Shown: piece after piece, positions 1 through 64,000 of the stretch
Position numbering within the stretch: position 1 is the first letter of the stretch
Layout of the letters: the number at the start of each line of letters is the position of its first letter
DNA from: Collybia mongolica
Taxonomy: Eukaryota; Basidiomycota; Agaricomycetes; Agaricales; Clitocybaceae
NCBI GenBank assembly: GCA_013420905.1
Contig: JAAXNY010000008.1
Location: forward strand, 1 to 64,000
Length of the DNA stretch: 64,000 nucleotides
Direction: 5' to 3'
Notes under the pieces: model-generated
What the model was told of the DNA's origin: nothing
The model's input: only the letters and a program-made list of their open reading frames with translations
The model's database searches: none
Program-made: the position numbers and the translations under genes

Positions 1-1150
1 CCACATTCTACAAGACCCCCTTAATGTGACATCGTATGGTTGGTTCTGAAAACATGAACGACGCCTCTGACCGCATTCGCAGCCTGCATAATTCCGGTGC
101 TTTCTCCAACCGGAATTCCGCGCATGTGACACGCGCTTTCACCTGGATGGATGATTGCCACCACGATTCCTCCTTACGGACCATGTGAGGATGTCGAAAG
201 GGGGGTTTTTACACGATCTCAATGACAAAGTATGCACTGCCTCCCTATTTTTGATTCTGTTACAATTCCCCATGATAGCTTATCTTCAAGCCACCGGATC
301 CTGCCATCGCCTCAAACGCTTCCTGGATCTTAGCTGCGTTCGGGGGCGTGATGCCGAATGAGATTTGACCGGATATATACTACTCCTTTGAGGGCTCTAT
401 CGTCGTTATAGTACGGGAGTCATCCAAACAAACAAGGCTTAGGATATAACTGACGGCCGAAGTGATTGCGCCACAGCTATGGTTAAGGAAGTAAGTAGAG
501 CATGTTAGCATCACCCCGTGTTCCTTCACATTACTTCATAAAAGGGGAGATCGTAAATTAACTCTGCCTTTAGACTTGCAACGGCAGCAAAGTCCGAACT
601 CCATGCGGTTCATGGCATGAGGAAAAAGAATCGCGCTCTGGTGATGCCCGACCGTCGCTCCTGATACCATGATGAGCCGTCGATTGGGAAGGCAAGTATT
701 TCTACGTTGTGAACATTCAATTCAAATGTAGGTCTCGTGCCAGAACAGCAGAGGTGCCCATACAAACGCAAATGTGTTGGTTGGATCCACTGATCGCGCG
801 GCAATCCGCAAAACAAACCCTTGTCAGGTTGATCGATCGAATTACTGCGAGGATTATTCGCTGGTTCTTCCCGCTGCTACCATTTTTACTTGATGCTCAA
901 CTGACATAAAACATTTGTTTTTGCCCGCAGACAGAACACGTGGTATCCATCATTGATACGGGCACTGCAGTTGAGGCCGAGCACGATCACGCCAACCATT
1001 ATCACGCGGTATTTGGCCTTGTGTACGCGTTTTGTGCGTGGCGATGAAGCGCGTGACCTGTACTCCACGTCACTTTCACACTCTCACCCACTGCCAGCGC
1101 CATCAACGTTATTGCCCTCGACCACCACATTCCTTTACTCGTTCTACGCT
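1..1150. other. Upstream region with unassigned coding scraps
   Basis: No gene model could be defended here. A plus-strand acceptor-like site (polypyrimidine then CAG) ends at 930 and is followed by an open stretch of about 38 codons that stops near 1047. This could be the last exon of a plus-strand gene. The minus strand between about 370 and 255 also reads like protein, with the stretch GITPPNAAKIQEAFEAM, ending in a stop. The two readings cannot both be explained by one gene, so I leave the region unassigned. Confidence 0.3.
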
Positions 1151-2479
1151 ATGGGTTCTGCTCAAAGTCTTATATCCTCCGAAGCTGCGCTTACGGCTCT
1201 CGTTGTTGCTGGTGCCGTAGGGATTGGTTACCAGAAAATGAATACGACAGCGGAGACTCCAAGGGGTATCCCAACTAGCGCTGGTGGGGGTGAAGGGGGT
1301 GGGAAGAAGGACAAAAAGAAAAAGAAAGGGGCGAAGTCAGGCGATACTCCAGCGGAAGTACCTTCTGCACCTGTACCGACGGTCGTCGCATTCCCCACCG
1401 TTATCCCAGGTGGTTTCGAAACTCCTGACACCCATGAGGATGCTCCCGCAGGACCGAAGCCTAAGAAGGCGAAGAAGAAGAAGAGCAAAATTGCCACCCC
1501 AACCGCTTCTACCGCCGCCAGCACGACTAATTCCCAAGTCATACCACCGCCGGCGGGGTACACTTCAGAGTCCTCCGAGCAACCTTCGCAGCGCAAGGCG
1601 AAGCGAACCCAACAGCCACCGTCTTCGTCATCCCAACTTAATCGCCCACTCCAATCCTCTATCTCGATCGATACTGACGGATCATGGACTCGCGTGGAGT
1701 CTGGGCGTCGGAGTCGAGGTGCTGCTTCAGCAAGTGAGGGTCCTTCCGCTGAGGTAACCACCAGCGATGCGGGGATAACGACTCCTGTCACCGGAAATTC
1801 TTCGCCCATAGCCGAACGAACAGAAGACGAAGGCCTTATTTATACATCCCGAGACTTTCCCGAAAACCGAAGGACTCTGGCCGAAAGGATACTACCGAAG
1901 CCACGCAAGACAGGGGTTGACGAGTTGCGTTATTTCTTTCGTATACCTTAGACAGGAGTCCAATCCTTATGGTCTAACATTACCTTTCCGTAGCATGCTC
2001 GATACCCCTGACTATCCGACATTGTCGCGAGTCATGCGTGTTCAACCCATGCCGGATGAAAAACCGGCGTCTGGATTCTCATGGGGTGATTATGAAGATG
2101 TACAAGTTGGTGACGATGACGGATGGGGGGTAGTAAAAGGCAAGGGCCGCCCTAGTACGTTCTTCGTTCGCCGGCGATTCAAGACTATCAGCTGATATCA
2201 TCCTGCCCAGAAATAGATCGGCCCACCACGTCCCAGCCCCAGACCCAAAAGGCACCCGAAACACTTACCAAACGGCAGCGACAGAATGCCAACAGGAGGG
2301 AAGCGGAGAAGGCGTTAAAAGCCGAGGCTGAAGCGGAACGTTTAGCTACATTGGCGAGACACAAACGCGAATTGGAGAAAGCCAAGATGATCGAACAGAT
2401 CGGTAAAAGCGGGGGTAACAAAACGAGTGGTGGGATGAAAGCTACTGTTGATGAACGGGGCAAGTTGGTCTGGGAATGA
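1151..2479 (+). CDS. Lysine-rich protein with N-terminal membrane segment, 400 aa, 3 exons
   Basis: Exons 1151-1923, 1994-2154 and 2211-2479 join in phase to give 400 residues. The ATG at 1151 is chosen over the upstream in-frame ATG because it opens a short hydrophobic segment (about residues 7-25, ALTALVVAGAVGIGY) that looks like a signal anchor. A strongly basic stretch (KKDKKKKK, then PKKAKKKKSK) follows, then a Ser/Thr/Pro-rich middle. The conserved-looking part is the C-terminal third: an acidic DDDGWGVV motif coded by exon 2, then an alanine/glutamate/arginine-rich helix beginning TKRQRQNANRREAEKA. A membrane anchor plus a lysine-rich tail recalls ribosome- or RNA-associated ER proteins, but that is only an analogy. 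It converges with the zinc-cluster gene, about 550 bases away. Confidence 0.75.
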
Positions 2480-3010
2480 AAGCGTGTATGCATTCAATAG
2501 AAGGAATGGGTAATAATTATTTCGCTAATACGTGGTACGGAAGCAATATAGTGGCTCATGATCAGAAGTGCGCGCAATCGCAGCGAAGCTCAAGATCAAT
2601 ATGGTGAAAGGCAACGTATGTATATATAATTAGTGGGAGTAATAGAGAGCGTGGACTGAAGCTGCTCGATCATTTTGAGCGGCCAGAATGGGTATTGTTA
2701 TGTTGTCTGTTGATGTAAGTTAAGGTTCAGGGTGTGTTCGTAAATAGGAAGTAATACTATTATGACAGTAGCTATCGGCGATTGTGAGCGAGCTTCGAAA
2801 TTGTTGTGATGATCACTTACAAGGTCAGAAGACAAATCGTCGGGAGATATACAAGTTAGCCAATATAATGAGGCAGCGGTGTGGAAGTGCTACAACACAA
2901 ACACATTGCAAATTCGAGCAACGTGTCGAGGGCAACCACGAGGTGGTCACGCTGACAGTCGGGAGATGCATATGATACAATCGGAGAAAGAAAATACCGG
3001 AATAGCGTGG
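2480..3010. other. Convergent intergenic region
   Basis: AT-rich spacer between two genes transcribed toward each other. It should hold both 3' ends; I see no repeat or further gene in it. Confidence 0.5.
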
Positions 3011-3033
3011 TCAGCGGTCTTGGATGAACGGAT

Positions 3034-4495
3034 TTAATAATTCTCTGTCGTCATCCCGTGCTGATACTGTCGAGCGATGAGGAGGATCGAGGAACCTTCG
3101 AGATGGAGGGGGCATCTGGAGTGACGATGATTGTATGGTAGACGACGCGCCGTTATCGATGTATATCTCCGGCGCTGCCCCTGTGACCGCCGGTGAGTCC
3201 GCAGAAGAGGGACCATCTCGGAAGAAGGAACCGCTGGGCCTTCGAGAACTCGAGGTCCGGGGCGCAGACGCTCGCCCAGCATGAGCGTCTGCGCGTGGCA
3301 GTTTTTTGACTGCATGTCCGGATGGTATGGCGATGTGATGGAGGCAAGAGAAAGTGGGGAATGTTTCGTAACCGTTGATATCGGAGACTTGGGACGTGGC
3401 CGGCTTAGTGTGGGCGAGGCATGCATCGGGGCCGCAGGTGATGCGGCTGTGCCCACCGCGCTTTGATGGTGGCGACCCAGGGTCTGCGTTTCTTCGGGTT
3501 TAATGAATCGCTGGGGTCCTTGCGTGGACGCGTCCAGATGGTGTGGGTATGTCTGCGGAGCCATCATTGGCTGATACAGGAGCGGGCCTGCTGTCGCGTA
3601 TGTAGACACAGCCTCAGGGCTTGCCCCTGGTAGCCCTGATGCCATACCCATTTGGTAATAGGGAGGAACGCCTGACGCTGGTAATAGCCGTTGAACCTGG
3701 GCCGCGAGTTCATCGAAGCGTGCTTTCAACTCGTCATACTCAGCGCGGGTGACATACTTCTCGCTACGATGTTATGAGGTAATAGTCGAATTGAGCGTAG
3801 GATTAACTTACATTGGCTCGACGATATGCCATTGACACCTGGATTGTTCCCCTCGCCGAGTGCATGGCGCGCACGGTTGCGACCTATGCCAATTGAGTAG
3901 TGTCAGATCTGCCAAAAACCCACGCCGCAATCAAACACGATACCTATCGCATTTGATCTTCCTTCGTTTACACTCTGCACATGTTATATCCCGTGTTGAT
4001 ATGCATCACACGATCAGGCCAGATGACGAGGGGTAGAACCAAAATCATCACATCAAGTGTATGGGATCGATGAAGGAATGTTGAAGTTCTATGAATTAGT
4101 AACAGGGTCCTTTTTCAACATAACGACCACTAACCCGTACAGCTCAGCGCCTGCCGCCGCCGCTTCTTCTTCGGTGGGCCTTGTTGCTCAACCTCGTCTC
4201 CTTCAGAGTCTAAGGCATAAACTTCAGATGCTCGTCTCCCTCCGAGGATATGATGTTCCTGTTGGTTACCGTGGGACGCGAAGTGTGGAGGGGCAGGATA
4301 GTTATACCCAGAACCTTCGCCCGAAGATGACTGTTGCTGGGGCATACCTGTGGGCGGTAGATGAAGCTGTCGGATGGATGGTAAGGACGTATGAGAACCA
4401 AATGCCGCTTGATGTGTATCGCCCGAGGGGGTCGTTCCGCGACGCGCCGCGCTACGGCCATGAGGAGGGCTATTATACGGGCGCCCAGGATGCAT
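3034..4495 (-). CDS. Zn(II)2Cys6 fungal-type transcription factor, 397 aa, 4 exons
   Basis: Exons, in gene order, are 4495-4135, 3974-3944, 3883-3812 and 3763-3034. They restore a zinc cluster spread over three exons: C-T-E-C, six residues to KIKC, five to QPC, then C-A-P-C and a last Cys after TRRGEQSR. A basic run (KKKRRR) precedes it and the linker EPIEKYVTRAEYDELKARF leads into a short coiled coil. This is the usual architecture of a DNA-binding regulator of the Gal4 class in agaricomycetes. The N-terminal 110 residues are His/Pro/Ser-rich. The fungal_trans middle region found in many members is absent, so this is a short form. The start ATG is only 24 bases from a dispersed repeat. The 3' end may be frameshifted: another frame stays open from about 3300 to a stop at 3011 and reads more like protein than the frame used here. 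Confidence 0.85.
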
Positions 4496-4518
4496 CGATG
4501 TGCCCGTCAGGTGAATCC

Positions 4519-5373
4519 GCAAGCACTAGTTGAGAGTGGAAACTCTATATGAGAGGACATCAAGTGAAATAGTTGAATGGGACCTTACGAGCTCTTAAGG
4601 GCTTTTGTGAGATTCCGTATCGTCCCCGTGGCTGTTCGCCCGATTGGCTGTCTGAAAGAAGTTAGCGTTTTCGCTAAAAAAATCCTAAAGGGTGTTGTGA
4701 CCGAAACGGTAACCCTAGCGTATGAGCCATCGGCATACGGTGATACGGCGCGTAATCACGGACTAAATGGCCCTTAGCAACTTTGAGGCATAGTTCAAGG
4801 AAACTGCATCACAGAGATCAGGTTGTAAAATCACCCTCGACACAACATATAAACTACAAGGCTCACCATGGTCCAAAACGAACATCTAGTTCGCATGGTT
4901 CGGCAAAGTAGTTTAGCACGAACAGTAATCGTAGATCTTGGGGTGACTTGAATCATGCCAAAAATATAACGTTTTTGCATTTGTTTTTTCGGGGGTCTGC
5001 GCTTTGATATCTCCGTTTAAGTCCGGTCACTCGTGGCTGGGCTTCCTCTTCGAAATTTTGGCCGAAACCCGGGCGCCCTGGTTTTACCTTTGTTTTACAG
5101 CGTTACAACCGACTGCGACATTCTTCCCGCCAAACTACTTTCGACGACGAAGTTCTTTCTCCACTTTACACCATCGCTCGGTTTCTATCCATCGCTACAC
5201 GCGTTCTAATTACCTTAAAGGGTATTTGTGCATCGCTTGGGCCATGTGACATGATCGACATCCCTTTATTGAATCTTCCGTGGCTTCATCATGTCCGATG
5301 CGTTGCTGTCTCGAAGTGCCTGTTCGCTAAGCACGAGGCATCGTCTTGCTGTTTGATCGTGGTTACAATGAGG
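4519..5373 (+). repeat. Dispersed repeat, copy 1 (about 855 bp)
   Basis: Matches 20129-20980 in the same orientation. The first 280 bases carry many substitutions and small indels, whereas the last 580 bases (from about 4795) appear identical by eye. No terminal inverted repeats and no flanking target duplication are visible. A GTGACCG-AAA-CGGTAAC hairpin lies near 4700. The longest shared open frame (81 codons, 5004-5249) resembles no transposase I know. It could be a solo LTR with flanking sequence, a non-autonomous element or a segmental duplication. Confidence 0.85.
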
Positions 5374-8300
5374 AGATGGATCTACAACTAGACAACATTC
5401 CTTTTGAAGTGAGGTCGAAGCTAAGGCCGTGCGTCAGTCCCAAGTGAAACGATAAACGTTTGAAAACCTTGTTGGAATTGCACAAGCTCCGGCCATTTGA
5501 TTGAGGCGTCGACCCAGAAAAGCGCATCCAGTCGGCCCGAGATAAGACACGGTTGTTCTTTGTGTATTCGCACAAATGGGCTCGCAAACCTTTGCCCATC
5601 ACATATCGGATATTGAAGATCCGTGTTAACTGTTGGTGCGACATCCCCAGGGATGCTTAAATGCAATCGTACAACACATCATTGTTTCGCCAATACAAAT
5701 CTCAAGCGACGATGGGATCCCTGCAAACGCGTGCCCCGGAAGTAGCTCGGTTCGATGCTGGGCGCGTCCCTAAAGTTGAGGTCATCGTACGCCACGGATA
5801 GGTATACTCAGTGAGGTATACTCAACGCCCCATCAGGGATACCTACTTTCGAAAATTCAAGAATCATCAAGAGACACCATTGCCCGACTTATGGACGAAC
5901 TTTTTGTACATCTAACGTGGATTGTGAAGGTGTGAGACCTAGATTTACATATATAGCTTTCTGTGCATCGTTGTGAGTGAACATCCACCCTGCAGGATCG
6001 GATGGCTGTGTATACCTTGCGACATGACCTACGGCCCATTAAACTGGTTTCGTTTGGGACCTCCTTAGTCTCGATGTGAATGTTTCGAAAACATGATAAG
6101 CATCCGAAGCATTATCTTCTAGCTGGTTTATAGGACGAGGACAAGTGAAAAGCACGAATGAAGGATGATATTTGGACCGAATACAGGCAATAAAGATACA
6201 CGAAAGATTTTGAGTCGCGGAATGTCTCCCGAGCTGATTAGCCACTCAATCAGTAACAAAATAACATATAGATAAATGGCATGCCCAGTTCTGGATTGGT
6301 TTATCTTCTCGTTCGAGTACGGCAGACCTTCAATGAAGGAAGAGCTGCAGAAAAACCAGAGCGAGGTGACTGTAAAGAATCAGAATTTTTTTTTCAAGCT
6401 CCGAATATATGCCCGATGAGGTGGTCCGTGCACCCCCTGGATTACTACATAACCCGACAGGGAGCTGAGTTTAAATTTCTTTCATCGAAAGTCACCTCGT
6501 GGGTTGATATTTGGGCTCTTTTCTCGATTTCTCGACGGAAAGGACTTGAACCCAGTCAGCGAAGGGAGACCAATTCCTTCCACCCAAGATCGCACCGATA
6601 TAAACAGGTCGGCGGCGGCCCGTATGGGAGGTATATCCCTTTATTCTATGTTGGCTCCTATTGCGTGTACATATTCGTCCCCATCAATACCCCCTACAGC
6701 TTTTTTATCGCACCCAAACTACCCATTGTTAACCACGCTAGGTATAAACACGCCACTCAAATTTCTGTATCGTGCTGTTTACAAGGATCTGATATTTTTT
6801 TGCGGCCCAGGTCGCGTCCGACGACCGCACCATATATTGAGCCGATCCTAGGTCTAGTGGCGCGAAAATCATCGTGTAATATCATCGACGAAAGAGTGTT
6901 TCCTGTATTGAAAATATGACATAAATTATACGTTTAGTTCGCGTCGAGCTTGAATCTCGGTCAAATATTTGAGGGAAGGCGGATCATATCCCCAATTCTT
7001 TCGGGACCGATGGCTTCAAATAAGTATAAAGGAAAAACCGAGGTTCAACAGACGCAATTTGCCCCGTGGCTTCGCCATTTAGCTAAGTTCTGCATGTCAG
7101 CATGATAACAAGACGCCGGATGAATATGCGGCGAAGGTATGATGGGTAGCGTTCAAACGTCAACAGATCAGGCGACGAGTGTTGCATGTAAAACAAACTA
7201 TCAGCTGACCCACAATGATACGAGAACGGCATAGCCAACACATGGTTTTGGCGACCATCTAAAAGCCGTAGGCCAACACGAGTTTTGTTTTTAAAATGGG
7301 AGTGCAATTTAAATATACAGAAAGATTCTTATCGTGTGCTTGCCGTGCGCAACAGCCTGCGAGCTAGTAGAATGAACGATGATCCTTGTCCGATCGCCGT
7401 ATATTCATGTAACATTCCGGTATGAGCGCAATGCGTTTGTTGAATTATCCCCGTTCTATGTTTCGCGGCACATAGAGCCATGTGGATCATGGCCTAGGAT
7501 ACAGGATAGATGGCCCATGTAGTCGTTGGGACCAAGAGGTGTCAACCGGTACCACCAATAACAGTTGCGGCAGGGTACTCAAGTGTGTCTCTCGTTTACA
7601 AGGTACATCCGATGGCACAAAAATTCCGACGTTACTGAAGTGTGTTGTTGATAGAACGTCCGCCAAGCATGAACGCGTCGATATACCTAGGTACGAACCG
7701 GATATATCGAGAAAGTCTCAGTTCAATTCGGACATTACCTCATCCTATGTTCATCCAGATCCATCCAGTAATCGGGTTATAGGTTCAGCCAAGACCCAAG
7801 ATGTTCATGTTTTCCAAACAGCGATACATGGGTATCCTGGGTGCTGTGAGAACGTGTTCTACGACTCCGGCGTTGACAGCCCTCCATATTTTCGAAGACT
7901 GCGAAATTTGACGTGCGTAAGCGCCCTTCGGGAGATATAATATGTGCTGTCCACACGGAATATGGATGGTCGGTAGGTGACACCTGCCTTCAGAGTTCAC
8001 CATACAAATGTATCAACAACGAGGTAAGCATGAACTACGTCAGAACGTAGCCTCGCAAATGAACTATTAGTACGAACGTGTGACAAAGGGGTACCGTTCT
8101 ATATCAATAGCCCATGTTTGAATACATATCTGGGAAGGTCACATATCTGTTTGAAACGTAAGATCTACGAATCTTCCTTTAGACATAGTGCTGCTCGCGT
8201 ATAATAGGAGTCCACACCCAGCTCCTTCCGTGAGATCATGCGAGGGGAAGATTTGACCCTGGAACAATTTAGTACTGAGGTTGGGATAATGTGGTGGGTG

Positions 8301-11300
8301 GCACATCTGTATCAACTGCTCAGGAGTTCATCGTCTAGGAGGGCTAAATCCGGCCATCCGAGTATATCGTAGTCTTTCAGGGTCCCAATGCGGAATCGTC
8401 AGTGATCCCCATCCAGCTTAACTGTCCAATCAACGATGGAGTGATGATGAATATACTCACATTCGATCTGAATCATTGACCATACTTATTCGGGAGAAGA
8501 TCAAAGCCTAAAGACATCAGTACCCCCACGTCTGCGTTCTGTTGTCATAACTTCATTTGACTCCCTTAGTGCTGTCATTACCTTCAAACTGAGATAGAGC
8601 CTTACCTCCGTCGGATCCGATGCTCATCTGTTGAAGAGGCGCGGTAAGATGGTTGAGTTGAAGATTGCTGTCCTACACCGAAAAAAAAATTCGATGGTGT
8701 TCCTGGGGAAGTTGTATGTTTTAATGTATATAGACTTTACTACTTTCCAGAATATACGTACAGATATCCTTCCGTCTAACACCGAAACATCGCCGTAACA
8801 ACGGGATGAGATGTTCGGATTCAAGTTTTGAGTTTGTGGGATACGGTCACGTGGGTACTTAATCAGTAAACATGCACAAGCATAGCCGTGCCCCCTGGTT
8901 TCGCCTTCAACTGGTACTACTTACACACCAACCTTATGTGGATCCACGTCCAATAATGGCAGTCTATGCTACGACGCGCCATGGGCTCAAGGGAAAGTAT
9001 ATGCTGATATGAAGCTCGATACTGACGATGCTCTCTCAGTGACCTTGCGAAGTTGCGATTTCGGTGTGCTCAGCGCTAAATAGCGATTTTGGGGCGGACA
9101 TATTAGGAAGGTAGTGTATACTTACTTAACGGACCCTCAATATCTCCTAACCTATCTTTGAACTAAGAACAGAACTTCGAGCCTATGGCAAGTCGTACCT
9201 TGAAGTTATCTCCACACAAACCGTTGGAGACTGGTTTGTTCACTCTGTACAGGAGGGACTCAAAATACCCGTCTCGGTATCTTCGAAGAGGTGCACTGGA
9301 ATCCTTTACGTTCCGACCTGAAAGGTTTGTGATTCATGCAATTTTTCCGATTCTTTAAAACTGTGTGAGATCGGCATCATATAGGTCGTTTTGAATCCGA
9401 TCCTCTTCTACTCACCATGCTCAGTTTTTACAGAAATCTCTTAGGCTCACTGAGCCATACGCTGTACACCCTCCACAGAAAAGGAGAATTTCATCCCCAT
9501 AGGTAGTCATGCAGGTCCGGTTACTACTGCCCCACGAAGCTCCGCGACCCACGGATATGACTTAACGCGTTATTGAAACAAACGCACCCACGACGTCGCT
9601 CCCAGCCCTCCGGAATAAGTGTCATCTCTTTACCCTTAATGCGTGTATATTCTCGTTTCTTCTGGACGCATCGTAGAACCACGCAGGATGTTTCAGTCAC
9701 TCTTCTCCGCCACCTCCCTTCTGAAAAGCTCAAGGATGGACGTCTGTCAAACTAGTTAAATTTTCCGGGTAACAGAACATGTGTCGATGACGTGAGCTTT
9801 GGGGTTGCTTGAACCGATGGGTTTATGTGTAACCATAGGTGTTAGGTCCCTGACCTTGGCGCTTAAACCGGCGTCTAACCCCATCCAGCTTTCTAGATAA
9901 CCCTATTCGGATCAGCAGGTCTCCACAAGACCCCACATCATCAAGCGTTTCACCGGACCGTCCCCACTGATCTATTTTACATACAAGTAGGAGGGACAAC
10001 TTAACGCCCAGCTAATCTGACGCCCAGCTGCCGTGATTGAAACGCCCTGACCACCAGGCGGCGTGTGCTGGCAGGCTCTCGGATGTATTTCCCAATCTCC
10101 TCGTTAGCCCTGGACCACTACACGGGCTTTAGCCTCCATCCCCCGTTTGCACCCGTCGTAAAAACCGAGGATTCCTGCCAAGGCTGAGAAAAGATTTTCA
10201 AGAACGCTAGTCACACCTCGTGGGTCGCGTTCCTATTGTTACTCCGAGGACCAGTCTACCAAAATCCTTGTGGTAGGGCTTACGACATGGTTGCTTAGGT
10301 GGCCGGTAGTTGGATGACATTTCGACCGCATTGAAGGCGATCAGCGCTGCGAGATTCAAATGCAGTACTCTAGGTAACGGTCAGATGCCTCTCGAACACG
10401 GGCTATCCTATAAGCCGTGTGAGGCACTTGATTTAGTTTCAGGTTCCCCATGACTTGCGGCCACCGATGTCGATGCCAATCGCAGCGCGGCAGCTTTACT
10501 AGGGGTTCCTAGATGTCGCAGGTTTTGCGTTTGAATGCCTCCTTTCTATCGGCCAATGGTATGAGGAAGATTTTTGTACAATATTCCTAGGGGTTGGTGC
10601 AAGCAGGCGACGTCTGACATACATATGTTATACGTTCCCCGTGCCCCTCTCACTTTCGAGCAGCGTCGACCGACAACCAATTACGACCCGTCAAAATTAT
10701 ATTAACAGAAATTCACGCTTCCAATTAACCACACAAAGGGTTGCTAGGTTTCCTGCCAAGCTCTGAGTTAATCCTCGAATCCCTCACCCTGTACATCACC
10801 CCACAATGACCAGTTCGAATCCCACAAGGAACGCGAACCCACTATCGGCACTCCCACATGTTCATCCTATTCGCGTTAGTCCTCTCACTGACTGTTTGTG
10901 ATTTCAGACGACCATAGACACAAGGTCGTAGAATACGCGAGTCATTCCCTGGTTGGGGCTTACCTGATAGAGAACCAACTATCATCGCTCCTCCTGCAGT
11001 AGTTACCGGAGAAAGGGCGCTCAGATATCAACACGATCCCACGGCAGGCTCAAGATATACCTTTTTGAGATACTGCCGTTTGATTTGACAGAATGCAGCC
11101 CATCTAAAATAGTCTTGGGGTATAGCTAGCGCCTAAATATATGTCGAACTACGTATCGTCGCTGATTGCGGAGGCACTCAGCAACGTAGGTGATATATCT
11201 GATACACTGACCATATTGATAAATCCATGATCGCCGGTGTTTATACTGATATCATCCGGACCAACGCAGTTTGTGCAGACTGCCTCCCAACTAATTCTTT

Positions 11301-12440
11301 TCACGATTACTTTGTGAGATGGCCTGTTTACAGTATTTGCTATGACGGTAACACTGGAGGCAAACACCATGGTTGGAATCCTCAGGACGGTTAACTAGTA
11401 GTCAACTCACGGTTGGTCCGTGCGTAATTTCAGACTGGCACATGTCGGCAGAAATCATTGATGAGGCCAACCGTCAACCAACCGCCTCAAGCCTTGCCTC
11501 TCCTGTAAGGTTTCAGTAGGAGCGTTCGGATAAGTGTGAGGGATACATCGAATTTACAGAATGAAATGAACCATTCGTGTAAAATTAGGAAGACGTCTCG
11601 GTCGTTTGCACGTTTATTGCGAAGCCAATCTGCCACAATCTCCAGTAGATGAGCTGGGTCGTTGCAAATGCGTGACGTTAAAGCAAGAATGTCTGATATG
11701 ACATTAGAAGAAAAATACGCCTTTTCAATAAAGCTTTACTAAGAAAGCTGTTGAGCATGTCGAAGGAGTCATATTTATCTTCAATCCAAATGCGCCGTTG
11801 GGAAGCCTTCAACTTTAGAATTTTCTTATATTTCTATGGTATTGACGAGCCATGTCTGACGATTGCAAACAGCAGAGTACCTTGAGCTGGAGGATATATT
11901 TTCAGTTGAACCTACGAAACAAGGAGCAGAGTTAACAGCACGAAATTTCGGGAAGGAAACAATCAATGCGAATGTAGATACTAGACAGAATATGTACAGA
12001 AAATGAATCACGCTGGGTTTTAACGATATTAGATCTCTGAGATTTACGCCAAAACTTCTTTGCGCGAAGGAGAGAGGAAGGGGTCAAAGGCAAGGTTGGA
12101 GTCCATAAAGCTCAGGGAGCACTTGAGGCGCAGAATTTCTCGGCCGATAACTTCCGAACTAAACAAAGACATCGGGGTATTTTGTGGCTGTGCCTCTCAT
12201 TTCAACGTCAACTCTCTTAGGCCAAAGACTTTGTCAAGGTGTTGTAGTTACTCTTGATAATATCACTATGAAAAACTGAAACTTCGCTCTCGATGGGATT
12301 GACGGGCAAATTGCGTGGAAATTCTCCTTCTAAACGCTGTTGATCGACAAGCACTTTTTTGTTTTTGTTTTTTGGCACTGTCGTTTCACTCCGTAAGCCC
12401 TTTCTGTTAGGTAGATATTCTGCTGATTTACCAGCTTCTA
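5374..12440. other. Gene-poor region, probably degraded repeats
   Basis: No gene could be assembled. The longest open frames (6281-6919 and 7482-7940, plus strand) have no recognisable motif, irregular composition and no consistent splice sites. A short minus-strand stretch at 5421-5660 reads somewhat like protein (KWPELVQFQQGFQ) but cannot be extended. I saw no reverse transcriptase, integrase or transposase motif. Confidence 0.5.
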
Positions 12441-12449
12441 TGGGCTGTC

Positions 12450-13113
12450 CTTGCGTCAAATACCGGAGTTCGACCGACACTTGTATCCACCTTGCACCAC
12501 CACACTTCTTTCGTTGTTCGGCTCCCTGATGGCGTTTTCCTTGGAGCAACGGTGGAGCTGTAGAAGATGTTCGTCTGTGTTGTCGCCTGTGTTGCGCATT
12601 GAGAAACGCGAAATAGTCTTGAAGAGGTTGGAGGGGTCTCTAGGTACGGCTGATCACAGAAATGCACCGATCATTGTTGTTGCTACTGAGGTAAATTAGG
12701 ATGTGTCCCTACCTGAACGCACCATTCATTCTTCTTTAGACCAGGTGTCTTCGACTTGCCCTCTCCATCAGCACGACTTTGTAGTATTGCTTATAGTTCG
12801 TCTGACCACAATCGACGTGATTGGACAACGCTGGCGCCTGTAGCCCGACTACAGTACCATCCAACCATCAACAGGCTGTTTTACGGCGAGCATAAAGTTC
12901 ATGGTGTTTGATGCGGTGGAGATGCAGGCGCCAGCGAGGAAGAGGCATCGTACTTTGGTGCTCGGATTAGTGCTGGTACCGCCGGTCACTCAGACAGTTA
13001 TTATACCGCCGGCATCACTGAAAGTCTACGTCCTATCACCTTACGCTTCGCGAGCCATGCACTTTACTTGTGGTTATCGCGACTGGGAGGAATAATTGAG
13101 GAGGCGACAGAGC
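12450..13113 (+). pseudogene. Unrecognised spliced coding remnant with an in-frame stop
   Basis: A plus-strand frame can be followed through a canonical intron (GTAAAT near 12692 to TTTAG near 12740) and then through a long exon to a stop near 13113. The exon contains stretches such as TTLAPVARLQYHPTINRLFYGE and ITLRFASHALYLWLSRLGG, which look like real protein. One TGA interrupts it near 12915. An alternative 67-base intron (GTGTTT..ATTAG) would bypass the stop but switches to a less protein-like frame. I do not recognise the family. It may be a decayed gene or one with an unresolved intron. Confidence 0.25.
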
Positions 13114-13936
13114 CATAATTGCCAAACCAGTTTTTGCGATCGCACCATATGTGATGCGCTACGAGCAGTGCGCAGATGTCAACTAGGACTATATGCCCAT
13201 CCACACCGGATATATCATCCACTCGAGGTGAATCAATAGTACATTCTGCTCCTGCAAGCGGCAAACATCTACACCGTCAATTCGCCCTTCCCTATGTACG
13301 CTGCTCCGAACCCCAAATAACGTCCCCATTTTCATACAGAAAAACGTACCTCACTTTATCTTTGCCTTGTGGTACTCTCTCGAAGGGCCCCCCTGCTTAT
13401 ACATCTATATGGGAACTCTGAGACGCTATCAACACCTCATGGAACCTTGCCCCTTATGCTGGTTTATGGCTCAAGTCACTCACCTTCCTGTTATGACCAT
13501 AGGCTCGTTGAAATAAAGATCACCTCACGCGCTTGTGCACGGCTAGACCGACATCCTTCATGTTATTCACACTGAAGCTCCAATTGACCGACCACGACCT
13601 TCGGCCTCATTTCCACCCTACTATAGTAGTGGAATAAAAGGCGATTCACATTTGAATCATGAACTCCATAAGCCTTGTACTTATATCTGGACGGTATATC
13701 TGCTGTGGCCGACATCTTCCATTCATGTTCAGGAAACACGGGAACACATCAACGCATGTCCCATTCATGATGAACAACGGTTCCGTGATATAATCTTTGA
13801 GCTTTCGCTTAAGGCTTGCTTCGCATTCGGGCTCTTCAACAACCATGTTAACGCATGGCCGAGCTTGATATCAAGATTTTCCAGTGTTATCCACGTGATA
13901 GAGTCTCCTGCCTCGTCTTCTCATCGGATTTCACAG

Positions 13937-14565
13937 TATTTCTGGGCCTCTTTCACCGGCTCTCCCAATCGAGTGAGTCATTTTGGATTTCCCTTTGTTC
14001 CGAATTCTAGTTCACATTCTTTCATACTCCGTACTCCGCGGGTATCCAGAACCTAGAAGGAAGGCCAACTGAACGTCGGCGTAACCTTTCACAAGAGAAG
14101 GTACGGGCTGCGTCAGATCGCCATTCCGTGTCCTGCACACACCTGAATGACGAGTCAGCGCAGGTGGGGTCGGATACATGGGAGAGTGTGTGAGTAGTAA
14201 AGGCATTGCCCGTCGGTAACTATTAACCGAGAAATTGGCGTCTATTCGCAGTATCTCTTCGAAACCCTCGAAGCACACTTCACATCAAGGTGTTGTATTC
14301 TATTGGGTTTCGGCTCCGCGTCGCTCTATTAACGGGTATTCTTGCAGTATGGTAATATTACATACCCTGTCTTTCTCGGCACGTATGAACTGGGAAACGT
14401 CGATCCACAAACCACGGCCCCCGAGGCCTCCTTCCATGTGAGTTTATAGTCTACCACTGCCAAGTTAATCCGACGCCTTATTTCTAATAGCCAACGTTGT
14501 ACCTTCACCACTGGAGCTTGCCATCTTCACATACTCCAAGTCTAAGTCCAACTGATCATCTGTAG
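13937..14565 (+). CDS. Unrecognised multi-exon gene, 3' part
   Basis: Five consecutive exons join without phase conflict: to 13972, 14011-14189, 14232-14289, 14348-14437 and 14491-14565 (stop TAG). Three of the four introns start GTGAGT, the other GTGTTG; all end in AG and are 38-58 bases long. The product starts with YFWASFTGSPNR and includes WRLFAVSLRNPRSTLHIKYG and PVFLGTYELGNVDPQTTAPE. No domain is recognised. The 5' part is unresolved; the frame is open back to 13652 but probably contains further introns. A second phase set is also mostly open, so the translation is uncertain even if the gene is real. Confidence 0.4.
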
Positions 14566-16441
14566 CTCCTAGACTGATCTTCATCTTGTTGTGACAGTAA
14601 GGCATAAGAACGCCCCTTATGGCCCCTGCGCGCGCAATGCTAATAATATTTTCCTTTCACTAGTGCATCGATTCACGCCCTGTGCTCCAAAAAACGACCC
14701 TTCTCAACGTAACTTTTTTCCAATTCTAACTAATTGCGCTTGTCGATCGAGTTATCAAATATTGGGCCCGCCATGAGGAGGTTTCAAAGCAACTTTCGGC
14801 GCTTCTAAAGGATATCCTTAGGATTTAGCCCAGGCACGCAATCTAGAACTTGGAGTGAGCATTCTTGCGTCTCCGAGTTTTAGTGTGTCTCTTGAAAGTT
14901 GATAATCTTTCATACCGGATGCTTGCCTGGGTTGCCATGTCTGTATGAAGAGGGTGAAGCGAACATCGGCGGTAATTGGGATGTGAAAATCCACATGTGG
15001 CACCAGATCAGCGCTACGTGTCACATACATGGTAATACCGGCTTGTTGGCGGGTTAAATTAAAATGGAACGTGGCATCTAGCGACGATCTAGCCAACCTT
15101 AGGTCACATTATGCACCGAGGCTTATATATTCCTACTCTTCTTGGCATCAAAGTCGGGTGCTAACGGTGGTGCGATATAGGGTGTTCACAACGATACAAT
15201 GTTCACACTGGTTCTCCTTCCATTCTTTCGAAAACCGAACGTCTCGGGATATCTTTAGTAGGATCACTATTGGGATACGTGCGAACCTCATTGACACGTT
15301 AGGCGTATGGCGTATATACTGTCCAATAATTACAATCAGCATTTTATTACACAGCCTTGACTTTTCCAACAAAAATAACATGAGTTACCTATGGTTATCA
15401 TACTAATTTCACCTCCTCCTGTGCGCATTATTAATCTACACAAGTTGTAAGGTAAAGTTGTACTTTTTTCACAAGTGGAAAACATGAAATTGTTTTACAC
15501 AACTTGCTAGTCTGGTAATTAATCTGCACAGCATAGAAGAAAGGTAAAGGTTCTAGACTTCGCGTGGACCTCAATTTTTCGATATTGTCCAATAGAGCTC
15601 CTCCAAATGCCAGATTGTGCTGCATTTCCAGGGAACAATGTGATTCATGTCTTATCATACACGCCATCCGTGCTTTTTCATTATCACGTCTTCTAACAAT
15701 ATTTCGCATCCCCGGGTTCTATTTTCATATCCGTGGAGATCATCGCCATAGCTTCTCACCTTGGTGTTACGATTGAGTTGTCTTTTCTACTACTCGAGCA
15801 GGAGTTGGAGATCTCTTCGACAACTTTCCCTGACATAACATGCCAAACGAATCGCATATTCCTTTTGTAGTAATTATATACTAACCTACTCTATATGCCC
15901 GGAGCTGTTGTTTGTACGCAGAAAGTACGCAACACGCTCTTCGAAGCGGTAGCTCGGTTCTTCTCTTTGACGCAGTCATATGGAACCACCTTCGTTGCGT
16001 CATCGGGTGGGCGCATATGTTTGTTCCTTGTTGTTAGAGGGCACTTGATGCTATGGGTGCTCACCGGGGACTTCTATGTCTTATCAGTGGATTACTATCA
16101 TGTATTTACTATTAATAACTGTTGTACAATCATGATCGATTCTGGAACCAGTGTCACGAATCGCTTAAACGGATTAGCAGCTTTGTGGCGTCGCGTATGG
16201 TTGCCCCGCAGCGGACGTGTGTGTCCCTCAATTGAATCGCGTTAGTGTATGGCATTCATAGCGAATGTACGGTGTTTCATACGCCTCTCTTTCGATAGGT
16301 ACGCGAATTAGATGCACCGATCCATTTCTTTATGCCTTGGGACTAAGTGTTGGTGCCCTGTGCGAACAGCTTCTGTAAGCTCTGTGCACCATCGCATAAT
16401 CCTATATTACCGTAAATTCAGGGTACAATTATATTTCAAAC
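14566..16441. other. No gene resolved
   Basis: A minus-strand open stretch at 14818-15096 contains AGITMYV and a basic tail ending in a stop, faintly like the fragment at 19802-20128. Nothing else is interpretable. Confidence 0.4.
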
Positions 16442-17650
16442 CTAAACACCATTAGGCATCTCGTCCCAAGTCAACAGTCCAGCACCACGAAGCCACGCTT
16501 CAACTTGTCGACCAAGCCCTGATTTCCATTTAGGTTCTGTGAGGTTATGCATACCATCAGCAACTTCCATCTGTAACATGAACATATTAACACAGTCAGC
16601 ATTGTAGTGGCCTACAATGTCGCCCCGGTAGATTTGAACGGTGAGACTGTATAGGAAATGCGCTGGCAAAAACTCGTCTCCTGCTTTGTCTACATGTTCT
16701 CTGAAGACAAGGTGCGGCTCGAGTGGATTTCGAAGGCCGTCTTCCGGAGAAGTTCGCATTCATACAAACGGAAAATCTGGTAGTTGTCCTGATAAGATCA
16801 TGTTAGTTATCTGTAAGAGTATAGTTTGGTGACGATAGTGAATTATATCAACATCAACGGCAATTTGGTTTGCCTGGAGTACCTTGACGACGTCACTGCT
16901 CATTTTTAAGCAGTTGCGAAGGGTAAGCATTGGTTCCATGAAGGATATTCGGGTTTCGGGTTTGGTATTGAATATCCAGGATCTTTGGTCCGCATCGTTT
17001 CGTATAATGGCATCTAATCACACCTCTCAATGGCACTATATGGCTATTTGGCTGAATGACATACCATGTGAAACGCATACGGGGGCATAACCCATGTAAC
17101 GTACAAGTCAATGCAAATCAATCTGACCGTCACTTCACCCGTCGCAATGTAACACCAGTGACGGCACATAAACCATCATCCCCCTTCTTAACGTCATCTT
17201 CAGGAGGGTCGGCAAGAACAGACTGACACGAACACACACACAATAACTGAGAAGATCAGTAAGAAAATACCCACAATTAATTGTAAGTACTGGGCCGTCA
17301 TGATCTCCTGAGTCAATAAATTTAGTTGATGGTGATATGAACCATGTTAAAGCACGACCACAAGAGACATACCGAAAGAGTTTCTACTTGCAATCATACC
17401 AGGTAGATAGATACCGTAGTCGATGGCACCAAGGGTGTCTTATTATCACGCGACAGGGTTTTGCTTTGTGGTTCAGTATGCTCGATAATATGATCGAGAG
17501 GCCTTTCAGGAATCAGTGTGGCGCGGAGTCTTGACAAGAAAAATAAGGTAATTGAGGTTTACCACCTGCACATAGTGTTTCTCTTCAATGACTTGGTCGG
17601 ATCACAGGTAGGTTGTTCCACTAGACAGTCGCTGGTCGCTATCGATGTGC
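16442..17650 (-). pseudogene. Broken member of a repeated gene family (possible HNH-type nuclease), copy 1
   Basis: Read on the minus strand this matches 41.6-42.14 kb and then the HFLYSL-containing gene at 46.57-47.21 kb. Order along the copy: a 5' part shared with 41.6 kb; the motif ADPPEDDVKKGDDGLCAVTG near 17190; NCLKM followed by IAVDVD and DNYQIFRL (about 16900-16780); then GDEFLPAHFLYSLTVQIYRGD and a conserved tail WKSGLGRQVEAWL ending at 16442. A frame change between YE and RTSPED (about 16740-16760) separates the last two blocks, so this copy is broken. The C-x-V-T-G and NCL..D..IAVD..Y pattern recalls the HNH_2 domain proteins common in agaricomycetes, but this assignment is inference. 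Confidence 0.6.
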
Positions 17651-17749
17651 CAATCTGTGATGGATTAGTATAGCTTCATTATACTCAATTGGTTGGTCAG
17701 GCCGCCCACTGAAGCAATCCGCCCATAATCTTGACCCAAGGATGCAGAC

Positions 17750-18830
17750 TCGACGGCGCACGCATCCAGACCGCTTGCATATACTATCGAGCATATGAAC
17801 CTGCAGAGTCCGCCCTTACCTCGTGATGGGAAAAATTTACTGGCACCGGGTGACTCTGGTATTTATCTTTCCGGTATGCCCCATACTCCAATTTCCTTTA
17901 ATATATCTCTTATACTCTCGTTTCAAGATGGTTCATATTCACTCTTATCATATCACTACCACCGTCAACTATATCTACCAGCTCAGGAGACCATGATAAC
18001 CGCATATCTGAAATCCATTGTGTGTACTCTTCATCGATCAAATTTGTCCCGAACTATTTCTTATTAGCCGTTCTCAGTCTGCTCTCATTGACCCTCCTAA
18101 AGATGAAGTCAAAAAATAGGGATCAAGGCCTGTGTTCAATGGCTGGTGTCATATTGCCCGATAGCAACCTAGAGGTCATATGGATCATGCCTCCATACAT
18201 GTATCGTATGGTGCATATTTCACCAGATCAATCACACATCACCACTAAGTGATGCTTCCCAGATGCCAACACATGCAAAAGAGGGAATGAGAGTATCACA
18301 AACATTTGACGACAAGCCCGAAACCCAAAAATCATCCCTGGAGCCCATGCTTACCCTGCGAAACTGCTTACAAATGAGCAGTGATTTTGTTGAGCTGTTC
18401 TGAATATGCAGAATCGCCGTTGACGTTGATGTAGCTAGGACATTTTACCCTTCTGAACCGCGCGAAATCACTAACACACTCTAACTAGGATAATTACCGT
18501 TTCCATTACTATGGGGGCAATATCTCGGACAATGGCAGTCAGAATTCCGTAGAAGGCATCTCGCTTTCAGAGAGCATCCGAACAAAGCAGGCGGTGACTT
18601 TCTGCGAGCGTGTTTCTTATACAGTTTCCAAGCTTAAATTCACCGTGGTGACGTTGCCGACCACTACAACGCTGATTCTGTCAATTTTTCTTTAGCAGAG
18701 ATGGGAGTCTTCACCGGCATATACGATATAGAAGAACCTCAGTGGAAGTCGGCACTTGGGGAGAAGCTGCGTGACGAAGGAGATCTGACATTACATAAAC
18801 TCCGACATCCCATGGTACTCGCACAAAATC
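17750..18830 (+). pseudogene. Broken member of the same gene family, copy 2
   Basis: Divergent partner of copy 1: the two 5' ends face each other about 100 bases apart, making a large imperfect inverted repeat. The 17.76-18.12 kb part matches 41.75-42.11 kb. PMLTLRNCLQMSSD lies near 18350 and IAVDVD near 18415. The last block (18570-18800) reads as FREHPNKAGGDFLRACFLYSF, a stop, then IHRGDVADHYNADSVN and PQWKSALGEKL, clearly parallel to copy 1. At least one stop and several frame changes show it is dead. It is more diverged from the 41.7-kb copy than copy 1 is. Confidence 0.6.
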
Positions 18831-19801
18831 CCAGCTTACTGTTGCCAAAAACACGAAATATGTATAGACCTTGCTATCAGTGGATGTTTCACTCGGAAAC
18901 TCCAGGTACTGTTTGGGCCTTGCTGATGCCGTCATTGCACATGGAGGGCACAGCGTCTGGTGCGGAAGGTAACCACATGCTTTGGCACTGCCCATCAATC
19001 CGTTGAAACCCAATTCAAAGGTGAAGGAGCTCAGGCGTTGTTCAGAATCAGTAAGGCGGCACACCTTGGCACGTTGGACCAAATGAACCAATTTTGGGTA
19101 CGATAGAAGGTAGAGATGATGATGGGGATCAGGTAAGACCATAGTGTGAGACGTCGGTGATCGCCGAGCCAAATACAGCTGGCTTGTTGTCTGCAACGTC
19201 TCCATGTTCCCCTCGAACAAACATTGCAAGCCAGGAGAACAATCTTCATAAGGGTGGGCGTCCTTTGAACTACCATTGCGAGTGGAGCGTGCAAATTGTG
19301 CATACACTGGTTTTCATATCAAGAAACCTTGCGGCATTCTTCATAAGTACGAAGAATGGGAGAGCATTTAGGTTTCCAACAAAACAACTGTAGTATTCGC
19401 TATACATTAAGGTGCGTAACTATTTTTGATATTCCAGTTTAGATAAATATATTTATCAATATGTGTGTGTTCCGAACTTAGGCTGATTACCACATCCTAG
19501 TATCAAATCAAGTCTCGTGCTGACGCTGCTCCTCCCTAGCCTTAGTTATCTGTCAAAATGTGAGAATATTACTGGAACTGAAAGAATAATTATACCTCTA
19601 AGTCTATTTTTAGAGCTCTGATGTCCCACAGGCAGATTAGCAAGTGATATTGATGCCCCCTGAACACCACGGCGATCTCCCTACAAGGTGAGAAAGACTT
19701 TTGGAGGGTGATCTCTCGAAGTTGAGCTGCGCGTCGCTGGATTCTACAATTGAGTAATAGTCAGTGGATTATGCACGGCCTTGGTCACGGTAAAGTGCAT
19801 A
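18831..19801. other. No gene resolved
   Basis: Open frames on both strands (for example 18711-19307 minus) overlap the broken gene and contain no recognisable motif. Confidence 0.4.
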
Positions 19802-20128
19802 TTACCCCTTCAGTTTAGTCTCAATGGCAAACGTTCCGTGGTCACCTGTCTCCCCAAGAAGATTAGTTCTAATTGCATCATGTATATCCTCTTTGACTCT
19901 GTGGAGATCGTGGTCGAGATGCATGGTAATTCCGTGGGGGCGACATTTGTTGATCAAGTGGAGGGCTGGGATGAGGATCATCAGGAAAATGATTCCGACT
20001 CGAAGATTGCTGTCTGGGATCAGGTATATGAAGCCAATATATGCCGCAAGCCGATCCACCAAACCGCAACAGAGGAGGTCGGACATAGAGGGCGTCGAAT
20101 GGCCTTTATAAATCGGGGGACAGTAACT
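19802..20128 (-). pseudogene. Unrecognised C-terminal coding fragment cut by repeat copy 2
   Basis: The minus frame ending at 19802 contains two hydrophobic stretches (AAYIGFIYLIP and GIIFLMILIPALHLI) and then HGITMHLDHDLHRVKED and a soluble tail. It looks like the 3' exon of a membrane-protein gene. Upstream the frame runs straight into the dispersed repeat at 20129, where similarity to ordinary protein ends, so the gene is probably truncated there. I cannot name the family. Confidence 0.3.
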
Positions 20129-20980
20129 GCAAGCACTAGTTGAGAGTGGAAACTCTATATGAGAGGACATAAAATAGTCAAATGGGACCCTACGAGCTCT
20201 TAAGGGTTTTTGTGAGATTCCGTATCGTCCCAGTGGCTGTTCGCCTGATTGGTCTTGTCTCAAAGAAGTTGGCGTTTTTGCTTAAAAAAAACCTAAAAGG
20301 TGTTGTGACCGAAACGGTAACCCTAACGTATGAGCCATCAGCATGTGGTGATATGGCGCATAATCCCAGACTAATACACCTGAGCAACTTTGAAGTATAG
20401 TTCAAGGAAACTGCATCACAGAGATCAGGTTGTAAAATCACCCTCGACACAACATATAAACTACAAGGCTCACCATGGTCCAAAACGAACATCTAGTTCG
20501 CATGGTTCGGCAAAGTAGTTTAGCACGAACAGTAATCGTAGATCTTGGGGTGACTTGAATCATGCCAAAAATATAACGTTTTTGCATTTGTTTTTTCGGG
20601 GGTCTGCGCTTTGATATCTCCGTTTAAGTCCGGTCACTCGTGGCTGGGCTTCCTCTTCGAAATTTTGGCCGAAACCCGGGCGCCCTGGTTTTACCTTTGT
20701 TTTACAGCGTTACAACCGACTGCGACATTCTTCCCGCCAAACTACTTTCGACGACGAAGTTCTTTCTCCACTTTACACCATCGCTCGGTTTCTATCCATC
20801 GCTACACGCGTTCTAATTACCTTAAAGGGTATTTGTGCATCGCTTGGGCCATGTGACATGATCGACATCCCTTTATTGAATCTTCCGTGGCTTCATCATG
20901 TCCGATGCGTTGCTGTCTCGAAGTGCCTGTTCGCTAAGCACGAGGCATCGTCTTGCTGTTTGATCGTGGTTACAATGAGG
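20129..20980 (+). repeat. Dispersed repeat, copy 2 (about 852 bp)
   Basis: Second copy of the repeat at 4519-5373, same orientation. The 5' third differs by scattered substitutions and short indels; the remainder appears identical to copy 1 and includes the same 81-codon open frame (20611-20856). The flanks of the two copies are unrelated, with no matching target duplication. Confidence 0.85.
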
Positions 20981-23025
20981 CATCGCGTATTTTGCCCTCT
21001 CGATCACGGTGTATACCACATCCTTTAACAGATCAACCTCAGTTCCCCACCATACACCATGTCCTAGAATACTCTGCTTTGTTAGCACTGCCACTTTTTC
21101 AGACCACTCACAAGGACCTGAGTTTTACCGAGTCCAAACATACCCCAGGCCATGCGTATACTGGTGTATTGAGGTGGACGGGAGGCATACACTAACACTT
21201 TGCGATGCGGGAGGGGGTGGCTTTGGCTATTAGGAAGTATACTTGTGAGGAAAGCAAACAACGCAGGTCAGCATACCAACGCAACTAATGAAGAATGGCG
21301 CGTACTCATCCTTTCTAGTGGGCATGCCTGCCTTACATTATATCAACATCCCGCCGTCTTGCATATACGGTTCTGAGACTCTCTCCAAGATCTGGTCCAG
21401 TCCCTATTCACATCCACCTTCCAATATTCGGCATTCGTTCCTTGGCTGTTCCACATGCATGCATACATATTCAGGATTTTCATCCTCAGAATCGCTCTCT
21501 TTGTCCACTCTCCTCCGTACATCTTCCCGGTATGCAAGCACAACGCCAGCCTTCCCCTCAAGCACCTGACATTGCTAGATATTCACCATTGTCGTCTGAG
21601 CCATGTGTGCCGTGTTCAAATACACAATCCTGATAACAGTAGTCTCGCCCACCAATACCCTACTTTCCTCCAGTCTCGCCCAGGACAGATAAGGCAAAGC
21701 GCAGAGACAACGAGGTTCTCTATTGGTCATGCATCATGCCGCACGGCTGGAGAATGCGGAGGGGCGACACAGTGGCTTTGGATCTGTTTCAGTCATATTA
21801 TGGTAATGGGTGGGTCTAGACGGGGTATGGGGTGTGCAAGTGCAAGTGCGAAGGCGGGTATTCATCGTGTGTTGGACACGATTTTGGATGTAAAGATTCT
21901 GTGGAGTACTCCCCCACAATCTAGAGCGCCATCAAAATCTGCTTCGTGGATCTGCAATTTAATGCGACATTTTCTGCCAATGATTGCAGAAGTCTATGGA
22001 ATGTGTAGTGGATGGACACGTCGATATACTCTTGTCTCATGTCCCATGACCCTCTTCCCTCTGCGTATACCACTCCTACATTTCCTATGGCACTTTTACA
22101 AACAATTATAAATGGACCATTGCTCAAAGCCGGTTTGGCGAGCGCCGTTTATAAAACTGAGCCACCATTCCTGCCTTCTGACCTACGTCTGACAATTATG
22201 CTGTATAGCCCAATTGCGATGTCTCATTGACATCTGTTAAACACTGGATATGTTCCACTATTACACATCCCTTTATCTGGAAACCTCGTCCTAAAGCCCT
22301 TCATTCTGTAACGTCAAATTTCAACAATGATTATATGTACACTTGCAATTTACGTACAGATATTGAATCTCCAGTAACTCCACCTCTTACCGAGTCACAT
22401 AGAGGCAGAGTAATCGGAGATCGGACTCTATGGCATGTCTTTCCTTGCTTACCCCGTGCTCATACCCCAACTCTAGTTTTCTATAACATACATGGTCCGG
22501 TATTAGTGCTCAGGTTCACACTGACATACTGGAGTTGTTTTGTGTAATTAAGGTGACGTATAAAATATCACTATTGCCTTGTGCCCAACCCATCGTTTTA
22601 ATCATCTCTAAGCTGCATATCATCTCTTCTGTTACGTTCCTTTGGTTAGTGAGACTGACATAGGATGCACTGAACTGCCATTTAACCAGAAGTATGATGT
22701 ATGTCAGATTGGTTCGGTACCATGTATGTCCCCAGTCACATAATTTGCTAACATTTGAGTTGATTATAATCAAGAGCGCTGTCCTACGGACAGTAGTCAT
22801 ATGCACATATGATTACCAGCCAACGCCCCCAACATCCCTCGTTTCAGCGTGGTGAGGACACGAGGTTTACGCGTGTACATAAAGCTGTGTGGGAACTCCA
22901 TCTATTACCCACACGAGGCTTTCCACAATACCTTGTTTTCTCTCGTTGGCCCATACGCCAGCAGGGTTTGAGTTTTACAAGATAAGTCGTCTGGGGACCT
23001 TCTGATTAGGCATATTGAAGATATA
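20981..23025. other. No gene resolved
   Basis: Several 60-220 codon open frames exist, for example 21455-22111 (+), but none has a motif, credible splice pattern or consistent composition. AT content is moderate. It probably consists of degraded repeats upstream of the F-box gene. Confidence 0.4.
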
Positions 23026-24402
23026 ATGACACCCCTAGTCGACAAGGTATCAGAACAGCCGCCAGAGATCATTACTGAAATATTCAAGAGCGCATCAGGA
23101 GATACCGTGGTTCTTCCACCGAGGCACTTTGAGTGCCCTTGGGTGCTTGGCCACGTATGCTCTTATTGGAGGAAGATACTCTGGGCCTCACCATCTATCT
23201 GGAGCGACGTCACCATCGAACGTCGATACCTAACGAAATACCCCTATCAAACTGGTAGACCTCGTCCTTCCCCTGGGACAGCCACCCGGGAGTCCTTGGA
23301 ATATATAATCTCCAAAACGACCTCCTCTCTATCTTTAATCATCAAGGACGGTAATGCCGATGACAGATTATACATTATCCTTGCACACGCTGGTAGATTT
23401 CGAAATCTGACCTTGGACTACATTTCTCCGGAGGCGTTTGTATCTCTCCTCAACCTCCCACCACATTCCTTCGATCATTTGGAAAAATTTTCTGCAATGA
23501 CATTCTCTCGTGACGACTTGCTCATTCCAAATGCGTCTCCATTGGAAACCGCACCTAACCTTCGATCTGTAAATTATTGCATCATGAACGTGGGCTATAT
23601 CCCTCAATGTCTTCTCCTCCCTAAGGAGAATATGACAGAAATCCGTGTACAGCGCATGCTTGTACCCCTGAATGTCGTCCAAGGAGTCCTACTCTCGAGC
23701 CCATGCCTCGTCCACTGCGCCTTCGCCATCAGCGCAGATGAAACACCCTCCAGAGGCCGGGTGACACTGCCCAGCCTCAAAAGCCTCCACCTGGAGACTC
23801 CGCACATTCTAGAATGGCAGACGTTGCTGCAATCATTCACTACGCCCGCTCTGGAAGATTTCTCGATCTTATCACCCCACCTTCCACTCTATCCAGTCAA
23901 CTCTCTCTTGGAGAGATCGAAATGCAACCTGAAGCATTTGTCTCTTGTGTTATCGGAGCACCATGTTGATTTCACCAACCCCAACGGCGTTGAGTCTCTG
24001 ATAAGCCAGCTACCATTGTCGATCGTCACTTTCAATCTGTCTTGGATCGCCTCGGGCTTGATCTTCTGGAAAATACAGCACAGACTACTCCCAAGGCTCG
24101 AGAGGATCCGGCTCAACGTTGATACAGATGGCCTTGAAGCATTTCATAGCTTGGCTGATTCGTATATTCATGAGCCTGCCGCAGATGAAGGGAGACTTAG
24201 AAAGGTTGAGATTTGTTGTTGGGTTGATTCTGGCATTTTAGAAGATTATGCAGGATGGGCAAAGTCGTACAAGAGGATTGAAGGGTTGGATATATCCATT
24301 TTTGATGCTGAGACCGGATTCGATATAATGGACCTTTCTGACGTGCATGATTCCGATGGTTTCAGGTCGGGAAATGAGAGTAGTGATCGTGAGGGACTCT
24401 GA
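23026..24402 (+). CDS. F-box-like protein, 458 aa, single exon
   Basis: An uninterrupted 458-residue frame from ATG to TGA. The N-terminus carries an F-box-like motif: QPPEIITEIFKSA (about residues 11-23), then a tryptophan-containing stretch VLGHVCSYWRKILWASPSIW (about 44-63), which matches the many F-box proteins of agaricomycetes. The rest is leucine-rich with irregular LRR-like spacing (for example LPSLKSLHLETPHI and LEDFSILSPHLPLYP). The tail is acidic and Ser-rich. F-box proteins recruit targets to SCF ubiquitin ligases through Skp1; the target here is unknown. The absence of introns is usual for this family and contrasts with the neighbours. Length is typical. Confidence 0.9.
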   Translation: MTPLVDKVSEQPPEIITEIFKSASGDTVVLPPRHFECPWVLGHVCSYWRKILWASPSIWSDVTIERRYLTKYPYQTGRPRPSPGTATRESLEYIISKTTSSLSLIIKDGNADDRLYIILAHAGRFRNLTLDYISPEAFVSLLNLPPHSFDHLEKFSAMTFSRDDLLIPNASPLETAPNLRSVNYCIMNVGYIPQCLLLPKENMTEIRVQRMLVPLNVVQGVLLSSPCLVHCAFAISADETPSRGRVTLPSLKSLHLETPHILEWQTLLQSFTTPALEDFSILSPHLPLYPVNSLLERSKCNLKHLSLVLSEHHVDFTNPNGVESLISQLPLSIVTFNLSWIASGLIFWKIQHRLLPRLERIRLNVDTDGLEAFHSLADSYIHEPAADEGRLRKVEICCWVDSGILEDYAGWAKSYKRIEGLDISIFDAETGFDIMDLSDVHDSDGFRSGNESSDREGL

Positions 24403-24564
24403 CAATACATTGTTAATTCGACCAGTAGCCTGGGATCAGGAGGAATAGTTTGACGTCTCATTCATATCACCCAGCCTTTTCCGAGCCCCTCCAAACCTCT
24501 GTTCGCCATTTTCTCATCCAAATATCAAATTCACCCTCTTTTATTTCGGCTCCAAGCTCTTCGT

Positions 24565-24768
24565 GGGGAAACGCGACCTCATCTTGTGATCCGAGCTGCC
24601 GGTGGGAGGAGAATAAATCTTCTTTGACAGTAGGAATAATAGTGCTTGAATCATCTGCGAGCTTTACGACGCAGGACAACTCGACCTTTACAACTGATAG
24701 CTGTTGCTGGGTGGAGCCACGTTATTCAATGAGGCATTTGTGCGCTGTTTTGAGTTTACTGTGAGTCA
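24565..24768 (-). pseudogene. Inverted fragment of the coiled-coil gene
   Basis: The minus strand reads SKLKTAHKCLIE, stop, RGSTQQQLSVVKVELSC, then TVKEDLFSSHRQLGSQ. This aligns block by block with LKTLHERLTEEHGSTQKQLSVAKAEL and AVRDDLTSSRQQLELAQ of the gene at 25851-30634 (its exon 3, 26690-26880). It is a roughly 200-base duplicated piece in opposite orientation, with an in-frame stop and substitutions throughout, so it is an old truncated copy. Confidence 0.7.
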
Positions 24769-25850
24769 TAATATGCAAGTTCAACTGCGCAAACAAAGTT
24801 TGCACCTAGTGTCGCTGTTATTGAGACGGAACGTCGGTGAAATTGACTAAATATACATACCGTATAGACGAGTGCCCAGAAATACCCAACGAGTCTGATC
24901 ACTAAGCTCCACAGTGCCCATCCATAATTTGCGCAGCGTGTTGATTGTGGTATCAGGAGAGCATGCGAAATTCTCGTCCTAAGAAAACAATATGGTGTTT
25001 ACTCTTCTCTTCCATGCTACAACATCTGCCTTCCAGTTTTTCCCCTCTTCGTAATCTTCTCATCACATCCGTAGTTGGAAAGATAATCTTGTCACCTGAT
25101 CGCCTCAGTGCCCATGGATCCTAGGCCACATCTGTTCCCACTAGCGACAGAGTCTCGGGTATACGGGAGGTGTGGACTGGGTTTCATATCCGCGAGCAAC
25201 AGCTCGGTGAGCCATTGTACCTGTGGAAAAGGCGGTCTATAACATTGCGTCGCGCGTATGTCCTCAGCGTATCAAGCCCAAAATTGAAAATCAGGCATAC
25301 CGATGAACCCCTAATCTTATATCCCTCGACCTCAGAAGTCCAGATTTGACTATCAAGATGTAGCGACGGCTTTGTTGTCGTGGGGGAAAGATAAGAAGTG
25401 AGTCCTCCCACGCCTGCAAAGCCGAACGTTTATCGTTATGTGACGCCTCACAAGTTCGTTGACACTCAGTCTAAACTCATATCAAGCAATTCAAGCCGTG
25501 TTTCAGTTCCTTCTGTTCCTCGAATAGAATCTTTCGGTATTGTTGGAAGGCCCCGGTGTCAATCTCTTCAAATGCACGATCGGTAAACCCTAGAAACCCC
25601 CGCCATAGAGTTATCTGCGCCATACAAGAAGTCGCGCACCCACAACAGCATCTAAAGTATTCATGGCCAGGATGATGGATGTTGAGCAAAATGAAATTCT
25701 AAGACGAACGTGCGCACGGACCAGACGCAATATGCACCTGACCGTGTTTATAATCACACGTGACCCCTGTCGCAACGAACAACGCGTCGACCATCTCATT
25801 CCTTTCTTGCATCATCCTACTCGCTACTCTTTCTTGACTACGTGCCCATA
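24769..25850. other. Intergenic region with minus-strand coding scraps
   Basis: It lies between the fragment and the coiled-coil gene. Minus-strand open stretches at 25184-25411 and 25611-25799 read partly like protein, but no gene could be built. It contains the short repeat at 25501-25590. Confidence 0.4.
25501..25590 (-). repeat. Short dispersed sequence, copy A
   Basis: About 85 bases that match 42145-42230 when read on the minus strand, with roughly nine differences. In one frame both copies read EEIDTGAFQ-YRK-LFEEQKELK, and the differences are mostly synonymous or conservative. It may be a fragment of a coding exon or a short retroposed element. Confidence 0.7.
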
Positions 25851-28800
25851 ATGGAGGAACAACGTAACTGCGGAACTATTGAAAATACAATGCCAAGCAT
25901 ACATAAACCCAAACTATTCTCCTTAACACAGAGCATGAATAAACGTGAAAATCTTGATTCTAATCACAGACGGCCGGCGCCTATCGATATCAATAGCCCA
26001 TTCAAGCCCCGGCGTAAGGCAGAATCTGACCTGGGCGCTAAACGCTCCCTCATCTTCCCGAATTTGCAACGTTTTCAACGACCGGCTCAGCAGCAACAAG
26101 AACCAAAACCGACACCCTTTTTTAGTTTGTTAAAACCGAATATACCAGCAGGAACCTCGACTTCGCCTTCTAATACCAGCTACTACTATACCAAGGCCGC
26201 GCATATAGTTGACCATGGAACGAAAGTTGAACCGTTATGTACGTCCAGTGGAATTTTACTACCCTTTTCCCGATAAATCGTCACTTTTTTTAGCGGACCT
26301 TGAATTCTCTTCACCTCCTCCACCGTTTCAAGGCCCTCCTCAAATTCTCCCACCCCCGCCACCACCAACTGGACCTATTTCGAGACCTGGCTCGAGAGCG
26401 GCGTCAAGGCATAGGTCTGGTTCATCCACTTCATTTTCCCGAGAAGAGGGTTTCGCAAACTCTCCTGATTCTGCGGCACTGAAGTCAACCGGTCTTCCCG
26501 ATATTGCAATAAACGCACTTCGAGAGCTACAAACCGTCACTACGGAGCTCAACGACCAAGTACGTCCATCATTTTCACGCATATAACTACGCTACATGCA
26601 CATATATTGATTCGCGCTGACTTTCCTTTCGCTCACAGCGCCGTCAAGCACAAAGCCTACTCATCCAGCTGAATACTCTTAGTATGACTCACGACGAACT
26701 AAAGACCCTACACGAACGCCTCACTGAAGAACACGGTTCGACCCAGAAACAACTCTCAGTAGCGAAGGCTGAATTAACCTCCGTCAACGAGCTTGCGACC
26801 AGATCGAATGCGGAGATATCTGCCGTCAGGGACGATTTGACCTCCTCCCGGCAGCAGCTCGAATTAGCACAAAAGGAGCTTGGGTCCATTCAGCGTATTG
26901 TAGAGGAACTCAGAGCCGAAGCTACCAGAGCGAGGGAGAGACTGAAGCTAGAACGAGAAGAGGCGAAGAAGAGATTCGGGATGGCTCGGAAAGGCTTAGC
27001 CGATATGAACGACAGGTCAGTTGTTCCCGAGCTCTTGGATACTTCTAACGGCGCGTCTCCGCAGCTACAAAGAACTCCGAACGATGTTCGAACATCTTCG
27101 AGTTTCGTATCAAAGCTCGCAGGATCTCCTACAGGAGATGAGAATGGCTCGTTCAGCAGCCGCTGACGGACTTGGTGGTAAGTTGTACAGTTACTTCCTC
27201 TGCCGTTGGGGATCACGAGCGTTTTCGTTAGTTCTCGAGCCCTTGCTAGACGAAGGCGGCCCATACGCTCGAGCATCTGAAGTTAAATCGCTCATTTCTG
27301 AGCTGCGAGATGAGATCGCAGATTGTGAGTTTCTATGAAAACTTTTTCTAAATTGACGGAGGAATTTGTAGCCCACCGTGTCAACGACCTTTTGCGAGAC
27401 AAGCTGCACTACCAGTCCTCTCAACTGGCTCAAGCAAAAGAACGCACGCTGGAGTTGGAAGAAACCGAGCGGTTACGGCTAGGCGAGCTCGTCGGGATCT
27501 TGAAGGTTGAGCGCGGGGACACCAACGGCAGGCAAGAGGAACTGTGTGCGTCGGCATATATTACGTCGCCTATATCACTTTACTGAGTCGGCTCTTCTAT
27601 TCCTAGTGGGGAAGGTGGAGTGCTTAGCAGCTCGCCTTGTAAAGCGGGAAGAGGAGACCATAGATGTTCTTGCCGAGGCGGCTGGGTTGGAGGCCAGGCT
27701 CTGTCTCGCTAATTCTACGTGCGCTTTTCGTTTTACTGTATTTGAGGGGGTTAAAGGACACGTCTGCATTAGACTCGAAGACGTAAGGAAGGCCTTAGAA
27801 GATTCACATGCCGAGGTGGCTACCCTTCAGGGTGTCCAAGAAGAGTTAGTGAAACAAGTGCTTTATAGTCAAGATATACTCAAAAATAGTGTCTTTTTTT
27901 GCAGGAAACGAACACTGGAAACCCGCCTTGACAACTTAGCAACTAAGTTCACATACGAACAAGACGCTTTACGCACGTAAATATTGACTCGACACGCTTT
28001 TCCATTTCTGTCTTATATCCTCATGAACGGTACTTGTAGGGCTCTTGCAGAGCTAGATGACGCTCGGGGCTGCGGCCAGGAAAACATGGCCATCATCATA
28101 ACGCTGAAGAATGATGTCAGAGTGCTCGAACATGAGAAAGTTATATCTACCGCGGCGTATGTATTAGTAATAGTTCACCGTTCATGTGCTGATCGCTCGT
28201 TCTTCAGACTTCGCGAGGCACAAGTCGTACGGGAGAAAATCGAAAACCAACTTACCGCTGAAACGGCGCGGAAGGAAGCGTTGGAGGGAGAGATAGAAAA
28301 ATTAAGGCAACGAGACGCAGATCGTGAAGTGAAGTACGTCTTTCTACCTCCTTTCTCCTGGGAAAAGCTCTGACGATCCAACTAGGATCAGAGATTCGAA
28401 CTCGAGTATGGCAGCTCTGCAGGAGCGTTTCGATGCGCAGGCCATTACGCTCCGTCTAGCCAAGGAACATTGCGGAGATGTTCAGGTATGGTTGTTTACA
28501 ACCCTCGCGTTTATTAGTTACCAAGTGTCCACCGTACAGGATTCTTGCAAAAAGGCTGAAGACGCGTTAGCAGCTGAAACCGCCAAAGTTATCTCCACGC
28601 GAGCAAGAATAGAATTGCTTGAGGACGAACTAGTCAAGGTTAATGCGAAGAGCGCGAGTCGTAAAGAAGTCCGAGATTCTGAGATCGCTAAAGGGGCGAT
28701 TGCTCAAGCGAAGGTCGAGGCGCTCGAAACGGAGTTGGCGAAATCTGCGAAGGAAAGCACAGATCGCGAGGGTCTCATGCAGGATTTGCGGAAACGCGTC

Positions 28801-30634
28801 GAAAAAGATATGGAAAAAGCTAGGAAGGATGTGGCTGATCGCGAAGAAACGTCCGTATCATTCATTTTTTTCGAAGTCAGTACTCACAAGTGTCGTTCTG
28901 GTCCAGGCTTCGTCAAGAACAGAACCGCGCGATGTTGCTTCAAGACAGGTACGACGCCCAAGTGGCCACTCTACGAGCAACGAAGGAACACTGTAATGAA
29001 TTACAAGTTTGTTTCCTATGTGGTTTGTAAAATCTATCGGCTAATGGAACGCTTACTATAGGAACGTTTAACTCTTGCCGAAGCATTTTTCGCTGTATGT
29101 TTGCGTTCTATCACTAGATGTAACAACAGTGAATATCTCTCTGATATTTTAGACCAAGCTGGCGTCGGCCACTGGGAGGCTTGAGGCCGAGCTCGCCGTA
29201 CTCAAGGAACGAAACTCCGCGATCCATCAGATGCTCGATGACGTTAAGAACGAGTCTTCTACGCGACAGGCGGTGTTTGTCGGAGCCTCCGTTGACTTCG
29301 AGAAGAAGCTAACGAAACAGGAAAACTTTAATGACCAATTGATCCACGCAGAACGCAGTCGTGGCGATGCCCTTGAACGAGAAGCTGCGGACGCGAAGAG
29401 AATGGTGGCGGAGCTTAAGGGGCACGTTGAGGGACTTCAAGAACAGCTTCGACAAGCAACCGCGCAGGGGAAAGGTATCGAGGTGGAAAAGATGTCATTG
29501 TTGAATGATAAGATCGAGGAACTGGAAAGATCAAATAAGGTACTCATCCTGCGAGCTGGGAGCCTGAAGGAAAGATATTCAAGAGGTGATTTGGTGTGTC
29601 TTTTGTTTTCCCTCCCTAACTCCTATACTGACACAAATGTAACGTAGAGTGACGACGAAAAGGATTTTATCGGCTACTTGATGAAGGTCTCATACTCCCT
29701 TCACGAACAAGAAGACGTGGCGAAGGAGAATGAACTTCGAAGGGTCTGAACATTCGTTGTCTTCGATTTGTGTTTATATCTTCATCGCTGATTATATTCT
29801 AGAGGGAAAATATGATAAACAACCTTCAAGTGAGGGTCCGAGAGCTTGAATCCAGCCTTGCACGCGTCTTGAAGGAAAGGGAAGCTCAGATTGGTGGTAT
29901 GACCAAGTCGATGGTCGACTTATCGTTATGGATGTCATCAAGTCCATGTGTACCTGATAATGCGGTAATTCTAATTGTTGAAGTCGAACAAAAGGTCTGA
30001 CACCTAGATATCCCTCCAGGAGTCCAGTATTCGATTAAATCCAGTCAATAATCCCGAAGATAATGTGAAGCCACCCATCACCGTTCCAATTCTTCCGGTT
30101 GCACCGAATGTGTCTTCCACCGTTCCTTCAGGACCTATTGGCACCCCTCCTTCCGTCAAACCCTCGGATTCAAATTCAATCGTTAACCCTGTCCCTACGA
30201 AGTCGAGGGCCAGGACCAAATCTAAGGTCGAAACTTCAAAACCACCGCCAATCCCGAAACCTCAGTCGACGTTTTCAACACTTGCTTTAGATTCGGAATC
30301 TGAGGAGGATGTCCCATTATCTGAACTCTCGGATATATCAACCGTTCTTGGAAAGCGAGATAGGATCCCTTCGCCAGCTAAGGAAAAGTCAAATGGTGCG
30401 AGACCAAGGGTAGCGTTATTTTGTTCCTTTTTACGCGAGCGATTATTGATATGTCGACAGAGGAATACAGCTCGGCAAGTCGGGTCGGTACCTTCGTCGC
30501 AACAAGCCGCCTCCGCCATCCAGAAGAAGAAGGTAAGTTAGCGCTGGAAAAATGTTTCTAGAATTCGGCGTGTCATTGACGAACATCTGTAGACTGCAGA
30601 CCCGACGAAACCAAAAAAGAAGCGAAAACAATGA
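25851..30634 (+). CDS. Long coiled-coil protein with C-terminal NLS, about 1238 aa, 20 exons
   Basis: Twenty exons join without a phase conflict, from 25851-26238 and 26294-26559 to 30461-30532 and 30593-30634 (TGA). Introns are about 48-79 bases. The N-terminal 215 residues are Pro/Ser-rich and probably disordered (PPPPFQGPPQILPPPPPP). From exon 3 (26639) to exon 17 (29964) the product is almost continuous heptad-like helix rich in E, K, L, A and Q. The tail is Pro/Ser-rich, then acidic, and ends in a basic cluster PTKPKKKRKQ, a likely nuclear localisation signal. Exon 8 includes a stretch with a possible retained intron (27858-27905). Disordered head, long coil and basic tail fit nuclear scaffold or meiotic axis/transverse-filament proteins, but no family motif supports that. 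The next gene converges on it. Confidence 0.8.
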
Positions 30635-30998
30635 ATCTCTACGATGATCTCAGTTGCTTTGTGTTTGCCTACCCTCATCCGTTGGTGGTTTGTTGACCTC
30701 TTTGTCGCTGCTACTTTTCTGTCCATCGAGGTTATTGTAGTTCATAATTCCTCGCAACCCCCTGTAGATTGTTCCCTTATCCAATTAATGTGTACATTTT
30801 TGTGGCCTTGTATTCAATTCGAAGCGTAAATTATTGACCGAGAATAAGAACGACAATGAATCAGGATTCGAGAAATAGTGTATATGTGACTATGATGGTA
30901 GTGATAGAAATCTCGTTATATTACCTAGAGGAGAAAATCAGAGATAATCTGATGTACTCGAGTATCTGTATGAGTGGAATGCAGCGGTTTGTTGGTGA

Positions 30999-32044
30999 CT
31001 ACCACGCCAATTTCTGGCCGTCTATGTTCAAAAACTCTCCTCCATCTTTGCCACGCGTAGCTTTCTCCACGACTTGGAGAAGTAGTGGCGCTGCTTCGTC
31101 TGCAGAAATAGCCGTAGCTTCTTGGATCGGTCCCAATGTACCGCTTGTATCCAGCTCTCGGTTCGAACGAGCTATTTTTTAGAAAATCAATGCCAGAAGC
31201 TTATGAGGGCCACCGTTTGCGGGAGTACTTACACATGTCTGTATCTACTATCCCGGGCGCAAGGGGAAAGCATACTATGGTAAAACGCTGTAAGGACCTC
31301 CAAAACCAACCTGAATTACCAGAAATGTGTACCGAGCCAGTCGTTTTCAAAATGTATCTTCCTAGCAATGTAGTTGACGGCAGCTTTGCTTGCACCATAG
31401 CACGTGTATCCGAGAGGAAGAGAGATATACGCCGTCAAGCTCGCCGCCCCCGAGGTTATTGGAATGAACCGGGGAGATGATGTGCTTGCTTTGAGGAGAG
31501 GAAAAACAGCTTGGAAGAGAACAAGCATTCCAGTAGCGTTCACCTGGATATAAGGCTTAGGATGACAGAGTGGATCAACCAAAATGCGGGGGTCTCATTC
31601 ACCTCTAAATGATTCCGCATCTCACTAACTGGGGTCTCAGCTGCCGGTCCCATATATGTGGAAATACCTGGTCATGTTTCAATTATAATTATAGAGGGTT
31701 TGGAAATTGCATAAAACAGACCTGCGCAGGAAATAACAGTGTCAAGATGGCCATGCTTGGTCTCTATCGCTTTCGCCAGCGCCCTGTTAATTTCCTCATC
31801 GCCAGAGATGTATTTGATGGCGGTGATCTTCCCGGGAAATTTTGCAGACAGCTCTTGCAAACGAGTTGCAGCAGAAGGATCACGCGCTCCAGCAAAGATA
31901 GAGATATCAGAGTTGGTAGTAGCTAGATTGTTTACGAGCGATAATCCTGCAAAGGTTGGTGATATATGTATAAGCATAAAACGTGAACTGAGACATACCT
32001 ATGCCGCGGTTAGCGCCAGTAATAAGGTAAACTTTTGGAGCCAT
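30999..32044 (-). CDS. Short-chain dehydrogenase/reductase (classical SDR), 253 aa, 6 exons
   Basis: Exons in gene order: 32044-31999, 31946-31722, 31667-31603, 31543-31333, 31274-31233 and 31171-30999. Together they give 253 residues, the normal length. The nucleotide-binding motif TGANRGIG starts at residue 9. ISCAG sits where NNAG usually stands. ITSGAAS supplies the catalytic serine and YGASK the catalytic Tyr/Lys pair, and FPLAPGIVDTDM gives the PG motif. Classical SDRs catalyse NAD(P)H-dependent oxidation or reduction of alcohols and ketones in the cytosol; the substrate cannot be read from sequence. The enzyme looks intact. The gene is divergent from the DUF6534 gene (441 bases between starts) and converges with the coiled-coil gene (364 bases between stops). 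Confidence 0.92.
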
Positions 32045-32485
32045 TTCAAGCGTTACAATTAACAGGCGTTGTGTGATGAATATATGGAAACCACGCGGAC
32101 ACAGTGGTGTTTAAAGTATCACTAAAATCCTGAGAACGGTCCGCCCCAGCTAGGTTAATTTCGCCGCTCTGGATCCAAATCAAATCATGTTGGCCTTTCC
32201 CTATCTCCCCTTCTTGATGATTATCAGACCTGTCACTCAATCAATTGATTTGGCTATTTAAAGTACACCCGCCCACACCCACTCATGTCCTTTCATTCGG
32301 AAACCGTTATAAATAGTATGACGGTCGACCACTGGAGCTAATAGTTTTGATACGTGCACAATGCCTGCGTCGAAATTCAGGAACAGGAGCAAACATTCCC
32401 AAAAAGAATACAGCCTTTCCTCACGTATATAGCCGCTTCGTATTCCATTTGCGTTCAAAGGTCTCAGCATTCTTCTTCTCTGACC
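32045..32485. promoter_or_regulatory. Shared divergent promoter region
   Basis: This 441-base gap lies between the start codons of the dehydrogenase (-) and the first DUF6534 gene (+), so it must contain both promoters. Short AT-rich tracts are present but no clear TATA box or operator is visible. Confidence 0.4.
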
Positions 32486-34445
32486 ATGTCCGACCAACTA
32501 ACAATTTCTATCGTAGGATTGACTCCATTTCTGATTGGTGTGTCAGCGCCCTTCCATATTAGTCTTCTTTTTCACATGTTCATTATATAGCAATCACCAT
32601 CTGTGCACCGTGCGTTTTCCGTCCTTCGAGTATGCTCAACTTCGACGCTAATGGGCTCTTTCAGACTATGGTCTGTTATTATTGCCCAAACTTCGGCCTA
32701 TTACCGTACCTATCCTAAGGATAGAGCCTTTCTCAAGTATTTGGTATATATAAACTTTTACGCTCCACGTACGACACTTATCCTCGGCTCGGCGCAGGTG
32801 GGATTCTGTCTGTAAGAGTATCTTGCTATCCCATATCGACAACCGTGCAAAATAATTATTTCAGGTTTCTGAGCACGGTTCAATTGGTGACAATCGCATA
32901 TATGGTCTACTTCTGGATGATCATATGTCGCACTCCACCAAACTACCCTTACTTGGCGTACTCAAACAGTAAGTGAAGGCATGAATTTGTGTGGAAGTTT
33001 CGTTCTCATTTGAATGAAAAGGAGCCTGATTGTTGTCAGTGGCATTTCATAGTACGACCTTTCAACTAAGATTCATGCTGCGATTACAGGTTCCAGCGTA
33101 TGTTACCGTAAGTGTTCTACTGCGTATTCATGATATGCCTGTTCTTACTTCGGAATCTTATTAGTATTTCCTTACGACAGTCGTTCAATGGTGGGTTTCG
33201 CTTAACCTCGTCGCCTCCATTTCTGAATATCGACGCCCAGCTTCTACGCGATGCGAGTGTGGTTCGGTATGAATTCTATCACGATCATCAACATCCCACA
33301 GTTGATAGAAAGCTTCAGTGAGTGGGAAAAATATATTCTTAGTTGCGGTCATTGTAGGTGTCTCATTATCAGTCATATGTTGTACTTACCCTCTTTTAGG
33401 TTTTTCTCGCATTCACTCAACTGGGTAATTCCTCTACCATGACCGTTCTTTCCCTATAACTCATGTTTTTCTGCGATTAGGAGGCGGATTCGGTGAGCGT
33501 CATATTATATTTCAGGAAAGAATCTAATAAGAAAATGCAAGCTCTTGTTAGCTATATGTGTGTATTCTTCATGGGTCATACTACGCTTCTGACTGGTATT
33601 CAAATAGGATAACAGTCGACTCCATTATTGCTGTTTACTCGCACTTTAACCATGTACAGGCGATCCCCCACCTTCAGGAATATCTCTCACTCTGTTTTAG
33701 ATTGCTGGAATTATCGAGTTGGGGAGCAGCATGCTCTGCGATATCATTATTAGCACATCCTTAGTGATCTATCTCCGAAAGAACCGAAACCAATCATATA
33801 CTTTCCGCAGGTGAGTAATTCAGTACAATCTACAACTCATATAAGTTGCTGACATTTGTTTAAAGAACAAGGCTCGCTCTTGACAGGCTTGTATTATATT
33901 CCGTTAACATTGGCCTTGTAACGAAGTATGTCCTTTCCTGGGCTCTGCACGGCGATCTCACTCCGAGTGTCCAGCATCCTGGCTTTAGTGAATTTGGTTA
34001 CGGTGTGTCTCAGGCATCTTATCAGACTTGATCATTTCTAACTGTCAATGTCTAGTGGCTTGCTGCGCCGGAATCTGATTTTACATGGGCGGTATTCCAC
34101 TCCGCTTTGGGGAAAGGTGTGTATTTTCGCATTACCGTCCTGAAAGAATGGTGGCTGACCAGCTCTAGTTTACGTTAACTCTATGCTTGTGTCGTGAGTA
34201 ACATATAACCTTCCTGACTCCATCTAAATTCGTGTTTCTCTGGTAGACTCAATGCACGGCACAAAATCCGGGAGGATCTGAGCGGCGTCAATTACATCAC
34301 ATCCACGTCAAGGTTTGATGTTGATGGTAAATAGTAAATTGCATTCATTCTCTGCGAGACTGATGCCCTTTGAATAGGCACGACAACCCGACATCACGGG
34401 GGGGAGGTGCAGATGATCGATATCCCCAGCACCCGATCTGTATAG
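32486..34445 (+). CDS. DUF6534-type seven-span membrane protein, 309 aa, 19 exons
   Basis: Nineteen exons of 12-110 bases, all in phase, give 309 residues. Exons: 32486-32537, 32591-32609, 32665-32743, 32798-32811, 32865-32968, 33040-33107, 33165-33190, 33241-33266, 33319-33353, 33400-33424, 33481-33492, 33616-33653, 33701-33810, 33866-33925, 33975-34002, 34056-34116, 34169-34193, 34247-34326 and 34378-34445. Family hallmarks appear in order: AYYRTYPKDRAFLKYL after the first helix, VVQCFYAMRVW, the helix pair ending SLVIYLRKNRNQSYTFRRT, then LDRLVLYSVNIGLVTN and the signature GKVYVNSMLVSLNARHKIRE. These proteins are greatly expanded in agaricomycetes and have a GPCR-like topology but no established function. 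The gene looks intact. The long intron at 33493-33615 could hide one more small exon. Confidence 0.85.
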
Positions 34446-35850
34446 CTTACAACTGTATGTTATCTATCAAGTTTGGTGGTATAGAACGAATTCTTTGTCT
34501 GTTTGTACTTATGCCGGAACCAACTTGATCGGCCAAAGTCGGATTTCCGAACTGAATGCGCAAACTGGCTCGAAAGATCGTCGAGAGAAGCATATCGGAA
34601 CAGAGGTAGATGCGGCGTCGACTCTTCCTTCACGGTGAAAACATCTCTCGGAAGAATGTGGCGCTATAAAGTACGTCATCTCGGTAACTTTGAGCTGTAA
34701 ATCAGCATCATGTGTTGACATTGCATATTTGTTCCGTAACGCTCAAAGATTGTCGAAACGAGTCGGAGTTTCGGAGACTCAAACACTATCAACCATCTGC
34801 CTGGTTCCCCTCCCCATGGTCGCAACTCGCATGACTCAAACGTCGTTTTTGAGCCGCTCTGGCACCTTGTCGGTCACGCGAAATACCACAGAGCGCTGCT
34901 ATTACCATTGAGGAAATGGGGAAAAGAAGGACGATTGATTACCTTGCTCAAAGATGTGGGAGTAACAGGCCGTTATCAATATTATCAATTAGCGTCCTAA
35001 CGCCTTTGGCAAAGATAACGCGTTATGCCATTGTATGTATCTCCTGTGTCCATTCTACTATTTTTACAATGTTTCCTCCATTTACTGGCATGTGCGACGT
35101 CGCATACCAGGTGATATGCATAGATTACTTCGTAGTTAAAAATGAACAACTCGAGAACACAAGATGTTGTACGCAACAAGGTCTGACAGGCGCAAGGCAG
35201 GTGAGTTGATAACCATCCATCATTGTTACGCTCCGGCGTAATACACCTTATTTTTACTTGACACTTATAGATTTTCATCAGGCATGGATACAAAGCAACG
35301 CCGGATCTGCGTCCCTTCAGATCAAGTAAGTGGTAAGTATCTGTGGATGCGTCGGAGCATTACACTAGTCGAACGCCCTATCGATATACCATGCGTGGAT
35401 TAACTTTGCTTGCTCGTTAGATATTTCTTCCAACTGGCTTTCCCTCTCCCAATACCACTTTACCTACAGAGAAATACACAGGATTCCAGTCGACCCCTAC
35501 TCCCCTCGTGGTTGGGGAATGACGTGCCGAAGTCCGGTCTTCCACACGAGTCTACCGGTGATTAGACTCCTATAAATGTATTTTTAAATTCGATCTTTCT
35601 ACCAGCACATCACAGGAGGGGTTGGTTGGATGTGCATATGTCTATAGTTCGAGTGTGTTTGTTTGAACTTTCTCCGACACCCTTCTTTTTTCTGGTGCCT
35701 TAGTTACCGTTACAGAGGTACATCACTGACCGTCTACTTATGCTCAACAAGATCCTTCGCTCGATCGGAAATGTTGTCCGAAGCGACGCCAGCGCTGGTG
35801 TCCCCAATTTAAACACGACTTGAACACAAGGGTGTATCATAACTTCAAAC
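34446..35850. other. Spacer between the two DUF6534 genes
   Basis: No gene resolved. An open stretch at 34515-34640 reads GTNLIGQSRISELNAQTGSK and might be a relic of a third family member's C-terminal tail. Otherwise nothing is recognisable. Confidence 0.4.
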
Positions 35851-37889
35851 ATGTCTTTCGTAACTTACAACGAGGAGCTTCACCAGCTTGATCGCACAGT
35901 CGGCGTCTTATTTGTTGGATATGTCGTTACAATGTCGCTTTATGGGTTCAATGCATATCGTATGACTCTCTTTGACCTCGCGTTATCTGGAACCACTGAT
36001 ATGCCCTTCGGAAGAGGTGTACATTTACTTTTCGACGCTACAAGGGGAACATTATATAAAGAAGAGTTCGGTAATTGAAACTTTAAGTCTTGATAATACA
36101 GTTGCTCAGTGAGACGAATCTAGGTTGCGCTTCTTGCGTGAGTCTCAAGACTTGGTCCGCTATTCACTGGCTCATTGGAAAGCAGTGCGTTGGATGCTGC
36201 CTCCGTAGGGCTCTGTAAGTACTATGTCCACCTGATCGCTTTCTGATAGACTTACTCCTTCATCAGTGACTGAAGCGTCAGAATCACCATGACCTGATGG
36301 TCTATTATACTGATATTAAGCTCCAGTGTTCATTTCTATATGGTATCGGAGTTCCCAACTAGCTCTCCTGCTGTGAAGCTCCCTCGAAAGTAAGCAACGT
36401 CTGCTCTCCCTCCATGTTCGCGAACTATGTATTTAGCCCTTCTGTAGAACGTTCGCTGTGGGTAAATAGCTGCTATTTTAGTCACATGTTTAACGCTTCT
36501 TATGAAGGCTGACAATGGACTTGCCGTTCGTTCCCTCGTTCCCTTGACCGAGAAAATTCTCACCACAGATCCTCAGGCCTTGATGATTTTTATTATCCAC
36601 ATGTACGCATTCATCCCAGTGTTCTCTATGGCGCTATACGATTTAAACATGTTGCTCTTAGATGCTATGCTCAAAGAATTCGTCGATGTGTGTTGACTAT
36701 ACTATTCGACTTCATTTACTCTAAGAGACATCTATCAAAGATCATGTTGCTGTTGCTGCCTTTGTTGTGAGTGGCAATAACTGTTTAACTTTTAGGTTTA
36801 CAAGTTGTGTTGCAGGAAGTCGTTTCCACAGCAGCCTTTGGTGAGGATTCCTTGAATTCGAATACCGAAGGTGTTAAAAGTTTCTATAGCCCTCGGAATC
36901 AGTGAGCTATATATAAACTAATTTCTACCAAACGCATTGAATCTACCTCAAAGTTATGTCGGTCAAGATGTGAGTATCCGGATAGACCCAGCAATATCAG
37001 GCCACAAATAATTTACTTATCCAGGGCAGGCCTTGAGGATTTTGATCTTATGGCGAAGGAACCTATGAAGGCAAGCATCATTTCTGTTCTTACTTTCGAG
37101 CTTCCTCAAGTATAGAAAATAGTCGATTACAGGATCCTGCCAGGGACTCACTTTTGTTGCGAGCCTCACGGCAAGCTACATGCTGTTTTCGAGCCATGAG
37201 CCAAGGAAGAACGCCTTCGCAACGGATAGGTTTTTTCAACCCCCATTTCCACAAAGTCATATTTTTGACCATCAATCATCTCATGAATATAGCTCCACGA
37301 TGCCATACGACTATTTGATAGAGATTGTCTGGGAAAGAGGTTTAGCCTCTACCATCGTTCAGCTTTCCTACTTCATCATTGTAGGTTGAAACTGTTCCGT
37401 TCATTCGCTATGCTGACTCCATCAAAGTTTATGGCTTCTCCTTCTGAACGGTTCTGGATGCCTTTCGAGGTTACTGCTCGACGGGGTGAGGTCTATACAA
37501 TCTGAGCTACTCATTTCCCTTAAAGCATGGTCCTTTTTAGTGTTCATGCTAAGCCTCGTAACCCTCTACATCGATCATGGGATATCCCAAGGACGAGAAA
37601 CATCCGATGATACAGTGACCTATCCGGTGTCCAAGAAGAGCGTGTCTCGTGGGCGAAGAAATACCTCGACAGGATTCTCTTCCCTTGGCGGCCAGACAGC
37701 CTCGTCTGATACTGTTGCGGCAGCGAGGGAGGTAAGTCAGCCTAAATAATAATATTCATTCATTTATCTAACTGCCCGCACAAAAAGAATGTATTTCACA
37801 TTCACGTCTCGAAGACTGTCGAGCAGGACATACCGTTTGGAGATTTCAAGAAGGTATTTCTTATTTTTTGGACTCGAAGTTGTTATTGA
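35851..37889 (+). CDS. DUF6534/DUF6533-like seven-span membrane protein, 368 aa, 18 exons
   Basis: Eighteen exons join in phase from ATG 35851 to TGA 37889. The first is 35851-35959; others include 36015-36070, 36183-36214, 36741-36766, 37025-37070, 37123-37229, 37293-37380, 37428-37485, 37541-37731 and 37788-37889. The product follows the same plan as the upstream gene: LDRTVGVLFVGYVVTMSLYGF, QVYIYFSTLQGEHYIKKSS, GIIMSVKMAGLEDFDLM, a helix ending SSHEPRKNAFATDR, then IVWERGLASTIVQLSYFI and SERFWMPFEV. It is strongly diverged: the usual asparagine-rich NSLLATLN signature is replaced by VFMLSLVTLYID. One intron (37071-37122) appears to use a GC donor. Exon 7 and the last exon end are the least certain. 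The protein is probably functional, in the plasma membrane or endomembranes; role unknown. Confidence 0.75.
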
Positions 37890-40800
37890 CAAGAACTATG
37901 GAGTAGTCAGAAACTCAAGATCTCTAGTCGGGTTGCTTTGGTCGGCTAGATGGATCCCCCGAGGCTATCGATCGCCTCACAGTGTAAATTTAACGTATAC
38001 TTTCAATATGATGATTATCATCTGGGTGGGTCAGGGGAATAAATATAATATAGGCTTAAGTGATGGTGATACTCCGGCCTTCTTCCGGAAGTCATTTGAA
38101 ATGTATACCAACCTACAAACACGGTGGACTCGTGAGGTTAGGTCTAAAAGGATCAAGGAAGTGGAGAGAAGAGAGGAAGCTCACTGTCGATCACGTAGAT
38201 TAGATACCACTGATGTTTCCCAAATTCCATCTTCTTCTCCAAGCACACCAGTGGCCGTGAGTATACTATAGATGCCGCGACGGGTTGGAGACAGGCAGAA
38301 AGAACTGTTGACTCGGTTCGTATGCTCAATAGTATATGCAAGCGGCCTGGATGTGTCGCGCGAAACCTCAACGGGGAAAATCAAGTAATTAAGGTTGATT
38401 ATCCTCTACTCTTCCACCATAATTGGGTCAGACCACCGGTACGTTCTTTCATGCGTCTTTGGCTGTTCATTAGCAATGCGCCAGCCTGTGGAAGGTCAGT
38501 ATAGTAGAACTTCACTAAGATACCACCCACTAACGAAGATCAGATTATAAAATGCAATCCGTTCACAATCGTCTCCAGGCGTCCATATGAAAACATTACT
38601 ACCATTTTGAAAAGCGGAAAAGGACGTTAGGTGGTTCGGATTAGAGGGAGTCATGTGTATTCAAGGTGTTAGGTTAGTCGTTCATTTTCGTGCTTGTAAG
38701 GGTTTGTCCAGGCCATGTGCTAGCCTGGAGAAATAAACTCGCATCTGCAACATGGTCGGGAGACTAATTAGAATGCATCAATCTGGATTGATGTTAACAG
38801 GCCGAATGCTCGGAAATTCATAGACTCTGTACCTTTTATCTGTTACTTATTTTTACGCCAGGGGGTATTCATGTCAATGACCTTAGAATATTAACTCCTC
38901 TCCTGCCTCATTGCATTGTCAACCAAAATCACATCCGACGCACATTAAATACATACCTTACATACCGGAACCCCAGTCTGGACTCATTTTTTTAACGGAT
39001 CACAACCAAAGCCAGTGTTTCCCCCACTCCGCTCCTTCATTCCACCTCCCGCGTTCCCGAGCCGTGTCATGACCGGTAAAGAGCTCACTGGTCTCTGCGC
39101 TCTGACATTTTGGCTCAGGCTAGACTGGGGGGATTCGGGGCGTCAGCTAGTTTTCGGATGATGGGTAAAATCAACATTATTGGGAGTGCGCATTAATATA
39201 CAGTGCAGGCTATATGGAGCGCGTCAGAAATAGCGAGCGCGACTTGAATAGCGACAATGAATATATAGTAGTTCCGGGTGCTTGAGCAGAAGGCTTTCCG
39301 TGTTGGGTGTCATAATACATGAAATTCTTTACAAAAGGGAGCGTGTTGATAATGAATTATGTGCAAGAAACGGATATGTATACATCGCATCCAGCATTTC
39401 ATAGGCGACGAAGGTGGAGCGGAGAGCGGAGAAACAAACTGATACCTGCATGCCGCCCTCTCATGAGTCAAAATCTACGAGGAGCCCATGCATTTTCTCT
39501 GGCCATTGGACATAAGTACTCACGATATAACGAAGTTGTCGGGCACGAACAGGAAATTTGGAGTAAATGAAAGAGGGTAGAACATCGAATCATGGGTGGA
39601 CCCTAATGAGAATCGATATCGTTACTGCGAGCTCGGGATGTGCAACGTTGTTGATAAGAAAGAAAATCGCCTCATACACGCCACGTGCCACGTGTCATAC
39701 ATCACGAGTGGCTGCCTAACGCCTAACTCCGCCGAGGAATGTGTCGACATACTCATCTCTTGAAAGCGCGTCTCTCTTGCTCCCTCAAATTCACCCTAAT
39801 ACTCCACGTCCCTGCCTGTCTCCCACATACGACGCTGGTGTGATGACTAGAAAAACCAAAACATATGTCGTACAGGCACCCATGCCGTGACTGCGGGGAA
39901 TTGTGCAGCGATGCAAGTGGTGGAGAGGGGTTCGCATTGGTGAGAGATTGTACTCTGTAAGGGGAAGCTGGACAGCGCTCCAGGAATTTTGAACGAGAGA
40001 AATTATGTACTTATCTCTTTCACCCATATCCTCACTGCGCGCCCCAATATCCCATAGCCTTGCCCTCATGATCGGTTATGGACCCCATTTTCCGTCGCCC
40101 CATCCCTCCTCTATCCATCCGATGACTCCATCACTCCACCTTCGCCATCCCTTAATCACTGCCACCAACCCGCTTAAGTGCCGCTGCCGCCCCTAACTCA
40201 ACTCGTGTATCTGAGCGTCCATCACCAACCTAGAAAGCGTCACGAGAATGGAGTGCAGCTGGCGTTGTATGTGAATCTGTCTGATCATGTTCGAGGTGGA
40301 GTGCAGTTTGCGTTAGCAGGGAAAACTTTCGGGAGGGATAAACAGCACGACCTTGATTTCATAACGCTTGATTAACGAGATTGGGTGTGTACTCACATTT
40401 CTCAACGTATCTACCGTCCTGATTATGTGTCCAAACACCTGCAGCCTCAGCTCGGGTCTTCTTTCAGAAACTATCCTCTGTAACCTGGGGTCTGTCCTCC
40501 GACTTGCCAACGCCCAACCCCAGCCCGCTGTCATCACGCCCCTCCATCTTCCCACCGAACCTGTACGAAGCCACGGGGAATATCGTTCCTCAAGCAAGAA
40601 TGTCACCAGCTTTCAATTACGTCCAGACGACGCATCACGCCGCATGGATAGCGCTAAATGGATGAGAAGCTTCAATCAGGTGTTGGGAACGTAGGCAATG
40701 GCATTTGCGGATATGCATCCCTACGCGTTCGTTGTTAACATTCATGAGGAGTGCTGGGGTAGGAATCTGAACATGAACGCTGTTTACGGCCGACGAACGC

Positions 40801-41526
40801 GAAACGAAGGCGGGTCAGATGTGTCATCCTGCCGTCGGCCTCCCATGTTTTCAGTCCTCTGAGAATCCTAGATAATACGCACTCTTCTGTTTACTTTGAG
40901 CAGCGCGGCTCGGAACGCGCGTTCGGTATGGGAGACTATAGAATGGTCTGGTTGGATATGGTAGGAGTACTGGTAAGGGTTTGCGTTAACGAGCCGCGAA
41001 TGAGGTGGTGGGATGCTGGGGCTGTTGAACAGATGGAGGGAGGGAGGGAGACGGAATCTCGGAGCGCGCCATTGAGCCTGCATCCTTGTCAGAACGAACT
41101 TCAAGGATACGTTGGCGTGATTATGCGTCATCCTTTTTTGGTCGTACCCTGGAACTTCTCTGCTCGCTGTTGCCAAACTTGTTAGCTTTCCCGACCGATT
41201 ATACTTTCCTGCCAACCTGGGACGCTTTTCCCACGCTTTCTCCTCTCGCATTGGGCAATACTTTATACCCGCATCCTTGCCGCCTCTCATCCGCCTCGAG
41301 ACTCAAACGTGCTCAGATCCCCGTTTGCATTTTGGCTCCACATGATACGGCGAGGTCCCTGCATGGTTAGGAGTCGAGTCAGAGTAGCGAATGGGTCCGG
41401 AGATGTGCGTATAAGGAGCCGTCGTTTCAACGATTGTCTCCGAGTCCTGATTATGCACCCGGATGCAAAGTTGTTCATTCGATAGAAACCGAACCTGTTG
41501 TATACCCTCAAATGTGAGCTAGACGC
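37890..41526. other. Unassigned region with one coding-like stretch
   Basis: An open stretch at 38060-38262 (SFEMYTNLQTRWTREVRSKR, then a Ser-rich end at a GTGAGT donor) looks like an exon, but no partner exons were found. From 38.5 to 41.5 kb there are only short open frames on both strands (for example 40868-41290 minus) without motifs. Nothing else is recognised. Confidence 0.4.
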
Positions 41527-42145
41527 ATGAGTAAATTCACCCGGTATTTCATTGGATTATATGACCCCAGCGCCTTGTTAGTATGGAAGGGACGCACCAG
41601 AACCCAATATTTTGAATGTGATGATAGCGACCAGCCAATGCCTCGTGGAAGGGCCTACCGGCAGCTCGACATAGTCATTGAAGAGGAACACTGTGTAGGT
41701 GGTAGACCTAAATTATCTCATTTTTCTCGTCGGGATTTCGCGCAACACTGATTCCTGAAAGGCCTCTCACTCATATTATCGAGCATACTGAACCACAAAG
41801 AAACCCCGGTTGCGTGATGATTATATACATAATATACTCTTGGTGCCAGCGACTACGGTATCTATCTATCTGGTATGATTACACCTAGACACTCTTTTGG
41901 TATATCTCTCATGCTCATGTTTTAACATGGCTCGGAATCTCACATGCCTTACCATTATCACCACAAACTAAATTTATTGACTCGGAAGGTCATGACGGTC
42001 TAGTATTACAATCAATTGTGGGTATTTTCTTACTGAACTTCTAAGTTATTCTTTACATATTCATGTCAGTCTGATCATGTTGACCCTCCTGAAGATGATG
42101 TTAGGAAGGGGGGAAGGTGGTTAAGTGCCGTCACTGGTATTAGTT
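41527..42145 (+). pseudogene. Truncated 5' part of the repeated gene family, copy 3
   Basis: Starts with an open frame from ATG 41527 (MSKFTRYFIGLYDPSALLVW, then IVIEEEHC at a GTAGGT donor). From about 41620 to 42144 it matches the minus strand of 17640-17130 closely, down to a GACCCTCCTGAAGATGA block at about 42081 and CCGTCACTGGT at 42128. Similarity stops abruptly at 42145, where another repeat with a T-tract begins. The homologous 3' half (the NCLKM and HFLYSL parts seen at 16.4-16.9 kb) is missing here. Confidence 0.6.
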
Positions 42146-42249
42146 GATCGCGCAGTTGAAGAGATTGATACCGGGGCCTTCCAAAAATACCGAAAGGTTC
42201 TATTCGAGGAACAGAAGGAACTGAAAGCTGCTTTTTTTTTTTTTTTTTT
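42145..42249 (+). repeat. Short dispersed sequence, copy B, with T18 tract
   Basis: Bases 42145-42230 match 25501-25590 (inverted) and are followed by 18 T residues (42232-42249). The piece sits exactly at the break point of the truncated gene. An A-box-like TGATCGCGCAGTTG and a weak B-box-like GGTTCTATTCG about 45 bases apart, then a T run, are compatible with a small RNA polymerase III element. The good coding frame in both copies argues instead for an exon fragment. Confidence 0.55.
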
Positions 42250-42618
42250 GTTTCCAATTTATTCTCTGTTGTGGCGAACCATATGGAAGAGAATATACAT
42301 GCGTGACTATCCTACTATATCTAAGGGACTCTGGTGCTTGTTGAGTGAACTAAGGATTGGCTTTTGGCAGTGCATGGCACCCCCGAAAGCGCAGTATGCG
42401 CGGTAATTGACGTTGAGTTAGTGAGGTAAGGGTATAAGGGTTGTGATAGGGTGAGCGAGTGAGTGGGAGGGAGAACGAGAGGCACAAAAGAAAGTTTGGG
42501 GTGGCATGGCACATATGTAAGCTACAATGTAACGTACCATACGGTCCAGCGGGCGTATACAATGTAGTGTATGGTACGGTCCATGGACGCTACAATATAA
42601 ATATGTAACTACATGTAG

Positions 42619-42902
42619 TTGTACCATACGGTTCTAGCGGACTACGCATGGCCCCAACGGATAGACATGTATTTCCGTGTGGCCACCATCATGTTTGGCA
42701 CGGGCTACATGTAGTCCTTAGCTGTATGGCAATTCAGGCAGAATACACACGGCCCCATCCGTGTGGCCGTACACCAAGTTGTACCATATGGTTCCAGTGG
42801 ACTACGCACAGCCCCAACAGATAGACATGTTTTCCCATGCAGCCATCCAGCAATCATGTTCGGCACGGACTACATATAGTCCTGAGCCATATGGCAATAG
42901 TG
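42619..42902 (+). repeat. Pair of direct repeats (about 120 bp units)
   Basis: 42619-42735 and 42779-42902 share the same order of blocks: GTTGTACCATA, GGACTACGCA, GCCCCAAC-GATAGACATGT, GTT-GGCACGG-CTACAT and TATGGCAAT. Within each unit the CATGTAG and ACATGTA palindromes recur. A fainter third unit may precede it (42530-42600). They form the 3' flank of the island gene. Confidence 0.7.
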
Positions 42903-42973
42903 TAGCATCAATGGCCAACGGCTAGATATGTATTCCAATACTGAGAGAGCTGCAACAGTTACATACATATATA

Positions 42974-45093
42974 CTACAAATATTCCCCATCAGATCCAGA
43001 ACCTGCATAGTCCAGCCAGGTGTCGGGAACATCTCTAAAAGAATCCGCATTGTATGGACCTGGATGTACAAGTGGTTCATCATCTGAAGATATCATGGCC
43101 ACTGCATCAATGGCCGACATTGCAGCAGCTGAAGCGGAACCACCTTCCCCATCCAAAACTGAGCCACCATGACTTCCCTCATCTGATGATATCATGGCCA
43201 CTGCATCCAGGACCGAAATTGCAGTGGCCAAAGTAGAGCTATGATGATTTCCCTCATCCGACAATATCATGGCCACCGCATCCATAGCCAAAATTGGAGT
43301 GGCCGAAGCAGCACCACTTTCCCCATCCAAGATCATAGCCAATGCAGCAAGAGCTGACAATGGATTGGCTGCACCCCCATGACTTCCCTCGTCAGATGAT
43401 ATCATAGCCACAGCATCCCAGGCTGAAGCGGAGCCATCATGACTTCCCTCATCCAATGATATCATGGCCACTGCATCCACAGCCAAAGTTGGAGTGGCCG
43501 ATGCGGCATCACCAACCCAATCCGACATTGTGGCTGCTGCAGCTATGGTGGGTACACTGGCTGGGGCTTGCATGATACGTTGAGGGGGGGCTGATTCATC
43601 ATCTGAAGATGCCTGATCTACTGGCTGGGCTTTAATAAACACATGGTGGTGCGGGGCCAAAGGAGTAGGCAAAATTGTAGGCATGGGAGATGCCAGTGCT
43701 GGTGCCAGTGAGGGAGCAATCCGATCAGCCACCGGAATGTCAGTGGAAGAAATGAAAGATATATTTGCTTGGGGGGATAAGGGACCTGCCTGACTATCTG
43801 TGGACATACTGTATGGGTATCTTTGTTTAGTGCTAATGGGGTAGGATGGGGTGCGGGGGACGGTGCAGTTGAACCAACGGCCAGAATGGCCAAGCTCGGC
43901 ATGCCAGGGAGATCCAGACCAGGAGTGTGTGTAGGGAGTTTTCCCAATGGATACCTGCCACTGTGTCCTGATTTTCCAAACCTTAAAGGCCAAAAAGAGA
44001 AGTGAGATGGTATTTGAAGGGGGGACAGCTCTGGAGGATCCTGGATATCCTTGCTGAGTGGGCTGAAGTGTACATCACTAGGGAAGATTTCATCGGCATC
44101 AGAATAACTGTCACTTTCTGCGCTATTGGCCAGGCTTGCATCATACCCAGAATGTGGCTGTGCAAAATCATGGCTATCTGAGTGCACAAGCTGGCGGACA
44201 TCATCCATAGATAGAGTGATACCAGCGGACCATTTGAGGAGTGGTGCTGACTCTAGCCGCTGTTGTTCTGCATGGGCTTCATCCTCTACAGCGTGGCCAA
44301 GGGTGGCTCGCTGCCGCATTGGCAGTGGATTGTCCCTGAACATGGATTCAGTCTCTTTCAACATGGCAGCTTCAAATAATTCATTAAAGCCGGAAGCGCG
44401 CCAGATGGTCTGTCTCATTTGGCTGTACTGAGAGATTATGTGAGCATCAACCCGATGCTGCAAACCTTGGAGGGCCATTGGGAAATCAAGCCAAGCTGAT
44501 TGGCCAATTGGCCATGTGTTTGCTGATACCGGCATATCAACGGCAGATGGTATTGCTGCTTGGGCCACTTCAGAACAATACTTCAAATTGAACCTCAGCG
44601 CTTTTCCAATAGTCTTGCTATTGATATACTGGGAAGGGTTTGCCAGTTTTGCACAGCTGACCCACCAGCTCAGTTGATATTTGGCAACAACTGCAGTAGG
44701 ATCATTGTAGGTGGTGCTAGCATCAAGTAACAACTTAAATGGTTCTGAGTAGTCAAGCATTTGCTGATCGGATGTGGTGAGTGACCAAGTGGCAGCAAGG
44801 GATCTGGTTATGATTGGGATCTGTATGTTGCGGCTAGTGGCTGTGGCCAATCCAATGCATGCCAAAGCAAAATCCTGAAAATTTGTTGGAATGTACACAA
44901 AAACATGCCAAATTGGGGGACATACCAACTCATTGAAGAGGTTAATCTGTAGTGCTTCCTGTGCCCTGCTGGATGCTTGGGCAATGGCAGATAGTGCTGC
45001 TTGGAAGCGTGATTCACAATAGAAGATCACCCTTTGTAGACTATCTAGATCTTCAATCAAAGTAGGAATTGCCTGATTTGAGTTTGGGTTCAA
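42974..45093 (-). CDS. Unrecognised island protein with tandem SIM-like repeats, about 680 aa, 5' end unresolved
   Basis: Two long overlapping minus-strand frames (45093-43618 and 43993-42974) are best joined by an intron at 43874-43798 (weak GTTCAA donor, CACTAAAC branch site, CCACAG acceptor), which keeps phase and gives about 680 residues. The first frame has no ATG near its start. It opens after a CTTAG acceptor-like site near 45110, so an upstream exon is missing. The N-terminal 280 residues look folded (for example ICLATATS-like helices, KALRFNLKYCSEVAQ, MRQTIWRASGFNELFE). An acidic Ser-rich linker and a Pro-rich part follow. The C-terminal region carries five copies of DAVAMISSDEG(S/N)H-like repeats plus a degenerate one. 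No transposase or nuclease motif is seen. It lies in an AT-rich island and is divergent from the gene at 46571. Confidence 0.65.
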
Positions 45094-45510
45094 GTGCGTG
45101 AAAGTACTAAGTTTTTAATAGTACTAGTCAAGGCCTTTTTTTCACTGATCTCTTGATCAGTTTGACTTGGACAAAGTCTTAACACAAGTGTTTAGACCTT
45201 AGGTATATTTTTATAATCTCTTTCACTTTAATAGACTGAGTACCAAGTGTACATTCAATTATTAACAATCCCAAATGGATCAATAAGTCCAAGTGACTTT
45301 TAAAACAAGAGTGCCCAGTGTACCAAAGGCCAAGGTCAATAATTCCAATGGACAATATGAGTACTAAGTTCCAAATGAACTGAACCCTTCAATTCTGTGA
45401 TCTCTTTAGCCAAATGCTTTGAGACAATTTTAATCAAGACAGTTGAAGCAATCCAATCCTTAATTTGTGTGTGCAATAGTGTTTCAACAAATATGATTTG
45501 TATATCCTAT

Positions 45511-45860
45511 AGTACTATCTCACCCCCTACAATCGGTTTGCACCCTCTTTTGGTTTGCACCTAGATCTTAACATCTGCCAGCCCATTCCCTTAGTGTTTC
45601 GAGATCTGACATACTGATACCTCTATGAATACAATCCTGGCATTTTAATACAATTCTATGTGTTTTTGAACATGGTCAAAAAATGGCCTTTTGTCATGCT
45701 TGCCACCAGTGCCAAATAATCAAATATAGATAATTGGCCTCGGTTAGTTTGTCTCTTGGCGTTTCATTTTCAGACTTGTTTGCCAAAACCAACTGATGTG
45801 ACATGTCTGTGACAAACCAAAAGAGGGTGCAAACTGATTGTAGGGGGTGGGATAGTAGCT
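45511..45860. mobile_element. MITE-like element, about 350 bp with 48-bp inverted ends
   Basis: 45511-45559 (CTATCTCACCCCCTACAATC then TTTGCACCCTCTTTTGGTTTG) is repeated in inverted orientation at 45809-45860 with about five differences. The interior of about 250 bases has no coding frame. The long terminal inverted repeats and small size fit a non-autonomous DNA transposon. No clear target duplication was found at the ends. Confidence 0.7.
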
Positions 45861-46570
45861 CAAAGTGGGGGCAAAATTCCTTACCTCTGCGCTACCTATC
45901 TATAATCTATTTATAGTGTACAAACTTAATTATGAAGAATCATAATTTTATGTGGAACAAGACCCTTCTGCACCAAGGGCTTGTGTTTTAATGCTGACTT
46001 GTCCTCTATGACTTGGCACGCATGCCATATGTGTCAATTATGTTGTTACTTATTACTTGGCCAATATCAAGAGAGCTGGCTAAAATCTTATCAACACTTG
46101 GCAGTGTGCTTGGTTATTTTTAAAACAGCACAGCACTGTCTTTTACTTCTCCTGATTGTTCCAGTTGTTATTTATGGTGTCCCATCTTTCCAGTAGTTAA
46201 CACCAAGTACCCCTGATTAGGCAAGTCCCAAATTTACAATTACTTCTCCTATTAATGATGATCCCCAAACTAATGATATCATACTACAAGGGTTACTTAT
46301 GGTTTAAAATACCAAGGTTGTAACCAGGCATGGTGAATAGAACTAATAATAGTCCATACTCATAGTCCTCTGTACTGATAGTGTATTAATCATTAGACTA
46401 GTTCACTCTAATTAACTGTCTCAAAGCTCAACTCTAATCCTTTATTACTGTTTACTTGGTTATTAGAAATGATACTAATAGCCTTACTTGTTGACTTTAC
46501 AAGTGCAAACAATTTTGGGCCCTATCACTGGTGCAAACAATGAGCTAGCAGTCACATATATTGTCCCACC

Positions 46571-47207
46571 ATGGATGCCCTATCTGGTATGTAGACTATA
46601 TTTAGCATCCAAACCTACATCCCCACTTAATTGTCAATAGGTGTTAGCACCAGAAAACAAAACTCAAGAAGACCTGGAACATTCAGATCATAAAAATCTA
46701 CCAACTGACATGATCAACTCTGTTAGAATTGCCAATAACTGTTTGACAATGTTGAAGGATGTCCTTTTGCTCTTTGAGAAAAATATCATTGCTATTGATG
46801 TTCATGTGAGTGATATCATTTTCACCTTACACTGGGGCTCAATGTATGCATAGGATGATTATTGTATTATCCAGTTTCATCAAGGCTCAGATGTCAATAA
46901 AGAGCTCAAAAAACCTCTGGAAAAATACTTGATACCGGGTGATAAAGGATCTGATGAATTCTTGTGTGGCCATTTTCTCTATAGCCTCTGTGTTCAAATC
47001 TATGGTGGCAACCACACATTGGAATTTCCTGAACCTTCTCTGACAAGATTTTTCAAGAGAATGGATTTATTTGAGGACAATGATCAGAGTCTTGCAGCTA
47101 AAATTTCTGACTATTCCGATGAAGGGTGGAAGAGTTATCTGGGACAGCAGGTTCAAGCATGGTATGAAAACAAACCTTATATAATGTGGTCAGCCAATGC
47201 TCTCTAA
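46571..47207 (+). CDS. Intact member of the repeated gene family (possible HNH-type nuclease C-terminal part), 3 exons
   Basis: Exons 46571-46586, 46648-46805 and 46854-47207 join in phase to 175 residues from an ATG at 46571. The introns are GTATGT..TTAG and GTGAGT..ATAG. The product has NNCLTMLKDVLLLFEKN, IIAIDVH, DDYCIIQF, then GSDEFLCGHFLYSLCVQIYGGN and a tail GWKSYLGQQVQAWYENKPYI. These align with the broken copies at 16.4 and 18.6 kb. By family analogy, NCL..D..IAID..Y resembles the end of an HNH_2 domain. If so, the catalytic 5' half is missing or lies in undetected upstream exons; the short first exon makes the start uncertain. The AT-rich base composition and codon use differ from the core genes. 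Confidence 0.55.
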
Positions 47208-48690
47208 ACCATCACTGACAGCCAGATGGTTTGTCAATATCACACCATGCCCCTAAAACCACCCTCATCTCTTTGACATTGAAGCATCTACCAACAGAAT
47301 CATTCCGCTGGAATCAGATTACCCCCTGAACAAAGCAATTCCCAAAACAATATACAATAAATTCATTACAATACATTGCTTGCAAAACTCACACACGCCA
47401 TGACACCCGGACTTGAACCTTCACTTCCAGGAATGCAGTTGTGCTGGCCCCTGTTCAATGTGGTCTTTGCCGGGATTTCGAGAGTGTGACATGCCTTTTG
47501 AGCAGATGCCAGCTGCAGAAGATTGGTCTGCCGCCACTGCCATGGGTGCATGAGTACCAACAGTTATGAGTAATCTCATATGCTGTTTGTCGGTAGAAGA
47601 TGGTGGAGTCCAAAATCTAGTCCAGCATTGTCTCACGATTTTTGGTCCATCCAGTCTTATGAGGGCCCAGTACAAAGGATCGGTTAAACCGAAAGGAAAA
47701 AACGAAAAATAAAAAATAAAAAATGAAAGGGTCACATGATATGGCAACGTGGGCGGCACGTGCAAATAACAACGTGGGGTGTCAACTAAGATCGACTACT
47801 TTGCAATTACCGAACTCGACGGCCATTTATCGCAACGGGAGCCCGGAGTGCCAGTACCGTTCAAAGTTCCAAGGAGCCTGGAAACTTCAACAGAACTGGA
47901 CCTCCAGCACATATGATGTAGGGCCTGTAGGCTGCCGCCAATGGTTGGGAGTGTAAGGTTGACGACCGTGGGCAACAGCAGCCACAGTGAGACCGGGTAA
48001 ACGAGAATATAGATGGCATTATTCCGAGCTTGTCGAGCTGACACTACTATATAAGGGAGGAAATGCATTAGTGCTCAGATTCTCTCAGTTCAGCTACTTG
48101 TGAGCAAGAAATAGGTGAGTCAAACTTTAGAAAATTGATCAGCTCTGCCTTGCTCATTTTCGACCCGTCAGAGCAACGTGCACATCTCTGAACGGAAGGG
48201 AAATCTTTAAAATGCATTTGAGTCAAATCCCAGTGATCATACAGGGAGTCACTTTGAATAACTATCAGTCTATGCTAACATGTACGTGCAAACATGTTTT
48301 ATCCAGGTTCTACATATCCACGAAGCGAGGTCATACTCCCGATTGGATGAATTCTTTCGTCATTGACACGTCGATATATCAAGGTTAACCTTGATCCCAT
48401 CGATCCAGATTTCGGCATGTTGATCCTACAGTAGCCAAAACCACAACAACTCTCGGTACGATTCTGAATGCAAATATCTTGATTGACTGCGCATTTGTTC
48501 ACCGATTTCTGTTTCTCAGGCTTCTTCACACTGTAGACAATGGCTATAAGCTTAAAAGCTTGACAGCCCGGTGGCGCCGTTGCGTGGTTGTGACCCTGCA
48601 TGGCATTGCCATTAGCGCCTCGTGGGTCGTCTGTCGCATATGGTATACAGTATTAGGGACAAAAACACTACGCACGTACTTCTCCATATC
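47208..48690. other. Island edge and unassigned sequence
   Basis: Base composition returns from AT-rich to normal around 47.4-47.8 kb. A TATA-like CTATATAAGG lies near 48050 and is followed about 60 bases later by AATAG|GTGAGT, which would suit a 5' untranslated exon of the plus-strand kinase-like remnant. No coding sequence is confirmed. Confidence 0.35.
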
Positions 48691-48900
48691 CTTACGATTC
48701 TAAATCTTCGCCTTCATGGGCTCTGATATGCAGGTATTTGACAACATACAGTGTGTCACTGCGGTCCCGGTGCCTCGGTTCTACAACATCAACCCTTATT
48801 GTTTAGATGAAAGATTGGCGGGAACTAGTTGAGAACGTTTGGAGGATCAACCCCAGCAGGAGACCTCGATATACCTTTTGTTGGTTCGTCCTCAATTTCG
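48690..48900 (+). pseudogene. Protein kinase-like C-terminal remnant
   Basis: Two adjacent plus-strand frames together resemble the end of a kinase domain. VFDNIQCVTAVPVP (from 48734) corresponds to the region before subdomain XI, and DWRELVENVWRINPSRRP (from 48812) matches the W-x-L-x-x-x-x-W-x-x-x-P-x-x-R-P motif of subdomain XI. They are in different frames, so the gene is broken or contains an unseen intron. Catalytic motifs (VAIK, HRD, DFG) were not found upstream. Confidence 0.4.
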
Positions 48901-51900
48901 TTTTACTATTTTCTTTTAATCTTCCGTATCAAGTCCCGTCACCAAGGTCTCCAACGGATTAACGCCGCCATTCCACTATTGACCGAAATCGAGATTGACA
49001 GCCTTGTTGGAGAAAAGAAATACATGTGATCTAACAGGGAGATCTTGATGTTATGATTTGTGATAGGCGGTAATGAAAACATGACTGGTTCGGTCTGCAT
49101 CTGGGCTTTAAAATTTCACTTTCCTCAGTCTGAACTAACCCTTTCAGACAGCCTCAGAATACGCCTCTTCTAGCTTACATACAGCACGATGTTGGTACCT
49201 CTTAGTCTTAAGTTTCCTTCCAAATGCTGGGTGAGCTTTACTCATAGAGTACTTTTAATCTCCCCTCCTATATTTTCGTCCCCGTTCAGAAGTCATCCGC
49301 TATTCCTTCACAAAACATATGGGTTGGAAAAAGGGAGGCTGTGCGGCGCGGCTAGTTTGTGTGGCGTCACAGGGAAGGCTAGATCCAAGACTCACATTAA
49401 CCTTCCAGGTGAGAACTCGAGGATCTCACATGCTTACCGACTGAAATCTATGTATTCCCATGAACACCCGAAAGATGCCGAAATCAGGGAAACCGCTTTG
49501 GGCTGGAGGTTTCATACTTACAACGCGCTCTTGTCCTTACATTCGCTATCAGAGCTGCGGCATCAACATAAGGCACCACAAAACCGAAATTTAAGCAGGC
49601 ATACAAGACAGTCTTCTCGATGCCCGCCCTGCCATTGTCTCCGCGATGGAACCCAGGCAATAGCACCATTTCAACCTAGCGGTTCAAGCGATGATACCTT
49701 ACCCATGGTTAAAAAATCGCCTACACAGTTCCGTCCCACACAACGAGGATCATCCGCATGTGATCTACGGTCAAGGTCCAAGTGCCCTACGTGGAGGCGG
49801 GGACATACATCGGACGTACTATACGTATAAAAAACCCATGCTCCTGACCCGTCCTGAGATCGCCCAAAAACGACAACACCACGCAGAAAGGCCGGATTTT
49901 TGCCAGATTTGGATGGCGCATCGGTTTGCTTATAGCCAGGACGGTCATTTGTGGCTCGGTGCAGGGTCGTCGTCCACCCAATTGCCCATGCTTTCAAAGG
50001 CCAACATCTTCTATGCGTTGCAATTTGGATAAGGTGCTTGGAATGGATGTCCGCAGAGACTAGGAATCCGAATGTTGACTGGTGGTTTTCGCACAGGATC
50101 TCTATCATAAACCCAGGTTGTAATGTCGCGTGATACAGAACATGAACTGTGCTATGTTCATCGATGCCAAACCCTGGCAGGCCCGATGAGCCATAAGAAA
50201 GGTAAGCATATCTACTACCTCGTCTGTACAAGCTGAGTCGTTCGTTCTCAACCTGGTCTAAATACTTTACACCACGTCTACGAAACTTACGTCATGACTG
50301 GGCGTCTGCCAGGGCCTTCCAATCGATGCAATAGATGCTTCCTGTCCAGAAACGCTTGCAGGGATTTTTTGACTTCCGACATGGCTCTGTACCTCTATGG
50401 CGTCATTTCCCTATCAAAGGGATCAAATATTTGTAATTCTTCATTCATACGCCGGACACTGCAAGATACGCGGTCGCATTACTTCAATCAATACTAGGCT
50501 ACTCTTTACTTCGTTACAATGATTGACGATACATCGCCCATGGTCACCCCATTGTAAGGTAACTAGTTTGAAATCCTCATCCTCGCGTTCAACAAATTCC
50601 GGCACAACGGATGCGACGGCTGCCCTAAACATGCTTGTTCAACGCCAATCCTATCGTCCCTCGAGCGCAGCAAGTCCCGCAGATTCATTTTGGGTAACAC
50701 TGTTCCGTACCATCCCATCCAAGCCAACGCCGACGCGCATGGGACCAGATACCACTATGCCCTTTTGCATTGAGGACGTACATGTATCAGCGCTGACCGT
50801 GTCCCACTAACGACTCATCGTCGGTTGTGATTTAGCTGGCCTTGGGTGTGCAACAGGAGATGCTCGAAAGGGATACATCACCCGCATTTACAAAAAGCTC
50901 CCCGCTCTCAGGAGAAATGGTACAATTCAAGTTTTTATATTGCCTTCCATTCATTGAGCCTGTCAGTATTTTAAATGATGTGAGTTCAAGCATTTCCGCC
51001 TTCACATCTGGCATCAATCTGTGTAACTAGGTCCTTCGCCGCGATCGGGATGCTGGACATTTCATCATGGGGTGGGGACTGCACGCAAGGGCTGGTGGAT
51101 ACTTTGCAGGGGGTGTTTTCATCCATATGCAGATTCGACTTTGGCCGTTTTGCGGTTACGCATCTTTTCCCGTGAGCTTCTTTCCTCTTAACGACTAGGC
51201 ACACATTGACCCCAACGCAGCATCGACACAATCATTTGGAGGGACTTGTTAACATATAACCCTTCCAGAACGCGAGTACTGCGCTCGCGCCTACAATGGT
51301 CACCATGCAAATGAACGAGACCCCCTACGAAGAGGTGCAGACACTTAAGGTAGGCGTCAATGCCAATGAGTACTGGGAGGACGGTATAGTCGGGAAAGTG
51401 GAGTGCTTTTTGACGATTGAAGATTTGGAAGCGACTTGTTGGCCGTATTGATGGCTAAGGAGTAAAGGTCAGGGTTTTGTCCGTGTAAAATCTTTCTTCG
51501 AAGTTTCAGAACCTCACTTTCACTCCTCATCTCAGGGCTACAAAGACGAACATAAGTCCTCGGGATATGCCATATACCGAGCATAGTTCGGCGCCCAGGA
51601 AACCGGAATTGAACGGAATCCTTTGACAGCTTTTATGTACTAGGGTGAGGTCGTGGTGTACACTCTATTTGGTGAGTAATGTCGGCTTGCTTCGTTTCCT
51701 GCGCCTCATATGCATACTTTGAGTCATCAGGATCCAACGTTCACCTGATCACCTCATGTAGCCAAGGTGGAATTACACTTTCCTGTGCTCGTCTATGAAA
51801 AAAAAGGCACGTGTTGTTCTAGGCCCGTCTTTTGTGGCTCTCCCGTAACTTCGATTATTTGAATTCTTCGAGCTCAGGGAAAAACACGACATTGCAGAAA

Positions 51901-54900
51901 TGTGATCATACCTCGGCAAGGTCGATGGCGTGTTGCACGTTGTTCGAGGGCTAGGATTCACATTGTGCCACGGTCCTTTACAAGGTATCGTAATTCGTGG
52001 ACCGGAACTTGTTCAACGTAGCTCACCCCGGACTTGGGTTAGCAAAGCATGTCGCTTAGTTCTCATAGGCGATACCGATCACCCATTCATACTGTACGCG
52101 ATCTGATTTGATATCGACTTTTCACATGCTAATTGTTACGCCTTCTGCTCTTCCCTCCAATCAAACATCAATAATTGCATGGCCGCCACTCTGTGCTCCT
52201 GCCCCAATAATTCCTTACGGTACGTTCATCTCTGTTGTCAGGACAAGTATACAATAGACATCTCAGGTCATAGAAGATGACGTGACTTTAGTGGTCACGC
52301 TTCAATTGGCGGGTGAAGGGAAGATACCCTTAGCTGTCAGAACCTGGGAACACATACGGCGCATTTTTTAGAGGAACCGTTCAATTGCGACTCGATTCGG
52401 GGAAATGTATATTCATCGCCGAGCTTTCGGTGTTTCGTTTTTGACGCGCTGACGCGCCATGTCAGATACCAACGCGAGACAGGTGGCATTCATGTAAAAT
52501 CTAATGACCGAGGCGCGAGTATGCATCTACCTTGACTTGAATGGCACCTTACTTCCGACGCCAAGGAACACGCGTACGAATTTTTTGGACCCGTTCTAGA
52601 GGGGTCAGGGAAAGGCAACATTCGCTCCCTGTTGAGTTATTTTGGGTTCGAAGAAAAAAAATATTTATAGGTGTGTTGATCCACCCAACTCCGTAAAACT
52701 CGTTGAATATACCAATGCACCCTCAGATCTTAGCAATTCTGATGCGTCAGTCACGAGTATGAATCTCTACCAATCCTCCTTGATAAACGGGTGGTTAGAG
52801 TTGCCGCTGCGCGAAATCTAAGATCAGCAAACCTTGCCGTAGGTATGCACCCACATTTTACACATGTGTCCTCGTGAACCGGAACTGAACTGGACCAGAA
52901 GTGTGACAAAAAGAGTGCTTCTCGAAGCATTATGCCACAATTGGTCATTCTTACCGAGTACGCCTCCTTTTTAAAACCGAGAACAACTGGAACTCCAGGT
53001 ACTTCTACCGTGATCCGCGATAGTTGGTCAGCGGCCTCATCACAAACTAATCGCACTAGTTCACCCAAAACCTCACCTCACACCTCCCAATGACAACGTT
53101 TCCCAACTACTTATACCTCGCTCCAGGAGGCTCGGCCATCGGTAAAGCCGATCACATGTTCGCTCGCCATTTCGCCGGTGCAACGAACGTGACGAGGTCG
53201 CGTTCTCAATTATCCACGTCCCCATTCAACATCATTTCCTATACTGGCTCTCCGGCTCTCACTCTACGATAGGCGCCTACTTATGGGCGATTCTATCTTC
53301 TCGCAATCACGCCATCATCCAAGTCTAACGTTGCCTGTACCTATTGACGTGTCGCGCCCATCAATCCATCATGCCTTAACCCCGTGCAAGATGGGTAACT
53401 AGCCACATTATGATGGCTGTTCTCCACAGGTTAGCGTTCAAGCAAGCCGATTATATGTTTGTAATTTTGGATGGGCACCATGTTTCCATTCCGAGGAAAT
53501 TCCAGGTCATGATCTGATATCAGATACGGCATTAGTTGGTGAGAACCAATCACGGTCGCCGTAATTGTCCCAGAGGAGCTTCCATTAATTCAATCCTGTT
53601 CGATCCAGCCTTCTCGAAAAAAAAAAAAAAAGCCCGGTGCATGAAAGCTCCGTGTAAAGTGCCTGGTCCGATTTAGGCTAGAAAGCAAGGCTGGAACCCC
53701 TGTGACGTAGACACGATATAATATTTGAATTGAACGAGGCAGCGCAATTGGAAGTTCCCTGCGGTGGGAGGTATCATTAGGGAGAGAATCCCACTCAACG
53801 GCCACTTCCCATAGAGTCTACAACAGCCTCGCTGCGCATCATTGTTCCGGTATTGTGCAGATCCAGTTCTGTCCCCCCGTGAACAACAGAATGACGCTCA
53901 TGTGTCCATTTTCCAGTGATGTCGAAGCATGAATCAAGAAGCTGTGATGCCAGTGTCTTCTGTCACGGCCGGTATGTCCCAAGCGAGTGTTCTAGAAATG
54001 GAATTTATCCTACAAATCTGGCCAAGAATTGGACAGGAATGCAATGCAAAATATCACGTTTGAGACGGCCAACTCGAGGTATTACAACTCAGAAATCAGT
54101 ACGCCCTGGCAGGGCGTGATCGGTCTATAATTCAGTAATGCACGACATAGATGCTATCACCTGGCCTGGGATATCCTGGTCCCACATATATCCTTCGGGC
54201 TCGAACATCGCGCACAGACTTTGTTGTACGTCGCATCTTCCAGATATGGTGCACCCCGTTCAGCCTCTGTCCATCTAGGGTCTGAAAACTGACATTCGCG
54301 CCTGTGCTGAGTGTTTGGGGCATCCAAGTGAGCCAGTAACTGTTCTAACCCGACTCCGACAAGATCCAAGGAGGCAAAGCTTCCCATGTTGTGAAGATGG
54401 CCATTGGAGTCGATACGCCACGGCAGCTTTCCCCTGAAAAACAAAGGCGTGCCAGAGGCACCTGCCGTACGGCACTACAACCTTTTTGAGCTGTGTCAAA
54501 TCTCGCACCCAGAGTTAGGACAGGCGCTCGACGATGGTCCGAAACGAGCGTACTTGCGGGTATGATTCACGTTTACGGCCACTCTTACGTGCAGTAAAAA
54601 AAATATTAATTAAACGTGGCTCCTTTGCAAGTGAAGGCCGTTGAATAGGACGGATACACACATCGGTGAATTTTAAATTCCTAGTGAACGAGGTTGGGCG
54701 GAGCCCAGGGTCCTGCCAAGTGGAGTCATTGGACAAAACTCAAAAGTTCTACGGATTACGCCGTACGGGCGGGACCGACGGTGTACCACTCTACCAGTCC
54801 CAGCCCCCCGTCCAGGTCCTGCTAGAAACAAGTCTAGCGAAATCTCAGAACACCCTCGCAGCCTGCCATGTCCATATTCCCCTTCGTTCCTATCCCCCTG

Positions 54901-57375
54901 CGTTATTTTTGGCGCGTGTCCTCATAGCCTTGGATACCCGCGTACGTACCCCACCCCCAACGACAACCACGCATCCTAAAGACCATCGCCTAATGTCCGA
55001 TCCCCCTTCGGGGCCTGGTGCACGAAGAGAAGGGTAGATTCATTCATAAACCTCAGACACGTAGACACCCCTGCACCTGCGCCTTTCCGATTTCACAATT
55101 CTGCTGCGTAGGGTCTATCTATATCCCTCAAGGCCCCGGCTTTCTTCGACCATACCATTGGGGGAGTATAGCTGGGTAAGCAACGAGGACGCGGGAAACT
55201 TCAGCCGCGCCGGCTTGGGCTGCACGGGGGCGGATAGAGCGTGCAACGAGAGAAGAGGGGAAGGGAAGGCCATGGAGAAGGCTGAATCCAGCATAAGGAG
55301 TAGGAAGAAGGCGAACAAAGGACAACCCTATTGCCCCCGTGCCGGCTCATTGGCATGTGTACGCACCCACGCGGCACGATGCGGGGGAAGCCTGGGGGGG
55401 GGGGGGGGGGTGAACCTTATGGTGTGCAATGTGACGGGCCTGGACTCGTGTCAGTCCCCGACTCCCCGACTCCTCGTTGACACGATGCATATTCTTCTCG
55501 GACGTACAAACCCAGCCGTCCCAGCCTATAATTTCCACAAGTTCTGAACAACAATTTCTAGAGCTTGGCATACACCCCTCCAGACAACCTGCCAACGACT
55601 CTAGCAACGCTACCCGGGATGGCCGAGACCTCTTTTACTTTTATTTCTCCTTCTAAGGGCCGTTTTATTGGACATCAAAACGTCCCTGTGATGGGAGCCC
55701 GCCGAAAAAGATATTATGGGTGCAAGGCGAGACCATGAGCAATAGATCATAGATGGTGCTTCGAAATTTCCCGTTCCTTAGCTCCAATCCAACCTCGTCC
55801 CAAACACGATCCCACCTTTCACACACATACCGTACACCCAACGCAGCATCCAGGGAAAAGAAAGAAAAAAGAAAAATCGACCGATCTGACTCAGACTCCC
55901 GAGCCTGACTGAACTCAACATACGCGATCAAAACTCCGCAATGGCCCACCCCGCCAACGGATCATCGATTATCGATCAGGATTCAGGATTGAATTCCATG
56001 ACGACTGTCGGACGTCGGCTTTTTTCCCTTGCTTTTCCCCGAATGCCCGAGTTTGCTGACCTTTCCCTCCCGAATCCTCTCTTCCTTCTAATCTCTGCTT
56101 TCGCTCTTTTTTCTCATGTTCCCTTTGGTGTGTAATATGGATACTACGGACATGGTGCCTGGTGATTTAACGTGTAATACATCGGAACTGACTTCGGGGC
56201 CGACGATCGTGTGTGCCATACAACCGATTCCCACCACCGTCCTACTACTCACCAACCAAAAACTCTCCACTCAATACCCAACAACATAGCGGTGATACCC
56301 TCCAAGGTCCAAAAACCAACATCGACAGCCGTCGGGACTCGGTGCGGGGCCGATCCGTATCACTCCTTCGCAGAAACCGTACTGTACCAGAGAAACAAGC
56401 ACACCATTAAGCGCAGACGATCAGGGCGCAGGGGGCGGCGGTGGCGGCGGCGGCTGCAGCATGATGCGATTTGTAGCAGCCGATACCGATACCGATACCG
56501 GGAGCGGGGGCTGGGGGAATCGGGCATCAAGCCAGACCAGGGCCAGGGACCGTGCCGGTGGCCACTGGCGGACATACGTACGGTTGTTGATGACGGTGCG
56601 GCAACCGGCCCCGGACCTGGGTCCTGTCCTTGATGACGAGGGGGTGGAGGTGAGCGCACTGACGCAGGTGGCTTGACGGGTGTACCGGTGATGGCGGTGC
56701 TGCTCTGTTACTTGTCCGCTGTGATCTATCGCGGTTCGGGGGGTCGGGACCGAGTATGGGCGCTGTGACTCGGAGATTCGAGTGATTTAATTATACGGGG
56801 GGCGTGTGTGGATGTATGGGTATGTGCGGTTTATCGAGGGTGAGGATGTGGTTGGTGGTGGTGATAAGTCATGGCAAATGCGGGGGTTCGGATCGGTGTG
56901 TGGAAATCTTGCCACTTGTGACTAGCGGCCAGAGCGGTTATGTGTTTCAACTTTCAAGTGCATTGTGTATTATAGGAAGGCGTCTGTCTAGATGTACGTA
57001 CTGGAGATACGAAACGCGAAGCAGCGCACAAAGAAGAAAAAAAAGAATACCAAGCGAGATACCCCTGCAGCTCAACTCCCAACTCCCAAAACCAACTCAC
57101 TCAAAATAACAATAACAATAAATGCGGAGGTATGCGATCGCAGCGTCGAAATACCACAAACCTCAATTCAGTCTGCGTTTCAAGTATTAATATTAATATC
57201 AATATTTCAAGTTCGAGTGCGCGGTATATGGTGTGTACACGCGAAAGTAACGTAAGCTAAAAGCGACGACATGCGCTCTCATCCTCATCCCCATTCCTCA
57301 AATAGGTAACAATACACAGAGCTGGGTAACGATACCTACGCGAAGAAACCCAGCGAAAATCGACATCCATCCAGA
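48901..57375. other. Unassigned region with coding scraps on the minus strand
   Basis: Several minus-strand stretches look like exons but could not be linked. They are GIDEHSTVHVLYHATLQPGF (about 50160-50100); PEFVEREDEDFKLVTLQWGD (about 50600); a possible two-exon segment at 51.07-50.84 kb joined by a 49-base intron ending CTGACAG; VPVVLGFKKEAYS ending at a GTAAGA donor near 52960; and SLDLVGVGLEQLLAHLDAPN (about 54360). A plus-strand stretch at 52560-52670 (KEHAYEFFGPVLEGSGKGN) competes with them. The gene or genes may be degraded. Homopolymers occur at 53619 (A) and 55397 (G). From 54.5 to 57.4 kb I see nothing coding. Confidence 0.3.
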
Positions 57376-58295
57376 CTAACCCAGGTCCCATGCACATACA
57401 CAGACGCACTTAGAACCAACCTCCACACACGAAAAAACAGGGGAGGAAGAGACTTGTAATATTTGGATCCTCAAATACGGAAACACTGGGACACCAGAAT
57501 ACGAGAATACGAGAATACGGGATACCAAGAAAATACCAAGCACGCAACACAAAAAAAAAAAAAAACAAATAATACGTAGAATCTGAAATACTGAGAATAC
57601 TGAAATACGGGGCAAACGGCAAACGACAACGACAATGACAAACGACAAACGACAAACGACAAACGGCAAGACAGAAAGGAATAACAAGTTCTAATGAGCA
57701 GACGAGGAGAGGGCGACTTTTAGCTACAGGGGTGTGGCGGGCATATATCCAGGCGGACGACTAAGAATGGGAATGAGGGGGGCGGGGGCAGCGAATAAAT
57801 AACGATACGAAATACGAAATACGGAATACGGGATCACAGCAGAGAACGTATACGAAGCAGAGGCAGAGGCAGAGGCAGAGGCAGAAGTCAGATATAGGCG
57901 GTATATCGGATATCGGATATCGGATATCGGGTAGATCGTGGGGGGGCGAGGTGGGGGAAACAAAAAATGAAAAAACGAAGGAAATCAAAACGAAACGGAA
58001 ACGAAAAGCGAAAAGGGCAAACGAAAAGGGAAAGGGAAAAGGGCAAGAGATAAGGGAAAGACAAAGGTAAGGCATATATATATATATTTTTTATGTCGAC
58101 GGAGCAGGGGCGGGAGCGAGGGCGACGAGGCGAGGCGAGGTATACGCGGACATGGAGGGGGATGGTAAGGCATAAAGGCCCGGGCACGCCCAGAGGCCCA
58201 GCGAAACAACCATGAAGAAAAAACCGCAAAAACGCAAAAACGCAAAAACGCGAAACTGCAAAAAGAGAAAAAAACCCCCACGCCCCCACTGCCCT
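57376..58295. repeat. Microsatellite and minisatellite cluster 3' of the GATA gene
   Basis: Simple arrays follow one another: GAATACGA units (57485-57525), an A-tract near 57551, ACAAACG units (57611-57670), GAATACG-like units (57800-57830), GGCAGA units (57857-57885), GATATCG units (57900-57932) and AAACG/AAAGG-rich sequence to 58060. They lie downstream of the GATA factor stop codon and probably include its 3' untranslated region. Many open frames across them are artefacts of the repeats. Confidence 0.75.
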
Positions 58296-60802
58296 TTAAT
58301 CCCTCCTCCGCTCCTCCCTCTCCCGCTCCTCCCTATCCCTCTCCCTCTCCCTCCCTCTCAAGCTCTCCCTCTCCTCCCGCTCCCTATCGCGCTCCTTCTG
58401 ACCCTCCCTCTCCCTCTCCCTCTCCCTCTCTCTCTGGATCTCCCTCTGGCTCTCCCTCTCCCGTTCCCTCTCCCGTTCCCGTTCCCGCTCGCGACTCCCC
58501 TCGCGACTCCCCCCACGACTCCCCCTCGAGTCCCTCCTCTCCAACACCCCCCCGCCAACAGGGCTCACAGGCCGCAGGCGCGGGCTCATCCCCACGCCCA
58601 TACCCATACCCATACCTGACCCCATACCCATCCCGGCCCCAACCCCGACCCCAGCACCAGAGCCAGAGCCCGAAGGCCCATCCAACGCCCCACGCCGCGC
58701 ACTCGGCACAGGCGGGGGCAGCATCCGCGGCGAGTTCGCCGCGCTCCCTCTCGCCGAGCCCGGCCCTGCACCGTCCGCAGCAGCGGAAGAAGAGGAAGCG
58801 GACGACAAGGGCGGCGGCGGTGGCGGCGGGGGGGCGATCCCGGGACCGGCCATGGGGACGTCCCATGAGGGGGTGGGGAGCCCGGGGAGGGGCGGCGGGT
58901 AGTCGCGGCGGCTGTCGACGTGCATGGAGAGGCTGTCGCGCCTGTGCGTGTCGGCGCTGGTGCCGTTGGGCCCCCCCGAGTTGGGCCCGGCCCCGGGGCT
59001 GGGGTACGGGTTCGGGCTGGGGTTGGGGTATCCGGCCTGCTGCCCCTGATGCGGGTGCGGGTGTTGGTGTTGGTGTTGGTGCGGGTGTTGGTGGGAGGGG
59101 GGCATGGGCTGGGAGTGGAGGTGCGGGGAGGAGAGGGTGAGCGTGGGGTGGGAGAGGTGCGGGCTCTGGTGGTGGGGGTGGGAAGAGTGGGAGGGCGGGG
59201 TGCGCGCGCGCAGGGTGGACGAGGCGAGTGGCCCGCGCTTGTGTGGGAACTGCTCGGGGCGCGGGCGCGAGTGCGTGCGCTCGAAGAGCCCACATTTGTT
59301 GCATAGCTGCCGAGGGGGGTTAGCGCACGTTTACGGTAATAACGGTGAAGGTAACAACTCACGACTTTCCCAGGGCTCAAATTACTCCGTCTCCACGTCG
59401 ACGTGTCGGTGGTGCAGCAATTGAAGCACCTCCTCCTGACGCGATCGCTCAGCTTGGTCGCCGCGTCGTCGGTATGCACGACCGCAAGGGGCATCGCGCC
59501 GGGGTACGGCTGGTGTTGCGGGGGGTACCCGCCGCCGCCGCCGCCACCCGCGCTCCCGCCCTGGTGCGGGTGCTGGTGGTGCGCGGGGATGGCGTGGTGC
59601 GACATCTGCGGGTGGTAGTGCATCTGGCCATAATCCGCGCTGCCCCCTCCCCCTCCGCCGCCGCCGCCACCGCTGAGGCCGACACCGACCCCACCGGCGA
59701 CGCCGATGCCGACGCCGACGTTGAGGGGGTGCGGCGGGGGCGGGGGGAAGTGGTGGGGGTGGTGTGGGTGGGAGTGGGGGTGGGGGTCGTAGAGCTGCAT
59801 CTGGGGCGGGGGGGGCGCGGAGTGGGGGTGTGGTGCGTACATGTAGGGGTGGTACATGATGGCGTGGCCGTGGGTGAGGCCGGGGGGGTGGTGCTGCTGG
59901 GGGAAGGGAGAGGGGTGGGCAGGGTGGTGTGAGGGGGGCGGGGAGGGGCGGCGGGCGGGGGAGCGGGAGTGGGATTGGGAGTGGGAGGAGGAGTGGGAGG
60001 GGGTAGGGGAGTGGGTGGGCGGGGTGCTGGCTCCGAGGGGGGTGAGGTGGGGCGGGGGTGAGGGACGACGGGTGGAGGTGGAGGTGGAGAGGTGGGACTC
60101 GTAGGGGCGCCGGGTGGGGGGGAAGGGGTCCATGTGGTTGGGCATGAATTCGGCGGGGAACTGTGGGAGGGTTGGTTGGTTTGGTCAGTTGGGTGGTGGA
60201 GGGAGGGAGGGAGTGGGACGTACGTTTATACGAGTCGAGTCAAAGGCTGGTTTGGTGCCTGTGCCAGTGTTGGTGGTGGTGGCGTTGGTAGTGGTGTTGG
60301 CGGTGTTGGTGGTGGCGTTGGTAGTGGTGTTGGCGGTGTTGGCGGTAGTGTTGGTAGTGGTGTTGGCGGTGTTGGCGGTAGTGTTGGCGGTAGTGTCGGC
60401 GTTGTTGGTGGTAGTGTTGGCGGTAGTGTCGGCGTTGTTGGCGGTGGTATTAGTATCGGTGTTGTTAGCAGTGTGCTCTACAGGGACGTCTTGAGTGGAC
60501 GCGTCTTGGTTGGGGAGAGAGTCTTTAGGGGAGGTAGGAGCGTGACCGTTGGGGACAGCAGGGTTGGGGTTGGTATCGGTGTCAGTGACGTCCTGATGAG
60601 GGATGTGATCGGGAGGAGCAGCTGCTGATGTCGGTGATGCGGGCTTCGTCTCGGACTGCAGCGCTGCGCTGTCTGCCTTTGCTCCAGCCTCCTTGTGGTC
60701 CCTAAGCGTGAAATGATGGGGTGTTGCGTGTCAGAGTCAGAAAAAATACGAGACCTTGCGGGCTATATGAGCGATTCGAACGTACCAGCCAAACATGGGC
60801 AT
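58296..60802 (-). CDS. GATA-type zinc finger transcription factor, 767 aa, 4 exons
   Basis: Exons in gene order: 60802-60786, 60700-60223, 60160-59363 and 59306-58296, all in phase. The zinc finger is split by the last intron: CFNCCTTDTSTWRRSNLSPG then KVLCNKCGLFERTH, giving C-x2-C-x19-C-x2-C with the WRR and LCNKCGL signatures. GATA factors bind GATA-core sites in DNA; in fungi they control nitrogen, iron, light or developmental genes. The loop is longer than the common 17 or 18 residues, as in a subgroup of basidiomycete factors. Flanking regions are low complexity: an Asn/Thr repeat in exon 2, His/Pro/Gly-rich exon 3, then a Pro/Ser-rich part and an Arg-Glu repeat that ends the protein. 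The ATG at 60802 begins a tiny exon (MPMFG) ending at GTACGT; this start is inferred. GC content is much higher than elsewhere. Confidence 0.88.
60262..60450 (-). repeat. Asn/Thr-coding minisatellite in GATA exon 2
   Basis: On the coding (minus) strand, imperfect units of AACACTACC/GCC code for N-T-T and N-T-A tripeptides. The array is interrupted by N-A-D-T units. Length is a multiple of three throughout, so the frame is kept. Such arrays expand and contract easily and produce a disordered segment. Confidence 0.8.
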
Positions 60803-63800
60803 TGTTCAACAGGTGCTGTGTTAAGTTTCGGTCTGAGCGTTCGACTGATGCGATGGATGATCCCACTCTTGATCCCCAGGGCAAAAAAAAAAAAAAGTTG
60901 CAACACAACCAACAAATGAAAACGAAAAAAATTAAAAGTTAAAAAAATACTCTCTCGAGTCACACAAGTGACGTGTCACCGGCCGAATCGCCTCTTCCGT
61001 ACCACACCTGTGGGAAACGCAGCCTCAGATCGAGACCCAGATCGGGCATGCCGTGTGATCCGAGGCTGTGTCCCATCTGTCGCCGATTAAAAATAGCGGC
61101 GGGGGCTCCTGTCCCACGAACCCTTCCTGCCCCATCGAACCATTCGCACCCCCCCCCCCCAAAATCAAATACCTCCTACCGAACCGGGCCTCAAACGAGC
61201 GAGGTATGAACCGACCTCCCCCCCTTTTGATGCAATCGCCCCCCCCCCTAGGACTACCTTCCCAAGCCTTTGACCTTCCCACCGCCCCCGCCCCTCTCGT
61301 CTCACCTCGACAGCGCTTCTCGAGCCCTCGCCTTCCCTCCTTGCTCATCGCACCGCACAAATGTGGGTCAGCCCCCCCCCCCCCCCCCCACTTGGCAGAA
61401 CCAGAATCTGCACACCCGGCGGAGAGTTTGAGCGGAGGGGTGGGGTGGGGGTGTTATTCCCCGGGGTTCATCTCACAGCGTCCCATCTCGGTTCATTCAT
61501 CGTTCGTTGCCGTCACGTCCCGTTTCTACCCTATTTACCCGTACACACACACCACCCCCCTCACGCCCGTCTCCAGGTGCACTCCGGATAACCCCAACAC
61601 CCCAACGCCCCCCCTTCACCCACCCCAATTTCTCTTACAGTAATCTAATTTAGCAAGCAACAACAATAGCGCTGCCTAATGGGGGGTGGCACTTTGCGCA
61701 AGGGCCGCCGTGACGGCATCACAGCATCACGATGGCACTCCAGATCCAGATCCAGATCCCCCCCCCCTTCCCCTCTAGATCTCCTCCTACCTCCCAGTCG
61801 AAAAAGGGAAGCCCACCAAACACCCACACATACACACCCACACAGTGTCGCGTGACGAGTGACGCATAACATACGCACGGGGGGGCCGGAACGCGTCCAA
61901 ACGTCCCATCTGATGCGGTGCAGGGTCGCCGTGATAAGGATTCATCTGATGCATCAGCACACACACCCCTCTCTTCGACAGAATTCTCTAGATCCGGATC
62001 TATCCCCCCCACCTCGAGTCAAGACTCGAGTATAAGCGCCCGCCATCGATCGATAGTATGGCACTAACAAGCCCTATACAGGAAAAAAAAGAAAACTCTA
62101 TGACTCACTAGTGAAGAAACACAAGCATGTACTACACGGCACTACGGATATCACACACACACACGCACACACACTAGCGCTTCGCACGAACTCCGCGCAG
62201 ACCTCCCCGCCCGGCCTTCACCTTTTTGTTTTTTCTGCCTCTAGCTCTGGCTCTGGGCATGCGCATAGGGAACGCGCCTCTCGCACGCACGTTCCCCTTC
62301 TTACTCCCTTGGGTTTTGGCTTCTGGCTTTTAGGGATTTTTTTTTTTTCATGTCCCTTGCACGCCTCTCCTCCCCCAGAGCATGACGCATACGTACCACC
62401 CCGTGGACCCCAAACGCTCTTCAAACACATATACCTCTTCCCTTTATGTTTTGGCTCAACCGCTGGCGTTGGACCGTTCCTGTGCTCCGTATGGCATTCT
62501 TCCGTCACGTCTCCAGCTCGCCGCGGATGGGCCCGCACCACGCGAGCATGTGCAGAACCGGGCAAGTGGTTCGCGCCCGATCCTGAGGGCTGGGACTGGG
62601 ATGATGGCCCCCGACGCCGTGTGCTGTTGCAGGGACCGGCTACGGCGTCCTAAATGAAGGGTTTTTGCGGGTACCGTGGGGTTGGCGGTATGGGATTATG
62701 ACGCCCTCGGGTTGTGGGTTCGCCGTGTATCTGTAACGCTAAGATGCGTGCTGTATCCGACTTCAATGGGATTTTCTTTGGCTGTGTGCTTTTCATTGGT
62801 TCCGTTTGTTGGGGGAAGGAACCATCCTGTGGGCGTTATACATTTTCTGCGCCCTTGGGTTAGTGGTTATCTCTTTTTTGACTCTGTTGGCTGTGTGCTA
62901 TACAATGGTACCATTTTTCGGGGAGTGTATCTTCCTTGCTAAGATGCGCGTTGTCAGGGAATCCTTGCCGTATCCGACTTCCGTGGTTTTTCCCTTCTTT
63001 GGCTCTCTTGGCTGTGTGGTTCCATTTGTCCCACGGGATGCTCACGCCCATATACATTGACAAGCCCGACGCCGTACACGTCGCAGGCGGTCGGCCACGG
63101 TGTTCTTAGCAGAAACCGCTAAACCAATCCGAGGAATGACTCAGAGTTGCCTACGGAATCCTCGGTGGTTGGCGGTTTCAATGACGTGCCCACGTCCACG
63201 TCGACCGCTCACTGCCATCTTCGACAATTGTTCGCCTCCCCCGAACGCGGAGGATCAGTGTCGTCCGAGAACGATGGAATCAGTGGGTGATTGGAATCAC
63301 GGTCTCATCGGAAATAGCGAAAATGCATCAGGGAACGAACTCAAGGTCGGTGCTTGTGATCCACCTCGGCTGCAGAGAAGGCGAACGGCATAGATTGATG
63401 AGTGGGTCACACTCGTGGTGAGCTAGCTGGTGATCAGGCTCATGATGCTTGTGTGTGATACAGCCCGTCCCCCCACCCCTAATGAACTCGGGATCAGCTC
63501 ATAATTGAGGGGATCAGGAATATCAGTTTTTTCATAATCAAGAATATCAAATCTACGATTTGAAACCAATTACATCTTCGTGCTATCCATATTAGTTTCG
63601 CGATTTCTCACCATAAAATTCCATTCCCATGTCTTGTAAATCCTCGTTGGGATAATGGACGCCCCCCCACACCCGAGTGATTCCCCCTATAGCGGCCCAG
63701 TATTATTACCATATATCTGCGGTTCACGTGTCTGAATACAGCTTCAGATCCGGCACTTGAACTTGCATCATTCATTCATCACGTCTTGCGTGGATGTTTG

Positions 63801-64000
63801 ATGAGCTATGGGGGGAAAGAACAAAGAACATCAGTTTAACAAGATCTAAAAATATCCAGGACGTGATTGATTTTTAGCTAGCATGGATTTTATCATATGC
63901 ATCACTGGTCCAAATCATCTCTTAGGAGGCCGGGGGCGCTACAGTTAGTGGTGCACCTTGTTCTCTTTATATCTGCGTGCAATGTGGCGATAATCTGCTG
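60803..64000. other. GC-rich, poly-C upstream region of the GATA gene
   Basis: Long C or G tracts (61151-61161, about 61371-61390), CA-repeat tracts (61546-61560, 62152-62175) and CT-rich segments suggest a long promoter and 5' untranslated region. Open frames such as 61068-61643 and 62111-62653 follow base composition only and have no motifs. No further gene is recognised to the end of the window; 63400-64000 is ordinary noncoding sequence. Confidence 0.5.
62741..63030 (+). repeat. Imperfect direct duplication, unit near 200 bp
   Basis: GCTAAGATGCG at 62741 and 62938, each followed by GTATCCGACTTC and later by a TTGGCTGTGTG block (about 62780, 62887 and 63007) and a GGTTCC/GGTACC-ATTT block, shows a diverged tandem or triplicated unit. 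No coding function is seen. Confidence 0.55.

Follow-up and report, generated by a model that had tools for sequence, protein, structure and literature searches.

The described systems closest to the loci reported here are the HNH_2 (PF13391) proteins of the Agaricales, represented by P0003 (Flammula alnicola), P0005 (Amanita rubescens) and P0006 (Tricholoma matsutake) and, in the same genome, by genes at C8:162-163 kb and C5:484.8-486 kb. C8 is the contig holding the window, the 64 kb stretch of DNA analysed here, which is its first 64 kb. Like the Agaricales proteins, the family found in the window has the block order CxxTG, [H/Y/W]I[V/M]P and RN, and like their genes it has a first intron that matches in place and phase and a second that lies within one codon. 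Unlike them, it lacks the first and second histidines of the HNH site, obtains no Pfam score and has a C-terminal domain not firmly relatable to theirs. Homing or mobile HNH endonuclease genes have at most a distant HNH ancestry in common with the family, which differs from them in lacking a catalytic site, in not being seen in an intron or intein and in showing no common copy ends. Repeat-fragmented fungal pseudogene clusters resemble the family in truncated copies, stops, inversions, repeat junctions and CpG loss by repeats, and differ from it in nothing essential; the unusual trait is a family without recognisable public protein relatives. We consider it likely that the loci are relics of a diverged, HNH_2-derived family with a probably non-catalytic ancestor, which was duplicated at the DNA level and then fragmented by repeats.

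When the 46 Mb, 26-contig assembly was searched with the family, at least nine pieces were found, all on contigs C8 and C7; this count is a lower bound, with the best candidates alone scored. Copy A (C8 16445-17661, minus strand) retained N- to C-terminal parts interrupted by stops and frame changes. Copy B (C8 17765-18772, plus strand), arranged head-to-head with A, was missing the first N-terminal part and had one frame change and two in-frame stops. Copy C (C8 41623-42145, plus strand) comprised the N-terminal half and ended just past the CAVTG block, which reads SAVTG in this copy, and an N-terminal fragment with one in-frame TAG was located at C8 38313-38489 on the minus strand. Copy D (C8 46529-47197, plus strand) was a piece of approximately 669 bp cut at both ends. 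On C7, copy E (141508-142060, minus strand) consisted of the last exons alone and was convergent and overlapping with copy G (141164-141552, plus strand), an N-terminal piece that was open across its matched length. Copy H (152815-153072, minus strand) was also N-terminal alone, and copy F (172498-174012, minus strand) had N-terminal pieces approximately 630 bp apart and was without the CAVTG part; a short extra match (C7:172462-172542, plus strand) overlapped the end of copy F on the opposite strand. No complete copy was present among the best candidates matched in the 46 Mb assembly.

The copies are related to one another. The protein match of D to A had an E-value of 3.0e-9 at 38% identity, the matches of A to B had E-values of 1.3e-19 and 7.1e-10, and the DNA match of A to C had an E-value of 1.7e-120 at 78% identity. 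The first-pass annotation had described four loci with common blocks in the window. The sharing of protein blocks beyond chance holds, but C stops after CAVTG, D reads PITG, and more pieces exist, namely the one at window 38313-38489 (minus strand) and four on C7. Termini common to the copies, which it had proposed to look for, were not seen; the ends of the pairwise DNA matches differ from one copy pair to another. An 81-base inverted duplicate (window 25501-25581 and 42146-42226), 94% identical with one frame open, begins directly past the end of copy C.

The resemblance to HNH_2 nucleases proposed earlier is supported as distant descent but fails at the level of the Pfam profile. With the Pfam HNH_2 profile (cut-off 21 bits), neither copy D nor the pieces of A, B, F and G gave a match, and the control gene at C8:162 kb scored 42 bits. 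When six family rows were compared by hhalign to 12 HNH_2 proteins, hand-picked among 85 matches to the C8:162 kb gene, the score was 34.8 (P 2.7e-4, probability 42%); a seven-row family alignment gave 36.2 (P 3.3e-4, probability 38%). In controls with the six-row alignment, the best of 100 column shuffles scored 23.7 and the reversed alignment 13.5. Intron places, read by eye, were compared to those of the C8:162 kb and C5:485 kb genes. In both HNH genes, the first intron lies after residue 10 in phase 0, counted with the first motif histidine as residue 1, and in A, B and D it lies after residue 10, also in phase 0, counted from the tryptophan or tyrosine at the first-histidine place. The second intron lies after codon 23 from the arginine of Arg-Asn in the two HNH genes and after codon 24 in D, E and F. 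The profile score above all 100 shuffles, together with the intron places, supports a distant descent of the family from mushroom HNH_2 proteins. The evidence against this descent is the hhalign probability of just 38-42%, the silence of Pfam and the shortness of the C-terminal match, in which the HFLYSL domain aligned to HNH proteins over 12 columns around V-x-A-W-L (score 19.8, P 0.017; best of 60 shuffles, 17.3); this domain could not be firmly related to HNH proteins. The C5 gene (C5:484600-486200) is of HNH_2 type, is open through its exons and has its introns at the same places as the C8:162 kb gene.

The two histidines of the HNH site were found to be replaced in every copy in which their positions survive. 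The first, in the CHI[V/I]P motif, is tryptophan in A and B and tyrosine in D (E and F are without that part), and the second, nine residues past the asparagine, is valine in A, B, E and F and leucine in D. Of the H-N-H residues that were to be checked, the asparagine alone was kept, in A, B, D, E and F. The first histidine is invariant across all 12 aligned HNH_2 proteins. The second is also missing from the public HNH_2 proteins P0003 and P0061, and its absence by itself is therefore hardly informative. A family ancestor already without the HNH site is suggested by the loss that A, B and D have in common.

Copy D retains three exon pieces, separated by introns at 46587-46640 and 46806-46853 with GT...AG ends. 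The first surviving piece (46530-46586, plus strand; GANNELAVTYIVPPWMPYL) has tyrosine at the HNH first-histidine place and the repeat end at 46528 as its left border; the start assigned earlier, 46571, falls within it. The second (46641-46805, plus strand; NNCLTMLKDVLLLF) contains the asparagine position and matches A, E and F. The third (46854-47197, plus strand) contains HFLYSL, is missing the native C-terminus and runs up to a local repeat at its right border. The coding part of D is single-copy in the genome, with 26-41% residue identity to the other copies and 45-47% nucleotide identity to A. Structures predicted by AlphaFold for the C-terminal exon of D (pLDDT 41.8) and for P0003 (pLDDT 35.0) were both unusable.

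Both borders of copy D are repeat DNA. Directly to its left lies a high-copy repeat (45061-46528), for which the best 40 of 498 candidate places were scored and two copies were aligned. Its right end (...CCCTATCAC) is common to the two fetched copies (C4 and C1), whose sequences diverge beyond that point; therefore, the "PIT" of the PITG motif found in D instead of CAVTG is repeat sequence, ending at 46528. A second dispersed repeat (44000-45064) extends leftward past 44000 and had at least 12 further full-length matches at 95-96% among 40 scored places. To the right, the local repeat (from about 47198 to 47524) contains the stop codon TAA of D (47205-47207); it recurs around C8:64 kb and C8:88 kb, and at those sites the sequence to its left bears no relation to D. 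With a high-copy repeat on the left flank and a local repeat on the right, copy D is a fragment, and not the one intact copy it had been taken for; the AT-rich island around it turned out to be mostly repeat DNA. C and D were also considered as halves of one gene split by a repeat. This was rejected because C is 81% identical to A with a CpG observed/expected ratio of 0.72, compared to 45-47% and 0.08 for D. Nested in the high-copy repeat is a 345-base element (window 45513-45857) whose 45-base inverted ends are 96% complementary; it is absent from other copies of the repeat, in which the site is empty and a few border bases are repeated. Two overlapping long ORFs on the minus strand (window 42974-45093; 339 and 491 aa) contain internal repeats and had no Pfam match.

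The CpG observed/expected ratio was 0.08 in copy D and 0.14 in the adjoining high-copy repeat. In copies A, B, C, E and F it was 0.72-0.85, and in the two ordinary HNH genes 0.72 and 0.83. Nine of 254 windows of 500 bases in the 64 kb had a ratio below 0.25, and all nine start between 44501 and 46751. Long-term CpG methylation leaves a mark of CpG loss, and methylation may be behind the loss at D and its repeat block. No strong CpG-decay signature was found between A and C, which differ by 62 transitions and 34 transversions, 12 of the changes being CpG-type.

Over 135 codons, 32 nucleotide differences separate E from F, and 20 of the 32 are at third positions (P 0.0007). Copy D is free of stops over 188 codons, for which the chance by base composition is 1.6e-6, a generous figure in that the exon borders were hand-chosen. 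The third-position bias between E and F and the open frame of D despite its 26-41% identity point to past selection on the family at the protein level. The loci would then go back to a small, strongly diverged gene family split off from Agaricales-type HNH_2 proteins, whose ancestor probably already lacked both HNH-site histidines. With both probably gone, our best guess is that the ancestral protein was most likely a small nucleic-acid-binding fold that did not cut DNA. The copies may have spread at the DNA level together with their introns, through local duplications and inversions on C7 and C8, and would later have been disrupted by deletions, frame changes, stops and junctions with repeats. 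Copy D would represent a separate and older branch, of which a fragment is left, attached to a repeat block depleted in CpG.

The first-pass annotation had favoured a selfish or mobile nuclease gene of the homing HNH type, of which one copy would be live and the others decayed. Several copies near repeats and the distant HNH relation would agree with such a gene, but an intact copy was not found among the best candidates, both histidines are replaced, the pairwise DNA matches stop at differing points and the coding part of D is single-copy; we regard this origin as very improbable. The outcome named there as refuting was largely observed: D and the tested parts of A, B, F and G had no HNH_2 profile match, and both histidines are replaced, although the asparagine is kept. 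Copy D might instead be a live short gene of approximately 170-190 residues that starts in or beside the left repeat and uses the stop codon of the right one. The 188 stop-free codons of its three exon pieces, at the chance given above for hand-chosen borders, and the GT...AG ends of its introns speak for this, but its N-terminal part is absent, its C-terminus and stop belong to the flanking repeat and its CpG loss is like that of the neighbouring repeats, which leaves a live D improbable.

Somewhat less improbable, though still unlikely, is that the family has no relation to HNH_2 and is an orphan family of another fold, in which the likeness at C-x-V-T-G and N-x-L arose by chance. The missing Pfam match, the failure to find a public protein relative and an hhalign probability below 50% would fit this; the score that beats all 100 shuffles and the matching intron places and phases, the second intron being one codon off, argue against it. 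The relic reading itself has evidence against it: the third-position bias of E and F and the open frame of G would also fit recently working copies, and unassembled sequence or another nucleus could harbour an intact copy. We give a similarly low chance to a bolder version, in which the family was a once functional, catalytically dead HNH_2 branch under protein-level selection, with no recognisable public relative and now lost from the assembly; if so, a dead-nuclease paralog could have acted in genome conflict or nonself recognition. For the loci as relics of an HNH_2-derived family, the wider meaning is modest: a supposed intact mobile nuclease turns out to be a fragment cut at both ends, and repeat borders can provide a fragment with a motif (PITG) and a stop codon that give it the appearance of a gene. 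A non-cutting HNH branch in mushrooms would be worth testing, provided that there is an intact relative.

In the public protein database, a shared-word search with the 189-residue translation of copy D gave 13 candidates (eligible to approximately 330 residues) and the seven-row family alignment gave 1635, with none at E 0.001 in either case. As a positive control in the same database, the C8:162 kb HNH_2 gene gave 85 matches among 103 candidates, including proteins from Amanita, Flammula and Tricholoma. Together with the shortness of the introns, these matches suggest that the DNA comes from an Agaricales-like fungus. Among solved structures, F had no match and the family alignment gave four, all at E-values of at least 0.27 and to proteins that look unrelated. 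Weak, sub-cut-off matches of family pieces to Fibrinogen_C and FUR were taken as chance. In a literature search, no family of this kind was named among the titles listed.

When ten ORFs of the window were compared to Pfam, one match was obtained, below the cut-off. Elsewhere in the window, a dispersed repeat of approximately 550 bp is present in two copies (4519-5071 and 20129-20678) that are up to 99% identical over 300 bases, and the G+C-rich stretch at 58000-61000 reaches 68% G+C, changes strongly in skew and contains numerous short tandem-like repeats.
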